Source: a virus. Taken from it: 50,465 nt of DNA. Under the pieces are notes generated by a model, which saw only the letters and a list, made by a program, of their open reading frames with translations, was not told the origin of the DNA and ran no database searches. Shown in pieces: positions 1-50,465 of the stretch (positions are counted from its first letter, which is position 1; every line of letters starts with the position of its first letter). The DNA is taken from IMG/VR virus record IMGVR_UViG_3300008110_000087, positions 1 to 50,465 of that record; one strand, 5' to 3'. The position numbers and the translations under genes were made by a program.

Positions 1-615
1 ACGCTGAAGCGGCGCATCTGGCAATGTCCTAGCATTAGAAACAGTTGAACGCATCCAATTAGGTCTGCCAATACAAGGAATGATGTCGTCATCAATCATC
101 AGCAGCCACTTTGCATCAGTCTCAAGGAACTTTTGCGCGATCTTATTGCGAGAATGATAGATCATCGCATCACCAATCGACATATCGAAGCGAATCTTGT
201 CCTTCCCGAAGTCAAGTGCCATCGCAATCAGAGCAAATGCCGTGACTGGATTGGTAGTTTTGTAACAAGGAAAGCCAACAAAGATGTCTCTGCCTGCAAA
301 CTCACAACGATATGAAGGCATACCATCATTGTTGCGGGATTCAATGACAGGATTATTGTATTCTTCCTCATCTTTTACTTCTACCTTTGGCTTCCTTCCA
401 CGCTTTTGCGCTTTAGGCTCCTCTGAAACTTCTATTTTCTTCACTTCTGGCTCCTTCTTTTCCACAGGATCATCGTAATGCGAGAAATCCCGCTTCGGGC
501 CTTTAGGAATATGCTGATTTAGAGGCTTGCTTGACCTTCCTTGCCGTGCAAACGGATCAGTTGAATCAAGCGCATTTAATGTAATCTTCTCGTCTGGAGA
601 TACTTTTACTTCCAT
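1..615 (-). CDS. glycosyltransferase-like protein, GT-A type, 3' end cut off by window edge
   Basis: An open frame of 205 codons starts with ATG at 615 and runs off position 1 without a stop. The first ~75 residues are low-complexity and charged (many Lys, Glu and Pro), probably a disordered tail. A folded domain follows, with a strand ending in WLLMIDDDIIP (about residues 175-185). This is the usual hydrophobic strand plus DxD metal/nucleotide-sugar site of GT-A glycosyltransferases, and it resembles WIDADMQW in the gene at 10392-11039. The start follows an A/T-rich leader (AATAAATACAACAT-ATG). It is the last leftward gene in the window, downstream of the probable scaffold, where a capsid gene might have been expected. 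The family is likely; the sugar and acceptor are unknown. Confidence 0.7.
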   Translation of the reverse strand, partial: MEVKVSPDEKITLNALDSTDPFARQGRSSKPLNQHIPKGPKRDFSHYDDPVEKKEPEVKKIEVSEEPKAQKRGRKPKVEVKDEEEYNNPVIESRNNDGMPSYRCEFAGRDIFVGFPCYKTTNPVTAFALIAMALDFGKDKIRFDMSIGDAMIYHSRNKIAQKFLETDAKWLLMIDDDIIPCIGRPNWMRSTVSNARTLPDAPLQR

Positions 616-634
616 ATGTTGTATTTATTATGAA

Positions 635-666
635 GTTATACAAAAATGTAATAACTTTTGTATAAC
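635..666. repeat. 11-bp perfect inverted repeat (AT-rich hairpin)
   Basis: GTTATACAAAA at 635-645 and its exact complement TTTTGTATAAC at 656-666 are separated by 10 nt. The element lies in the gap between the probable scaffold gene and the glycosyltransferase start, about 20 bp before that start. It could be a weak terminator, an mRNA-processing hairpin or an operator. There is no clear U-run on the minus strand, so a classical intrinsic terminator is not assured. Confidence 0.55.
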
Positions 667-687
667 TATAGTATCGTTTATCAATAC

Positions 688-1974
688 TTACCCACCAAGA
701 GCTTCATCAAGACCAAGATCAATAGCGTCAGCGGCATTCATCTTGATACGATCACTCATGCTGGATGGTTTGTTGACGGACTGATTGGAGATCGTTTGCT
801 TTGGCATCTTACTTGATGACTTCAAAGCATTATTCTCAGCAGTCAACTTCTTGACCTGTTCCAGCAATGCGTTCTTTTGCGTTTGCTCTGTGCGTAGTTG
901 GTCTGAAAGCACATGGCTGAATACTGCGGCAGCGGCAACATTTGTGCGATCCTTGGCGGTTGTAGGCCAAAGGGCAGCTTCAAACTTGGTTGCTAGCTCT
1001 GCAACGCGAGCATTGTGAGATTGCACTTGCTGAAGTTGCTCTGGAGTAGCATTAGCAGGAACTTCTGCATACCTAGCCCAAGGCAACTCTTTTGTAATGC
1101 TATCAAGCTCTTGGTCAATCTCGGTAACAGTCTTCTCATACCATTGACCCTTCTCCTGCTCACGCTCTTGAAGAATCTTGTCAGCGTTTTCAGCGGCATA
1201 TTGAATTTCGGATTCTTGCTTCTCACGGAGATCAGCAACATCAACGAGATTGCGCTTCAGCTTCTCAGCATCAGTAAATGGCAGGTTTCCGAATGCAGGA
1301 TTGCGCCAGAACTCGTCATTGATCTTATCTGGGCCACCAGCTTTCTCAATGCTAGCAATGACTTCATCAGATGCTCCGTGCTTACGAAGGATGCCATAGA
1401 CATTTCCCTTCGCAGTCTCAATCGGTTGCGAATATTTCGACTGGAACTCTGGATCGTTCTTGATGTCGAAAATCTGACGGAACTTCTTTAGTTCTTCGTA
1501 GTCTTGCGGCGTTTGGGCTGGGGCTTGCTCAAGCTGCGCGATCCTTTGACGGAGGTTTTCCGCTTCTTCGGCTTGCTTTTTGTAGGTGCTTGCAGTTTCT
1601 TGGAGCTTACGCCAGTTACTTTGGTTCTTTTCCGAAAGATTTCGGGGTTGTTCAATAGCCGCGATTTCAGGGTCGATTTCGACTTGGGGTTTCGCTTGCT
1701 CCAGTTGTCCAGCGTCAACTTGATCTGGGACATTTCCCTCTTCAGTTTTGGTTTCCAAAACAGGCTCCACATCATTTTGAAGTAGATTTTGTTCAGGAAC
1801 ATCACTATTGCTTGTTTCAATTTCATTGCTTGGTTCTTCTTGTTGTTTAATTACCTCATCAAGCAAATTATCAATTTGCTGCTCTGTAGAGTCATCAATC
1901 TTGTCCGAATCAAGTGATGGGTTTCCGAATCCAGTAACATCGGATTCGACAATGTTTTCGTCGGTATCTGCCAT
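688..1974 (-). CDS. probable head scaffolding protein
   Basis: The protein has 428 residues and is acidic, rich in Glu, Gln and Asp. The N-terminal ~110 residues are low-complexity. A predicted coiled-coil region (about residues 115-155, rich in KKQAEEAEN-type heptads) follows, then further helical stretches and a basic C-terminal segment ending in DRIKMNAADAIDLGLDEALGG. I see no enzymatic motif. Size, charge, helical content and position downstream of the portal fit a scaffolding protein of a short-tailed phage; this is inferred from composition and context. The start follows an AAAAAATAAAT-ATG leader with no Shine-Dalgarno sequence. The next gene downstream is a glycosyltransferase rather than a capsid gene, which is unusual. 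It could instead be an internal virion protein. Confidence 0.6.
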   Translation of the reverse strand: MADTDENIVESDVTGFGNPSLDSDKIDDSTEQQIDNLLDEVIKQQEEPSNEIETSNSDVPEQNLLQNDVEPVLETKTEEGNVPDQVDAGQLEQAKPQVEIDPEIAAIEQPRNLSEKNQSNWRKLQETASTYKKQAEEAENLRQRIAQLEQAPAQTPQDYEELKKFRQIFDIKNDPEFQSKYSQPIETAKGNVYGILRKHGASDEVIASIEKAGGPDKINDEFWRNPAFGNLPFTDAEKLKRNLVDVADLREKQESEIQYAAENADKILQEREQEKGQWYEKTVTEIDQELDSITKELPWARYAEVPANATPEQLQQVQSHNARVAELATKFEAALWPTTAKDRTNVAAAAVFSHVLSDQLRTEQTQKNALLEQVKKLTAENNALKSSSKMPKQTISNQSVNKPSSMSDRIKMNAADAIDLGLDEALGG

Positions 1975-1985
1975 ATTTATTTTTT

Positions 1986-2033
1986 GGTTGGTTGGTTGGT
2001 TGATTGATTTATTAGATAAATAATTTTATCTAA
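1986..2033. repeat. GGTT tetranucleotide run plus 9-bp AT-rich hairpin
   Basis: Positions 1986-2009 hold four GGTT units followed by two GATT units. Immediately after, TTAGATAAA (2012-2020) and TTTATCTAA (2025-2033) form a perfect 9-bp stem with a 4-nt loop. On the minus strand the hairpin follows the stop of the 85-residue basic protein and precedes the scaffold start by about 40 nt. A similar AT-only hairpin sits after the scaffold gene (635-666). Confidence 0.55.
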
Positions 2034-2036
2034 AAT

Positions 2037-2294
2037 TTATTTCTTACGCATGGATTTTGCACCTTTGCATTTCCACTTCTTGCGTGAAAGATTGTTTGGT
2101 GAATTAGGGTCTTTCTTCCAATCACCTTTAATCTTCAATGAACGAGCGCAATAGGCATCGCCTTTTTTTGTGCCGGGACGAATACGATCCTTGCCATCTG
2201 CTGCTTTCCCTGCCTGCCCATACTTAACTGTGCGAGTGCGGCCAGTTGCTTTATTAACCACGATCTTTGTAAACCGCTTTTTAATCGTTGCCAT
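2037..2294 (-). CDS. small basic phage protein
   Basis: The protein has 85 residues and is strongly basic, with about a third Lys/Arg. It carries two Cys, one in GDAYCARSLKIKGD and one in KKWKCKG near the C-terminus. The composition suggests nucleic-acid binding, or a small DNA-associated head protein; no catalytic motif is visible. It lies in the head gene cluster between portal and scaffold, two bases after the preceding gene, so it is probably co-translated. Similar short Lys-rich proteins recur near portal genes in environmental phages, but I cannot name the family. Confidence 0.7.
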   Translation of the reverse strand: MATIKKRFTKIVVNKATGRTRTVKYGQAGKAADGKDRIRPGTKKGDAYCARSLKIKGDWKKDPNSPNNLSRKKWKCKGAKSMRKK

Positions 2295-2296
2295 AA

Positions 2297-2536
2297 TTAC
2301 ATCGTTGTGAAGCCGCCATTAGAGGCATCGTCTTCATTTGTCTTGGAAGAAATAATACTATCAATTTCTTTCAAAACTCTTTCATATCCCTCTTTGTATT
2401 TTGCCTGCAAAGCAACCTCTTCGATTGTCTTGCCATCACAAAGCGGAACCATTGATTGCAAATATGCTCGTAGCTTATAGCCACTCTTTTGTGAGTAGTC
2501 TCTAAACTTGGCAGAGTCTTCACCCGTCCAATTCAT
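2297..2536 (-). CDS. hypothetical head-region protein
   Basis: The protein has 79 residues and contains WTGEDSAKFRDYSQKSGYKL near the start, followed by a helical segment, and looks like a small soluble helical protein. The start follows an ACAAAAAATAAATAATAA-ATG leader. It is packed 3 nt from its upstream neighbour and 2 nt from the next gene, within the portal-scaffold operon. Function is not recognised; a minor head component or assembly helper is the most that context allows. Confidence 0.65.
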   Translation of the reverse strand: MNWTGEDSAKFRDYSQKSGYKLRAYLQSMVPLCDGKTIEEVALQAKYKEGYERVLKEIDSIISSKTNEDDASNGGFTTM

Positions 2537-2539
2537 TTA

Positions 2540-2797
2540 TTATTTATTTTTTGTATTATCAACAGTCGCGGCAGGAGAGGCATCGCGTCCAGTAAAGTTC
2601 TGGCTCAATGCTCCCTTAGCGGAATTGTAAAGATCACGAGCAAGACTGCGAAGCATCTCTTGATCGTTAGCATTAGCTTTCTGAGAATAGAATTTATCGT
2701 ATGCTTGAGGCTCGTAAGGAGTATCAAGTTTAGCAGGTTGGCTAGGCATAGCCGCGCCAGCTTCATTCTTTCGCATTTCTGTAGGTGATCCGCCCAT
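2540..2797 (-). CDS. hypothetical head-region protein
   Basis: The protein has 85 residues. It begins MGGSPTEMRKNEAGAAMP, with a Pro/Ala-rich N-terminal third and a helical C-terminal half around NDQEMLRSLARDLYNSAKGAL. The N-terminal MGG and the A/T leader (TAATAAAAAT-ATG) resemble those of the Q/A-rich internal virion proteins further right, although the rest does not align. It follows the portal gene in the same operon. A small virion protein is likely from context only. Confidence 0.65.
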   Translation of the reverse strand: MGGSPTEMRKNEAGAAMPSQPAKLDTPYEPQAYDKFYSQKANANDQEMLRSLARDLYNSAKGALSQNFTGRDASPAATVDNTKNK

Positions 2798-2839
2798 ATT
2801 TTTATTAGTTATATGTTATTTTGTTATTGTGCAAATGTT

Positions 2840-5263
2840 TTATCCTGCCGTTGGAGGTTTCGGAGGGTTAGCTACATCATTAACCATTCCAAATTGTGTA
2901 GGAACTTCGCCTTCAAGTTTTCCAAACTCGCGTGATTGACCAAGTGCAATACGGCCAGTGCGTCCGCCTGCGGCTGGAGATGGTGCGCCACCTGCGGCTG
3001 CTGGCATTAAGTCTGGTGGAGGAGGAACGCCATATCCTGCGGTAAGATGACTGAATGCTTGCTCTGCGGCAGAACGAAACTCTGCCAATTGTTTATTATC
3101 TGCTCCCTTGGCTTGAGCTTGCATGATGTGTCCCATGAAATGCTCCAATGCTTTGTTCAGCGGTTGAACCATCTCTGGAGGCAATGAACCAGCAGGCGCG
3201 TTTTCAATAAGCGGCATTAGCTTTTGAGCCATGACGCTCAAGTGAACCATGTCATTATCTCGCGGAGAGACTGGAACCTCTTGACCAGCGATGATGCTCT
3301 GAAGCTCGATGATCTGCTGGCGGGTTGCTTCGATAGCCAGAGACTCAACTTGGTCTTTCGGAAGAATTACACTATTCGCAATACTCTCACCAAGTTTACG
3401 GCTCCAATCCAACTTGAGCAATTCGTCTTGATTAACATTGGGATTGCCCATGTATCGTTGGATCATCATGTCAAGAATCTGATCGTTCTGAGCTTGGGTA
3501 TCTGGCAACAACTCTTCAGCAGGACTGTATGCCATGAGAAGAATATCCGAAGGAGGAAGATTGCGCTCAAGCATATTCAGAACGCATGAAATCGCTTCCT
3601 CATCCAAATGATCTGGAACTTGGAATGGAACCATGAACGATGGCAATTCCATGACGCTACGATCAAACGCATCGACAACATCAGCCCTAGCCCAAACAGC
3701 ATTAGGAACCATCTGGCGAGCGATGTCTAGCTTGGTCTTCAACTCAGCGGCAGCTTTGATATGCTCTGGATGGCAGATGCCTCGTTGCATACGCTCAACT
3801 GCTTTGCTGTATTGCTTGGTAAACCGCATCAAGATTCCTTCGCGGATTTGATTCTCGATTGCGGCCACCCTGTTAATTTCAGAAGCGGTAACTTTCTGGT
3901 CACGCACTCCAAGAGCAGAGCTTGGAAGGAATGTGCCAATCTGAATTTCAGCAAGACCAGAGATGAAGCGATCCAAGTTCAAGAAGTCTTGGACATTCGC
4001 TGGCATATTCTGCGGAATCACATCATATCCTTCCGCGATATAAGCGACAGGATGATGGACAGTCAGCGGAGTAGCACCAGCCTTGGCATTCGGGCCTTTC
4101 TTGAGTAGCAACATTCCAGATAGATAGGAATTATCAACAACAAGGTTGCGAGCCTTCTCAACAGCAATATGTGTATTGTAAAGGTCGCGCCCAGCACCAC
4201 GGGAACTCATCAATGCACCACTACCAATCTCAACAGAAAACAACGCGAGGCATTCGCTCATTTTGCTGTAACGATCAATCTGTGTGCAAATCTCGTCGCC
4301 AGATTTGTCATCAAAAAGGAAACGGCTAATCTTGCCATTTGGCTCACGAACCAAAAGCTCACCTAGTTCGACATACTTCGCATCGTTTTCGTAGCTTGCT
4401 CCGTAGCTTCCTTCACGAATCCAATCCTCGTATCGGCGAGCATCGTCATCAGCATCAAGCGTGCGTCCAGCGGGGATAGCGTTATTGATTGCTTTAACGA
4501 GATTCTTGATGTGCCAACCAGCCATTGCGGACATCTGCGGGTCTTCAAGAACTGGCAACAACTCTGCGATTTGATAGCGGCGTTTCCGCGCCCAGATTGG
4601 AGTTGCTTCGGTTTCTTGTGGAGTCTCGATAGAAAAGAATGTGTAGTCTTGGCGAAGGAACTCTGGCTTCCAATCACGAAGATCATCCCAGCACAATGCA
4701 CAGAATCCGAATGTGGTATTCTCGTGAACAACTTGAGCAACGATGTCGTCATGTCCCTTCCAGCCACGGATACATTTTGTAATCTCTTCTCGGAAAACCT
4801 TGGTCTTATTTTCAGAATCAACTCCCTCAACAGGAAACTTTGTGTATGTCAGCGTAGGAGCTTGCTCAATGACTTGCTTAAATGGAGGCTGGATACGGCT
4901 AACCATCGTGGATAAGAATCCTGTCGGACGATTACTGCGCCAGTTTTGCCCCATGCTTTCGAGCTTCTTCGCGCTATATGGAGGCTCATTGTTGAGCTTC
5001 TTTTGAATCAGTTGATTCTTGCGGTTACGCTCAACATTCTGTTGCTTTAGGCGACGATAGGCAGAGTGAGCTTGAGCAGCATCTTTGAATGTGCGACGAA
5101 CTTGTAGCGTCTTTGGATCAACAGTATCTCCATTGCTAGTAGGAGAAGGATCAACAACATCAAGGTTTAGCGTCCTTGGTTTGCTTTGATCTGAAATGCG
5201 CGGAGCCTTGTTAGCGTAAGTATCGGTAACAATTGCGGGTAGCGGTTTTAAAACATCTGCCAT
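2840..5263 (-). CDS. portal (head-tail connector) protein
   Basis: The protein has 807 residues, in the size range of portal proteins of short-tailed phages. It would form the dodecameric ring at the packaging vertex, bound by terminase during packaging and by tail adaptor proteins afterwards. It lies directly downstream of TerL and a Cys-rich gene, in standard head-module order. The sequence has the portal character of a helical core, Gln-rich helices near residues 600-760 and a flexible Pro/Gly/Ala-rich C-terminal tail (PPPPDLMPAAAGGAP). The assignment rests on position, length and overall character rather than a single motif. The start follows AATAATAAATAATT-ATG with no Shine-Dalgarno sequence. 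Confidence 0.8.
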   Translation of the reverse strand: MADVLKPLPAIVTDTYANKAPRISDQSKPRTLNLDVVDPSPTSNGDTVDPKTLQVRRTFKDAAQAHSAYRRLKQQNVERNRKNQLIQKKLNNEPPYSAKKLESMGQNWRSNRPTGFLSTMVSRIQPPFKQVIEQAPTLTYTKFPVEGVDSENKTKVFREEITKCIRGWKGHDDIVAQVVHENTTFGFCALCWDDLRDWKPEFLRQDYTFFSIETPQETEATPIWARKRRYQIAELLPVLEDPQMSAMAGWHIKNLVKAINNAIPAGRTLDADDDARRYEDWIREGSYGASYENDAKYVELGELLVREPNGKISRFLFDDKSGDEICTQIDRYSKMSECLALFSVEIGSGALMSSRGAGRDLYNTHIAVEKARNLVVDNSYLSGMLLLKKGPNAKAGATPLTVHHPVAYIAEGYDVIPQNMPANVQDFLNLDRFISGLAEIQIGTFLPSSALGVRDQKVTASEINRVAAIENQIREGILMRFTKQYSKAVERMQRGICHPEHIKAAAELKTKLDIARQMVPNAVWARADVVDAFDRSVMELPSFMVPFQVPDHLDEEAISCVLNMLERNLPPSDILLMAYSPAEELLPDTQAQNDQILDMMIQRYMGNPNVNQDELLKLDWSRKLGESIANSVILPKDQVESLAIEATRQQIIELQSIIAGQEVPVSPRDNDMVHLSVMAQKLMPLIENAPAGSLPPEMVQPLNKALEHFMGHIMQAQAKGADNKQLAEFRSAAEQAFSHLTAGYGVPPPPDLMPAAAGGAPSPAAGGRTGRIALGQSREFGKLEGEVPTQFGMVNDVANPPKPPTAG

Positions 5264-5265
5264 AA

Positions 5266-5847
5266 TTATTTATTATTCAACCAGCAAAATTCTGGCAAAT
5301 CATTTGATTCGGATAGCTTGTCTTTGTCAAAGAAAATCGCAGTTCGGTTATCATGTCGCAATAATTTACATCCACCTAGAACTTGTGATGATTTTGTATC
5401 CCTAGCATTTCGGATACTTGCACAGATACGATCCGTTGCCGCAATGCAAGAAGAACATCCCCCACGCCAGTTCACATTATTTGGACATTGCCTGCAAATC
5501 TTAGCTCGTTGTTCAGCCAAGTCATCGCTAACAAGTTGAGTTCTTTCGTTGGAATGCAAGATGTTCCTAGCCCAAGTGGATATGTCATTCATCAACTCAC
5601 TTCGACCTGTAGGACTCGTTACACTCGTTACAACAACCATGTCCACTCCATGGCAAAAATGCGGCCAATTACCACAGATATAATTAGTTACATCTCCCTC
5701 AACATCACCTAACGGAATATGGTTTTCTGCACGATAATTCGTTACATTTTCCAGTAGGTTTTTGTAACTGCTGCCAGTAATCTTAACATCACTCTCCATG
5801 TAGTGATGTCCTCCGGGCGGAATTAGTCCTTCGATTGGTTTAGGCAT
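5266..5847 (-). CDS. Cys-rich metal-binding protein between TerL and portal
   Basis: The protein has 193 residues. The C-terminal half holds a dense Cys set (about residues 115-190): CRQCPNN, then GGCSSCIAATDRIC, then GGCKL and a final FCW. Spacing suggests a zinc ribbon or iron-sulfur site. The N-terminal half has GGHHY and paired CGNWPHFCHG and may form another small module. It sits 2 nt upstream of the portal gene and 3 nt downstream of TerL. I do not recognise an enzyme; a metal-binding packaging accessory or a host-interaction protein is possible. Confidence 0.7.
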   Translation of the reverse strand: MPKPIEGLIPPGGHHYMESDVKITGSSYKNLLENVTNYRAENHIPLGDVEGDVTNYICGNWPHFCHGVDMVVVTSVTSPTGRSELMNDISTWARNILHSNERTQLVSDDLAEQRAKICRQCPNNVNWRGGCSSCIAATDRICASIRNARDTKSSQVLGGCKLLRHDNRTAIFFDKDKLSESNDLPEFCWLNNK

Positions 5848-5850
5848 AGA

Positions 5851-7707
5851 TTATTCTGAAAAATCTACATACTCCATTTTTTCGATACCTTGCAAGGCTT
5901 TTGTTCTTGTTGGCAACTCTGGCTTTGCATCTGTCATCGTCGCAATTGCACCTCCTCGTTGTCTCAAAAGAAACACAAGTAATGAAAGCGAATCCAATGC
6001 GTCTGGCGAATGTTGCCGTGTGCGCTTGCAGTAATCGCCTTTACTTTCCACACGAACAAGACCTTGACCCTTTTGCTTGTATCGTCTCGCAGTAGCTTGG
6101 CGCACCAACTCTTCGCTACGGAACCCCGGCGATATTTTCAGATACTCAAACTCAAGATATTTCGCTAGACCGAAAATCAATTCAGTCACAACACCAGAAT
6201 AAAGTTCCGATGCTGGCAAGGAATCGTCGCCAAGAATATGAGTATCCGTAGCGGCAGTTGAATAATTTACTCCAAGCACATCTCCCCATACAGAGCAAAG
6301 CGAGTCATGGATGCCTGCGCCATTACCTGTTCGGTCAACGCATACCCAGTTCGGAGCAATACGCATATTCTTACAGAACTTGATAATGTTATTGGCTTGC
6401 TCCAATGTCGCGGCCTTTGGAAATGGAATCTGTGAGTCAAGTTGTAAGACAACCTTTGGCTTCTTGTAATCAACAAATCTACCACTCATTGGCGTATAGC
6501 CGTCAGAGAGCCCAAATCTGCCGTAAGAACAGATTACTTGGTCATTGCCTTCCAAAGCCAAATCGAACGCACACAGAGGCACTACAGGCCCAATAAAGCG
6601 GGTAATTCCCATGGCATTGTCCATCATTGCTGGCGTCATTATCGCCATGGACACACCTTCCTGCGGGAACCAACCCCTAGCCATGGTATAATATTCCGCT
6701 GTCTTTCCTTTGGATTCGTAGGCTTGATAGCCTTCGTGAGTCTGAAGGCCGGGGAACACGATCTTCTTCTCAATCACATTCTCGCACCTAGCGGCATCCA
6801 ATCGCAATATATGCCAGCCATCACGACTCTTCCATTCCAAGTCATCCTCGCAGTCAATCGAACCCCAGCCTGATGTTGGCTCACAACGCTTGCCAAACTC
6901 GCTAGTCCTATCTTTCGGGTTACTTGCCGCAAATATCTTGATTCGTCCTTTTGCTCCTTCTGTATCCGCCGCTGACAAGATGTTCTGCAAGCCTTCCCAC
7001 ACTCCAGCAGGGACTTCTTCCGCTTCGTCCAGCACAACATGAGTCCTAGACATCCTGCCCCATTTCGGATGTGGCTTGCCCGCTCTTGGGCTAGGGTGGA
7101 AACCACGGAGAGTTCCAGTTCCGCTATCGCCCCTTGGAACAGCAACTAGGTGAATGCCATTCTTATTGTCACTATTAGCTTGGATACTTTTTACAAGTGT
7201 CTCACTGCCTTCAAATTCTGGCTTAACTAATGCAGTAGTATAGAACTTCTTAATAGCTGCAAATACATTTCGTTGTGCGTGTTCTGCTGTTAATGACACA
7301 ACTTTAATACAAGTATAGTGAGGATCACGCATCCAATCCAACAAGAACCAAGCCGCCGCACCGAATGTTTTGCCCATTGCACCTGCACCTTGGATTAGCA
7401 ACTTGTCGTGATCGAACAAGCATCTCCATGTGTTTTGACTCGACATTGGTCGCCAATCATAGACTTGTGGCCCCCAGAGAATAGTAGCGGCAGCTTCAAA
7501 CTGGTCTGCATCCAGCAAGCTCTGGACATAAGACTGCACAACTTCTTTTGACTTCGGAATGTCCAACTCGACCTTACCTTTAACAATACCTGCGTTAAGA
7601 ATGATATGCTTTGCCGCATAGACAATTCCTACATCTTCATCCTTGTCAGCCTCTTCCCGAATTTCCTCGGCTAACTTGATAACCCTATTGACGCTTCCGC
7701 CAATCAT
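5851..7707 (-). CDS. terL: terminase large subunit
   Basis: The protein has 618 residues, a normal length for the packaging motor. The N-terminal ATPase shows Walker A GAGAMGKT (about 107-114) and Walker B with its catalytic acid, VVLDEAEE (about 224-231). The C-terminal RNase H-like nuclease has the expected acidic residues: FDLALEGND (Asp about 382), CVDRTGNG (Asp about 458) and SPDALDSL (about 568-575). It would cut concatemeric DNA and pump it through the portal. The ATG overlaps the stop of the 93-residue gene upstream (ATGA). The small subunit is not adjacent: it lies ~6 kb away at 13367-13840, across an accessory cassette. Confidence 0.95.
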   Translation of the reverse strand: MIGGSVNRVIKLAEEIREEADKDEDVGIVYAAKHIILNAGIVKGKVELDIPKSKEVVQSYVQSLLDADQFEAAATILWGPQVYDWRPMSSQNTWRCLFDHDKLLIQGAGAMGKTFGAAAWFLLDWMRDPHYTCIKVVSLTAEHAQRNVFAAIKKFYTTALVKPEFEGSETLVKSIQANSDNKNGIHLVAVPRGDSGTGTLRGFHPSPRAGKPHPKWGRMSRTHVVLDEAEEVPAGVWEGLQNILSAADTEGAKGRIKIFAASNPKDRTSEFGKRCEPTSGWGSIDCEDDLEWKSRDGWHILRLDAARCENVIEKKIVFPGLQTHEGYQAYESKGKTAEYYTMARGWFPQEGVSMAIMTPAMMDNAMGITRFIGPVVPLCAFDLALEGNDQVICSYGRFGLSDGYTPMSGRFVDYKKPKVVLQLDSQIPFPKAATLEQANNIIKFCKNMRIAPNWVCVDRTGNGAGIHDSLCSVWGDVLGVNYSTAATDTHILGDDSLPASELYSGVVTELIFGLAKYLEFEYLKISPGFRSEELVRQATARRYKQKGQGLVRVESKGDYCKRTRQHSPDALDSLSLLVFLLRQRGGAIATMTDAKPELPTRTKALQGIEKMEYVDFSE

Positions 7708-7985
7708 GTAAGCTCTGGCAAATTCCTTTCGCGCTTAAATCGAAGCAACACATTCCAAACTTGTTCCAGTGTATCGGAGCAACCCTTAACTCTACGATTC
7801 ACTTGCTTTCCATCATCGTCGTAGCTTTCAACATTAAACTCCTTAAACTCTCCAGTATCATATCGCAACTTGCGTCTAATTTCTTCTTCCAAGTCGTTAA
7901 TAACTAGCAACGCATCCAATCCATGGAGAGCATAGGCATGATCATCTTGGTCTTCGGGTAAATTAAATTCTAATATAGCTTTCAT
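7704..7985 (-). CDS. small conserved-type phage protein
   Basis: The protein has 93 residues and is acidic in the first half (NLPEDQDDHAYALHGLDALL), then carries a helix with DLEEEIRRKLRY and a C-terminal segment ending WNVLLRFKRERNLPEL. The DDH-A-A pattern followed by a paired-helix segment is a form I associate with short phage proteins that accompany packaging genes; no biochemical role is known to me. It overlaps TerL by 4 nt and the methyltransferase gene by 4 nt, so all three are translationally coupled. Confidence 0.75.
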   Translation of the reverse strand: MKAILEFNLPEDQDDHAYALHGLDALLVINDLEEEIRRKLRYDTGEFKEFNVESYDDDGKQVNRRVKGCSDTLEQVWNVLLRFKRERNLPELT

Positions 7986-8497
7986 TTTATACCCCAGAAA
8001 TATAAGTCATGTGATTGGTTGTTTGTATTAAATTCAAATTGTGAAAACATTTTTTCTATTGGAAGATTATTTCTAACAATGCCTTCATTCAAATTCATAT
8101 AGTAATCGTTTGTAAATGGAGATGCCCAACCATCGGTTCTTGATGTTCCATGCTCTGCTCTACCATCGCAGGCGCAGGTAAACAAATAAAGTCCTCCACT
8201 CTTTAGGTGAAACCAAGTATTGAAGATTGTCGCTACCCAGAATTTGTCATGCTCAAAGCATTCTGTCGAAATCACAACATCAAATTCTTTTTCGCTTTTA
8301 AAGAAATTACCAGAACACACAATATCAACATTGCGTCCCTCGCCAATATCAATTCCTAAATAATCGCAATTGTCGAACAGGTATCTGTTATTTCCATTGA
8401 TGTCCATCGAGCCTATATCCAAAACACTACCTGAAAACAAATGTGGGAATCTATTTTTAACTGATTTGCAATACTCTTGTTGAGCGTGATGGGCCAT
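7982..8497 (-). CDS. class I SAM-dependent methyltransferase
   Basis: The protein has 171 residues and a short Rossmann-type methyltransferase fold. Motif I is VLDIGSMDINGNN (about 26-38), motif II DYLGIDIGEG (about 45-54, the Asp contacting the SAM ribose) and motif IV DVVISTECFEHD (about 73-84). The nearest broad family is Methyltransf_11, often linked to sugar or small-molecule methylation. Its neighbours are glycosyltransferase-like genes, so glycan methylation is a reasonable inference, but the substrate cannot be read from sequence. The start follows an AAATAAAATAAAT-ATG leader. Confidence 0.85.
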   Translation of the reverse strand: MAHHAQQEYCKSVKNRFPHLFSGSVLDIGSMDINGNNRYLFDNCDYLGIDIGEGRNVDIVCSGNFFKSEKEFDVVISTECFEHDKFWVATIFNTWFHLKSGGLYLFTCACDGRAEHGTSRTDGWASPFTNDYYMNLNEGIVRNNLPIEKMFSQFEFNTNNQSHDLYFWGIK

Positions 8498-8499
8498 AT

Positions 8500-9231
8500 T
8501 TATTTTATTTCTATAACAGAATCGTAATTTGAGAATTTAATTACTTCACTCTTGTATTTTTGGCTATCTTCAATGCTTAACTCAATGTCATTGAATATAG
8601 TATAATTGTTACTATTGATTGCCGCGCCTATATCACAGCACTTATTTCTTTGGTTCAAATCTGGTTTATATCCATTTCTTTTTAACTCAATGAAATCATT
8701 ATCAGTATTTAATGGTATGTAAAACAAGTTCTTAACCATTGGATACCTATATTTATTCCACCAATAATTTTGAGCGCACCAATACTCTGCATGATACCTG
8801 TTGCTCGTATCCATTTTCATTGGATTCATCAACCCACGAATATATTCACTCCTAAACCAAAAGCAGTTTCCCTTGAAGTGCCTATACCACATTGAACCAA
8901 CCAAGTCCACGCCTTTGCTCAAATGCTCTAGGCATAGCTCCATGTTATCAACCAATCCATAAAGCATATATTCCAACCAAGCTAATCCATTCTGGAACTC
9001 CTCTTCGTTAGTCTTACTTGCCCCCTTGCAATGCAAATACAACCCAAAGAACTCCTCGTTCTGGCTATCATCCCATATCCTCTTCAATGCTGGATATTCA
9101 AATTGACTGCTACTGGAATTAATAACAATCACATCGCTCCAATGCTTGTCCAGCTTTCCTTTTAAATAATCAAATGACCTGTCAACATTCGGCAAGTCTT
9201 CGTTCCTCCCAATGTAAATTTTAATATTCAT
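8500..9231 (-). CDS. glycosyltransferase-like protein
   Basis: The protein has 243 residues. It contains YLHCKGASK (about 65-73) and HFKGNCFWFRSEYI (about 118-131), a pattern like the H-F-S-G-N-F-W-W segment of a glycosyltransferase-like family found in polysaccharide loci. The C-terminal ~60 residues are Asn-rich and less conserved in look. It lies in a run of three sugar-related genes, 2 nt upstream of the methyltransferase gene. The start follows ATGAATAAAT-ATG. There is no clean DxD motif, so the family call is weaker than for the neighbours. It could also be a non-catalytic sugar-binding relative. Confidence 0.55.
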   Translation of the reverse strand: MNIKIYIGRNEDLPNVDRSFDYLKGKLDKHWSDVIVINSSSSQFEYPALKRIWDDSQNEEFFGLYLHCKGASKTNEEEFQNGLAWLEYMLYGLVDNMELCLEHLSKGVDLVGSMWYRHFKGNCFWFRSEYIRGLMNPMKMDTSNRYHAEYWCAQNYWWNKYRYPMVKNLFYIPLNTDNDFIELKRNGYKPDLNQRNKCCDIGAAINSNNYTIFNDIELSIEDSQKYKSEVIKFSNYDSVIEIK

Positions 9232-9292
9232 ATTTATTCATGTAAAAAAACACCAAGCAGTAAACCATTACTCCAATAACAATGTAATTCAT
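9221..9292 (-). CDS. 23-residue single-span membrane peptide (possible)
   Basis: The ORF starts at an ATG overlapping the stop of the GT4 gene (ATGA at 9289-9292) and ends 11 nt inside the next gene. The peptide MNYIVIGVMVYCLVFFYMNK is almost entirely hydrophobic and would span a membrane once. Coupled start/stop spacing on both sides fits the style of this operon. Nothing else supports it, so it may only be a translational bridge between its neighbours. Confidence 0.4.
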   Translation of the reverse strand: MNYIVIGVMVYCLVFFYMNKYEY

Positions 9293-10395
9293 GGATAATT
9301 CTTTATTGAGGAAAACAAGCCATTTCCTTCAGCATACCAGCCTTTGCCTTCGTAGACATCAAGCACATCGTTAAAATATTTCTCATACATCGGCGCAACT
9401 TTCTCCAGACTGAAGTTCATGCCCCACTTTCTGCAATCTTTGGGGTCAATCTCATCAATATTATTGATCGCATCTACAAAGTCACCCATCGTCCTGCATC
9501 GGAATCCTGTGATGCCATGAAGGTTGTTTTCTGTAAAGCTACCCCAGTCTGTCGTAATCGTTGGCGTTCCACATAGCAAATTCTCAACCTGAACCCCTCC
9601 GAATGGTTCAATATATTGCGAAGGAACGAACGAAGCCTTGGCGTTAGCCATTAGCTCCTTTCTCTTTTCCACATCAGCATAGCCAACATATTCCACATGG
9701 TCGGGCAATTTATACCCTTCTTCTTTCTGACCAGCTATTACCAGCTTCACCCCTGCTTTCTCCGTAGCTTGAATCGCTATATCAACACCCTTTCCGCTGT
9801 AAACTCTGCCCAGATACAGAAAGTAATCCTCTTTCTTTGGGTTAAACTCGAAATCTTCGACATCGAAGTAATTCGGGATCACGACATCATACCAGTCTTG
9901 CCGACAATTTCCAACAGCCTGCAAGCCGTAATAAGCATGGTAAATCGCGTAACTCTCCCAGATTTTCCACCTTGCCCAATGTCCTCCCGCATACCCAATG
10001 CCCGGCTCAACGCAAATCATGTCTTGATGCGCGTCACAAATCGGCCTCACTCCACTACCCCAGAAAGGCAAAATAAAATCATGCTTCAATTTCCTTTTCC
10101 CTACTTCCTCAATCGCATTCTTGAAAAAGGTCTGATATGCGTGATCCTGCATATTGAACTTGAAAAATGTCTTTCTCCAATCATGCGAACCATAGCTTTT
10201 CTGGAAGTCATCGTTTGTCAAAACTGGTACATTCTCCGTGCAGATTAAATCCGAATCCTCATGGCCGTAGTGAATGACTTCATGGCCTCGCTCGACCATC
10301 ATCTTGCCAAACTTTACAACCTTTTGAGTATATGCACAAGCATTGAACTCTTTCGATGTTACTGTGTGTGGAAGCGAAAGTGCGTGGAATCTCAT
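9289..10395 (-). CDS. glycosyltransferase family 4 (GT-B fold)
   Basis: The protein has 368 residues. The C-terminal domain has the GT4 hallmarks: YFLYLGRVYSGKGVDIAI, then KLVIAGQKEEG, and the donor-binding E-x7-E region EPFGGVQVENLLCGTPTI, whose Glu residues contact the nucleotide sugar. The N-terminal domain includes HYGHEDSD and ICVEPGIGYAGG. It would transfer a sugar with retention of configuration. The next gene starts at its stop. It sits among other sugar-modifying genes between the two terminase subunits, where it may glycosylate a virion protein, phage DNA or the host surface. No membrane span is visible. Confidence 0.9.
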   Translation of the reverse strand: MRFHALSLPHTVTSKEFNACAYTQKVVKFGKMMVERGHEVIHYGHEDSDLICTENVPVLTNDDFQKSYGSHDWRKTFFKFNMQDHAYQTFFKNAIEEVGKRKLKHDFILPFWGSGVRPICDAHQDMICVEPGIGYAGGHWARWKIWESYAIYHAYYGLQAVGNCRQDWYDVVIPNYFDVEDFEFNPKKEDYFLYLGRVYSGKGVDIAIQATEKAGVKLVIAGQKEEGYKLPDHVEYVGYADVEKRKELMANAKASFVPSQYIEPFGGVQVENLLCGTPTITTDWGSFTENNLHGITGFRCRTMGDFVDAINNIDEIDPKDCRKWGMNFSLEKVAPMYEKYFNDVLDVYEGKGWYAEGNGLFSSIKNYP

Positions 10396-11039
10396 TTAAT
10401 TCTTTCTATAAATTGTTTTAAGTCGCCAATATAATTCTTATTTCCTATGTGTCCGCAAGTCATTTTTGGATCAAGCCAAATATCAAAGCCCAATCTCTTC
10501 AACTTCTTGCACAATAAAATATCCTCAGAATAAAAATCTCCGTCAATTACCCCACACTCAAACACATTCCGACACTCTTTCCCGTGATGAGTAAAAACCT
10601 CACTCGATAAATAAATAGAATCAACTGCCCTCTTCGACATCTTCAAAAATGCCGTTCCAATCCCTTCGCATTTCATCAACCCATTTTCATGCAAAGTAAA
10701 GTCGGAAATCTTTACCGCATATGTTTCTTCTAGGTCTGTCTTCTTCCTTGCCGTTCCTGCAACAATATCCTCCTCACGGCTAATCAACTCTAAAATCCAA
10801 CTGGGATTCCATTGCATATCAGCATCAATCCATATCATATCAACACCAGCATCAAACGCAATCTTCATCAAATCATTCCTTGCAATCTGCAAAATCGACT
10901 CATTACCTAAAAACACTGGGCAAATCTCAATCCCGTTCGCTCCACAAAGTTTGATCGTGTCACATAAAGACAACGCATATTCCAGACAAACCTTGCCGTC
11001 ATTGCACGGCGTGGCAATCATCACTTTTTTCTGTGTCAT
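10392..11039 (-). CDS. glycosyltransferase, GT-A type (phage small GT)
   Basis: The start chosen is the ATG at 11039, which overlaps the upstream stop as ATGA and gives 215 residues; a longer reading from 11075 adds a poor N-terminus. Residues 1-30 (KVMIATPCNDGKVCLEYALS) form the usual first strand and helix. The metal-binding strand is DMIWIDADMQWNPSWI (about 67-82). A later segment, GIGTAFLKMSK, and the EDILLCKKLKRLGFDIWLDP region match the acceptor and C-terminal parts of this family. It resembles the partial glycosyltransferase at 1-615. The acceptor is unknown. Confidence 0.85.
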   Translation of the reverse strand: MTQKKVMIATPCNDGKVCLEYALSLCDTIKLCGANGIEICPVFLGNESILQIARNDLMKIAFDAGVDMIWIDADMQWNPSWILELISREEDIVAGTARKKTDLEETYAVKISDFTLHENGLMKCEGIGTAFLKMSKRAVDSIYLSSEVFTHHGKECRNVFECGVIDGDFYSEDILLCKKLKRLGFDIWLDPKMTCGHIGNKNYIGDLKQFIERIK

Positions 11040-11227
11040 AGCTCTGAAATACTGAAAACTTCGGGCCTCCCGCACACTTCCGTTGCCACATAGCTAGGTT
11101 CTGGCAATTCTCCGTTGCTGATCATAATCTGAACCATTTCATGAGCATCTGATTCACTCTCTGCTTCAATTATAAATTCCTGCACGATGTTCGCAGGCTG
11201 CTGTGTTTGCACTATGTATTTATTCAT
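11036..11227 (-). CDS. small hypothetical protein
   Basis: The protein has 63 residues and is acidic. The sequence around QEFIIEAESESDAHEMVQIM has the beta-alpha look of a short ferredoxin-like fold (strand, then Asp/Glu-rich helix). It is coupled on both sides: the start overlaps the deaminase gene and the stop overlaps the next glycosyltransferase as ATGA. No function is recognised. Confidence 0.65.
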   Translation of the reverse strand: MNKYIVQTQQPANIVQEFIIEAESESDAHEMVQIMISNGELPEPSYVATEVCGRPEVFSISEL

Positions 11228-11735
11228 TTTTTAAAATCTTCTCCCCTTCTGTATACCCTCCCCGATAAATCTCAACTCCATTTTCTTTCACGACAAACAT
11301 TGATGGCTTTGTTGAATGATCCCAATGTGATGAAAATCGTTTCTCCTGCATCCTCACTAACTTTATTCCAAAGTCTTGCGCTAGTGAAATGCTCGTGATG
11401 TCTCGATCATAAATATCTCGATACACCACAGTCCTGATTCCATAGGATGCAATTGAACGCAAACAATCATTGCATGGCAGCAATGTCACGGCAATCGTTG
11501 AGCATTCATCGGGCTTCACATAACGCAAAGCATTTTGCTCGGCGTGGACGATGTAGAGCCTTCGTTTGTCTCGATCAACCCAATCCTCACGCATTCCAGC
11601 GGGAAAGCCGTTGTAGCCAATTCCTGCCACTGTGTTATCGTGACGCAATAAACAAGCTCCTACTTGTTTCCACGGGTCTTTGCTTTTCTTCGCTGCTATC
11701 GTCGCAAGCTCTAACGCATATTCATTCCAGTTCAT
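11220..11735 (-). CDS. dCMP/CMP deaminase family protein
   Basis: The protein has 171 residues. The zinc-dependent deaminase signature is complete: HAEQNAL (about 64-70, His zinc ligand and Glu proton shuttle) and PCNDC (about 87-91, two Cys zinc ligands). An N-terminal GYNGFPAGM (about 41-49) matches the substrate/allosteric region of ComEB-type dCMP deaminases. It would convert dCMP to dUMP for dTTP synthesis. The last ~55 residues (from about 115, with WDHSTKPSMFVV) extend past the core and may be a separate small module. With MazG at 12431-12886 it suggests control of the nucleotide pool. Confidence 0.9.
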   Translation of the reverse strand: MNWNEYALELATIAAKKSKDPWKQVGACLLRHDNTVAGIGYNGFPAGMREDWVDRDKRRLYIVHAEQNALRYVKPDECSTIAVTLLPCNDCLRSIASYGIRTVVYRDIYDRDITSISLAQDFGIKLVRMQEKRFSSHWDHSTKPSMFVVKENGVEIYRGGYTEGEKILKNE

Positions 11736-12052
11736 AGTTCAAACGCTCGCAGCTCTCCGGGGATGTCGTCGGGAAATCTAATGCCGTCCATTTGCGCCTT
11801 GTGAAACTCTTCAATCTCTATCGCGTCTTTTAACTCATCACGGAGGAACGCAAGCGCGGTTTCGTATTTGTCGAAAATAGCGCGCTCCGTTTCGTGTAAA
11901 TATCCGCAATGTTCCACGATGAAAACAGGCGGCTTGCCGTAACTCCATTTTGTTTCAATCGTCCAGTGGCAATCGCGGTCTTTGTGATGATCTCCTGCTA
12001 TCAATGCGTGATATTTCTCCGAAAGTTCGGTGATTTGCTTTTCAGTCTTCAT
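11732..12052 (-). CDS. hypothetical protein
   Basis: The protein has 106 residues and is acidic. A central segment, WTIETKWSYGKPPVFIVEHCGYLHETERAIF, mixes strands and aromatic residues and is followed by a long helix. No motif is recognised. The gene is overlapped by 4 nt at its end by the deaminase start and overlaps its upstream neighbour by 11 nt. Confidence 0.65.
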   Translation of the reverse strand: MKTEKQITELSEKYHALIAGDHHKDRDCHWTIETKWSYGKPPVFIVEHCGYLHETERAIFDKYETALAFLRDELKDAIEIEEFHKAQMDGIRFPDDIPGELRAFEL

Positions 12053-12434
12053 AGTCCAGCACCTCTTTGCTGTTAGTTTCCAGCATATGCAATGCGTGAT
12101 TCAATTCGTGATGGAAATGCTCCTCCGTAAAGTCACCCTGATTCAGTCGGAAAATGCAAGCCGAAACCACTCGCAGAAGTCTTGCATATGTGAAAGCGGC
12201 GGCGATTCCTGCAATGGTAGCGTCTGAATAATTCGCGTAAATCGGCGCTCCCTCATCGTCTATTTCATCAGAACCATTGTTTTGAATCAGTCCCATGAGC
12301 CAACCCGCATACAAATCTAGTGAGTTAATGAAATCGTTCGGGTCAATTGAATGTTCCTCAATGTCTAGCTGGCTCTCAATGTCACGCTGACCATCTGCGA
12401 AGCCTTCCCAATAGTCTTGGCTTTTGTCACTCAT
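12042..12434 (-). CDS. hypothetical acidic protein
   Basis: With the ATG at 12434, which overlaps the MazG stop as ATGA, the protein has 130 residues (MSDKSQDYWEGFADGQ...). A longer reading from 12449 is less likely. It is Asp/Glu-rich, with a hydrophobic central helix pair (DATIAGIAAAFTYARLL) and a C-terminal His-rich helix, FTEEHFHHELNHALHML. No family is recognised. It may be a small all-alpha regulatory or inhibitor protein, but that is speculation. Confidence 0.65.
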   Translation of the reverse strand: MSDKSQDYWEGFADGQRDIESQLDIEEHSIDPNDFINSLDLYAGWLMGLIQNNGSDEIDDEGAPIYANYSDATIAGIAAAFTYARLLRVVSACIFRLNQGDFTEEHFHHELNHALHMLETNSKEVLDYED

Positions 12435-12886
12435 TGGCAACTTTCGCATTCTTCATCGTCCACATTGCAAGCACGAGGAACTATCTCGTTAAAATCATCG
12501 TCGGGTTCTTTCTCTGTCTTTACTTCGCTTCCATGGTCTTTGTCCGCTCGTTGGATTGCGGCAGCGTCTGAATAGCTTTTCCCGTATCTGATGGAAAGCT
12601 TCGAGGTATTAGCGGCAATCGCGCTTTCAATATCAACCCCGATTGAATCCAGCATTCCCGAAATGTAGAAAAGCAAGTCACCGCATTCTTCTACGATATT
12701 GGCAATGTCGAGTTGCTTGCGGTAAATAGTGGCTTTCTTGATTGCGTCCAGCAACTCCCCAGCCTCGCCACTGATGCCAATGGCCATATGCAGGCGGTGA
12801 CAATCTTCGGGAGTTAGTTCTTCGGCGATGACTGATCCAGCCTTGCAAAGTTTTCGGACAAATTCTCTGTGAGTTTGATATTCCAT
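12431..12886 (-). CDS. MazG-like nucleotide pyrophosphohydrolase
   Basis: The start at 12886 follows AAGGGG at good Shine-Dalgarno spacing and gives 151 residues. All-alpha NTP pyrophosphohydrolase motifs are present: GISGEAGELLDAIKK (about 37-51, Glu41 and Glu44) and IVEECGDLLFY (about 64-74, Glu67 and Asp70), which bind magnesium. Such enzymes hydrolyse (d)NTPs or alarmone-related nucleotides and are common in phages. The C-terminal ~45 residues are an acidic tail ending in CNVDDEECESCQ, with three Cys, unusual for MazG and perhaps a metal site. The neighbouring dCMP deaminase supports a nucleotide-pool role. Confidence 0.85.
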   Translation of the reverse strand: MEYQTHREFVRKLCKAGSVIAEELTPEDCHRLHMAIGISGEAGELLDAIKKATIYRKQLDIANIVEECGDLLFYISGMLDSIGVDIESAIAANTSKLSIRYGKSYSDAAAIQRADKDHGSEVKTEKEPDDDFNEIVPRACNVDDEECESCQ

Positions 12887-12900
12887 AGACTTTCCCCTTA

Positions 12901-13107
12901 TCATGGTTTTTTCCGTCCGCAATCTGTTTTTTCAGCTAGGAAAAGCTCTAGCGTGCGGATTCCCTTTTCGAGTTCATCAATCGCTTCCTCCCTGCTCTTT
13001 AGTGCGTCCAGTAGGGTCTTGATGAAAAGGGCGGAGTTTTCGGGAGTAGGGTTCTTTGCGTAGGCGTGGGACAAAATCTCTAGTTCGGTAGCTGTTTTTT
13101 TAGACAT
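12901..13107 (-). CDS. small coiled-coil protein, first gene of leftward accessory operon
   Basis: The protein has 68 residues with a helical, charged central segment (LLDALKSREEAIDELEKGIRTLELFL) likely to form a coiled coil. The start lies ~37 bp from the first ATTCC-N6-GGAA palindrome, so this is probably the first gene of the transcript running left to TerL. No function is recognised. Confidence 0.65.
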   Translation of the reverse strand: MSKKTATELEILSHAYAKNPTPENSALFIKTLLDALKSREEAIDELEKGIRTLELFLAEKTDCGRKKP

Positions 13108-13143
13108 GGGGCGCGGAGTGTGCCACAGATTTGATCAGAGTCA

Positions 13144-13208
13144 ATTCCCTATCGGGAAGAATGCGCGATTCCGTGATGGATAACGGGATATTATTCCTGC
13201 ACGGGAAT
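13144..13208. promoter_or_regulatory. pair of related palindromes, putative operators
   Basis: ATTCC-CTATCG-GGAAG (13144-13159) and ATTCC-TGCACG-GGAAT (13193-13208) share the half-site ATTCC, the 6-nt spacing and GGAA, with centres 49 bp apart. A third imperfect ATTCC...GGGAT lies between them. They fall in the 259-bp gene-free stretch 13108-13366, just upstream of the leftward accessory operon, where a promoter is expected. The rest of that stretch shows no convincing gene. The binding protein is not identified; the HTH protein at 17821-18129 is the only small candidate seen. Confidence 0.4.
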
Positions 13209-13366
13209 GTCGAAATATGACAGATTCCAGCAGATTTGATTATCTACAATCTGCATTATTTGAACTTATAGGCTGATTACGCAGAACAACCCACTATTTA
13301 CTAGCGACATACATCTGAAAACACCATATACCAATTTCAGCATTCATGGATTCACCATGCGTATTG

Positions 13367-13840
13367 TTATTCCGAATCGACAATTTCAGCCTCAATCGGA
13401 GCATCAGCTAACCTAGAAACTGGAGCCGATAGCTCTTTGAGCGAGTCACGAGTATCACGCTCTGGGACGGCAAAAGAGATTTTGAAGTTCTGACTTCCCG
13501 TCTGTTCGACCTCGACCTTATCACCATACTTCTTGGGGGCCAACTTGGAGGCATACCACTTCAATGCATCCATGCGGAGCCTGCCAATCGGCGCATCGTG
13601 TGAGTTCATGGCTTCATCAATTACTTTGCCTGCTAGGGTGTCTGCACATCTCGCCCTCGCGTGTGAGTAGCGTTCGGCAAAGTCGGGATGCGAATCCTGC
13701 CAATCATAGATCGTGGATATGTGTGGCATATCTGGAAGGTTGCATATGCTTGTAAGCGTCATTCCAGATTCAACCATCATGCAGATTTCTTTTCCCTTTT
13801 GGTCTGTGTAGTCTGTGGGCCTTCCCATTTTCTTTTCCAT
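13367..13840 (-). CDS. terS: terminase small subunit
   Basis: The protein has 157 residues. The N-terminus has an HTH-type segment (GRPTDYTDQKGKEICMMVESG, then STIYDWQDSHPDFAERY), typical of small terminase DNA-recognition domains. The central DALKWYASKLAPKKYGDKVEVEQ (about 92-114) is the hallmark end of many phage small terminases. The acidic C-terminus probably contacts TerL. It recognises the packaging site and loads TerL. It is leftward like TerL but lies ~6 kb from it. It is flanked by two gene-free regions, so it may have its own promoter. A nearby ATG at Met5 is an alternative start. Confidence 0.85.
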   Translation of the reverse strand: MEKKMGRPTDYTDQKGKEICMMVESGMTLTSICNLPDMPHISTIYDWQDSHPDFAERYSHARARCADTLAGKVIDEAMNSHDAPIGRLRMDALKWYASKLAPKKYGDKVEVEQTGSQNFKISFAVPERDTRDSLKELSAPVSRLADAPIEAEIVDSE

Positions 13841-13897
13841 ATTTTTAGCCTAGAAGTGATTTTGTGCTTGCCAAGTCTTTTTTTCTGATGTTACCCT

Positions 13898-13914
13898 CCG
13901 CCGCAACGCGGTGG
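13898..13914. repeat. GC-rich hairpin with AAC loop
   Basis: CCGCCGC and GCGGTGG pair over 7 bp (one G-U) around loop AAC. No U-run follows on either strand, so a terminator is unlikely. It abuts the 20-bp palindrome on its right. Confidence 0.5.
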
Positions 13915-13915
13915 C

Positions 13916-13935
13916 AATATGATGTTCATCATATT
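13916..13935. promoter_or_regulatory. perfect 20-bp palindrome, putative operator
   Basis: AATATGATG-TT-CATCATATT is a perfect 9-2-9 inverted repeat. It sits in the divergent gene-free region, 76 bp upstream of the TerS start. Length and symmetry fit a dimeric repressor site. Confidence 0.5.
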
Positions 13936-14157
13936 TTCCGTCGATTGCTTGCAATGAATGGACTGAATGTATTCGCCATCTAATCGGGATTAGTTGGCAT
14001 GATAATTAATTTGTGAAGTTATTAAATTGGCATGGAAAATGTATCTGGCAAATTGCTAGCAACATTCCCCTGCCTCTTACGGGCGGGAAGTTGCAAAATC
14101 TGATTTTTCTTTTGGTCTCTCAAAATGTTTTTTTCAGATTTTTTTAGAAATTGAAAC

Positions 14158-14192
14158 GCCCGCAAACCCGCATGGGATGCGGTTCCGTGGGC
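14158..14192. repeat. nested GC-rich hairpin
   Basis: The inner stem CCGCAT (14168-14173) pairs with ATGCGG (14177-14182) around loop GGG. The outer GCCC (14158-14161) pairs with GGGC (14189-14192). It lies between poly-T tracts in the divergent region. It could be an origin-associated or transcript-leader structure. Confidence 0.45.
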
Positions 14193-14323
14193 TAGTCAAT
14201 AAAATAAATGCGTGCGCGAAAAATTATTTTTCTTGGTGTTTTGAGAGTTTCGCGAGAGTCTCGTTTCCGTGATCAGCGACAACCGCTGAGAACAAAAAAA
14301 CCACAAACGAAAAACCAAATCAA

Positions 14324-14698
14324 ATGACAGCAGCAACAAAACTCAAAGCAGGCACAGAAACAGGTTCATTGATGAATCACATTATCAGCGGATGCCGTAT
14401 GGCAGCTCCTGAAGTTGGTATGGGCGGGACAATTCTTGGATGGACGGATCGCCGCGCTTGCACAATTACCCAAGTCAGCAAAAGCGGGAAGCGTGTCGGG
14501 ATAGTTGAGGATATTGCAACCCGTATTGACAAAAACGGCATGAGCGACTCCCAAGAATACTCTTTCGAGCGCGGGTCTGGATCACCAACCTTTTTCACCC
14601 TTCGCAAAAATGGCGCATGGGTTCGCCAAGGTGAATCAATTCGCGGCCAGCGTCTCGCAATCGGTAAGCGCGATCACTACTACGATTTCTCATTCTAA
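14324..14698 (+). CDS. small phage protein, first gene of rightward operon
   Basis: The protein has 124 residues, is basic, and probably all-beta. Characteristic stretches are GMGGTILGWTDRRACTITQV (about 33-52), a KNGMSDSQEYSFE segment and a C-terminal DHYYDFSF. I recognise this as a recurring type of small phage protein but know no function for it. It opens the rightward replication block after an A-rich leader that contains a hairpin. No Shine-Dalgarno sequence is seen. Confidence 0.75.
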   Translation: MTAATKLKAGTETGSLMNHIISGCRMAAPEVGMGGTILGWTDRRACTITQVSKSGKRVGIVEDIATRIDKNGMSDSQEYSFERGSGSPTFFTLRKNGAWVRQGESIRGQRLAIGKRDHYYDFSF

Positions 14699-14706
14699 CC
14701 AAAACA

Positions 14707-14729
14707 GGCGCGGGTTCCATCCCCGTGCC
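14707..14729 (+). repeat. 8-bp hairpin resembling a tRNA T-arm
   Basis: GGCGCGGG pairs with CCCGTGCC (one G-U) around the 7-nt loop TTCCATC, which fits the T-loop form TTCNANY. It lies in the 54-nt gap between two small genes. No matching acceptor, D-arm or anticodon arm lies upstream, so it is not a tRNA. It may be an mRNA hairpin or a tRNA scar. Confidence 0.45.
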
Positions 14730-14752
14730 ACAACTCAAATAGAAAAACCAAA

Positions 14753-14962
14753 ATGATAACCTACCAACTAACCTCAAAAGTCACTCGCTCCCCTCGCTCA
14801 CTCGCTGGTTACTTTTATCAGCTTGAACCCGGCACGCTGGTTCACCTCGTGAAAGAATGCGAAAGCGGTTCGGTCATTGTTTCCACAATTGAAAATCCCG
14901 CGCATCGGATTCCGTCCGAGGATTTGTTTGAAGTCAAACAATCTCAAATTTCCCTCGCCTAA
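14753..14962 (+). CDS. small hypothetical protein
   Basis: The protein has 69 residues, probably beta-rich (SLAGYFYQLEPGTLVHLVKEC, then GSVIVSTIENPAHRIPSEDLFEV), like a small SH3-type barrel. It is an early gene of the rightward operon, with no recognised family. Confidence 0.6.
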   Translation: MITYQLTSKVTRSPRSLAGYFYQLEPGTLVHLVKECESGSVIVSTIENPAHRIPSEDLFEVKQSQISLA

Positions 14963-14999
14963 TCTTCCCGTTCCCCTCAGAACAAAACCCAAAAGAAAA

Positions 15000-15149
15000 A
15001 TGAGTGCCATCGAAAAACAATACCAGACCTGCCTTCCTCCAGAGGCATACATCCGCATCATCCGCAGCGCACAATCCGATGCCCTGCCCAAGTTCAAATC
15101 TTCAGTCTATCCCCAGAAGCAACAAACCAAAAAAACCAAAAATAAATAA
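15000..15149 (+). CDS. 49-residue basic protein
   Basis: The ATG at 15000 follows an A-rich leader (CCCAAAAGAAAA-ATG). The 49-residue product starts MSAIEKQYQTCLPPEAY and ends in a Lys-rich tail (QKQQTKKTKNK). An upstream in-frame Met at 14877 lies inside the previous gene and is not needed. It sits 2 nt before the ERF gene in the same operon. Its function is unknown; the basic tail suggests nucleic-acid contact. Confidence 0.6.
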   Translation: MSAIEKQYQTCLPPEAYIRIIRSAQSDALPKFKSSVYPQKQQTKKTKNK

Positions 15150-15151
15150 AT

Positions 15152-15799
15152 ATGGAAAACCAAAAGAACATCGCATCAGCATTAGTCCGCGCACAACGAG
15201 CATTCGGCCCTGCGCTTAAATCATCCACCAACCCTCATTTCCGTTCTCGCTACGCAGACCTAGCGGCTTGCGTTGAAGCAGTCATTGGTGGCCTTAACGA
15301 ACATGGCATTGCATTGATCCAACAGACACATGATTGCGAGCATGGAGTGTCTGTAGAAACGATCTTTCTGCACGAGTCTGGTGAAATGCTCTCCGCTGGC
15401 AAGTTTTCCGTTCCTGCTACCAAGCAAGACGCGCAAGGCTATGGCTCTGCTCTAACCTATGCTCGCCGATATAGCCTCATGGCTGCTTGTGGCATCGCCC
15501 CTGAAGATGACGATGGCAACGCTGCCAGTCGTCCCAAGCCAAAGGTTGAGACTCCAGTAGTCAAACCTGCGCCTGTAGAAGTCAAAGTAGATGCTCCAGA
15601 GATCGCAAAGGAAGCTAACTGGTGGACTTCAGAAGTTGCAGCAACCCTCTCTGACCTGCCACAAGTAAACGCATTCCTTGTTGGCCGTGGAAAGATTAAG
15701 GAAGGCCAAACATGGCGCGATGTTAACGATGAAACCTACCGAAAGAACATCAACACCGGATTGGCACGCTTTGTCGCAGCCGTAGAGAAAGGTAAATAA
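15152..15799 (+). CDS. erf: ERF-family single-strand annealing protein
   Basis: The protein has 215 residues, the usual length for ERF recombinases. The N-terminal core has the family features: ALVRAQRAFGPALKSSTNPH, FRSRYADLAACVEAV, GLNEHGIALIQQT, and the end of the core KQDAQGYGSALTYARRYSLM (about 91-110) followed by GIAPEDDDGNAA. It anneals complementary single strands during recombination and concatemer formation. A Pro/Lys/Val-rich linker (about 128-150) leads to a small C-terminal module containing WWTSEVAATLSDLPQVNAF. The start follows the leader AAAATAAATAAAT-ATG. The nuclease gene downstream completes the recombination group. Confidence 0.9.
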   Translation: MENQKNIASALVRAQRAFGPALKSSTNPHFRSRYADLAACVEAVIGGLNEHGIALIQQTHDCEHGVSVETIFLHESGEMLSAGKFSVPATKQDAQGYGSALTYARRYSLMAACGIAPEDDDGNAASRPKPKVETPVVKPAPVEVKVDAPEIAKEANWWTSEVAATLSDLPQVNAFLVGRGKIKEGQTWRDVNDETYRKNINTGLARFVAAVEKGK

Positions 15800-15879
15800 T
15801 GGAAAGCGTGCGTTATTCCGTCCGCACTCAAGACGAACCACAAGACAACCCACAAGAACCACAAAATGAAAATCAATAA
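15799..15879 (+). CDS. 26-residue Gln/Pro-rich peptide (possible)
   Basis: The ATG overlaps the ERF stop (TAATG) and the stop lies 14 nt inside the next gene. The peptide begins MESVRYSVRTQDEPQD and is Gln/Pro/Asn-rich, so probably unstructured. Coupling with both neighbours is the only support; it may simply carry ribosomes across the junction. Confidence 0.35.
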   Translation: MESVRYSVRTQDEPQDNPQEPQNENQ

Positions 15880-16099
15880 TACTATCAACTTTCAAGGAGA
15901 GCGGACTTCAATGTCCGCCTCTGGCAACACTGAATGGTTTGAGTTTACTATCATTAGCGACAAGAAGCTTGATCACGATACAATTAAGGAACTAGTTGAT
16001 GCTCATGGATGTGGAGGTCAGACATTCTCGTTTGACTACTCCATGAATCCAGATGGTCAACATCTCTATAATGGTAAATCAACTCGTTACTCAGACTAA
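15866..16099 (+). CDS. small hypothetical protein
   Basis: The protein has 77 residues, probably with an alternating strand-helix fold (TEWFEFTIISDKKLDHDTIKEL, then CGGQTFSFDYSMNPDGQ). No catalytic motif or family is recognised. The stop overlaps the start of the next small membrane protein as TAATG. Confidence 0.55.
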   Translation: MKINNTINFQGERTSMSASGNTEWFEFTIISDKKLDHDTIKELVDAHGCGGQTFSFDYSMNPDGQHLYNGKSTRYSD

Positions 16100-16203
16100 T
16101 GAACCCAGATCACACTCTCTTTCTTATCTGTGCGGCTTTTGAAGCAGCAAAGTTTCTAGTCCCAGTAGCAATAATCGGATATATCACACTTAAACTTAAT
16201 TAA
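16099..16203 (+). CDS. 34-residue single-span membrane protein
   Basis: The ATG overlaps the preceding stop (TAATG); the product has 34 residues. The sequence is hydrophobic from residue 7 to 32 (LFLICAAFEAAKFLVPVAII), enough for one membrane span. The nuclease gene starts 5 nt after it. Its function is unknown. Confidence 0.5.
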   Translation: MNPDHTLFLICAAFEAAKFLVPVAIIGYITLKLN

Positions 16204-16208
16204 TAAAT

Positions 16209-17216
16209 ATGATTAGACATTCACTATTGCCCAAGCTCGCTGAGTGTCCTTGCTATGAGTCCAAGCAAGGCGAAGCGGGACCAGCGGCGCAACGAGGAAC
16301 CAAGCTAGATGGAAGATTCCGCGAGGCTCTAGCAACTGGAGAGTTGAACGAAGTTGATCTGCCTAAGGATGATATAAAGGCCCTTAAATGGGCCTTGAAG
16401 GAAGTCCGCAAGATTGCAGGGAAGAATCCTATAATCTCGGACGAGGCACTGCTCAAGGTTCAGACTCCCGGCATTGAGCATGAAGGAACAGAAGATGTTA
16501 GGATTCCAGATATTCAGACTAGCCTAGATTTGAAAACGGGAATCCAGCGGAGTTACTACGCACAAATGGGGGCATACGCTTGGGGTAACATGGAGGCGCA
16601 CTTCTGCGAGGAATGGACTTGTTACCTTGTGTTCTGCGATCAAAAGGAAATCGTAGAGCATCACTTCACGCTTCACCAAGCCAAGAATGTCGTTAATGGC
16701 ATTCTGGATGCCTACCATGATCCAGAGCGTTTGCCTCAGCCGTGCCAGTATTGTAGCTGGTGTGCCAAAAAAGACTCATGCCCCATGGTTGTCCAACCAG
16801 TTCAAGAGGCTCATGCTATAATGGAGTCAGCTAACCTTGCGGTGTTGCGTGATGAAATCGCCAACGATCCAGCTAGGCACGCTCGATTCCTTGAAATCAA
16901 TAAGGTGTTTGAGTCTGAGTTAGTCAAGCCACTTAAGGATTTAGCCAAGAAAAAGCTAGAGTCTGGCGATTATCTTCCGGGGTTCAAGCTATCCAGCGTG
17001 AAAGGATCAGAGTATTTTGACAGGGTTTCCATCGTCCGTGCGGCTATTCGCGGTAAGTGGTCAATGGACGATCTGGTTGATGCTCTTGGAGGCACAATGT
17101 CTGGATCAACATTCCGTGAGCTATGCGAGAAGTATAGGACTCCAGTTGCTGAAGAAGAAGCTAAACGCAAAGATGGATTTAACAAAATTATTGAAGATAA
17201 GAAAGCAAAGAAATGA
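16209..17216 (+). CDS. PD-(D/E)XK nuclease, RecB/Cas4-like with Cys cluster
   Basis: The protein has 335 residues. N-terminal LLPKLAECPCYE resembles the S-x-C-P start of RecB-type phage nucleases. The core is HEGTEDVRIPD (about 91-101) and SLDLKTG (about 105-111), giving the Asp and D-x-K of the PD-(D/E)XK fold, then YYAQMGAYAW, the usual Q-x3-Y motif. A four-Cys set, CQYCSWCAKKDSC (about 179-191), with the N-terminal Cys fits an iron-sulfur cluster as in Cas4/AddB. It would trim DNA ends for the ERF protein upstream. The start follows AATTAATAAAT-ATG. Confidence 0.85.
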   Translation: MIRHSLLPKLAECPCYESKQGEAGPAAQRGTKLDGRFREALATGELNEVDLPKDDIKALKWALKEVRKIAGKNPIISDEALLKVQTPGIEHEGTEDVRIPDIQTSLDLKTGIQRSYYAQMGAYAWGNMEAHFCEEWTCYLVFCDQKEIVEHHFTLHQAKNVVNGILDAYHDPERLPQPCQYCSWCAKKDSCPMVVQPVQEAHAIMESANLAVLRDEIANDPARHARFLEINKVFESELVKPLKDLAKKKLESGDYLPGFKLSSVKGSEYFDRVSIVRAAIRGKWSMDDLVDALGGTMSGSTFRELCEKYRTPVAEEEAKRKDGFNKIIEDKKAKK

Positions 17217-17557
17217 GAATTAGAACAGGATATAAACAAAAGAGTCGGCATAATATGTCATTGAGTGAGAAATCAGCAATCCGCGAGTGGAAGTCACTCC
17301 AAAGGATTAAGCCTGCTGAATGGGTGGAACGCATTAAGAGTCTTCCAGAACGCGCACAAGGGCAGATTGCTCGCATGGTCTGGTGGGATTTCTGGAGCAA
17401 TCGCCTAGTTGGTGAACGCTGGAGTGAGTTTGACCATTGGCTTCAATTTGATCCAAGGGAAGAAACTGATCCAGTTCCAAAGACAATTATAATCAAATGC
17501 CTCAAGGCTGTTGGCTACCCACAATACCGAATTGATCTGCGTCTAATGGCATTCTAA
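17213..17557 (+). CDS. hypothetical protein
   Basis: The protein has 114 residues and is basic and Trp-rich (ARMVWWDFWSNRLVGERW). It overlaps the nuclease stop as ATGA. An alternative start at Met15 follows CATAAT. A helical DNA-binding protein is conceivable, but no family is recognised. Confidence 0.6.
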   Translation: MRIRTGYKQKSRHNMSLSEKSAIREWKSLQRIKPAEWVERIKSLPERAQGQIARMVWWDFWSNRLVGERWSEFDHWLQFDPREETDPVPKTIIIKCLKAVGYPQYRIDLRLMAF

Positions 17558-17571
17558 TTATTAACAAAATT

Positions 17572-17796
17572 ATGACAAAAAATGAATTGTGGAGAATCTA
17601 TGTTAAGCGCAATCCTTCGTTTGAAGGAGATGGAAATGTTACCATGTCGGCCAAAGGCTTACGCAAGCTATTTGATACGACATGGGATACTGCATATTAC
17701 GATGGAGAATCTGAGCCTGTTGAAAAAACATCACACAATTTTCAACAAAGACCATCAAGCATAAACGATCTAATGTCAATATTTGGAATGAAATAA
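17572..17796 (+). CDS. small conserved-type phage protein
   Basis: The protein has 74 residues. It contains ELWRIYVKRNPSFEGDGNVT (about 5-24) and KGLRKLFDTTWDTAY (about 28-42), a pattern seen in short phage proteins near replication genes. No biochemical role is known to me. The start follows ATTAACAAAATT-ATG. Confidence 0.7.
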   Translation: MTKNELWRIYVKRNPSFEGDGNVTMSAKGLRKLFDTTWDTAYYDGESEPVEKTSHNFQQRPSSINDLMSIFGMK

Positions 17797-17820
17797 ACAT
17801 AAACAATAATAAATAAATAT

Positions 17821-18129
17821 ATGACTGATATATCACTAACAGAACTATTCGGCTGGAGTAAGAAGACAGATATGCAAAGCACATCGCTTGAAGCATATAA
17901 TGAAATTCAGTATGATGGAACTCTGCAAAGACAAGAGAAGCAGATTCTTGAAAAGATGAAACGAGGATCAGATTATTCTCTGCAAGAATTGTCTGAACTA
18001 ACTGGCATCGCAATCAATGCAGTCTCTGGCCGATGCAATGGACTAAAGAAGAAAGGTGTATTGCAATGCACAGAGAAGCGCAAGTGCAACATTACTGGAA
18101 AAACAATCAAGCCATTGATCTTGAAATGA
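17821..18129 (+). CDS. winged-helix/HTH DNA-binding protein
   Basis: The protein has 102 residues. A winged-helix segment spans about 40-95: RQEKQILEKMKRGSDYSLQE, LSELTGIAINAVSGRCNGLK (recognition-helix region), then KKGVLQCTEKRKC (wing). This is the layout of MarR- or Lrp-like DNA-binding folds. Its place just before the helicase loader and helicase suggests an origin-binding or regulatory role. It is the only small HTH protein in the window, so it could also bind the palindromes upstream of the operons; that is conjecture. The start follows AATAATAAATAAATAT-ATG. Confidence 0.75.
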   Translation: MTDISLTELFGWSKKTDMQSTSLEAYNEIQYDGTLQRQEKQILEKMKRGSDYSLQELSELTGIAINAVSGRCNGLKKKGVLQCTEKRKCNITGKTIKPLILK

Positions 18130-18779
18130 GCAAAAACATATTCCGTCAGAAGCGCACGGAAAACTTCACAGTTATTCCGAATGAGTTTCTGCATTCAAAA
18201 ACATTATCATTCAAGGCCAAAGGTATCTTGTCATATCTACTATCGCTACCTGCCGATTGGGAGCTTCACGTGTCCCAGTTGGCTACCATTGCATCAGATG
18301 GAAGGGATAGCGTGTATAACGGAATCCTAGAGCTTGTAGAGGCCAAATATATCTGGAGAAGGCCAAGGTCTGGAACAGAGCCGGGAGGTTGGGAATATTT
18401 CGTTTACGATGCTCCACAATCAGATTGTCCGTTTACGGAAAACCCGAATACGGAAAAGCCGTATACGGAAATCTCCGAATCGGGAAAATCCGTAGCTACT
18501 AAATACTATAATAATAAAAAAAGAACTAAAGAGACAAAAGACACAAGGACAACTGAAGAATTTGTGGAATATCTTAAGAAAACATACGACTGGGTAAATA
18601 TTGATATAGAACTCAAGAAAATTGATGCTTGGCTTGCAAAGCCTGCAAATTCTAATCGCAAGAAAACTCGTGCATTCGTTGAAAAATGGATTGCTCGTTC
18701 AGAAAAACCAATGGAGAAACAACCCTATGTTCCCGGCACAATGCTTGGAATCAATCAACCATACACACCATGTCTTTAA
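18126..18779 (+). CDS. DnaD/DnaT-like replication protein (helicase loader)
   Basis: The start chosen is the ATG at 18126, overlapping the HTH gene stop as ATGA, giving 217 residues; the longer frame from 18033 merely reads through the previous gene. The N-terminal winged helix matches phage replication initiators: ENFTVIPNEFLHSKTLSFKA, KGILSYLLSLPADWELHVSQ, then LATIASDGRDSVYNGILELV. A polar linker rich in Glu, Thr and Asn (about 108-145) follows, with three FTENPNTEKPYTE-like repeats. The C-terminal helical domain (about 150-205) is of the DnaT/DnaD type. It probably loads the DnaB helicase encoded directly downstream. The ends overlap by 10 nt. Confidence 0.75.
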   Translation: MSKNIFRQKRTENFTVIPNEFLHSKTLSFKAKGILSYLLSLPADWELHVSQLATIASDGRDSVYNGILELVEAKYIWRRPRSGTEPGGWEYFVYDAPQSDCPFTENPNTEKPYTEISESGKSVATKYYNNKKRTKETKDTRTTEEFVEYLKKTYDWVNIDIELKKIDAWLAKPANSNRKKTRAFVEKWIARSEKPMEKQPYVPGTMLGINQPYTPCL

Positions 18780-20023
18780 TCCCTATCGCAAACACAGCAG
18801 AGAATGCAGCTATCTCTTTGCTCGTATCCAATCCAGATTGTTATTCACAACTTCACTGGGAACCCTCGTATTTCTTCCACAATGCCACCAAAAGCGTTTT
18901 TGAGGCAATTGAGGCCATCCATAGCCGAACTGGAGTTATCACGGCTGTTTCTGTCATTTCAGAACTAGAGACAACTGGTAAACTCGCTGATGCTGGTGGA
19001 ACTGATGGAGTCATGGAGATGATTAAAACCATCTACATTGCCCCCGGCCCTGTATCGGTATCCATCGCTGATGACTATCGCCAGCAACTCATCAAAGCTA
19101 AATCATACCGAGATGCTATTAAGCTAATCACAAATTCAGACAGAGACATTCGTGAGATGCGAATGGATTTGAATGAACTCTCTGAGCAAATCGCGGGATG
19201 TGTTGTCACTGATTCCGAAATCAAAACGATCAATCAACATATCAATGAGCTAGTCGATGATCTTGAAAACAAGAACAAGCTGGATACATTCAAAACTGGA
19301 ATGCACGATCTGGACATGGGATTCGGCGGTGGATTTCATCGTGGAGAAATGGTTGTTGTCGGAGCGCAGACTTCGGGGGGCAAATCAATCCTGCTTTACC
19401 AAATCGCTTTGGAAGCTCTGATGGACAATAAATCTGTTGCGATCTTCTCGCTTGAAATGCCGTGCAAAACGATCCTGCGCCGCATGGCCTCAAACCTAAT
19501 TGGAAAGAAGATTGTGAATCAAGGTGACTTTGGAGATGGGACATCATTCGTCGCATCATTCAAGGAAATCGCCAATGCACTTCAAGCCCTGAATAAAATG
19601 CCAATCACTCTCCGTGACGATCTCTCTGAAGTTGGAGCAATTGACGCTGAAGCACAACGACTGGCATCGCTAGGAAAGGCTGATGTGATTATCGTGGACT
19701 ACCTACAAATTGTATCCATGCCGAAAGCTGATAATCGTGAGCAGGCGATTTCAGAATTGACTCGTAGATTAAAATTGACTGCCCTAAAAAGTCAGTCTCT
19801 TGTGGTCACTGCAAGCCAACTCAATGATGATGGAAAACTCCGCGAGTCTCGCGCAATCGGACACCATGCAGACCATGCGTTGTTCATCGTTCACGAGAAA
19901 AATAATTCCAGCATTGTTGTGGGAAAGAACCGCCGAGGCGCACGGGGAGTAGGTTTCCCAGTTGTCATGCGCGGAGAAATTTCACGCTTTGAGCAAGGAG
20001 AAAAACAAGAAAAGAAAAAATGA
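18770..20023 (+). CDS. dnaB: replicative DnaB-type helicase
   Basis: With the ATG at 18770 the protein has 417 residues, a normal size. The N-terminal helical domain is followed by the RecA-like motor: Walker A GAQTSGGKS (about 198-206), motif IFSLEMP (about 225-231), Walker B VIIVDYLQI (about 306-314), and SQLNDDGKLRESRAIGHHAD carrying the sensor and arginine-finger region. It unwinds the replication fork as a hexamer. The gene overlaps the loader gene by 10 nt and the next small gene by 4 nt. No DNA polymerase or primase is seen in the window, so the phage probably relies on the host for these or encodes them elsewhere. Confidence 0.95.
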   Translation: MSLIPIANTAENAAISLLVSNPDCYSQLHWEPSYFFHNATKSVFEAIEAIHSRTGVITAVSVISELETTGKLADAGGTDGVMEMIKTIYIAPGPVSVSIADDYRQQLIKAKSYRDAIKLITNSDRDIREMRMDLNELSEQIAGCVVTDSEIKTINQHINELVDDLENKNKLDTFKTGMHDLDMGFGGGFHRGEMVVVGAQTSGGKSILLYQIALEALMDNKSVAIFSLEMPCKTILRRMASNLIGKKIVNQGDFGDGTSFVASFKEIANALQALNKMPITLRDDLSEVGAIDAEAQRLASLGKADVIIVDYLQIVSMPKADNREQAISELTRRLKLTALKSQSLVVTASQLNDDGKLRESRAIGHHADHALFIVHEKNNSSIVVGKNRRGARGVGFPVVMRGEISRFEQGEKQEKKK

Positions 20024-20205
20024 GTGACACTGATGCAGCATTCATTGAGGCCAGTAATTGCTTCGACTTCGCAAATCATATCTGGGCATCTCGCCAAGCG
20101 GACAAGTATGATGATGCGATGAAGGCATACGAACTAGGAGTTAAAATCTACCAAGAAAAATTTGTAGAAAAAAAGATTTGCGCGGAGGATGATTTTGAGT
20201 TCTGA
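20020..20205 (+). CDS. small hypothetical protein
   Basis: The protein has 61 residues, is helical and acidic at both ends (DAAFIEASNCFDFANHIWAS, then an EDDFEF C-terminus). It overlaps the helicase stop by 4 nt. Its sequence looks like a short TPR-type pair of helices, but no family is recognised. Confidence 0.6.
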   Translation: MSDTDAAFIEASNCFDFANHIWASRQADKYDDAMKAYELGVKIYQEKFVEKKICAEDDFEF

Positions 20206-20213
20206 TCTCTCGC

Positions 20214-20226
20214 GTAGCAACGCTAC
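20214..20226 (+). repeat. small hairpin upstream of SSB-like gene
   Basis: GTAGC-AAC-GCTAC forms a 5-bp perfect stem with loop AAC, 12 nt before the SSB-like start. Its core GCAACGC is the same as in the hairpin at 13898-13914. Possibly an mRNA-level element. Confidence 0.4.
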
Positions 20227-20238
20227 TAAATAAATACT

Positions 20239-20739
20239 ATGGATAAAAAATACATTGATAAACCCGGCAAATATATTTGCACAGTCAAGTCCCCCGGCAA
20301 CGGATGGCTAGATCATCCAGAAGGCAAAGCACCATTCATTCGCATTCCATGCATTGTTGATATGCCAGAGAGCGATCAGCATGGATACGAGTCGGTCTGG
20401 TATGGATACCTATCAGAAAAGAGCCGTGAACGCACCGAGGAGACTCTTAAACAAGTTTTCCAATGGGACGGAAACTGGGACAACGAAGATGGTCTTGATG
20501 CCTTCATTGGCCGCAGGGTTCGCTTGCAATGCGACGAGTCCGAATGGCAAGGCAAGACACAAGTGAAGGCTCGCTGGCTTAATCCCCTCGCAACAAAGCG
20601 TGAGAAGAACCGAGAGGAATACGACAAGAAGCGCAAATCAGTTCTTGAGCAGTTGAAGAAAGACTACCCACATCTTGCTATTGGAGGAAAGCATACTCCA
20701 AAGACGCATGATGATGAAGGTTCGGAAATTCCGTTCTGA
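20239..20739 (+). CDS. single-stranded DNA-binding-like protein
   Basis: The protein has 166 residues. The N-terminal ~110 residues (DKPGKYICTVKSPGNGWLDH, WYGYLSEKSRERTEETLKQV, then GRRVRLQCDESEWQGKTQVK) have the look of a DUF669/SSB-type OB-fold protein from replication modules. The C-terminus ends DDEGSEIPF, an acidic stretch closed by Ile-Pro-Phe. This is the tip by which bacterial SSB proteins recruit partners. It would coat single strands in replication and ERF-mediated recombination. The start follows ACTAAATAAATACT-ATG. The OB-fold assignment rests on context plus the tail. Confidence 0.75.
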   Translation: MDKKYIDKPGKYICTVKSPGNGWLDHPEGKAPFIRIPCIVDMPESDQHGYESVWYGYLSEKSRERTEETLKQVFQWDGNWDNEDGLDAFIGRRVRLQCDESEWQGKTQVKARWLNPLATKREKNREEYDKKRKSVLEQLKKDYPHLAIGGKHTPKTHDDEGSEIPF

Positions 20740-20742
20740 TCT

Positions 20743-20828
20743 TTGAGAGAACAAGGGGATTGTGGCGGAGTGGTATCTGGTTATCATTTGCCCCTGAGCC
20801 GTAACCACATAAAACGGCTCGCTCTCAA
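20743..20828 (+). ncRNA. putative structured RNA (three-way junction with possible kissing loops)
   Basis: The 98-nt gap after the SSB-like gene can fold as P1 TTGAGAG/CTCTCAA (20743-20749 with 20822-20828), P2 AGGGG/CCCCT (20754-20758 with 20791-20795) and P3 GAGCCGT/ACGGCTC (20796-20802 with 20814-20820). P2 and P3 would stack directly. The P2 loop TGGTT (20778-20782) complements the P3 loop AACCA (20803-20807). It ends 9 nt before the next start codon, so a cis-acting RNA is plausible. The 86-nt length and 7-bp closing stem recall a tRNA, but no T-arm or anticodon arm is present. Confidence 0.35.
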
Positions 20829-20837
20829 CCTATAAAC

Positions 20838-20969
20838 ATGAAAACAACTACTATAACAGCATTCATATTGCTGGTAATAGCTTATGTTTCATTCTGTATG
20901 GCATGGGAAAAGGTAATGACGAATCCTGACTTCAAGAAATGTCCTTTATGTGGGCAACAAATTAAATGA
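20838..20969 (+). CDS. 43-residue membrane protein with CPLCG motif
   Basis: The ATG at 20838 gives 43 residues: a hydrophobic N-terminal span (ITAFILLVIAYVSFCMAW, about 6-23) and a short cytoplasmic-like tail with KKCPLCGQQIK, half of a zinc-ribbon knuckle. The stop overlaps the next gene as ATGA, supporting translation. It may dimerise through a shared metal site. The role is unknown. Confidence 0.65.
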   Translation: MKTTTITAFILLVIAYVSFCMAWEKVMTNPDFKKCPLCGQQIK

Positions 20970-21169
20970 ATAATACGCCAGAAACAGACGCAAGAGCATG
21001 GTCAGACCATAGCGAAGGTATCCTACATGAAGTAGTGGAAGCTAGTTTCGCTAGAAAGTTGGAGCGGGAGAGGGATGAGGCACTAGAGAAAGCTGAACGA
21101 TACAGGCTAGAAGCAAACGCAATGATGCTTCAACGCGACGATGCTAGAATGAAATTACAACAACAATGA
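20966..21169 (+). CDS. short coiled-coil phage protein
   Basis: The protein has 67 residues. It opens NNTPETDARAWSDHSEGILH, a pattern common in small phage proteins, then forms a charged helix (LERERDEALEKAERYRLEAN). It is coupled by ATGA overlaps on both sides. The coiled coil suggests an oligomeric accessory; no function is known. Confidence 0.7.
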   Translation: MNNTPETDARAWSDHSEGILHEVVEASFARKLERERDEALEKAERYRLEANAMMLQRDDARMKLQQQ

Positions 21170-21540
21170 ACTTTACCCATGAGATTCTGCGACAAATGGG
21201 ATATAAGATAGATGCCGATGGAAACTACTCACGCACTGAAACTAACACTCCACGGGTATCTGACCCCAAGCCTAAACCAGTTGCTAGGAAAACACTTCCG
21301 AATACTGATGCGAGAAAAGAAAATAGCAAGAAACGCTCTCTTGTCCGCATTACGAGATATAGTTGCAGACCACTCGATTGCGATAACTATGCGGGAGGAT
21401 GTAAGCCGCTTATTGACCAGTTACGATACGCTAAACTCATCAGAGACGATGATCCAGAAAGCGTCCAGATTGAATTCATCCAAGTCAAAGTTCCAAAGAA
21501 AACGGAAGAAAGAACGGAAATCGAAATAAAAGAAATATAA
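21166..21540 (+). CDS. RusA-like Holliday junction resolvase (C-terminal half in this frame)
   Basis: The protein has 124 residues. The C-terminal ~65 match RusA: VRITRYSCRPLDCDNYAGGC (about 60-79, with Asp71, Asp73 and Asn74), KPLIDQLRYAKLIRDDDPE (about 80-98, with Asp84 and Asp94-96), and a final strand pair with VQIEFIQVKV. The acidic cluster binds magnesium for junction cleavage. The N-terminal ~55 residues (MGYKIDADGNYSRTE, then a Pro/Lys-rich stretch) do not resemble the RusA N-terminus. That half lies in the overlapping frame at 21212-21529. Families with this short N-terminus exist, so the gene may be functional as read. It overlaps its upstream neighbour by ATGA. Confidence 0.75.
   Translation: MNFTHEILRQMGYKIDADGNYSRTETNTPRVSDPKPKPVARKTLPNTDARKENSKKRSLVRITRYSCRPLDCDNYAGGCKPLIDQLRYAKLIRDDDPESVQIEFIQVKVPKKTEERTEIEIKEI
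21212..21529 (+). other. overlapping frame carrying a RusA-like N-terminal half
   Basis: In the frame one base on from the resolvase gene, residues 8-48 (HALKLTLHGYLTPSLNQLLG and the helix after it) resemble the RusA N-terminus, including the conserved P-S-x-N. From about codon 45 the frame becomes Ser/Lys-rich and looks like a shadow of the resolvase C-terminus. A -1 shift near 21310-21340, where the sequence is A-rich (GAAAAGAAAATA), would join both halves into a full RusA-like protein. It may be a programmed frameshift, a decayed frame or dual coding. Confidence 0.35.
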
Positions 21541-21544
21541 ATAT

Positions 21545-21901
21545 ATGAATAAATACATACTACTAATAGCACTAGCAATACCAGCTTGCTCTAGCGTAAG
21601 CAAAGAGACATATACAGAGTCACGCACTCTTACATATCCCAAAGGTGGTTATCCACACATAAAGGATATGTATCTGCGTAATGACAATAGCGGAAATGTC
21701 TCAACGCATGGAGTAAATCCAATCAACAATAACAATGTCATGGTTGCCCCTGCGACTCCAGTTGAGCCTGTAAGCACTCAAGAAGATTGGAGGTATGTGA
21801 ATCCAGACCTGCCAGTGAAGCACGAACCAACCTACGAGGACATACAGAACGAGAATAAACTACTTCTCGCTAAGTATTACAATGATTGGTTGAGAGAGTA
21901 G
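21545..21901 (+). CDS. lipoprotein
   Basis: The protein has 118 residues. A short signal peptide ends in a lipobox: YILLIALAIPAC-SS (Cys at about residue 15), so the protein should be exported and lipid-anchored. The mature part is Asn/Pro-rich and looks extended (PINNNNVMVAPATPVEPV), with a charged C-terminal helix. It is the last gene of the rightward block. A superinfection-exclusion or envelope role is possible; the family is not recognised. The start follows AAATATAAATAT-ATG. Confidence 0.7.
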   Translation: MNKYILLIALAIPACSSVSKETYTESRTLTYPKGGYPHIKDMYLRNDNSGNVSTHGVNPINNNNVMVAPATPVEPVSTQEDWRYVNPDLPVKHEPTYEDIQNENKLLLAKYYNDWLRE

Positions 21902-21950
21902 CAGGAACGGCCACGCGCAGCCTTTTCAGATGTGGGCTTTCGGGAGTCTA

Positions 21951-22022
21951 GGACTTGTAGTAAGCCGCCCATCCCACTAGTTGAAGTATGCTTCCACGAG
22001 AGGCCCAACTAGTCGTATGTCC
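21951..22022. ncRNA. structured convergent intergenic element
   Basis: Between the converging lipoprotein gene and the leftward 54-residue gene, ACTAGTTG (21976-21983) and CAACTAGT (22006-22013) form a perfect 8-bp stem. Inside is a small GAAG-TATG-CTTC hairpin, and outside GGAC/GTCC (21951-21954 with 22019-22022). GGCTT (21935-21939) can pair with AAGCC (21962-21966). There is no U-run after the stem on either strand, so a simple terminator does not explain it. It may be a small RNA on either strand or a Rho-type or bidirectional transcript end. Confidence 0.35.
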
Positions 22023-22039
22023 ATCTGCCTGCTTAAATC

Positions 22040-22204
22040 TCAATACTTGATTCGCTCTTTTTTGCGATCAGTATTTTTCTTTTTCTTACGATGCTCTGAC
22101 CAATCAATCTCATCGTAGTTATCTTGCCACTTGCGCTCCCATGTCTTGGTGCGCGGTTTGTCGCCTTTCCCGTTACGATTCCACTCGCTGTCCTTCATCT
22201 TCAT
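22040..22204 (-). CDS. 54-residue basic Trp-rich protein
   Basis: An open frame of 54 codons starts at ATG 22204 (or 22198, which has AAGGA at better spacing) and overlaps the end of the upstream gene by 32 nt. The product is rich in Trp, Lys, Arg and Asp (TWERKWQDNYDEIDWSEHRK) and ends in a basic tail. Codon-by-codon it reads as a real protein rather than a shadow, since no gene lies opposite. It is the last gene of the leftward block at the convergent junction. Function unknown. Confidence 0.6.
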   Translation of the reverse strand: MKMKDSEWNRNGKGDKPRTKTWERKWQDNYDEIDWSEHRKKKKNTDRKKERIKY

Positions 22205-22424
22205 TTCCTTGTTCAATAGATTCGGTTTTTTCTTTAATAAGAACTTTCTCCATTAAAGAGCAAGCAACCATCAGTTCAAAGTTGAAACGCTTTGCTCGAT
22301 TGATGATGTCAGCAAAGACATCGTGAGCAGAGACAGTAGTGATGTCGATCTGCTTCAGCACATGGTCAATGGCCTTAGCATGGTCTTCGCTGATTTGCTC
22401 TGGTTGTGTATTTTCTTGGCTCAT
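22173..22424 (-). CDS. hypothetical protein
   Basis: The protein has 83 residues and is acidic and helical (EDHAKAIDHVLKQIDITTVS, then a helix around INRAKRFNFELMVACSLMEK). No motif is recognised. The start follows AAAGAAATAAT-ATG, one base after the stop of the 47-residue basic gene, and it belongs to the same operon. Confidence 0.6.
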   Translation of the reverse strand: MSQENTQPEQISEDHAKAIDHVLKQIDITTVSAHDVFADIINRAKRFNFELMVACSLMEKVLIKEKTESIEQGNEDEGQRVES

Positions 22425-22425
22425 A

Positions 22426-22569
22426 TTATTTCTTTCGGATGATATTTATTTTTGACTTCTTCGGTTTCATCATGGAAACGCGAATGTTTGTTTTCTTCGG
22501 CTTGCTGTCTGCTGTTGTGGTTATTGTTGGAGTCTCAAATTTAAGACTCGCGGATGTTTGTTTTTTCAT
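22426..22569 (-). CDS. 47-residue Lys/Thr-rich protein
   Basis: The ATG at 22569 overlaps the upstream stop as ATGA; the stop lies 1 nt before the next start. The product is strongly basic and Thr-rich (MKKQTSASLKFETPTITTTA, then KPKKTNIRVSMMKPKKSKIN). The tight coupling on both sides supports it as a gene. A GAGTCT/AGACTC hairpin (22531-22550) lies within it. Basic composition suggests nucleic-acid or cell-surface interaction. Confidence 0.6.
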   Translation of the reverse strand: MKKQTSASLKFETPTITTTADSKPKKTNIRVSMMKPKKSKINIIRKK

Positions 22570-22817
22570 TGTTTTTCTCGCTGTTCAATCATGGCATTTG
22601 CCATTTCAAAAGCAAATTCTGCGACATCCTTAACTGGAATATTTTCACCGAACTCCTCTGGATTAGCAAGCAATCCATTCATGGCTTGAGCCGCAAAATA
22701 GTCCCTCATGCTCATACCAGTATTCGGGCGCACCTTTGGGTTTGCCGCATCTCCCGGATACGCTTGCACAGGAAATGCAGGATGATTCCCACCTAATGTA
22801 TTTGATTTATTAACCAT
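22566..22817 (-). CDS. small conserved-type phage protein
   Basis: The start is placed at ATG 22817, preceded by GAATATAAAT, the leader form used throughout; the frame extends to a GTG at 22835, but that would overlap its neighbour. The product has 83 residues. NHPAFPVQAYPG and GMSMRDYFAAQAMNGLLANP (about 35-54) form a pattern I know from many phage genomes, with a C-terminal helix ending EQREKQ. No function is established to my knowledge. Confidence 0.75.
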   Translation of the reverse strand: MVNKSNTLGGNHPAFPVQAYPGDAANPKVRPNTGMSMRDYFAAQAMNGLLANPEEFGENIPVKDVAEFAFEMANAMIEQREKQ

Positions 22818-22819
22818 AT

Positions 22820-23014
22820 TTATATTCTGCCCCACCTAGATTTATAGTAAAGTTCGTTAAGCCTAACTCGTTCTGCTGTCATTGTCCAGAATTTATCGCA
22901 AGCAATATTAACTAACTTGCAAGTCTCATAAAACCACGGATCGTAGTCGCTGCCATCAACGCCAGCTTTCCTATGGTCATGCGCTGAATCCCTTATGTAA
23001 GTCTTTTTTTCCAT
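22820..23014 (-). CDS. small hypothetical protein
   Basis: The protein has 64 residues (MEKKTYIRDSAHDHRKAGVD, then DPWFYETCKLVNIACDKFWT). It carries two Cys and several Trp/Tyr in a helical segment. It overlaps the Erv1-like gene's 3' end by 22 nt. Function unknown. Confidence 0.6.
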   Translation of the reverse strand: MEKKTYIRDSAHDHRKAGVDGSDYDPWFYETCKLVNIACDKFWTMTAERVRLNELYYKSRWGRI

Positions 23015-23595
23015 AAATTCTCTGCATCAGAAAGAGACAATACTGACCTTCCATTCCGCGAGTTGACATCGTTATGTATACCAATTCCCCATTTCCACAA
23101 GTCTGAAAAATCTGGAGGAAATTGCTTGCAATAGTCCTCAAAATGTTGTTGGCACGGACAACCATTCCACGGAATAGAATCAGCCCAGTTCTTAAACCAA
23201 CTCTCGATGAATGCGCGATCCTCGCAGTTCCTGTTGCGAAGTGAGAACAAATGTAGTTCAGCCCAGTATCTAGGCCCATCGCGGAGTATCACAGATTGAA
23301 TTAGCGCACGGCTGCGCTCCGATTCATCCAATGCTCGCTGAACCCAGTCGCAATGATCATCCCAGTTCAATCCAATATGCTCACAGACCATCTTCTCGAC
23401 ATCATCAGCAATCGAACTACCACTAATGGACTTTGAGCGGACGAATGTTTCGACCAGTTTACCAAGTGCTACAAGGAATGAATTATCCTCCCTGCCACCA
23501 TAATCAACCACAGGGATAATCAGATGATCTCCGATAATCTCAGAATCACTAAATGGCATTAGTGATGGATCAACTGACTTAGCCTCAAACTTCAT
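22993..23595 (-). CDS. Erv1/Alr-like (FAD sulfhydryl oxidase fold) protein
   Basis: The protein has 200 residues. The C-terminal ~100 match the Erv/ALR layout: RDGPRYWAELHLFSL (about 104-118), a Cys pair followed by HF in NGCPCQQHFEDYCKQFPP (about 143-160), and WGIGIHNDVNSRNGR (about 168-182), the H-N-x-V-N FAD-contact motif. Such enzymes make disulfides with FAD and oxygen. The usual C-x2-C before H is C-x-C here, which may alter or abolish activity. The N-terminal ~100 residues are a separate acidic helical part. It lies upstream of small genes and near the giant virion protein. The fold call is moderately sure, activity unsure. Confidence 0.6.
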   Translation of the reverse strand: MKFEAKSVDPSLMPFSDSEIIGDHLIIPVVDYGGREDNSFLVALGKLVETFVRSKSISGSSIADDVEKMVCEHIGLNWDDHCDWVQRALDESERSRALIQSVILRDGPRYWAELHLFSLRNRNCEDRAFIESWFKNWADSIPWNGCPCQQHFEDYCKQFPPDFSDLWKWGIGIHNDVNSRNGRSVLSLSDAENLWKKRLT

Positions 23596-23620
23596 TTATT
23601 TATTTATATCTTTAGAATCC

Positions 23621-23716
23621 TTACTCGTCCCACCAGAACGCCGATGCCATCGCGTATCCACCTCCGACGAAAGTAGCAATAGCAAGAACAAGAGAAACCA
23701 GAGAATCATGCGTCAT
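23621..23716 (-). CDS. 31-residue single-span membrane peptide
   Basis: The ATG at 23716 is preceded by GGAG at Shine-Dalgarno distance, unusual here and good support. The product has 31 residues, mostly hydrophobic (LVSLVLAIATFVGGGYAMAS), ending FWWDE. It lies 15 nt after the neighbouring gene's stop. Probably a small membrane protein of unknown role. Confidence 0.5.
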   Translation of the reverse strand: MTHDSLVSLVLAIATFVGGGYAMASAFWWDE

Positions 23717-23731
23717 GGCTTCTCCAAATCA

Positions 23732-23893
23732 TTACTTGCCTTTCTTGCGAGTCATCGCTGCTTTCTTGGCGCGAGCCTTGCGCTGAACGCTATAGGCGAT
23801 AGCTACCGCTTGTTTTACTGGCTTACCAGATTTAACTTCCGCTGAAACATTTCTGTTAAAGCAATTTTGTGAGGCGCATTTTCGTAGTGGCAT
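23732..23893 (-). CDS. small basic phage protein
   Basis: The start at 23893 has AAGGAG nine bases upstream; a longer frame adds only poor sequence. The product has 53 residues and is highly basic (MPLRKCASQNCFNRNVSAEV, then GKPVKQAVAIAYSVQRKARA). This M-P-L start and GKPxKQAVAIA segment are common in short phage proteins near structural genes. A DNA-binding or head role is possible. It carries two Cys absent from most such proteins I recall. Confidence 0.7.
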   Translation of the reverse strand: MPLRKCASQNCFNRNVSAEVKSGKPVKQAVAIAYSVQRKARAKKAAMTRKKGK

Positions 23894-23897
23894 AATT

Positions 23898-24101
23898 TTA
23901 TTCTCCTTCGATTTCAGCAATTGATTCAGGGTCTCCCTGACTAGCTCCGCTTGCTAAAAAGTGAGACTCTTCTGGAGCATATTTAGAAACTGAATAGTAG
24001 GTTCCATCACCGCATGGATAAACAGTATCGCCTATTTCTTCAGACAATTTTGATGGCCTATCTGCTTCTTCCCAATATTGGATTCCTGTGTATTTATTCA
24101 T
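23898..24101 (-). CDS. hypothetical protein
   Basis: The start at 24101 follows AAAAAATAAAACC-ATG; a longer frame from 24137 enters the giant gene. The product has 67 residues and is acidic (YWEEADRPSKLSEEIGDTVY, then DGTYYSVSKYAPEESHFLAS). It lies 4 nt downstream of the polyvalent-protein gene. No family is recognised. Confidence 0.6.
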   Translation of the reverse strand: MNKYTGIQYWEEADRPSKLSEEIGDTVYPCGDGTYYSVSKYAPEESHFLASGASQGDPESIAEIEGE

Positions 24102-24105
24102 GGTT

Positions 24106-27100
24106 TTATTTTTTACCAGAAATTGCAGGCATTGCAAGAGGCATTTGCGTGTTGTCTCTCATTGCCCCCATCAATGTCGTTTCATTTCCCTCAAGGATTT
24201 TTTGTTTTTTACCAGCATCTTCTTGAATGTTTGCATACGCTTCTTTGAAGTCAGGAAAATATTCCAAGTGAGTTTTGGGATTAGAATTTAAAAAGTTATT
24301 TCCATTAACTGGGCCAAGCATTACCCATGAATATGCTTCATGCGGAACAAAATTAGGATCAGCCTTCAATTGCTCTGCCGCTTTTGCTTCTTGAGCAGTC
24401 ATTCGTTTTGCCTGTTTAGGGTCATCGCCTAAATACACTGCCATCAAATCTGGATTTCTTGAAAGCTCAACACTTCCAACAATGTGATTAATCCTTCCAT
24501 TTTTGAAATCCATCGTTTGATCGAGGACACTATCTACATTAAAATCATCAATTGTAAGTCCTAATATTTGAGCAATAGACGCTTTTCTTCCTTTAAATGT
24601 ATCGTCAAGACTTATAAGTTGTTTATTTTTAATTATTTTTAATAAATTTTTAAATGATTTTGTTTTCTTAAATTCATCTAATGCGCTTTTATTTTTAATA
24701 AAAGTATTTTCACTTCCAGTTCCACCCTTGAATCTTGTATAAGCAGTTTTATATTTTGTTATTACAGATTTAATTAATTCTTCGTCGGAAGTTTCAAGAA
24801 ATTGATCATATTTTAATTTTGCTAATTCTATATCTTTTTCTTTTAATTTTATTTCATTATTTAATTTTTTAATTTCTTCTTTATTAGAAGATTCTTTAAT
24901 AAGTTTTTTTGTTTCTTCAATATAATCGTTTGCAGATTTTATATTTTTTTGCTGATCTGCTCTTTTTTGTTTTTTAACTCCAATGTTAGCAAGTATTAAA
25001 AACAAATCTTTTTGCTGTCTTGTTATTGGCGCGTTTTCAATTTCATTAGAAATATTTCTTACTTCTCTTGCATTTGAAGCATGAGCATCTGGCCCCATTA
25101 AATATGTTAATAGATTAAATGCATTAAAATTAATATTTTTATTTTTCATGGAAAGCACTGGTTTCCATTCATTATTTGCCCATACTGCCCTATATTTTAT
25201 TCTATCATCACCAACAATTACAGAGTTAGCATTTGATTTCAACCACGGAAAAATAATTCCTCCCATGTCTCCGCCTGTGGCAGTTTGCCTGTCTGCCATT
25301 GCAAGCTGAACATTTTTTCCAGCGTGTTCTATTTCTGCATCTTTAAAAACAGGTTTTTCAATTAGTTGTGGATCAAATTTAAACGAAACAGGTTTATTTT
25401 CGTGCTGATAAAACGCAACTTCCGCAGGTCTTGTGTAATCAAATAAATCTTTTTCAACTTCCTCTGTTATCGGAATGCGTTGTGATAGCAATGGCAATGC
25501 TTCATCTGCACGAACAGGTCGCGTCAATGCAACCCTTCCTTCTTTTCCATTTGATAATGCTTGATCCAAATAGCTGTAATCATATCCAGCTTGCGTTTTA
25601 CCAACTGGACGCTCTGGCATGAACTGCAATTGACCACCCTTGACTTTGCCTGCCATTTCTGGAGTGATGTTTACTCGCCAGATTGGGGTTTGTGATCGCT
25701 TTTCAGCTTCAGCCCACGCTTCATTTGCCGTTGCAAATCTTGCTAAAACTTCTGGAGAATCGCTAAATTCAAGTCGATATGGAAGAGGTTGACTATCTCT
25801 ATTTACTTTGTATTGAGCTTCAGATTGATCAATTTCAGATTTCTCAACCTTACCACCCATCTTGGCAACATACTTGCCGATCTCTTTAGGAAGGATGGTA
25901 TCGTAGAATCCTTTCATTCCTTCTCCGCCAACTTTCAAGTCAATCCCTGATAAGATTCGTTGCCCTTCAGCATATGGTTTTGAATCAATTAACTTTTGAG
26001 TTGCTTCTTTTCCAATAATATCTGGCAATTGTTCTTTTGTAGCTTTTTCTTCAATTACTTTATTTCCACTTGGATCGTATGCAGTTAAAATATTTAGGTC
26101 TTCTACCCATTCAATTTTAGAAAGACGCTTGCTCAAATCATAGCGTTCAGCTTGCGTTTCACCAGTAGTCCAACCAATCCATTTCTTACCTGACTCGACG
26201 GCATCACGCAATGCTCGCTTGAACAACTGAACTCCCCAATCTTTGCGGAATGGTGCGTCTGGAATTCCAGACTGATACATCTTGTCTGTTTTCGGAACTA
26301 TTTCAAAATTTGAATTTGGAAGTAATTTTTTAAATTCAGAAATTTGATTATCAGCGTCTTCTTTAGTTAAATGTTCACCATATTCTTTTCCGTCAATAAT
26401 AACTTTATATGATGTAGGTTTGTCCTCCTGATACCCTTTCTCCCTGCCCTGCTGATGCCTGTCAGACTGCAATTCCTCGATGAACAAGCCATCATTGCCT
26501 TCAGCATCTGTGCGCTCGTTTAAGCGCATATGCGCTATGTAGTTTGGAACATCTGGGAAGTGAGAGGAGGTGTATGTATTTGAAATTTCTGATTCAAGTT
26601 GATTTCGTCGAGCATTAATTTGGGTCAATCTATTTGACATTTCAGAAGTGATTGTGCCAAGACTTCCGCTTCTAATTTTTTGATATTCTGATTCTAATTC
26701 TGTTAATTCTTTCTTTAAATCTGGCATCGACAAAACAACCTCACGATAGTTTTCGCCACCGGGTAGTTGGTATTGACCAAATTTTGGAGGGTTTTTTAAT
26801 CCCTGTCCCTGTAAATCTAATTTTTCTGCTCTTGTATTTAAGAACTCATTTTCTTGAAAATATTTTTCAGCAGTCTTTTTATCACCTCGTCTTTGAGCCT
26901 GTTGAGCAAGATTCATTACTCTTTCAGCTTCATCATATAAAGTTTCTGTAGTGCTTTGATCTCTGATATTCATCAGCTTGATCAATTCATCATACTTGTC
27001 TTCGCCAAATGATGGATCATCAATAGGATGTTGCTTTAGCTTTTTATATTCAGCTTCAAGTTCAGCAAGACGATTTGCATCAAATGGTTCTTTGCCACCA

Positions 27101-30100
27101 AGCGTTACTTCCTCAAACTTAACAGCACCTTCATTGCGAAGATACTCCATTACTTTGTCTTTTGGAACCTTGCCTTGGTTTTCCGCTGCAAGACGATCAA
27201 TTTCACCAAGCACGCCAGACCATTTTAGTTCTTCAGCTTTTACATTCTGTGGATTGCTGATAATTGCTTTTAGCTGATCTGGAGATGCGAATTTACCTTG
27301 CACCTTTTGGTCAATTGTTTGCTGCAATCCAGAGTAAAAACCACGCTCTGGAGTAGGATAGCGTTCTGGTTGAGTTACAGCTTTTTTGACTGGTTCTGCA
27401 ACTTCACCTTCCATGCGCTCTGGCATGAAGTTTTGCTTTGCGAATCCATAGCTTACTGGCAACTTCGTCGCATTAGGATTTTCAAGCATTTCTGCAATAT
27501 GATCCACGCGAATTGACATGATCGTGCGATTAGGGTCTTTCCCACGAGGATCACCTTTTTTACGAGGGATTTCGGTTCTATCAAGGTTTGTATACTCTGT
27601 AGCTTTGTCGTAAAGGTTAAGAAGATCGTTAAAGATGTTCTTCTTTTGCAAAGCAATTTGTGGGTTAGCATCAAGCCCAGTCTCGCCCCGTTCCCCTTTC
27701 TGCCAATTATTCAAATACTTTGTGAAATCATCAAATGTGCGCTCAAGATTATTGTCCCAAAAACGCAAGCGTCCCGGCATACGCTCGTTCCACAAGCGCA
27801 TTTTATCAAAGATTCGACCAACCGAAATTGTGGTAACAAGGAAATTGCCAGCTTTTGACAGGTGCATTCCAATTGGAACCAAGTCATAAATTTTAGGTGA
27901 GAATGCTTGGTATGTTCCATTGTCATTCATCACCGCTGCGTAGTCCGTAATGAACCTAGTGCCATCTCCGCGAGCGATAGCATCATTCACTTTGAGCATA
28001 TGCTGCTTGAGGGTCTTTGGAATAAGACTCTCTGGCATATCTTGAATTGCCTTGATTTGCGCTGGAGTGAATGTGCCTCGATATGTCTCTGATCCTTCCG
28101 AAACTTGTTCAAAACGATTAGGAGTTCCGTAGTCGTCGGTATCTAATGCTTCAACAATTAGCTTGCGTCTTTCTGAGGCAATCTTCTTTGCGTCTTTCGC
28201 GTCATACATGACAGGTGTTACCCCGTCTGGTTGCATGACTAAATCGCGTGAGACAACAAGCGTTCCACCTTCGGGAACTTGCAATCCTTGTGCCTCAACA
28301 GGGATGTCTCCGTATCCAGAAAGTTTTTTAAATCCACCTTCCTCACTTTGGAATGTCCCTTCCCGTGGATTTGGAGTTGTGACTGGCATTGAATCGCCAA
28401 TCTGGTTTCCGTCTTTATCAAATACCTTTACCTTAAACTCGGTCTTAAATAGAGGGGAATCTTTGCCAAAGCGATCAAGCAACGCAGAGTTTTTCATCAT
28501 CTGCGCTCTGCTGATTTTAGGCATTTGAGCTTCTGCAACGGGAGGGGAAATTTCACCATTCAAAGCAACGATCTGGCGCATCGCATCACGAGCCGCTGCC
28601 ATCGCTTCTGGCTGGAACTCTGCTCTAGTATTTGCAGCTGCTACAATGTCTCCACGGCCACCGAATCCGTAGAAACGATTGATGGCACGATCAAGCAGGT
28701 TCTTCCTTGCTTTGATCTTTGCACGATCAAACATGGCAAGCGTTGCAGAGCTTAAATCTTTTCCAAGATGCCTGCTAGTAACTTCACCAAGAAGGTCAGC
28801 CATAACCTCCCGCTTCATGTATTCAGACACCCTGTTCTCGTCTAGCTGGCCACGGGATTCATCCCAAAGTTTGTTTAGCTTTGCGAAAGATTCTTTGCCT
28901 TGAGGGTCTAAGTGGCGAAGGTATCCATCGTTGAAAAGCTCGACCAATTTTGCTTTTGAAAAAACACCGGGGGTCGTTGCCTTTATGTTTCCAGCAGCAT
29001 CACGAATTTCATTCTGGAACAACATTGAACGGACATCTCCAAGAGCATCTTGAAACTCTGGAACAGCATCCATAAAGTGGCTGGACTCGTGAACCAATGC
29101 TTCTTGTGGAGATTCGCCAAATGTGCGAATCCTCTCCCGAATGGAATCAGCATTAAGAACAATCGATGGTTTCCTGCGATCAAATACAACCCCCTCCTGT
29201 GCGGGGTTAGAGTAAAATCCAGCTTGGCTTGCCATTTGCGCCAAATCGGCATCTGGAACATCTTTGTTTGCTGGGTCGTTGCGAAGTTTTTGATAAATCT
29301 GATCCGTGGATAGGATGTTAAATCCAACATTATTCTGACCAGTCCTCAAAACACCATTGGTTATGTCTTGCAAGTCAGCGTATGTTTTAAGGAATTGACG
29401 ACCAAATTCGTTGCGAGTTTGAACATTTGCTCGTTTAGTAAGCGATAGTGCCTTTGTATTTGCATCAACCAATGATTGCGCTTCTTTTATTCTTGCAGAA
29501 TCATTTGAAGTAATAGCACTAGCCAACACCGATTGTGATTCTGACAATTTTTTCTCTCTAAACAAAATAGCATTATTGAAATCTGACATTTGATTTAGGT
29601 TGGCTTGCGTATCTGCGTCAGATTCTTGGAACCTACGATGAATACGAGAATCATCAGAGATTCTTTCACGCTGGGCAATCACAGGGTCAATACCCATGAA
29701 TTTACCCTTGATGTGTTGCAATGCCCTTCCTCCAAGGCTAATTGCAAGGCCATCAGAAAGAATCTGCTTCATTTCTTCTGGATCAGCAGACTCTAAAGCT
29801 CCCGTAGTAAGAGCAAGCGTAGTTCCATGGATTCCAGCTTTAGCGTATTCCGAAGCATTGGAGAGGATATTATCAATGGTCTTGCCGCCATGAGACAATA
29901 GTTTAGCCTTCAATGCAGACCCTTCTGCAGACTTTCCAAGAGTTTCAAATGTCTTTCCTAGAGGAGCTACTTTCCTCGCCTCTGCAACTTCTTTTACCAG
30001 TGTTGGAATCTCAAGTCCGAGCTTCGTTCCTTTCAACACAGACCTTGCGGCAGCACCACCTAATGCGCCTGTCAAAAGTCCAGCTAACGGACTCTCTGGA

Positions 30101-31431
30101 GCTGCTTCATAGCCAGCCACACCGCCAATAACAGGAGCGGCAATTTTGCTTAATGTTCCAGTTGCTTTTTCAGCAATCGGTTTGAATTTCTGAACTGCTT
30201 CTTCAAGTTTTTCCGCCCCCCTTGCAACGGATTCGGCTCTTGCCGTCCTTTGCTCAAGCATCTTTTCAAACTTTTGCTTTTCCAGAACTTGAGCAGCTTT
30301 ATTTATTTCAGCTATTTCATCGTCCGTTTTACCGATATATTTTAGTCCTTTAGCAATTTCTGGAGTTACCTTGGCAACCAAGCTAACCGCACCCATGGTT
30401 CCCATGCCAAGCTCTCCCGGCAATAGAAACTCGCCTGCGATTCTAGGCCCAGCTTGCTCCTCTGGAAGCTCCTCCTCCATTTGAGATGTAAAATCTTCAA
30501 TGCCTTTTTTAACAAGATCATCTTGTTGTTTTTTGGCTTCCTCAACACTAATGCCAGTTCTTGCCGCCAATTCTTTTGGCGATTCCATTTCTGATTTAGC
30601 GATGAAAGCGAGAGCGTCTTTAGTAAGAGGATTATCAAGCATCCTTCCGTAAACAGTAGGATGTTCCTTGAAGTATTCTGCGTGAGCTTGATCAACAATC
30701 CTCCTGCCTTTCCAACGCTCAAAACGCTCCTCTGGATCAACGAGACCAGCCTTCTCGCCGAGAGCATCAGCCCATGAGAAGCCGCCTTCTTTTGCTTTTG
30801 TAGCTGCCCAAGTAACGCTTTCTGGAAGCTCAAATACTGGAGCCATGAAGGAATATACCGATCCTTTGGCTTTCTGAAGATTTTTTAATGCTTGCTCATC
30901 GCTAACAGTCATGTCTGTAGCGTTGATAACATCACGAGCTAATTCACCTGCTCCAAGGCCAACTTTGATTGGTATTTTAGCTACATTCTTTACGACATCA
31001 ACAGCATCACCACCGAGATTATACCAATCCTCCCACGATGTTGGAATGGATGGCATTTTAGATTTTTCAATCTCAAATATCTTTCTAGCCTGTGCATCAT
31101 CAAGCGGAATATCTTTTCGAGCTTGAGCTACCTTATACTGCTCATCATCGCTTAATGCGTTGAACAAACCTTTATCTTCGTCATCAAGTTCGTTTGATCG
31201 TTTGTGAGAAATAGCATTAAGAAAAACATCTCCTCCAGATATTGTAGTAGGAGGCTTTTCTTCTAAAGATTGCTGTGCTGTTTTGAAGAAATCTGTTTTA
31301 GGTTCCTGCGGAGCTAGTTCAGCAGATACTTCTTGCTTAATTTCATCAAGAATGCTTTTCGGCTTTTCTTCTGGTTGTGCAGATAGTTCAGATTCAACCT
31401 CTGACCTAATTTCATCAAGAATGCTTGCCAT
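24106..31431 (-). CDS. giant polyvalent virion protein (2,441 residues) with HExxH protease-like and polyvalent-type domains
   Basis: This is the largest gene of the window. The N-terminal ~60 residues hold two tandem copies of SILDEIRSEVESEL-like sequence. A helical region with Gly/Ala-rich membrane-like segments follows (about 430-480). A zinc-metalloprotease motif, VHESSHFMD (HExxH at 781-785), lies mid-protein. The second half has modules typical of phage polyvalent proteins: GFYSGLQQTID (about 1360), EELQSDRHQQGREKG (about 1650), PDAPFRKDWGVQLFKRAL (about 1725-1742) and WRVNITPEMAGK. FMPER occurs twice, at about 1335 and 1937, at module borders. Such proteins are probably packaged and ejected with the DNA. 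Residues ~2085-2280 are unusually Lys- and AT-rich. Confidence 0.8.
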   Translation of the reverse strand: MASILDEIRSEVESELSAQPEEKPKSILDEIKQEVSAELAPQEPKTDFFKTAQQSLEEKPPTTISGGDVFLNAISHKRSNELDDEDKGLFNALSDDEQYKVAQARKDIPLDDAQARKIFEIEKSKMPSIPTSWEDWYNLGGDAVDVVKNVAKIPIKVGLGAGELARDVINATDMTVSDEQALKNLQKAKGSVYSFMAPVFELPESVTWAATKAKEGGFSWADALGEKAGLVDPEERFERWKGRRIVDQAHAEYFKEHPTVYGRMLDNPLTKDALAFIAKSEMESPKELAARTGISVEEAKKQQDDLVKKGIEDFTSQMEEELPEEQAGPRIAGEFLLPGELGMGTMGAVSLVAKVTPEIAKGLKYIGKTDDEIAEINKAAQVLEKQKFEKMLEQRTARAESVARGAEKLEEAVQKFKPIAEKATGTLSKIAAPVIGGVAGYEAAPESPLAGLLTGALGGAAARSVLKGTKLGLEIPTLVKEVAEARKVAPLGKTFETLGKSAEGSALKAKLLSHGGKTIDNILSNASEYAKAGIHGTTLALTTGALESADPEEMKQILSDGLAISLGGRALQHIKGKFMGIDPVIAQRERISDDSRIHRRFQESDADTQANLNQMSDFNNAILFREKKLSESQSVLASAITSNDSARIKEAQSLVDANTKALSLTKRANVQTRNEFGRQFLKTYADLQDITNGVLRTGQNNVGFNILSTDQIYQKLRNDPANKDVPDADLAQMASQAGFYSNPAQEGVVFDRRKPSIVLNADSIRERIRTFGESPQEALVHESSHFMDAVPEFQDALGDVRSMLFQNEIRDAAGNIKATTPGVFSKAKLVELFNDGYLRHLDPQGKESFAKLNKLWDESRGQLDENRVSEYMKREVMADLLGEVTSRHLGKDLSSATLAMFDRAKIKARKNLLDRAINRFYGFGGRGDIVAAANTRAEFQPEAMAAARDAMRQIVALNGEISPPVAEAQMPKISRAQMMKNSALLDRFGKDSPLFKTEFKVKVFDKDGNQIGDSMPVTTPNPREGTFQSEEGGFKKLSGYGDIPVEAQGLQVPEGGTLVVSRDLVMQPDGVTPVMYDAKDAKKIASERRKLIVEALDTDDYGTPNRFEQVSEGSETYRGTFTPAQIKAIQDMPESLIPKTLKQHMLKVNDAIARGDGTRFITDYAAVMNDNGTYQAFSPKIYDLVPIGMHLSKAGNFLVTTISVGRIFDKMRLWNERMPGRLRFWDNNLERTFDDFTKYLNNWQKGERGETGLDANPQIALQKKNIFNDLLNLYDKATEYTNLDRTEIPRKKGDPRGKDPNRTIMSIRVDHIAEMLENPNATKLPVSYGFAKQNFMPERMEGEVAEPVKKAVTQPERYPTPERGFYSGLQQTIDQKVQGKFASPDQLKAIISNPQNVKAEELKWSGVLGEIDRLAAENQGKVPKDKVMEYLRNEGAVKFEEVTLGGKEPFDANRLAELEAEYKKLKQHPIDDPSFGEDKYDELIKLMNIRDQSTTETLYDEAERVMNLAQQAQRRGDKKTAEKYFQENEFLNTRAEKLDLQGQGLKNPPKFGQYQLPGGENYREVVLSMPDLKKELTELESEYQKIRSGSLGTITSEMSNRLTQINARRNQLESEISNTYTSSHFPDVPNYIAHMRLNERTDAEGNDGLFIEELQSDRHQQGREKGYQEDKPTSYKVIIDGKEYGEHLTKEDADNQISEFKKLLPNSNFEIVPKTDKMYQSGIPDAPFRKDWGVQLFKRALRDAVESGKKWIGWTTGETQAERYDLSKRLSKIEWVEDLNILTAYDPSGNKVIEEKATKEQLPDIIGKEATQKLIDSKPYAEGQRILSGIDLKVGGEGMKGFYDTILPKEIGKYVAKMGGKVEKSEIDQSEAQYKVNRDSQPLPYRLEFSDSPEVLARFATANEAWAEAEKRSQTPIWRVNITPEMAGKVKGGQLQFMPERPVGKTQAGYDYSYLDQALSNGKEGRVALTRPVRADEALPLLSQRIPITEEVEKDLFDYTRPAEVAFYQHENKPVSFKFDPQLIEKPVFKDAEIEHAGKNVQLAMADRQTATGGDMGGIIFPWLKSNANSVIVGDDRIKYRAVWANNEWKPVLSMKNKNINFNAFNLLTYLMGPDAHASNAREVRNISNEIENAPITRQQKDLFLILANIGVKKQKRADQQKNIKSANDYIEETKKLIKESSNKEEIKKLNNEIKLKEKDIELAKLKYDQFLETSDEELIKSVITKYKTAYTRFKGGTGSENTFIKNKSALDEFKKTKSFKNLLKIIKNKQLISLDDTFKGRKASIAQILGLTIDDFNVDSVLDQTMDFKNGRINHIVGSVELSRNPDLMAVYLGDDPKQAKRMTAQEAKAAEQLKADPNFVPHEAYSWVMLGPVNGNNFLNSNPKTHLEYFPDFKEAYANIQEDAGKKQKILEGNETTLMGAMRDNTQMPLAMPAISGKK

Positions 31432-31433
31432 CT

Positions 31434-33164
31434 TTATTTGCTTCCAAGAAAGGATTCAAGTGATTCGGTGGTTTCTGTAGTTCTAGGAGTCGCAAGTGGG
31501 AATTGAGGAGCAGGTGGTGGAGTGGCTTGCGGTGCTGGTTTTGGAGTTCCTTTTTTCTGCAATTGTTCTTCACGAACAAGATCGTATAATTTTTTACGCA
31601 AAGCAAGGAATTCAGCAGAATTTCTTTGCTCTAAAGGAAATTGCTCAAGTTGCATTGACAAACTTCCAATTTCATCAAACTTTCCTTCTTCAGCTTTAAC
31701 TTCTGGAATATCAAATTTTACAACAACTCTTTCTGGATCAAGTTTGTATTGTTTTGCCAAATCAGAATATGATTTTTTAAGACCTTCATATTCTCCAAGT
31801 CTTGAATCATATTGTTTTTTAGCTTGATTTAAGAAGTCTTTTCTTTGCGATTCAGACAATATCTGTCCGCTTACAATTTTGTTATATGAAGCAATAACTC
31901 TATCTGGAACTCCTCCAGCATTTTGAGCATTTGCATACTCTCCTTCCCTTACTGTTGACGCTGGATCAAGGAGTTTCATGTATCCAAAAATCAATGACAT
32001 ATCTCCAGCGGCAGATGGTTCCATGCCAGATGTTTTTATGCTTCTCCATGCACTTTGAATTACTTTAAAGTCTTTTGTTTGACCGATATATTCATCACGC
32101 AATTTCTTTTCAGTATCAAAGTCCGCTCCCGCTTCAGTCTTTTTTTGTTCAGCAGAAATTTCAGCGGGTGTCATTTTTTCACGAGGAGGAACACGGAAGA
32201 ATGGTTGCCCATTTTCATCAATTTCAGCAGTGTATGTTCCGGGCTTGAAGCCGGGAATATCTCGATACGCTTCAGCTTGAGCTTGTGCCTCTGTGTCAAA
32301 GTCGCCAGCACGAGGAGGCTTTACTTTTTCTTCTTTCTTAGGCTCTGCTTTTTCTAGCGAAAGTAATCGTTTAGGCTCTGGCTTCTCTAAAGCAGCAGGA
32401 GTAACTCCATATTTTTCAAAGGAAGCCTTTATTTCTTCTTCTTGTTTAGGAGATATAAGACTTGAAGTAACCTTACCAAGAGTCATTGATGGTGGTTCAA
32501 CTTCTGGCATTTTAGAAATTGGCCCAGCACCAGTAGATGCAGTCAATTCAGATGCTGGCAATCCACTCAAATATCCTACATCCCTTGATACATTTTCAGC
32601 TATTCCCTTTGCATAATCAGGAGTTATGCTGCTTGTTGTTGGAGGTTCAATTAATTCAGCCGCTGATGGTGTTAAAGAAAAATTAATTTCACCTGATGTG
32701 TCTTCATCTGATGTATCTTCACCCTTTTCTGGAAGAGGTTCATCATCAACCATTGGAATCCTCCTTTTTGCACCAGATGGTAGTGGTGGAAGAACAGCAT
32801 TTAACCTGTTTTCAGCAGACTCGGTTTCTGCTACAAGTTTGCGGGTTTTTAATGCTTCAAGATATGGATCAAGTTCTTTTGCCCTAATGCCAGCAATCGC
32901 AATCTCATGTGCATACTTGCGCTTCTCCTTAGCTTCCTCTTCCTTCTTCTCATACCTAGCAGTAATCCCACCCAACGCACCTTTAGCGATACTAGAAACA
33001 GCACTAGCGATGCCTTCAGCTACAAGCTCTGGTCGAGAAGACTGAATCTGGATAGCTTGAAGTGGCTGGAACTGCAATGCTCCGCCGCGAGTCAAATCAA
33101 TTGCTGGCAGCGGTTGCAAACCAGCTAGGTTAGCGAATTGAGGAGAGAAGGAATATTCAGCCAT
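31434..33164 (-). CDS. probable internal virion protein
   Basis: The protein has 576 residues. The N-terminus is Pro/Gln-rich (MAEYSFSPQFANLAGLQPLP), followed by a charged helical segment (ARYEKKEEEAKEKRKYAHEI), a long acidic and Pro-rich linker (about 120-330) and a C-terminal helical domain ending in repeated Pro/Ala and QFPLATPRTTETTESLESFL. No enzymatic motif is visible. It lies 2 nt upstream of the giant polyvalent gene and shares its operon, as internal core proteins do in short-tailed phages. That role is inferred from position. Confidence 0.65.
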   Translation of the reverse strand: MAEYSFSPQFANLAGLQPLPAIDLTRGGALQFQPLQAIQIQSSRPELVAEGIASAVSSIAKGALGGITARYEKKEEEAKEKRKYAHEIAIAGIRAKELDPYLEALKTRKLVAETESAENRLNAVLPPLPSGAKRRIPMVDDEPLPEKGEDTSDEDTSGEINFSLTPSAAELIEPPTTSSITPDYAKGIAENVSRDVGYLSGLPASELTASTGAGPISKMPEVEPPSMTLGKVTSSLISPKQEEEIKASFEKYGVTPAALEKPEPKRLLSLEKAEPKKEEKVKPPRAGDFDTEAQAQAEAYRDIPGFKPGTYTAEIDENGQPFFRVPPREKMTPAEISAEQKKTEAGADFDTEKKLRDEYIGQTKDFKVIQSAWRSIKTSGMEPSAAGDMSLIFGYMKLLDPASTVREGEYANAQNAGGVPDRVIASYNKIVSGQILSESQRKDFLNQAKKQYDSRLGEYEGLKKSYSDLAKQYKLDPERVVVKFDIPEVKAEEGKFDEIGSLSMQLEQFPLEQRNSAEFLALRKKLYDLVREEQLQKKGTPKPAPQATPPPAPQFPLATPRTTETTESLESFLGSK

Positions 33165-33166
33165 TT

Positions 33167-33676
33167 TTAAGCTCCTCCAAACCTCAAATCACTAGATGAG
33201 GGAAGCGAAAACATATTTGCGCGTCTGGATGTCCCATAAGCTCCTTGATTAGCCATGCTACTCAATGCTGGATTAGCGGCAATATTAACAGGGGTAGTAG
33301 GAATAGCACTTCCAACTGCTCCCATATTAGCCAAGGACTCTTCACGAGCGCGGCCAAGATCAAACCCACCACCAGTTGCTTGTTGTCCAGCGGTTGCTTG
33401 AGCTTGTTGTGAGGCAGCAAGCGCGCTAGCATCGCGGATAGCTTGCATAGAACCCATTTGAGCGAGTTGCTGTTTAGCGGCAGTCTCACCCATTTGTTCT
33501 GCTTGTTGTCCAGCGAGAGCTTGCTGTTGAGTCAATGCTTGTCGTTGAGCTTCAGCGGCAGCGGCTGCTTGCTCTTTTTGTTGAGTTTGCATCTGAGCCA
33601 TCAAACCAATCATTGGATCGGGCTTAGGCTCAGGTTTAGGTTTAGGCTTAGATTTTGATGGTTTCTTTCCTCCCAT
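33167..33676 (-). CDS. Gln/Ala-rich internal virion protein, MGGxK family
   Basis: The protein has 169 residues. It starts MGGKKPSKSKPKPKPEPKPD, a Lys-Pro repeat, then a Gln/Ala-rich helical region (QKEQAAAAAEAQRQALTQQQ), then a Gly/Asn/Ala tail. The MGG start and its nucleotide context (AATAATATGGGAGGA) are shared with the genes at 34810-35625 and 35631-36635. Composition fits a small core or ejection protein. No enzymatic motif is seen. Confidence 0.65.
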   Translation of the reverse strand: MGGKKPSKSKPKPKPEPKPDPMIGLMAQMQTQQKEQAAAAAEAQRQALTQQQALAGQQAEQMGETAAKQQLAQMGSMQAIRDASALAASQQAQATAGQQATGGGFDLGRAREESLANMGAVGSAIPTTPVNIAANPALSSMANQGAYGTSRRANMFSLPSSSDLRFGGA

Positions 33677-33689
33677 ATTATTCAGTATT

Positions 33690-33986
33690 TTAATTTTTAA
33701 TATTTAGTTTGCTTCTTGCTTCAAGGCATAGTTCGCCATTCGGCTTAAAATGCCTACAAGCATCTGGTCTGTCAAAATAAATTGAGCATGATACGCAATT
33801 TCCTACAACACCTTGCAGGGCTACGCATCGGTTGTTTTCTGTCTTCATCAAAGGATAGTCTCCTCGTTGCATTTCTTTCGGTATCTTTTCTGCATCCGAT
33901 CTGTCACGCTTAAAAATCGGCCAAGACCATTTGTAAGCACAGCAAGCACCGCAAGAAATACAGTCTTCACTTGTTACTTCTTCCAT
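33690..33986 (-). CDS. YkgJ-family Cys-cluster (Zn/Fe-binding) protein
   Basis: The protein has 98 residues. The family pattern is complete: CISCGACC (about 9-16), C54 in NRCVALQG, CVSC (64-67) and RPDACRHF (about 73-80). YkgJ-type proteins bind zinc or iron-sulfur through these Cys, and their biochemical role is unknown. The gene starts 13 nt inside the end of the PP-loop gene, so the two are co-translated and may work together. It sits oddly among internal virion genes. The start follows no clear leader. Confidence 0.85.
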   Translation of the reverse strand: MEEVTSEDCISCGACCAYKWSWPIFKRDRSDAEKIPKEMQRGDYPLMKTENNRCVALQGVVGNCVSCSIYFDRPDACRHFKPNGELCLEARSKLNIKN

Positions 33987-34810
33987 TCCACAGGACGAAA
34001 TCCAAGATCATCAATAACGATGTCCTCGTATGGAACCATTTCGCTTATATTCGTTATAGTAGCGTCTAGTTTTGGACAATGAACATGACGACCTAAATGG
34101 CGATTAACGCAATTAAAACAAGTAGGGTAGAAGTCAGCATTTAGTGACTTGTCTGGATTGTTCTTCCATTTCCCATTTTCTTTAATGTATCGAGTTGGAT
34201 CAGCAGAAACTCCGCTTTCCTCTAAATACTCAAATATATCATCATCGCTCCAATCACGCATTGGGTATAGCGACACTGGCGCACCATCAACAATGCGTAT
34301 ATCTTGAGCAAGTGGAACATGGCCTTTGATTAGGTCAGTATCTTCATACTTTGTTCCAATATAAACTGCTCCCCAAGGCCAGTTGAATGTTCCAGTAGGT
34401 CGCTGCAAGAAATCTGTAACTCCGCACAGAAACTTCTCGCCATCCTTTGGCTTCTCTGTTCCAAGCGATAGCACAACGCAATTCTGACCCCATTGGAAGT
34501 AATGCAGCATATCGAAGCGAACCTCTCCAGTATTGACATCAGGGCCATCTGCCAATGACACCTTCATCGGAGGATATTCATATACTTCCAATCCCCATTC
34601 CTTGATTAATTGATCAGAGTAAGCATATCGCTCGCGAAACTTTGGCTGACGATACTGAATGACAGGAATGTCAATTTCTGCTCCGTATCGGATAAGATGA
34701 AGTAATGCAGTAGAGTCTTTCCCTCCACTCCACATTACAACTGCTCTAGGCCATCTTTTGTTCCACTCTTTTATTCTATTTATTGTTTTATTTATTAGGT
34801 TTTTATTCAT
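33974..34810 (-). CDS. PAPS-reductase-like PP-loop ATP pyrophosphatase
   Basis: The protein has 278 residues. The PP-loop SGGKDST (28-34) activates substrate by adenylation. The central part (YAYSDQLIKEWGLEVYEYPP, then YPMRDWSDDDIFEYLEESG) matches the PAPS reductase/adenylyltransferase superfamily. A C-terminal Cys set, PTCFNCVNRHLGRHVHCP (C231, C234, C245), may bind metal or a cluster, as in sulfur-transfer relatives. True PAPS reductases use a single C-terminal Cys motif, so a sulfur-transfer, base-modification or other adenylation role is as likely. It is coupled to a YkgJ-type protein. Related genes are frequent in phages without proven function. Confidence 0.85.
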   Translation of the reverse strand: MNKNLINKTINRIKEWNKRWPRAVVMWSGGKDSTALLHLIRYGAEIDIPVIQYRQPKFRERYAYSDQLIKEWGLEVYEYPPMKVSLADGPDVNTGEVRFDMLHYFQWGQNCVVLSLGTEKPKDGEKFLCGVTDFLQRPTGTFNWPWGAVYIGTKYEDTDLIKGHVPLAQDIRIVDGAPVSLYPMRDWSDDDIFEYLEESGVSADPTRYIKENGKWKNNPDKSLNADFYPTCFNCVNRHLGRHVHCPKLDATITNISEMVPYEDIVIDDLGFRPVEWKK

Positions 34811-35625
34811 TAAATCATAATTGCAGCACCTAGCGCGGCTCCAGCCACAGCACCTCCAGCACCAATCATTTGACCACTCATTGCATTTTGTGATGCCGCA
34901 GTTTGAACAGCAGCTTTATACAGTGCCTCCTCATGCGCCCTCTTGTTTTGCGCGGCGGTCTGATTAGCTTGAGCCAATTCACCAAGGTTCTGATTGATGA
35001 AGTCTGATGTGGATTGTTGCAGCCTCTGCCCACCAGTAATGACATTTTGCTGGAATTGTTGCATTGCTTGCAAATTAGCTGCTTTCGCCGCCATTTCAGC
35101 TTCAATCGCAGTAGCAGGATCAAGTCCACCAATTGGAGCGGGAGTTTGAGCCAAGTATCCCTGCTGAAGCGCAAGATTTCGCAATCTAGCTTGCCGCCCA
35201 GCTTCCGTTCCAGCATCATACATTCCAGATGCCCTAATTGTTCCTGCGGCTCCAGAAGAATATCCAGAAGTCAAGCCTTGCTTTTTAGCCAACTCATCCA
35301 TGCTGCGTTGAGTTGCCTCCATGCTTGTCAACTCAGCAACACGGCCACCCATTTCTCCACGCATCCTTGCAGCAGAAGGATCGGTTAGCCTTTCAAATTC
35401 ACGAGAGCGAATTGTATTTTCAATTCCAAGTTCTGATGCCTCTTTTGATACTTGACCAGAATCAAATGCCTGAGTTGCTGGAGGCATCTGCGAATACATT
35501 TGGAGAAGTTGCGCTTGATTCTGCAAATATTGCTGACCAACACCTTGTTTGGCGGCAATAATTTGATACATTGGCGCATCCTCTGGCCTCTTGATTTTGC
35601 TTGTGCTTGCTTTTGCTCCTCCCAT
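34810..35625 (-). CDS. internal virion protein, MGGAK family (paralogue 1)
   Basis: The protein has 271 residues. It starts MGGAKASTSKIKRPEDAP and is rich in Gln, Ala and Met, with long amphipathic helices. Residues ~60-175 align with the next gene by eye: QAFDSGQVSKEASELGIENT here against QTFDPREISQRSAELGMANL there, then a shared QG-L-TSGYSSG segment, MYD and AYLAQT-x-AP-x-GGL. The C-terminus is a Gly/Ala-rich hydrophobic stretch (MIGAGGAVAGAALGAAIMI) that could insert into a membrane. It is probably ejected with the DNA. The start follows GGTAAATAAT-ATG. Confidence 0.7.
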   Translation of the reverse strand: MGGAKASTSKIKRPEDAPMYQIIAAKQGVGQQYLQNQAQLLQMYSQMPPATQAFDSGQVSKEASELGIENTIRSREFERLTDPSAARMRGEMGGRVAELTSMEATQRSMDELAKKQGLTSGYSSGAAGTIRASGMYDAGTEAGRQARLRNLALQQGYLAQTPAPIGGLDPATAIEAEMAAKAANLQAMQQFQQNVITGGQRLQQSTSDFINQNLGELAQANQTAAQNKRAHEEALYKAAVQTAASQNAMSGQMIGAGGAVAGAALGAAIMI

Positions 35626-35630
35626 ATTAT

Positions 35631-36635
35631 TTACCTTCCAAAAGAGCCTGCTGGAGTATAGTAAAATCCACCTTGTTTACCAAGCCCCATAAATCCTCCA
35701 AGCCCTGTTGGTGATTGATAGGAGAGTTGGCTTGTTGGAACATTGTATGCAGAAGACGCTTGTTCTGCTCCACCATAAAATCCAGCTTTATTTAGTCCGC
35801 CGCCACCGCCCGCCATTCCTCCCATGGCACTGATAGCAGATGAGGCAACTTGACCTCCAGCTTGTATGTATGCACCTGTCATTGCATTTTTAGCTGCAGC
35901 ATTCTGTGCAGAACTATCAATCATAGCTTGCTGTCTTCCAAGATCACTTTGCTGAATAGCATTCTGTAATCTGGAAAGCGCAGAAAATTGACGATTAGCG
36001 ACATCTGCACCAGTTTGACCAAATTGACCAACAGTCCCAAGCATTGCTTGTTTATATGCTTCTCCAGATGCAATATTTTGAGCTTGTGCAGCTTGTTTTG
36101 CAGCCATGAGTGCTGCTGGAGAAAGGCCGCCAACTGGTGCTTCTGTTTGAGCAAGATACGCTTGTTGTTGTGCGGAAAGATTCTCCTCGTATGCCTTCTT
36201 TGCCGCCAATGCACGATCATACATCGCCGCACGGCCAATGGTGGAATCGCCTAGCCCCGTTGCATACTGCGATGGCAAGCCTTGAGTTCGCATATACTCA
36301 TTCATATATTGGCGAACATTTTCTGGGCTTGTAAGTTGCTCCATTTGCTTTGATTGAGACAAGCGCATCGCGGCGGCTTCTGGGCTTGTCATTTTTTCAA
36401 GCTCGCGTTGTTGAGCAAGATTTGCCATTCCAAGCTCTGCGGACCTCTGCGAAATCTCTCTTGGATCAAATGTTTGAACTTGTGGAGCCATTTGAGCATA
36501 TTTGCTCAACATTGCCGCTTGCTCATCCTGCTGTTGCTTCTGAACTTGCATCATCATCTGCATGACAGCAACATCCCTCGCTGGATCGCGTGGCTTAATG
36601 TATTTCCCTGCGTTTACTGTTTTTGCTCCACCCAT
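35631..36635 (-). CDS. internal virion protein, MGGAK family (paralogue 2)
   Basis: The protein has 334 residues and is a tandem paralogue of the gene 5 nt downstream (see 34810-35625). It starts MGGAKTVNAGKYIKPRDPAR, is Met/Gln-rich (AVMQMMMQVQKQQQDEQAAM) and has a Gly-rich region SAISAMGGMAGGGGGLNKAG (about 262-281), then a ~50-residue tail absent from its paralogue. The two probably arose by tandem duplication and now differ in their tails. A core or channel role at DNA ejection is inferred. Confidence 0.7.
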   Translation of the reverse strand: MGGAKTVNAGKYIKPRDPARDVAVMQMMMQVQKQQQDEQAAMLSKYAQMAPQVQTFDPREISQRSAELGMANLAQQRELEKMTSPEAAAMRLSQSKQMEQLTSPENVRQYMNEYMRTQGLPSQYATGLGDSTIGRAAMYDRALAAKKAYEENLSAQQQAYLAQTEAPVGGLSPAALMAAKQAAQAQNIASGEAYKQAMLGTVGQFGQTGADVANRQFSALSRLQNAIQQSDLGRQQAMIDSSAQNAAAKNAMTGAYIQAGGQVASSAISAMGGMAGGGGGLNKAGFYGGAEQASSAYNVPTSQLSYQSPTGLGGFMGLGKQGGFYYTPAGSFGR

Positions 36636-36636
36636 T

Positions 36637-37026
36637 TTAAGTCAATGAATCGTAACTATAAATCTCTCTATTCATTTTAGTCAATCCTAATTTATTCATA
36701 ACTTCATTTGTGAACTTAGGACGATCATCAATAAGTGGAACGCCAATGTATCCAAGGCCACCAGAAAGTTGAGCGTGAGCGCGCCAATCGCTCATTACTT
36801 GGATTACATCCTGCGGCCTTGTATAAGCCGGGTGAAAAGCTGGATAGACAGTAGGAAGGAAAACATGATCAGAATAGCCAAACAACTCGCCATTCCGATA
36901 ATGAGCGTAAACATTGACATTAGGGTGTTCGACAATTTTGTGGTCAAACGATTCAGCGAAGTCTTGTAGGTTTCCAAATTCAAATGAGTCTTTAGGGATG
37001 AGTCGATAGTCGATTCTGGTTTTCAT
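36637..37026 (-). CDS. hypothetical protein of the tail/core operon
   Basis: The protein has 129 residues, probably alpha/beta. Notable segments are NVNVYAHYRNGELFGYSDHV (about 37-56, a strand-turn-strand) and TVYPAFHPAYTRPQDVIQVM (about 59-78). A GNAT-like acyltransferase fold is conceivable from the strand-rich layout but no acetyl-CoA motif is clear. It lies between nozzle-like and internal virion genes. The start follows AAATTAATAAAT-ATG. Confidence 0.6.
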   Translation of the reverse strand: MKTRIDYRLIPKDSFEFGNLQDFAESFDHKIVEHPNVNVYAHYRNGELFGYSDHVFLPTVYPAFHPAYTRPQDVIQVMSDWRAHAQLSGGLGYIGVPLIDDRPKFTNEVMNKLGLTKMNREIYSYDSLT

Positions 37027-37031
37027 ATTTA

Positions 37032-37286
37032 TTAATTTGATCCTACTACAATTTCGTTTCCACTCAATTCAGTAGGAATATAGTTTTTGAATCTTTCAGC
37101 TTGTTGCTGGATTGCTTTATTTCTTGTAGCAAGATTTCCACACACAACGCAAGGCAAACAATTCTCTGTGTCGATTGGTATTGGAATAGATGAATAAAGT
37201 GGAACAACGGGATCGTCCTTAAACGGAGTTACAAACCGATTTGGAAATTCAGTAATAGCTACAGATGCGTCAATGATGGATGGCAT
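37032..37286 (-). CDS. small hypothetical protein with CxxC
   Basis: The start is placed at ATG 37286, just after the upstream stop (TAA-T-ATG), giving 84 residues; a longer reading from 37346 runs through the nozzle-like gene. It has a Pro/Ile-rich middle (VVPLYSSIPIPIDTENCLPC) and CLPCVVCG, a two- or three-Cys site. Function unknown; possibly a tail accessory. Confidence 0.6.
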   Translation of the reverse strand: MPSIIDASVAITEFPNRFVTPFKDDPVVPLYSSIPIPIDTENCLPCVVCGNLATRNKAIQQQAERFKNYIPTELSGNEIVVGSN

Positions 37287-37287
37287 A

Positions 37288-39390
37288 TTAACAAGGATGT
37301 TGAATGCGATACTGCTGCGCCGCTGCGTTTGCGGCTTGTTCTGCAAGTATTCCAGCTTGTTCTTCAGCGTGAGAAAACGAAACAGTTGAAAGGAATGATG
37401 CCGCTGCCGTAGCTGAGATTGATGGAGATGAAGGACAGGTCAATGTCACAGTTCGATACACTTTAGCATACCAAGATTTTTGATCTGATTGTGGTGTGTC
37501 ATACGGGCTAGGAAGCAAATCAATAGTCAGCGTTTGTCCATCTTGAGCAAGAACGCAAGACTTTGTTTCGTCCGCTTGCGGAACACCAGTTGAACGCTCG
37601 CTCCACGGGTCTTGGAACATACGAACGACTTCTACTCCAAACTCTCCACACCATTCAACTAGCAAAGAAAATCCCTTGTCAATGTCCGTTGTCAAATGTG
37701 ATTCGCAAGTCACCGATGTTGCATTTCTAGACGCAGATTCAGTAATCAGTCGGCGGTATTGAGAATTAAGAAGACCTAGCTTTTTAATTTCAGCTTCGTA
37801 TGGAGTATCTATCCATTGGTAATCTTCAGTAACAGCAAGCAATCGTGTTTTAAGTATTCCTTGATACTGTCCCTTGCTACCTCGATACGAAACATTCACA
37901 TCAACAGTTCCGCCAATCTCGCAACATTCTAGTTCAGCATAGATGAATTGCTTGTAATCCATGCTATCACCAAGCAATGCGGTTTCAACTTGAGAATAAA
38001 TTCTATTAAAAAGTTGAGTCGTTGTTCCGTCGGCATTGATGCTCAAATACGAATCAGCTCTACTTGGTATAAATGACTCCCAAAGCGAGTTGTAGGAGCC
38101 ATCATTTGTTGGCGAATAATCGACACTGAAATGAAAGCATCGAGGCTGACCATTAACAATCCCAGTAGTCCATTCTACGGGCCTTGTTCCAGTCCAGACA
38201 CCGCACCAAGCTGGTTGCCTTTGCGAACCAAATTCAGCGGCAATCGCCCAATCCATAACCATCGTTGCTGAATTTAGCGGCTCAAGGTAAGGAATAGAAT
38301 AAAGTAGATAATTCTCAAATGATGTAGCGCAAATTCCAGACTGATCTCCAGCCATGTATGCCTTGGCTCGCACCATTTCTAGGTCTTTGTATAGAACTTG
38401 AGAGGACAGGTAAGCGTTGCCAGCGACATCCGCAGAAACCAATCCACCTTGCGAAAACCACCACATTTGCCCTGCTTGGAATGAGATTGATTTTCCAGCT
38501 ACACATCCAACAGTTGGGAACAATATGGTTTGAAAGTTGGCAGTATTTGCCCATGTTGATCTATCGTAGATTCCACTTGCTAGAGCGTATGTTTCCCTAT
38601 CAGTAAAAACATACAATTTCTGGTCATTGTTTTGACCAACATAATTTACCATTGCGGTAACTGGTCTATTAAAAGAAAAATCTCCTCTTCCAGCCCCAGT
38701 TGTGCGCTCTTGCCAGCTAGTAGGGTCGCCCAAATCAGAAGCTAGAACTACATTCTTGTTGGCTATCCAAAGCCGATTTCCAGAAAATGCCATCCATGTG
38801 CCAACTGGAATCTCAGATGATTGAACTCCAGTTGTATTACTGCCATCCCAATATGCGGGAGAAGAAACCCCGTCTTGAATAAAAACAACACGATGCGCTG
38901 GAGTGATACTTACATCTCCACCTGTTGATACATTTGCAGACTGAGTTGCAAGAGCAAAAACAAATTGCTTTACATTTGGATCAAGTGAAATTCCCGACAA
39001 TTGGAATGGCTTCCATGATTCAGGTTGAGTTAATGGGAATGGACTCCAATATACCTTGCCATTTACAGCAAATACAATGTATGGGAGTTCGTCTGCTTCA
39101 ACTCCATTGCCATTTACATCGTAAATCAAAGTTGATGTTGTTGCAGTGGCAGCGGCATATTGTTTGTTGGCAAGAAAAAGGATTCCGCCTTGGAAATTGC
39201 CCGGAGGAAGCGACAATCGCATTGCTTGTCCCGGCCTAGTTTGTGCGATTCCTCCACGAAATTGACAATTAACTGCCCACTTTACTTGATTTTCTTGTAA
39301 AAACCAAGGATTGCGGACGCTATTAACGCCCTGCACCCAGCCAGCATTTGTTTTAACTTGCCTATCTTTGGTAATTTGAGCAGATTTCAT
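37288..39390 (-). CDS. probable tail nozzle/tubular protein B-like
   Basis: The protein has 700 residues and is beta-rich, with frequent Trp and repeated short blades (AYWDGSNTTGVQS, FSGNRLWIANKNVVLASDLG, QMWWFSQGGLVSADVAGNAY), suggesting a beta-propeller. Nozzle proteins of short-tailed phages have this size and fold. It lies 4 nt downstream of the adaptor-like gene, matching the adaptor-nozzle order. The final ~40 residues are Ala-rich and helical. The call is from layout and composition; no diagnostic motif exists for this family. Confidence 0.65.
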   Translation of the reverse strand: MKSAQITKDRQVKTNAGWVQGVNSVRNPWFLQENQVKWAVNCQFRGGIAQTRPGQAMRLSLPPGNFQGGILFLANKQYAAATATTSTLIYDVNGNGVEADELPYIVFAVNGKVYWSPFPLTQPESWKPFQLSGISLDPNVKQFVFALATQSANVSTGGDVSITPAHRVVFIQDGVSSPAYWDGSNTTGVQSSEIPVGTWMAFSGNRLWIANKNVVLASDLGDPTSWQERTTGAGRGDFSFNRPVTAMVNYVGQNNDQKLYVFTDRETYALASGIYDRSTWANTANFQTILFPTVGCVAGKSISFQAGQMWWFSQGGLVSADVAGNAYLSSQVLYKDLEMVRAKAYMAGDQSGICATSFENYLLYSIPYLEPLNSATMVMDWAIAAEFGSQRQPAWCGVWTGTRPVEWTTGIVNGQPRCFHFSVDYSPTNDGSYNSLWESFIPSRADSYLSINADGTTTQLFNRIYSQVETALLGDSMDYKQFIYAELECCEIGGTVDVNVSYRGSKGQYQGILKTRLLAVTEDYQWIDTPYEAEIKKLGLLNSQYRRLITESASRNATSVTCESHLTTDIDKGFSLLVEWCGEFGVEVVRMFQDPWSERSTGVPQADETKSCVLAQDGQTLTIDLLPSPYDTPQSDQKSWYAKVYRTVTLTCPSSPSISATAAASFLSTVSFSHAEEQAGILAEQAANAAAQQYRIQHPC

Positions 39391-39394
39391 GCTT

Positions 39395-42300
39395 TTACCA
39401 CATTACAGGGTCAGTCGTATCACCATAAACTATCCCATTAATTTGCGGGACTGACATTGCATGGCCATCAATAGATTCTTGTTGGTTTTTCAAATAAGCA
39501 AAAGCAATTTGCCAGTAACGAGCCGATTGATCAGCGAAGTCCTTATCTTCCAAATCAACAGCGTGAACAGCGGCAATGATCGCCCTTTCTTGCTCAAGAG
39601 GGATAAAGTCATACACGCTAGAAATACTAGGCGATGTTACTTTGTAGATAATCCTAGCCCATGCACAAGGTTTACCAATGCGAATCCTGCGATAGCTTGG
39701 ATTGACTTCAGTTGGGTGATATTGCCCAATAAGGGTCATGTCATTGCTACGGCCATAATCCCATGCGTAAAGGCTTACATAACCATCTGTGATAGGCTTC
39801 TCAACATGAGCAACGCTTTTAACGAAGATTGGTTCGTAAATGGCATCAACAAAGAATGTGGATGAAACAGAGTTGCCAGATGTCGTGTAGCTCCTGCGGC
39901 CAGTTGTCGATGTAAGATTTTTTGCGTGAGCCGCCGTGCCATAAAGCTCAAAAGAATTGTTATCAATCCTGCGAACATAGTAGTTCGTATTTGCAAGCAA
40001 TCCATTCGGAAGAACATCTCCAGTATTTGCTCTAGCCACCAGTTGAGTTCCAGTCTCGTAAAGCGACGATGTAGCAACGATGCTTGTAGATGGCTGGACA
40101 TTAACGCTGCGAATGATGTCTAGGCTCAACTGACCAATTCCTGTGCTTGTAAGGACAACTGGAGATAATCCGCTATAAACACGGACAGAATCTCCAATAA
40201 TCTTGATAGTGTAATTAGTCGATGCAAGAAGAGGAGTTGGCAATGTTCCAGAAGTTGAAAATTGAACAACCTCATCTTCGCTTAAGTATGCCGTATTGAT
40301 TGGCTTGATTAAGTTAGAATCAACAGATGGTGAAACTTGAGTCCGAATTGCGTAATATGTCTGCCCGATTCCAAAAGAATCAATGTTGATAATAGTTGTT
40401 AAACCAACATTTGAATATGCTTTAGCAAGAGATGTTGATATAATGCTCAAATATGCTGGAGTTACACCATTATCAATAGATGGAGTAGTTGTTGGAAGCG
40501 AGTAGTCGGTTCCAAAGTAAATTTGTTGACCAGTTGATAGGCTTGTAAAATCACCTAGCCAGTTATTTGTAAAATCAACTCCAAACGAACGAGAAAGGAC
40601 AACATAAAATGTTCCAGTTGGAGCTGAAGTTATATTTACATCACTAAAATCTGCATTCTTGACTGTAAATGTTCCAGTTAGAGTGTTAAGTGGTGCTTCT
40701 GCACGATAAGCAGTTCCAGAAACAAGTGGAGATGGCAGTGATCCAGTAGAAGAAAAGTTTACAAATACACCAGTTGATGGAGTTATCGTGACTGTTGGAA
40801 CAGATGTATATCCAGTTCCAGATGTTATCAGATTAAGTCCAGTAACAACTCCTGAACTTACATTGGCAGTTGCAGTTGCACCACTTCCGTTTCCTCCAGT
40901 AATTTTAACTTGAGGGGCTTCAGTATATCCAGAACCTCCAGAAATAAGATTGAAATGCGATACAAATGATGTTGTTATACTTGCAGTTGCTACTGCTTGA
41001 CTTCCAGCTATCAATGCACAAGTCATTGTTCCAGTTGCTGGGCGAGAAAATACACTAATAGTTCCAGTCGCTGGACTTAAAAGCCCACTTTGAACTGTAT
41101 ATGTAAATGTATTTGTCGCTGGTCCAGCAGTTGAAATTGTTACTTGACCATTATATTCTGTTGGAACTGCTCCAGTAATAAGAACGCTCTGGCCATTGCT
41201 AAATCCGTGATTGATTGTGGTTGTTACTGTCGCCGTTGTTCCTACGCTTGTAATAGAAGTTACGGCAACATCATATCCAACAGCAGCATTTAAGCTATAT
41301 GTAAATGTATTAGAACCAGTGACAGTTACAATATATGTTCCATTATATCCAGTCGGTGTAGCTCCAGAAATAGTAACTTCATTTCCACTTGTAAATCCAT
41401 GTGGATTTAAAGTTGTGCAAGTTGCTGTAGTTCCAGAAGATGTAAGCCTAGTTATTGAAATTGATGGATTTACTGGAGGAGGATCAATTGTAATCGACGG
41501 AGGGGTTGAATATCCAAGACCCGGATTCGTGATTACAATTCCAGTAATCGTATTATTAATAGCACTGCGAACAGCATATCCAATCGCTGTTACTGGAGTT
41601 ATAGGGCTTCCAACTGGTGGGGTTGGTGGAGCAGAGAATGTTATATTGGGAGTCGTTGTATATCCACCGCCAGCGGCAGTAATATTCACTTCAGTCACAG
41701 AGCCAACAACAACAGCTTGGAAATTTGCACCAGAGCCAGATGGCGTTCCAATCGAAAATCCTTGAGCCGTGATTTGACTTGTTGTTCCAACTGTAGATGT
41801 TGCTTGAATTAGCTTAACAAGAGAGTTTGTTCCTGCCCCAGCGGTAGTTAGCTTGATTGGATTAACGAAGTTTGTCGGGGATGAGGCAATCGCATCGGCT
41901 TGATTTTCATGTAATGATACAGAAAATGGATCAATAATATTTACAAAATAATTTTGATTCGCAATCAATGGCTGTGGCAATGTTCCACCAGATGTGAATG
42001 CTTGAACTTGGTCTCCATCATTAAAATAATGTTTGACAGAAAAAACCAGCTTTGTTTCTGGAACAATTTCTTTACGAATATCAATGTCTATCGGGCTTGT
42101 TGAACCAGTAGTATAAATTGGATTCGTGTTATTCTGAGCATCAGAAAGACTCGAAAATATGTTCAGATGAGTTGAATCAATTGGTTGAGCAAAGTATGTC
42201 TTGTCTGCCTCTAGTGGCGCAGGAAGAGGAGTATTAGGAAATACAACTTCATTTGGAGAGTTAATTGCAAATGTTGGAGCAGATGCAAATTCCATTGAAG

Positions 42301-43120
42301 TTACCACGCTTGCATTCCTGCGATCTTGCAACTGCATTGATCCAAATCCAATAATAGATTGCAATTGGATTGGATATTGCAATGCTTGTGCATTCAATGA
42401 ATCACTGAACAACTGAACAGTATATGCGTCAATAACTCCAATATAGTATATCTGGCCATCATTTAGCGGAATCGGAATAGTGCCAGAAATAAGTCTAGCA
42501 GACATTCCTTGGCCCGATGAAAGACCATGAGGAGTTGTAGTCGTAAAATCTGTAATAGGAGTGATAGAAACATTGCGCGTTGCAATTGTTACATCATCAG
42601 GCGCAATCGTGCCATATTGAAAATCTTGTTGTGAATGAATCGGGATCAATATCCCATCAACGCCAGAACCATTTGGCATCTGAGAGCGAAGATTGCGATT
42701 ATTCTGATCAAGACCAAGAACGCGAATCTTCTTGCCAACATCATTATTGCTTTCAGCTACAGCAATAAGCTGAGAAGGCTGAATGATGTCCATGAGTGTC
42801 GCAACATATCCTCGATCATCCCAAGCCCACTCAACGGAATTAAACATTCCTCCTTTATTTACATGATATTGAAATAAACGATTGCGGAAGTATGTTGGAG
42901 AACCATCAATGTTTACCGCTAGAGGAACATCAACGCCTCGCGGAAGCGCAAGACTACAACGATCCCATCCAGTGCATACATCAACTTCAGCCGTTGCGTG
43001 AGTCCAATGCCCAGATTCAAGTAGAGTCTGGACGGCTTGCTGAATTTTACGAAAGACTTTATTTTCGTCTGTCGTTCCTAAAATTTCAGCGCATTCATCG
43101 AAGATTTGCGAGACAAACAT
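39395..43120 (-). CDS. tail adaptor-like protein with very long beta-repeat insertion
   Basis: The protein has 1,241 residues. The N-terminal ~170 (FDECAEILGTTDENKVFRKI, then LLESGHWTHATAEVDV) and the C-terminal ~130 (IPLEQERAIIAAVHAVDLED, then ARYWQIAFAYLKNQQ) are helical and resemble the small head-tail adaptors of short-tailed phages, which are usually about 200 residues. Between them lie hundreds of residues of beta-repeats of at least three kinds: LPxPLxxxTxY modules, PHGFxxGxxVxIxGAxPxxYNG modules, and GxGYxxxPxVxI modules. The insertion probably forms an outward-facing array. The adaptor call is an inference from the two ends and from its place before the nozzle-like gene. Confidence 0.6.
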   Translation of the reverse strand: MFVSQIFDECAEILGTTDENKVFRKIQQAVQTLLESGHWTHATAEVDVCTGWDRCSLALPRGVDVPLAVNIDGSPTYFRNRLFQYHVNKGGMFNSVEWAWDDRGYVATLMDIIQPSQLIAVAESNNDVGKKIRVLGLDQNNRNLRSQMPNGSGVDGILIPIHSQQDFQYGTIAPDDVTIATRNVSITPITDFTTTTPHGLSSGQGMSARLISGTIPIPLNDGQIYYIGVIDAYTVQLFSDSLNAQALQYPIQLQSIIGFGSMQLQDRRNASVVTSMEFASAPTFAINSPNEVVFPNTPLPAPLEADKTYFAQPIDSTHLNIFSSLSDAQNNTNPIYTTGSTSPIDIDIRKEIVPETKLVFSVKHYFNDGDQVQAFTSGGTLPQPLIANQNYFVNIIDPFSVSLHENQADAIASSPTNFVNPIKLTTAGAGTNSLVKLIQATSTVGTTSQITAQGFSIGTPSGSGANFQAVVVGSVTEVNITAAGGGYTTTPNITFSAPPTPPVGSPITPVTAIGYAVRSAINNTITGIVITNPGLGYSTPPSITIDPPPVNPSISITRLTSSGTTATCTTLNPHGFTSGNEVTISGATPTGYNGTYIVTVTGSNTFTYSLNAAVGYDVAVTSITSVGTTATVTTTINHGFSNGQSVLITGAVPTEYNGQVTISTAGPATNTFTYTVQSGLLSPATGTISVFSRPATGTMTCALIAGSQAVATASITTSFVSHFNLISGGSGYTEAPQVKITGGNGSGATATANVSSGVVTGLNLITSGTGYTSVPTVTITPSTGVFVNFSSTGSLPSPLVSGTAYRAEAPLNTLTGTFTVKNADFSDVNITSAPTGTFYVVLSRSFGVDFTNNWLGDFTSLSTGQQIYFGTDYSLPTTTPSIDNGVTPAYLSIISTSLAKAYSNVGLTTIINIDSFGIGQTYYAIRTQVSPSVDSNLIKPINTAYLSEDEVVQFSTSGTLPTPLLASTNYTIKIIGDSVRVYSGLSPVVLTSTGIGQLSLDIIRSVNVQPSTSIVATSSLYETGTQLVARANTGDVLPNGLLANTNYYVRRIDNNSFELYGTAAHAKNLTSTTGRRSYTTSGNSVSSTFFVDAIYEPIFVKSVAHVEKPITDGYVSLYAWDYGRSNDMTLIGQYHPTEVNPSYRRIRIGKPCAWARIIYKVTSPSISSVYDFIPLEQERAIIAAVHAVDLEDKDFADQSARYWQIAFAYLKNQQESIDGHAMSVPQINGIVYGDTTDPVMW

Positions 43121-43129
43121 GGCGCGACA

Positions 43130-43456
43130 TTATCGCATCGAACCTTCTGCCGCAAGTGATTTAAGAAACTCTTCGTCTTCAGTGGTTGCAACAGCCTCTG
43201 GAGCCATTTTTTCGGCAACGGCAACGGCTTCGCCACCCTTTTGAGCATCAACTTCCGCCTTGAGTGTTTCAAGCCCAGACTGGAGTTGGCTAACAAGTGT
43301 ATAGATAGAATCAAAAGCATCAGATGGCATTTGAACCATAACCTTACCACCAGCAGGAGCAGCCATGTCAGGAGTTGGTGCGGCCATTTCCCCCGGCATC
43401 GCTTCTGGTGTTGGTGTAGGAGCCTCGGTTGGAGGCATGGTTTTATCTTGTGCCAT
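43130..43456 (-). CDS. Pro/Ala-rich small structural protein
   Basis: The protein has 108 residues. The first ~35 are Pro/Thr/Ala/Met-rich (MPPTEAPTPTPEAMPGEMAA) and look unfolded. A helical part follows (SDAFDSIYTLVSQLQSGLET, then LKAEVDAQKGGEAVAVAEKM). No motif is recognised. It lies 9 nt upstream of the adaptor gene and may be a minor virion protein. Confidence 0.55.
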   Translation of the reverse strand: MAQDKTMPPTEAPTPTPEAMPGEMAAPTPDMAAPAGGKVMVQMPSDAFDSIYTLVSQLQSGLETLKAEVDAQKGGEAVAVAEKMAPEAVATTEDEEFLKSLAAEGSMR

Positions 43457-43460
43457 AAAA

Positions 43461-43862
43461 TTAATCTTCGTATTCTTCTTCGGTTTCGTCTTCTTCGCCC
43501 TCGGCTTCTTTCAAGCCTTTTTCAATAGCGTCCTCATCGTCCTCTTCTTCCTCCATCATTGGCTTTATCTTGGATTTGCCACTGGATTTGATGCCGTGGA
43601 TTTCAAGTTCCACGCAATAGCATTTCTTTTCTTCGCCATCGCGCATCACAGTCTCTTTCTTCTCCATGACTTTCTTGAAGTGAATGACAGCAGTTCCCTC
43701 TTTAGGAAAATCCATCAACTCTTTAGCATTGCTGAAATAGAGAGAAGGATAGTGAACAGAGGCAGGTTCACGCTCAATTTCAATAGCCGTCATTGGCTTC
43801 ATTTCTTCGCCAAGGTCAACAAAGCCCTCTGGCAAACTTACTTTTTTGGATGTGTATGGCAT
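43461..43862 (-). CDS. hypothetical protein with extreme acidic tail
   Basis: The protein has 133 residues. A folded N-terminal ~100, with a beta-rich look (YCVELEIHGIKSSGKSKIKP), is followed by an almost pure Glu/Asp tail (MMEEEEDDEDAIEKGL). The tail could mimic DNA or bind basic partners during assembly. It lies between the fibre and adaptor operon parts. The start follows GCTAAATAAT-ATG. Confidence 0.6.
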   Translation of the reverse strand: MPYTSKKVSLPEGFVDLGEEMKPMTAIEIEREPASVHYPSLYFSNAKELMDFPKEGTAVIHFKKVMEKKETVMRDGEEKKCYCVELEIHGIKSSGKSKIKPMMEEEEDDEDAIEKGLKEAEGEEDETEEEYED

Positions 43863-43863
43863 A

Positions 43864-45618
43864 TTATTTAGCTTCCAATTCAGCTACTTTAGCAGAGAGT
43901 TCTTGAACTGCCTTGATCAAAGGAGAAATAAGTTCTTCGTAACCGATAGAAAGAACATCGTCTCCACCTTTTACAGAGTGATCTTGGAATCCACCAAAAT
44001 CAATGCCTTTGGCGTCAAGAACTGCTTTCACTTCTTGAGCGATCAAGCCATGATGGAAACGGCTACGCTTCTTGCTGCCATCGTGATTGATGTTGGAAAG
44101 TTTTACATCTTCAAGCCACTTATCAAGCTCAACTTTGTAGGCATTGTAAGCAGCAAGTTCTTCAGCGTATTTAGCTTTTTCTTCGTCAGAAGCGTCTTTT
44201 TTGAGTTCTGCTGGTTTAGCAACAGATTTAGGTGCTTCTGGACGATAATCTTCACGCATATCCCACTTGAAATCAACTGGACGAAGGGCGTTTACAAATT
44301 CAAGTCCTAATGTTGTGTCTCGGATGTCTGCTTTATCACGAATGTCAGAACGGTTTTGGACTGCTCCGTATGCGTATGTTGTTGTAGAAGCATCTCCAAG
44401 TTGGATTTGATTAGACCCAGTTACTTGAGCGTTATATCCAAATCCACTGATGTTTGAGAATGTTGTGTTGTTTTGGAGTGCGCTTAACCCAATAGCTGTG
44501 TTGTTGGTTCCAGTTGTGTTTAAGTAAAGTGCGGATACACCGATGGCGGTATTGCCGCTTCCAATTGTGTTGTAGTAAAGTGAGTTTACACCACTGGCTG
44601 TATTTTGAACTCCAGTTGTGTTTAATGCGAGTGAGTTTACACCACTGGCTGTATTTTGAACTCCAGTTGTGTTGTTTTGGAGTGCGCTTAACCCAATAGC
44701 TGTGTTGTTGATTCCAGTTGTGTTGTTTTGGAGTGCGGCGTGGCCACTGGCTGTGTTGAAATTTCCAGTTGTGTTGGAGTAGAGTGCGCTTAACCCAATA
44801 GCTGTGTTGTTGTATCCAGTTGTGTTGGATAAGAGTGCTTGAACACCACTAGCTGTGTTGTTGTATCCAGTTGTGTTGGATAAGAGTGCTAAATAACCAC
44901 TAGCTGTGTTGTTGTATCCAGTTGTGTTGGAGAAGAGTGCTTGAACACCACTGGCTGTGTTTTGGGATCCAGTTGTGTTGTATAAAAGGGCGTTTACACC
45001 ACTGGCTGTGTTTTGGGATCCAGTTGTGTTGGAATAGAGTGCGGCTGCTCCACTAGCTGTGTTGTTGACTCCAGAGGTGTTGGAGAAAAGTGCTTGAAGT
45101 CCGCTTGCTGTGTTGTTGTATCCAGTTGTGTTAGCTTGGAGTGCGACATGACCACTTGCTGTGTTGTTGTATCCATTTGTGTTGGAGTAGAGTGCTTGAT
45201 ACCCATTAGCTGTGTTTGCGTATCCAGTTGTGTTGGAGAAGAGTGCGCCTGCACCATTGGCTGTGTTGTTGGTTCCAGTTGTGTTTGAGGCAAGCGCACC
45301 TTGACCAACTGCCGTGTTATCCGTTCCAGTTGTGTTGGCTCGTAAGGCATCGTTACCACAAGCTGTGTTGTTGTTTCCATTATTGTTTAGCAACACAGAT
45401 GCTCCAATGGCTGTGTTGTTGGTTCCAGTTGTGTTTGAGGCAAGCGCAAGATTGCCGATAGCAACATTGTCAGTGCCATTTGTGTTGGAACCTAATGCTG
45501 CTGCACCAACAGAAGTGTTTGATGCGATATTCCCACCACCTTTACCAACAGTAAGTCCATTGATAAGCGTGTCTTTGTCGAGGTTAACTACATTAGTTGT
45601 TGCTTTAGTTAGTGGCAT
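43864..45618 (-). CDS. tail fibre with 17-residue repeats and C-terminal S74 intramolecular chaperone
   Basis: The protein has 584 residues. About 20 tandem 17-residue units (consensus ALxSNTTGxNNTASGxx, residues ~41-380) should form a trimeric beta-fibre like the heads of trimeric adhesins. The C-terminal ~190 residues carry an S74-type chaperone: RSDIRDKADIRD (the Ser and Lys expected for self-cleavage), DFKWDMREDY, and GLIAQEVKAVLDAKG, ending in a coiled coil ELSAKVAELEAK. The chaperone trimerises, then cuts itself off, maturing the fibre. It lies next to the collagen-like fibre gene. It is probably the host-contact fibre. Confidence 0.85.
   Translation of the reverse strand: MPLTKATTNVVNLDKDTLINGLTVGKGGGNIASNTSVGAAALGSNTNGTDNVAIGNLALASNTTGTNNTAIGASVLLNNNGNNNTACGNDALRANTTGTDNTAVGQGALASNTTGTNNTANGAGALFSNTTGYANTANGYQALYSNTNGYNNTASGHVALQANTTGYNNTASGLQALFSNTSGVNNTASGAAALYSNTTGSQNTASGVNALLYNTTGSQNTASGVQALFSNTTGYNNTASGYLALLSNTTGYNNTASGVQALLSNTTGYNNTAIGLSALYSNTTGNFNTASGHAALQNNTTGINNTAIGLSALQNNTTGVQNTASGVNSLALNTTGVQNTASGVNSLYYNTIGSGNTAIGVSALYLNTTGTNNTAIGLSALQNNTTFSNISGFGYNAQVTGSNQIQLGDASTTTYAYGAVQNRSDIRDKADIRDTTLGLEFVNALRPVDFKWDMREDYRPEAPKSVAKPAELKKDASDEEKAKYAEELAAYNAYKVELDKWLEDVKLSNINHDGSKKRSRFHHGLIAQEVKAVLDAKGIDFGGFQDHSVKGGDDVLSIGYEELISPLIKAVQELSAKVAELEAK
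44481..45498 (-). repeat. 51-bp tandem repeat array within the fibre gene
   Basis: About 20 units of 51 bp encode the 17-residue ALxSNTTGxNNTASGxx units. Neighbouring units are near identical at the DNA level in places (several YNNTASG blocks), so copy number could change by slipped replication or recombination, altering fibre length. Confidence 0.8.
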
Positions 45619-45652
45619 AATATTATTTAGTTTTGATTGTTGTTTTTGATTG

Positions 45653-47716
45653 TTAAGCTACTGATAATGATACGATGGTTATTTCTGATCCAGATGGAAT
45701 TGGAGTTGAAAATGTTAATGTTCTTGGAGTTACATTGTTGATTGTGTAGTTAGTTGATTTTTGATATACACCATCAACATGAACAAGATATGCTGGTGAC
45801 AATATAGACAATCCTCCAGTAATTGCAAATACTGTTTGAATCCCATCTCCTGTATATGCCCATGCGTTTCCGAAATTTGATGCTGGCAAAATTCCTGTAG
45901 CCCCCTGCGGACCTGTAGCTCCTGTTGAACCGATTACACCAGTTGCTCCTGCTGGTCCGGGTGCGCCAGAAAGAGATACTGCCCAGCTTGAAAATGAGCC
46001 AGAACCAGTAATTGATGTGATATTGGCAACCAATGCTCCAGTTACACTATTATAGCTAGTTACTGTTCCTTCCATTTTATTAGAAGAACTATTGGCAATA
46101 ATAATTGTCTGGCCAATGCTCAATGCCAATCCTGTTCCAACAGTAAGAGATTGACTTCCAAGAGCGATAGTCAATGTATCAGAAGAAGATGTGGTGTATT
46201 TATCTCCAGCAACCCCAGCAACGCCAGTAGCTCCTGTCGCGCCTATTCCAGTAGCTCCCTCTGGGCCAGTTGCGCCTGTGGCTCCAATTGGGCCATCAAC
46301 TCCAGTTGCACCTGTTGTCCCTGCGCCAGTTGCGCCAGCAGGACCAGTGCTTCCCGTGGCTCCAACAGGACCATCAACGCCAGTCGCTCCAGTCGTTCCA
46401 GCACCAGTTGCACCAACTGGGCCTGTGCTTCCAGTCGCGCCTGTTGGGCCTGTAGCACCTAGCCCACCATCACCCGCAATGCCAATCATCCAATCAGCGA
46501 AGTTTCCGCTACCTTGGACTGTATCAATCCATAGTTTTACCCAAGAATTGTTGACCTCAATGACATTTCCTTCAACCCAGTCATAAGGATATGCCGAGTT
46601 AGCTACAGCACGAAGGCGAGTTCCATATGTCCATCCAATCGGAGCATCTGGAGTATAGTAAAACTGCTTGTAGCCTGAAGTAATATAATGAGAAGTAAAA
46701 CTCTGGCGAACAATCGCTGGAGCTGCACCAGTTGCTCCAGTTGATCCCGAAACACCAGTTGCGCCAATAACACCAGTTGCGCCAGTTAATCCCGTGGCTC
46801 CAGTTGCTCCTACCCCAGTTGCACCTTGGGGGCCAGTTAATCCCGTGGCTCCGATTGGGCCAGTTGCGCCCGTGGCTCCAATACCTGTAGCTCCAGTTGC
46901 TCCAGCAATCCCGTTCAATGAAATAATTACAATCTCTGATCCAGCAGGGACAGGAGCCGACATTATCAGATTTGCGCCACTTATTGAATAATTATTGGGG
47001 TCTTGAGTAACGCCATCAATATTTACAGAATAAGCCAATGGGTTATTTGTGGTATTCCCAGAAATGTTAAATGTGGTATTATTGCTGCCAGTATAAGCCC
47101 AACGAACACCACCAAATGGCCCAGCACTGCCAGCAACACCAGTTGCTCCTTGAGAACCAGTCGCGCCAGTTGACCCAAATCCAGTTGCGCCCTGTGGTCC
47201 TGTTGCTCCCGTTGCGCCAGCGCGACTGGAAAGCTCAACGATAGTAAGAATTGATCCTGTTGGCAGGAATGTATCAAGTGTTAAAACTCGCGGCAATGAA
47301 GTAGAAATAGTGTAACTAATGGGGTCTTGGACAACGCCATCAATATATGCCAAATATGCGTTGCGATCTGGCTGATAAGCTCCAGTTAAAGTAAATGCAG
47401 ATTGACCAGAACCCGTAAATCCCCAGCGCAAAAATTGACCATATCCATCAAGCGATTGAGCAAACAAGCGAAGCAAGTAGCAAAGCAAGCCTTCGCCTTC
47501 TTCACGAGGAATTTGATCTACTTCAGCAGTATTATTTGGATCGCATGGAATATCCCATACAACTCGACCATTTACTACAGTCTTACTAATCGTTCCATAT
47601 AGAGCATAAACAAGGTTACTGATAAGGGATGGAACAGATTCTGGGGATACCTGTGGATATGGAGTGTCAGGGCAGCAGGTGCTGCTATAAGTGGAATTAT
47701 TGCAATTGCAGGACAT
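45653..47716 (-). CDS. collagen-like tail fibre protein
   Basis: The protein has 687 residues. The N-terminal ~90 include a Cys-rich start ([17 protein letters not shown]) and a helical part. Four stretches of Gly-X-Y repeats rich in GATGATGP (about 165-200, 270-340, 420-500 and 590-615) alternate with folded domains. One domain type occurs three times, with W-x-YTG, F-x-I-x-G, V-x-IDGV-x-QD and GS-x-I-x-I-x-SL (the last at the C-terminus). It should form a trimeric rod with beta-rich knobs, probably a fibre or spike. The gene is the first after a possible promoter at 47728-47755. Confidence 0.75.
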
Positions 47717-47727
47717 AATTTTCGTTG

Positions 47728-47755
47728 ATTTAATTGTTTGAAATTACCTTGTCAA
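47728..47755 (-). promoter_or_regulatory. possible promoter for fibre genes
   Basis: On the minus strand TTGACA (47755-47750) and TTAAAT (47733-47728) are 16 nt apart, in the 45-nt gap upstream of the collagen-like gene. The -35 is perfect but the -10 matches only four of six bases, and the leader would be about 5 nt. The evidence is weak. Confidence 0.25.
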
Positions 47756-47761
47756 AACATA

Positions 47762-48034
47762 TCAAGAAATTTGTTCCATTTCTTCGTAACTTTCCGCCAA
47801 AAGCGTCCCCATGTCTTCGACTGCCTCTTCCTCAAGATCGGGAAACCTCGCATGAAGCAATTCATGGCATAGAACATTCAGCATTGACCTTTCGCATTTT
47901 GGATTGATGAAAATAGTTCTGCTTCCATAGTCACAAATCCCATCGTTATCGACTCCGTTTGTCTTTCCTGCGTGACCCAATCGTATCTTCCATGACTTTC
48001 CGTTGATTGTCTTTTTGATTATTTTCTTTTTCAT
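47762..48034 (-). CDS. small HExxH metalloprotease-like protein
   Basis: The protein has 90 residues. LCHELLHARFPDLEEEAVED has the zinc HExxH (57-61) and a downstream Glu cluster (about 68-70) of a minimal gluzincin-like metallopeptidase. The N-terminal part is basic and beta-rich (KSWKIRLGHAGKTNG, then SRTIFINPKCERS). Such tiny enzymes are known from phage genomes, with roles in processing or lysis unproven. It lies after a degraded gene and before the fibres. A second HExxH is in the giant protein (residues 781-785). Confidence 0.7.
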   Translation of the reverse strand: MKKKIIKKTINGKSWKIRLGHAGKTNGVDNDGICDYGSRTIFINPKCERSMLNVLCHELLHARFPDLEEEAVEDMGTLLAESYEEMEQIS

Positions 48035-48166
48035 GGAATTTGTAGTGAGGAATCCTCATTATGCGATCTCTTTTAATCAAGAACTTCTTCTCTACCAGCC
48101 GTCAGGAATTACATCCAATGGCATAGATTCTTGCTGGATGATTTTTAGGAAATCATTCGGTGTCAT
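48035..48166 (-). pseudogene. 24-residue ORF and remnant of a winged-helix-type gene
   Basis: An ATG at 48166 overlaps the metallophosphoesterase stop as ATGA and begins MTPNDFLKIIQQESMPLDVI, then stops at 48092 after PDGW. In another frame the following bases read EKKFLIKRDRIMRIPHYKFH, which resembles the end of a short winged-helix protein (the PHYK ending). The first part resembles the start of the same kind of protein. A deletion in the middle with a frame change would explain both. The short ORF may still be translated. Resemblance is from memory of such proteins; a search is needed. Confidence 0.35.
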
Positions 48167-48909
48167 GGCAACCTCCAAGGCTGATTTGCCTCGCGGGTTG
48201 TAATGTGAATGCAAGATTGCTTTAGTTCCTCGCAATACTCACCCCACAAAAATCCCTGCTGCCATGCCAGCGTAGCTCTGCGTCCTTTCGCATACTCCAT
48301 TGCTGACCTATTTGTGAGAGAACCAATGTTGTATCCGGTTCCGCCAATTATATTGCGTCCAGATTGCATGGAAACCTTATGAGTGTGACCAAAGCATATC
48401 TTCCTTCTAGTGCTATTGCAGAACGCTTCAGCCGTATCACGAGCAGCCATTTCATTGAACAACACTCCGTGCTGGAATCCGATGTCTGCAATGTCAAACA
48501 TCTGGAATACTCCATCCCAAGGAATCAATGGAGCGCGAAGTTTTTTGCAACACTCGCTAATTGCTTCAACGATCTTGTATGCGGCATGAGCTACAACAGC
48601 ATTATTGCTTGCTTGCAGCCTCCATGCGCGATCTTCGTGATTGCCACAAAGAACGATGTTTGCTTTCAGCATCTTTAGGTGCATCAAGCCTGTATCAATG
48701 TCTGGGATCAGAGGCTCTGCTTCACTTGAACCTTTTGCTCCAGCCATTAGGGCTGTTAAGTCCACGAAGTCTCCTAGATGAATGGTGGTATGCGGTTTGA
48801 AGTCACTCTGGAACTTTAAAACACTATTGAGTGCTTCTTTGTCACAGTATTTTGCGTGTGAGCAAGACACAGCTAGTATCCGCTTCCACTTATGATTTAT
48901 GTTGGCCAT
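48163..48909 (-). CDS. metallophosphoesterase
   Basis: The protein has 248 residues. Calcineurin-like motifs are present: HLGDFVD (about 44-50), CGNHEDR (about 88-94, the GNHE), QHG (about 146-148) and FGHTHK (about 173-178). The first motif, normally D-x-H, reads SCSH (15-18), so the first metal-binding Asp seems replaced. This may change the metal site or shift the role to nucleotide or phosphoester binding. It lies directly after the endolysin gene. The natural substrate is unknown. The start follows AATAAATAA-ATG. Confidence 0.85.
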   Translation of the reverse strand: MANINHKWKRILAVSCSHAKYCDKEALNSVLKFQSDFKPHTTIHLGDFVDLTALMAGAKGSSEAEPLIPDIDTGLMHLKMLKANIVLCGNHEDRAWRLQASNNAVVAHAAYKIVEAISECCKKLRAPLIPWDGVFQMFDIADIGFQHGVLFNEMAARDTAEAFCNSTRRKICFGHTHKVSMQSGRNIIGGTGYNIGSLTNRSAMEYAKGRRATLAWQQGFLWGEYCEELKQSCIHITTREANQPWRLP

Positions 48910-49434
48910 TTATTTATTGATGGAGCCGCTTGGATTAATACGAATTAAATCTTTTACAAGAGTTTTTTTTCTTACTTTTCTCCAAACGCCATCACCAGAC
49001 TCTGAATCTCGCTCGCCTCTGCCATTAGTATTTCCCTCTAGTGTTTCTATCCAGATTCCATTGTCACTGACAACAAAGCCAACATGAGAGAAATCAAATG
49101 TCACAATATCTCCAAGTTTTGCTCTGTCTTTTTCAGAAAAAATACGAGTTGTATTCGGACGCTTTTTTGCCCATGCAGTTAAGCCATAAGCAAGAGCAGT
49201 TTTTGGTCGCCACTCTTCGGGAGTTCTGTTTTTCAGATTGAGCCATTTAACAACTTGAGAATCTTCAAGCCATTCCTTGATGCACCAATCCGTAAAGGCA
49301 GCGCACCAAGGCCAAGCACCCGGAGCAAGGTCTGTTGCGGTTTGATATTCACGGATTTTATCTCCGCGATTATTGCCGCCAATTTCTCTAACGCCAACTT
49401 GCGATTCCGCAATGGCAATTAGTTTTTCTAACAT
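48910..49434 (-). CDS. endolysin, CHAP-type peptidase
   Basis: The protein has 174 residues. A papain-like hydrolase layout: WPWCAAFTDWCIKE with catalytic Cys at about 44, KLGDIVTFDFSHVGFV with His at about 117, and the following ETLEGNTNG, whose Glu/Asn completes the triad. It would cut peptide bonds or the amide in peptidoglycan to release progeny. No signal peptide is seen, so it needs the holin encoded upstream at 49824-50024. The ATG overlaps the stop of the 55-residue gene. Confidence 0.85.
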   Translation of the reverse strand: MLEKLIAIAESQVGVREIGGNNRGDKIREYQTATDLAPGAWPWCAAFTDWCIKEWLEDSQVVKWLNLKNRTPEEWRPKTALAYGLTAWAKKRPNTTRIFSEKDRAKLGDIVTFDFSHVGFVVSDNGIWIETLEGNTNGRGERDSESGDGVWRKVRKKTLVKDLIRINPSGSINK

Positions 49435-49595
49435 TTATTTTTTGTCTTTGCGGATGATATTGATGAGTCCAACGCCAAAATTCCTTCTTGCATCGAAGGA
49501 TCAAGTTTTACGCCGAGAGCAGTCGCTACCAAAATAATTCCGCGCCATGTGCTATTTTCGCTGAGTCGTTCAAGAACTGTATTTACAATTTTCAT
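49428..49595 (-). CDS. 55-residue lysis-cassette protein, holin-like
   Basis: The ATG at 49595 follows GACAAATAAT-ATG; the stop overlaps the endolysin start. The sequence STWRGIILVATALGVKLDPS (about 15-34) contains a short hydrophobic stretch that could span or edge a membrane. This W-R-G-I form is common in small phage lysis-region proteins. It may be a second holin or antiholin, or a small membrane accessory. Its short length hid it from simple annotation. Confidence 0.75.
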   Translation of the reverse strand: MKIVNTVLERLSENSTWRGIILVATALGVKLDPSMQEGILALDSSISSAKTKNKC

Positions 49596-49596
49596 A

Positions 49597-49827
49597 TTAT
49601 TTGTCTTTTATTGTTTTTGAGAAGTGTTCCCAAGCATACATCACACTTGGGTCTTCTGCTGGTTTATCTTCTTTTGGTTTATCTGGGTCGATGTATGGGA
49701 TGTAGGACACTGCCAACTTTAATTGAACTGAACCAAGCTTACCTTGATTCTGTCCTGCTGGTGGTATTGGGATATTGACGCATGAATTAAGCGCAAACGC
49801 AAGCAGAATTATTGTAAGATATTTCAC
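49597..49827 (-). CDS. small lipoprotein (possible spanin-type)
   Basis: The protein has 76 residues. The signal peptide YLTIILLAFALNSC ends in a lipobox with Cys at residue 16, then a Pro/Gln-rich stretch (NIPIPPAGQNQGKLG) and a charged, Pro-rich tail. A lipid-anchored protein in a lysis cassette fits an outer-membrane spanin (o-spanin) function, which implies a host with an outer membrane. No matching i-spanin is obvious. The start overlaps the holin gene's stop by 4 nt. Confidence 0.6.
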   Translation of the reverse strand: MKYLTIILLAFALNSCVNIPIPPAGQNQGKLGSVQLKLAVSYIPYIDPDKPKEDKPAEDPSVMYAWEHFSKTIKDK

Positions 49828-50024
49828 TTTTCCTTTTCCTTATCTTTCTTGAAACGAGCAAGCATGATGTAAATAGACACCCATGCGGCAGCAATCGCAC
49901 TCAGAGAAGCTAGGATACGGAACCAAATGTCAAGTTCTGGGAGCATAGATACTGCAACAGCAAGCACGCTATAGATCGTGCCAGCATACCCCGTTCCATG
50001 TGAAAATCCGCTATCTGAGTTCAT
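49824..50024 (-). CDS. holin (two membrane spans)
   Basis: The protein has 66 residues. Two hydrophobic stretches (about 15-28 and 36-56, SAIAAAWVSIYIMLARFK) are separated by a short polar turn, and a Lys-rich tail follows. This is the class II holin layout. It would form the inner-membrane holes that let the endolysin reach the peptidoglycan. It is first in a lysis cassette that continues with a lipoprotein, a 55-residue protein and the endolysin. Confidence 0.75.
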   Translation of the reverse strand: MNSDSGFSHGTGYAGTIYSVLAVAVSMLPELDIWFRILASLSAIAAAWVSIYIMLARFKKDKEKEK

Positions 50025-50026
50025 TG

Positions 50027-50465
50027 TTAATTTAGTTTATTAGGAATTACTGCATTGAATCTTGTTGAGGTAACAACTCCATTTGTATAGATGATATTTG
50101 CATAAGCAAAGAGATATTTAGCGTTATCCGCTACTGGCATTGATCCAATCCAAGTGCGCCCGTCATTAGTCGTTGTTACGCTAGACCAGACACGATCCAT
50201 ATTAAATGGCTGAACTTCTGCCTTCCAAAACTCAACAGAAGAAATTGTCAGCGATGTGTCTGGCTGGACATTGAATTGGCAGGTTCCAGAAACTTTGGAC
50301 AACCATGAACTAGGGCGTTTCGGCCAAGTAATAGCTGTTCCAAGAACATATTTGTTAAGCCACAGAAGTTCGTTTCCTACATTGATAACGACATCGTGCA
50401 TTTTATTCGCATCATGCGAGAAATCCCACGGGACGCTAGTTGGTATCTTATCGAAAGTATCGTCT
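50027..50465 (-). CDS. partial gene, C-terminal part of a beta-rich protein
   Basis: The frame is open from the right edge to a stop at 50027, so the gene starts outside the window; the ATG at 50401 is internal (at least 21 more codons read through). The fragment (145 residues) begins DTFDKIPTSVPWDFSHDANK and continues beta-rich and Trp-rich, ending NIIYTNGVVTSTRFNAVIPN. The C-terminus resembles beta-sandwich ends of carbohydrate-active or alpha/beta hydrolases, a weak impression only. It precedes the lysis cassette, so it may be part of a tail or fibre protein. Confidence 0.6.
   Translation of the reverse strand, partial: DDTFDKIPTSVPWDFSHDANKMHDVVINVGNELLWLNKYVLGTAITWPKRPSSWLSKVSGTCQFNVQPDTSLTISSVEFWKAEVQPFNMDRVWSSVTTTNDGRTWIGSMPVADNAKYLFAYANIIYTNGVVTSTRFNAVIPNKLN

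What the first reader, a model, noticed from the sequence alone, without database searches (positions are those of the whole stretch)
24106..31431. 2,441-residue polyvalent protein with HExxH motif mid-chain
Seen: HESSH at residues 781-785, modules with EELQSDRH and PDAPFRKDWG patterns that I associate with phage polyvalent proteins, and Gly/Ala-rich membrane-like segments. Established: large polyvalent proteins carry effector-like enzymes into the host with the DNA. Inference: it is ejected and has at least one protease-like and several unassigned activities, perhaps anti-defence.
Basis: partly seen in the sequence, partly recalled or inferred. Interest (0 to 1): 0.6.

Follow-up and report, generated by a model that had tools for sequence, protein, structure and literature searches.

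The report
Phage injection protein with swappable effectors
This giant phage protein, probably injected into the bacterium with the viral DNA, has a fixed front half with a protease-like active site and a back half of interchangeable enzyme modules, each ended by the same short peptide, so near-identical phages carry different cargo.

Summary
The ORF is real: 2,441 aa on the MINUS strand (31431→24106), with HESSH at 781-785 as stated. It is a phage "polyvalent protein" (a known class), last gene of a late virion operon. The HExxH is no accident: both His, the Glu and a later Glu875 are invariant in 32 relatives sharing as little as ~25% identity, and the predicted structure places them as in zincin peptidases; no solved structure matched significantly.

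New here: the protein is a conserved chassis (1-1345) plus an interchangeable effector array. A relative 95-97% identical over ~26 kb (L001) loses all identity exactly after FMPERMEGEV (residue ~1345) and regains it 0.2 kb past the stop; six more relatives break at the same spot. Chassis ≥95% identical still carry mostly different arrays. A short peptide, [IV][QR][FY][ML]P[EAS], punctuates the arrays (15-fold enriched; homology ends fall there 7 times more often than at random).

The window's cassette (EELQSD/PDAPF module) is a large domain family without a Pfam model, with a confident model that looks like a divergent GNAT fold (not significant). Likely mechanism: packaged, injected, and possibly cut at FMP junctions by its own zincin, freeing effectors. 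Cutting, injection and anti-defence are inferred, not shown.

The parts
24106..31431 (-). polyvalent protein gene, 2,441 aa
31315..31425 (-). two copies of an N-terminal short motif (SILDEIRSEVESEL residues 3-16, SILDEIKQEVSAEL 26-39)
   Evidence: self-repeat score 38 against a shuffle maximum of 27; most relatives have 2-3 copies of their own different motif
29662..30429 (-). Gly/Ala-rich weakly hydrophobic helical region (residues 335-590), part of chassis
28537..29364 (-). zincin-like domain (residues 690-965)
   Evidence: A3/A5 alignments and AlphaFold2 model
29077..29091 (-). HESSH, residues 781-785; invariant H, E and H in 32 relatives
28807..28809 (-). Glu875, invariant; candidate third zinc ligand on a later helix
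27430..28539 (-). M block (residues 965-1334), most widely conserved chassis part, function unknown
27415..27429 (-). junction peptide 1, FMPER (1335-1339), end of chassis
27394..27402 (.). common DNA breakpoint: nucleotide identity to seven relatives ends here
27097..27345 (-). leading helical subdomain of the cassette (residues 1363-1445)
25624..26784 (-). QSD module core (residues 1550-1936), probable divergent GNAT-like fold
26455..26478 (-). EELQSDRH (1652-1659), predicted strand then loop; second Glu and Gln invariant in 84 sequences
26233..26262 (-). PDAPFRKDWG (1724-1733), same module; Pro1727 invariant
25609..25623 (-). junction peptide 2, FMPER (1937-1941), end of cassette
24109..25608 (-). 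C-terminal module (1942-2441), also exchanged between phages; fold unknown
31434..33164 (-). 576-aa gene directly upstream, conserved beside the polyvalent gene in 47 of 62 family loci (median gap 3 bases)
   Evidence: PHROG 13634, unknown function

Best explanation
It is a large virion-carried polyvalent protein of a tailed (probably short-tailed) phage, built as a conserved chassis (N-terminal tandem motif, Gly/Ala-rich helical region, zincin domain, M block; residues 1-1345) followed by an exchangeable array of effector modules, each ended by the junction peptide [IV][QR][FY][ML]P[EAS]. In this phage the array is one QSD module (probable GNAT-like acyltransferase) plus a C-terminal module. 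Most likely it is packaged, injected with the DNA, and cut at the junction peptides, by its own zincin, to free the effectors. SHOWN: conserved chassis, array exchange at a fixed junction, recurring junction peptide, conserved zincin residues. INFERRED: packaging and injection (gene context and class), proteolysis, cleavage at the junction, GNAT activity.
For: Window and L001 are 95-97% identical over ~26 kb except 27396-23900, i.e. from codon ~1346 to 0.2 kb past the stop; seven relatives break at 27394-27402. Of 31 pairs with chassis at least 95% identical, the median share of homologous array is 40%. Junction peptide: 237 copies downstream (2.89 per 1000 aa) against 15 upstream (0.19), ends of homologous segments within 10 aa 34% against 5% random; circular-shift null 0.067 +/- 0.012, observed 0.337, best of 2000 nulls 0.113; 48 unrelated upstream contexts share I/V, Q/R, E/A/S at positions not in the search pattern or only loosely in it. 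H781, E782, H785, E875, N760, Y837 invariant in 32 sequences; HExxH on helix 196-210 and Glu on helix 286-309 of the model. Chassis matches predicted phage polyvalent proteins. Arrays of relatives hold ART, GNAT, kinase, zeta toxin, C5 methylase. Last gene after a conserved late block.
Against: No protease activity or cleavage is shown; the zincin model has no significant PDB match (best relevant hit YbeY, E 2.9) and pTM is 0.49. Junction peptides without a known protease could be mere linkers. Zincins without FMP junctions exist (L055, L061, L142), so the two are not strictly coupled. The QSD model has no PDB hit below E 0.29. All relatives are metagenome assemblies.
Confidence: 0.6

Rival explanations
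1. The junction peptide is only a seam: a short extended linker that suits domain ends and is kept because homologous recombination reuses the same short DNA stretch; the protein acts as one uncut chain, as N4 virion RNA polymerase is reported to be packaged.
For: Among close relatives the codons are nearly identical (TTC ATG CCA GAG/GAA CG), which would seed recombination. The peptide lies where both models go from ordered to disordered. N4 vRNAP carries an MPTase but is packaged unprocessed (PMC5512222).
Against: F/Y and M/L alternate with quite different codons (TAT CTT, TTT TTG) across the family, and flanking positions are also constrained in 48 unrelated contexts, which points to selection on the peptide.
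Confidence: 0.3
2. The zincin is itself an effector against a host protein, and the junction peptide is cut by a host or other phage protease, or serves as a docking peptide for packaging or unfolding.
For: Iyer et al. list host-directed action as an alternative for polyvalent MPTases (PMC5512222). Zincins occur without FMP junctions.
Against: The zincin is in the conserved chassis, present once in nearly every complete member, not in the exchanged array where effectors sit.
Confidence: 0.2
3. Assembly error: the arrays look exchanged because of chimeric metagenome contigs.
For: All members are IMG/VR assemblies; short repeats such as FMP could promote misassembly.
Against: Open frames run through every junction; the same breakpoint recurs in contigs from different metagenomes, and in L001 identity resumes downstream in the same order.
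Confidence: 0.07

Closest known systems
Polyvalent proteins (Iyer et al. 2017, PMC5512222)
   Same: Giant phage protein with zincin-like peptidase, ART, ParB-like, GNAT and unassigned domains in one chain, encoded with virion genes; predicted processing by the zincin
   Different: That paper says polyvalent proteins did not conform to the polymorphic-toxin layout; this family does (fixed front, variable rear array). I found neither exchange at a fixed junction nor a junction peptide in the passages of that text that I searched (it raises cassette recombination only for one kinase locus), and the QSD module has no Pfam model
Polymorphic toxins / effectors with exchangeable C-terminal domains (general knowledge and PMC5512222)
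   Same: Conserved N-terminal delivery part, peptidase, hypervariable C-terminal cargo replaced by recombination
   Different: Phage late protein, several modules per array each with its own junction peptide; immunity genes were not looked for
T7 gp16 / N4 gp50 ejection proteins
   Same: Very large last or near-last protein of the internal-protein gene block, directly after a ~60-kDa protein (N4: 66-kDa protein before vRNAP)
   Different: No detectable homology of the chassis to N4 gp50 (hhalign probability 0.2); no transglycosylase or RNA polymerase domain found

Membership tests
phage polyvalent protein | several unrelated enzymatic domains in one polypeptide | tested here: met
   zincin-like chassis plus QSD module here; ART, GNAT, kinase, methylase, zeta toxin in relatives' arrays
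phage polyvalent protein | encoded among late/virion genes | tested here: met
   same strand and block as tail and virion genes; most upstream neighbours conserved in 35-47 of 62 loci
phage polyvalent protein | packaged and injected into the host | not testable with these tools
   needs virion proteomics and infection assays
zincin-like metallopeptidase | HExxH plus a downstream Glu ligand, conserved | tested here: met
   H781, E782, H785, E875 in 32 of 32
zincin-like metallopeptidase | core fold: three-stranded sheet, HExxH helix, helix bearing the Glu | tested here: inconclusive
   secondary structure of the model fits; no significant PDB match
zincin-like metallopeptidase | peptidase activity | not testable with these tools
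   needs purified protein
common phage MPTase clade of Iyer et al. | Asp three residues after HExxH and His at the end of strand 2 | tested here: not met
   Asp788 present here but in only 6 of 32 relatives; an invariant Asn760 stands on the strand before the HExxH helix
GNAT acyltransferase (QSD module) | GNAT fold | tested here: inconclusive
   model pLDDT 84; many of the best PDB hits are FemX/FemA, SSAT, Naa10-type and other GNATs but E is 0.29 or worse; no GNAT Pfam hit among the 25 families listed for the 84 members
N4-type virion RNA polymerase | sequence homology of the C-terminal packaging region | tested here: not met
   hhalign probability 0.2; hmmsearch not significant

The most novel reading that the evidence does not exclude
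[IV][QR][FY][ML]P[EAS] is a processing signal: the chassis zincin cuts the injected chain at every junction, so one packaged protein becomes several free effectors, and any module ending in this peptide can be plugged in. This would be a phage counterpart of polymorphic toxins with a readable module code.
Probability: 0.35. Interest if true: 0.78.

Novelty: new variant of a known kind. Interest (0 to 1): 0.62.

Why it matters
Phages that are nearly identical apart from their presumed injected effectors form a natural experiment on what those effectors do. The junction peptide gives a simple way to cut giant polyvalent proteins into modules, which can then be clustered and tested one by one, and it makes the old proposal that polyvalent zincins process their own chain testable at named sites.

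Tried and rejected
Pfam and PHROGs on the whole protein: nothing convincing. phmmer against PDB: nothing. Zincin block by tblastn in annotated phages: nothing useful. M block: only marginal hits. Homology to N4 gp50: not detected. Homology of the 576-aa neighbour to the gene upstream of HTVC028P gp34: none. Idea that each protein has its own matching junction motif in non-FMP lineages too (FSR/FSP): no concordance (permutation p 0.53). Idea that the N-terminal tandem motif is a shared address tag: the motif was not found in other proteins of 16 loci. First module clustering by single linkage merged most pieces into one cluster and was not used for counts. Papers on junction or cleavage motifs in polyvalent proteins: none found in the held library.

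Full report
WHAT IS THERE. The window is an IMG/VR virus record of 50,465 bases without identical ends. It encodes a tailed phage: terminase large subunit at 5851-7707, Erf-like annealing protein, replication initiation protein and DnaB-like helicase on the plus strand, tail and virion genes on the minus strand between about 48 and 31 kb. The ORF of the finding is on the minus strand, 31431 to 24106, 2,441 aa, and closes that late block. All named motifs are at the stated residues.

CHASSIS. A first scan found two close relatives, a second one more, and a profile of the zincin and M blocks found 56 loci in viral contigs. They share an N-terminal region, a zincin-like block (590-965) and an M block (965-1345). 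In 32 aligned members H781, E782, H785, E875, N760 and Y837 are invariant, although identity to the window falls to 25%. The AlphaFold2 model (mean pLDDT 79, pTM 0.49) puts HExxH on helix 196-210 after short strands and the invariant Glu on helix 286-309 (model numbering; add 579). This is the layout given for polyvalent zincins: three strands, a helix with HExxH, a later helix with Glu (PMC5512222). Foldseek against the PDB gave nothing significant; YbeY, also a metal protein with a HExxH-type site (own knowledge), is a weak hit. Against predicted viral structures the chassis matches phage proteins named ART-PolyVal-like, NAT_SF-containing and large polyvalent protein associated; the best hit, E 7.8e-13, is unnamed and the ART-PolyVal-like one has E 3.5e-12.

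EXCHANGEABLE ARRAY. After FMPERMEGEV (1335-1344) relatives carry different modules: the window a QSD module, L001 a ParB-like and an ART-like module, L002 an ART, L010 two ART-like modules with another tail; L011, L012 and L022 combine QSD with ARTs (ART by PF18760, weak for L001 and just below the curated cut-off for L002; ParB by eye). At DNA level L001 is 95-97% identical to the window over about 26 kb but not over 27396-23900; L002, L010, L014, L174, L175 and L177 also stop aligning at 27394-27402. In L002 and L014 the C-terminal module is 85-90% identical to the window while the chassis is 73-75%, so modules travel separately. Of 31 pairs with chassis at least 95% identical, the median share of the array that is homologous is 40%; L220/L221 have chassis 99.6% identical and only 13% (pairs are not independent and some arrays are cut by contig ends). 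Arrays of 32 members contain ART-PolyVal in 20, GNAT in about 4, and single cases of C5 DNA methylase, zeta toxin, polyvalent kinase and phosphoribosyltransferase.

JUNCTION PEPTIDE. The pattern [FY][ML]P was noticed by eye at module ends and then tested. It is 15 times denser downstream of the chassis than in it. Ends of homologous segments lie within 10 residues of it in 34% of cases against 5% for random points; permuted motifs show no such effect. With each protein weighted equally and motif positions shifted in a circle, the observed 0.337 exceeds all 2000 nulls (maximum 0.113). Taking one copy from each of 48 unrelated upstream contexts, the flanking positions show I/V/A, Q/R and E/A/S. 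In the two models the peptide stands where confidence drops to disorder. In proteins whose QSD module ends in FMP or FLP the pattern recurs about 13 times more often than in other QSD proteins.

QSD MODULE. In Pelagibacter phage HTVC028P it sits in gp34 between the internal protein genes. Invariant residues over 84 sequences include Glu1653, Gln1655, His1624, His1634, Arg1636 and Tyr1843 (residue numbers converted from the model's by adding 1339). The model is good (pLDDT 84, pTM 0.78). Many of its best PDB matches are GNAT or Fem transferases, but with E of 0.29 or worse. The order of strands and helices, a Glu on the strand before the loop and a Tyr on a late helix would suit GNAT catalysis; this is inference.

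MECHANISM. Shown: a conserved chassis with zincin residues, exchange of the rear part at a fixed point, and a recurring peptide at module ends. From established knowledge: polyvalent proteins are thought to enter with DNA, P1 DdrB is processed before packaging, and N4 vRNAP is not (PMC5512222). Inferred: injection, cutting at the peptide by the chassis zincin, and release of effectors. I give the chassis-plus-array description about 0.9, injection about 0.8, self-cutting at the junction about 0.35, GNAT fold about 0.6. The confidence of 0.6 given for the best explanation refers to the whole statement with self-cutting counted as its leading but unproven step. Nothing here tests an anti-defence role.

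LIMITS.

Noticed in passing
window 31315-31425 and N-termini of chassis-family loci (L015, L179, L203, L209, L213, L224 and others): Most family members start with 2-3 copies of a 10-15 residue motif; the motif differs completely between lineages but copies agree within a protein (38 of 60 beat all 40 shuffles; some of these are Pro-rich stretches). Possible multivalent packaging or partner-binding tag; not found in other proteins of the same loci.
   Followed up: partly
L004 5493-12653 (Dolichospermum phage Dfl-JY45): One protein with two QSD modules, four ART-PolyVal domains and a zincin-like stretch (HEVVGH); modules there end in F-S/A-R type peptides rather than FMP.
   Followed up: partly
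PHROG 7348: This 'endolysin' family matches 77 of 84 QSD modules; the name probably comes from fused lysozyme domains and misleads annotation (Nostoc phage 4,012-aa 'lysin').
   Followed up: partly
window 33974-34810: Protein with a PAPS reductase-type domain inside the late gene block, conserved in 35 of 62 family loci.
   Followed up: no
window 9289-10395 and 7982-8497: Glycosyltransferase (PHROG 3408, E 1.7e-194) and SAM-dependent methyltransferase genes near the terminase.
   Followed up: no
window 45653-47716: 687-aa tail fibre with collagen-like repeats and a DUF4183 end.
   Followed up: no
L055, L061, L142: Family members with the zincin motif but no FMP junctions; L055 has RFAGE at its QSD end. 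They could show whether the junction peptide changes with the zincin.
   Followed up: no
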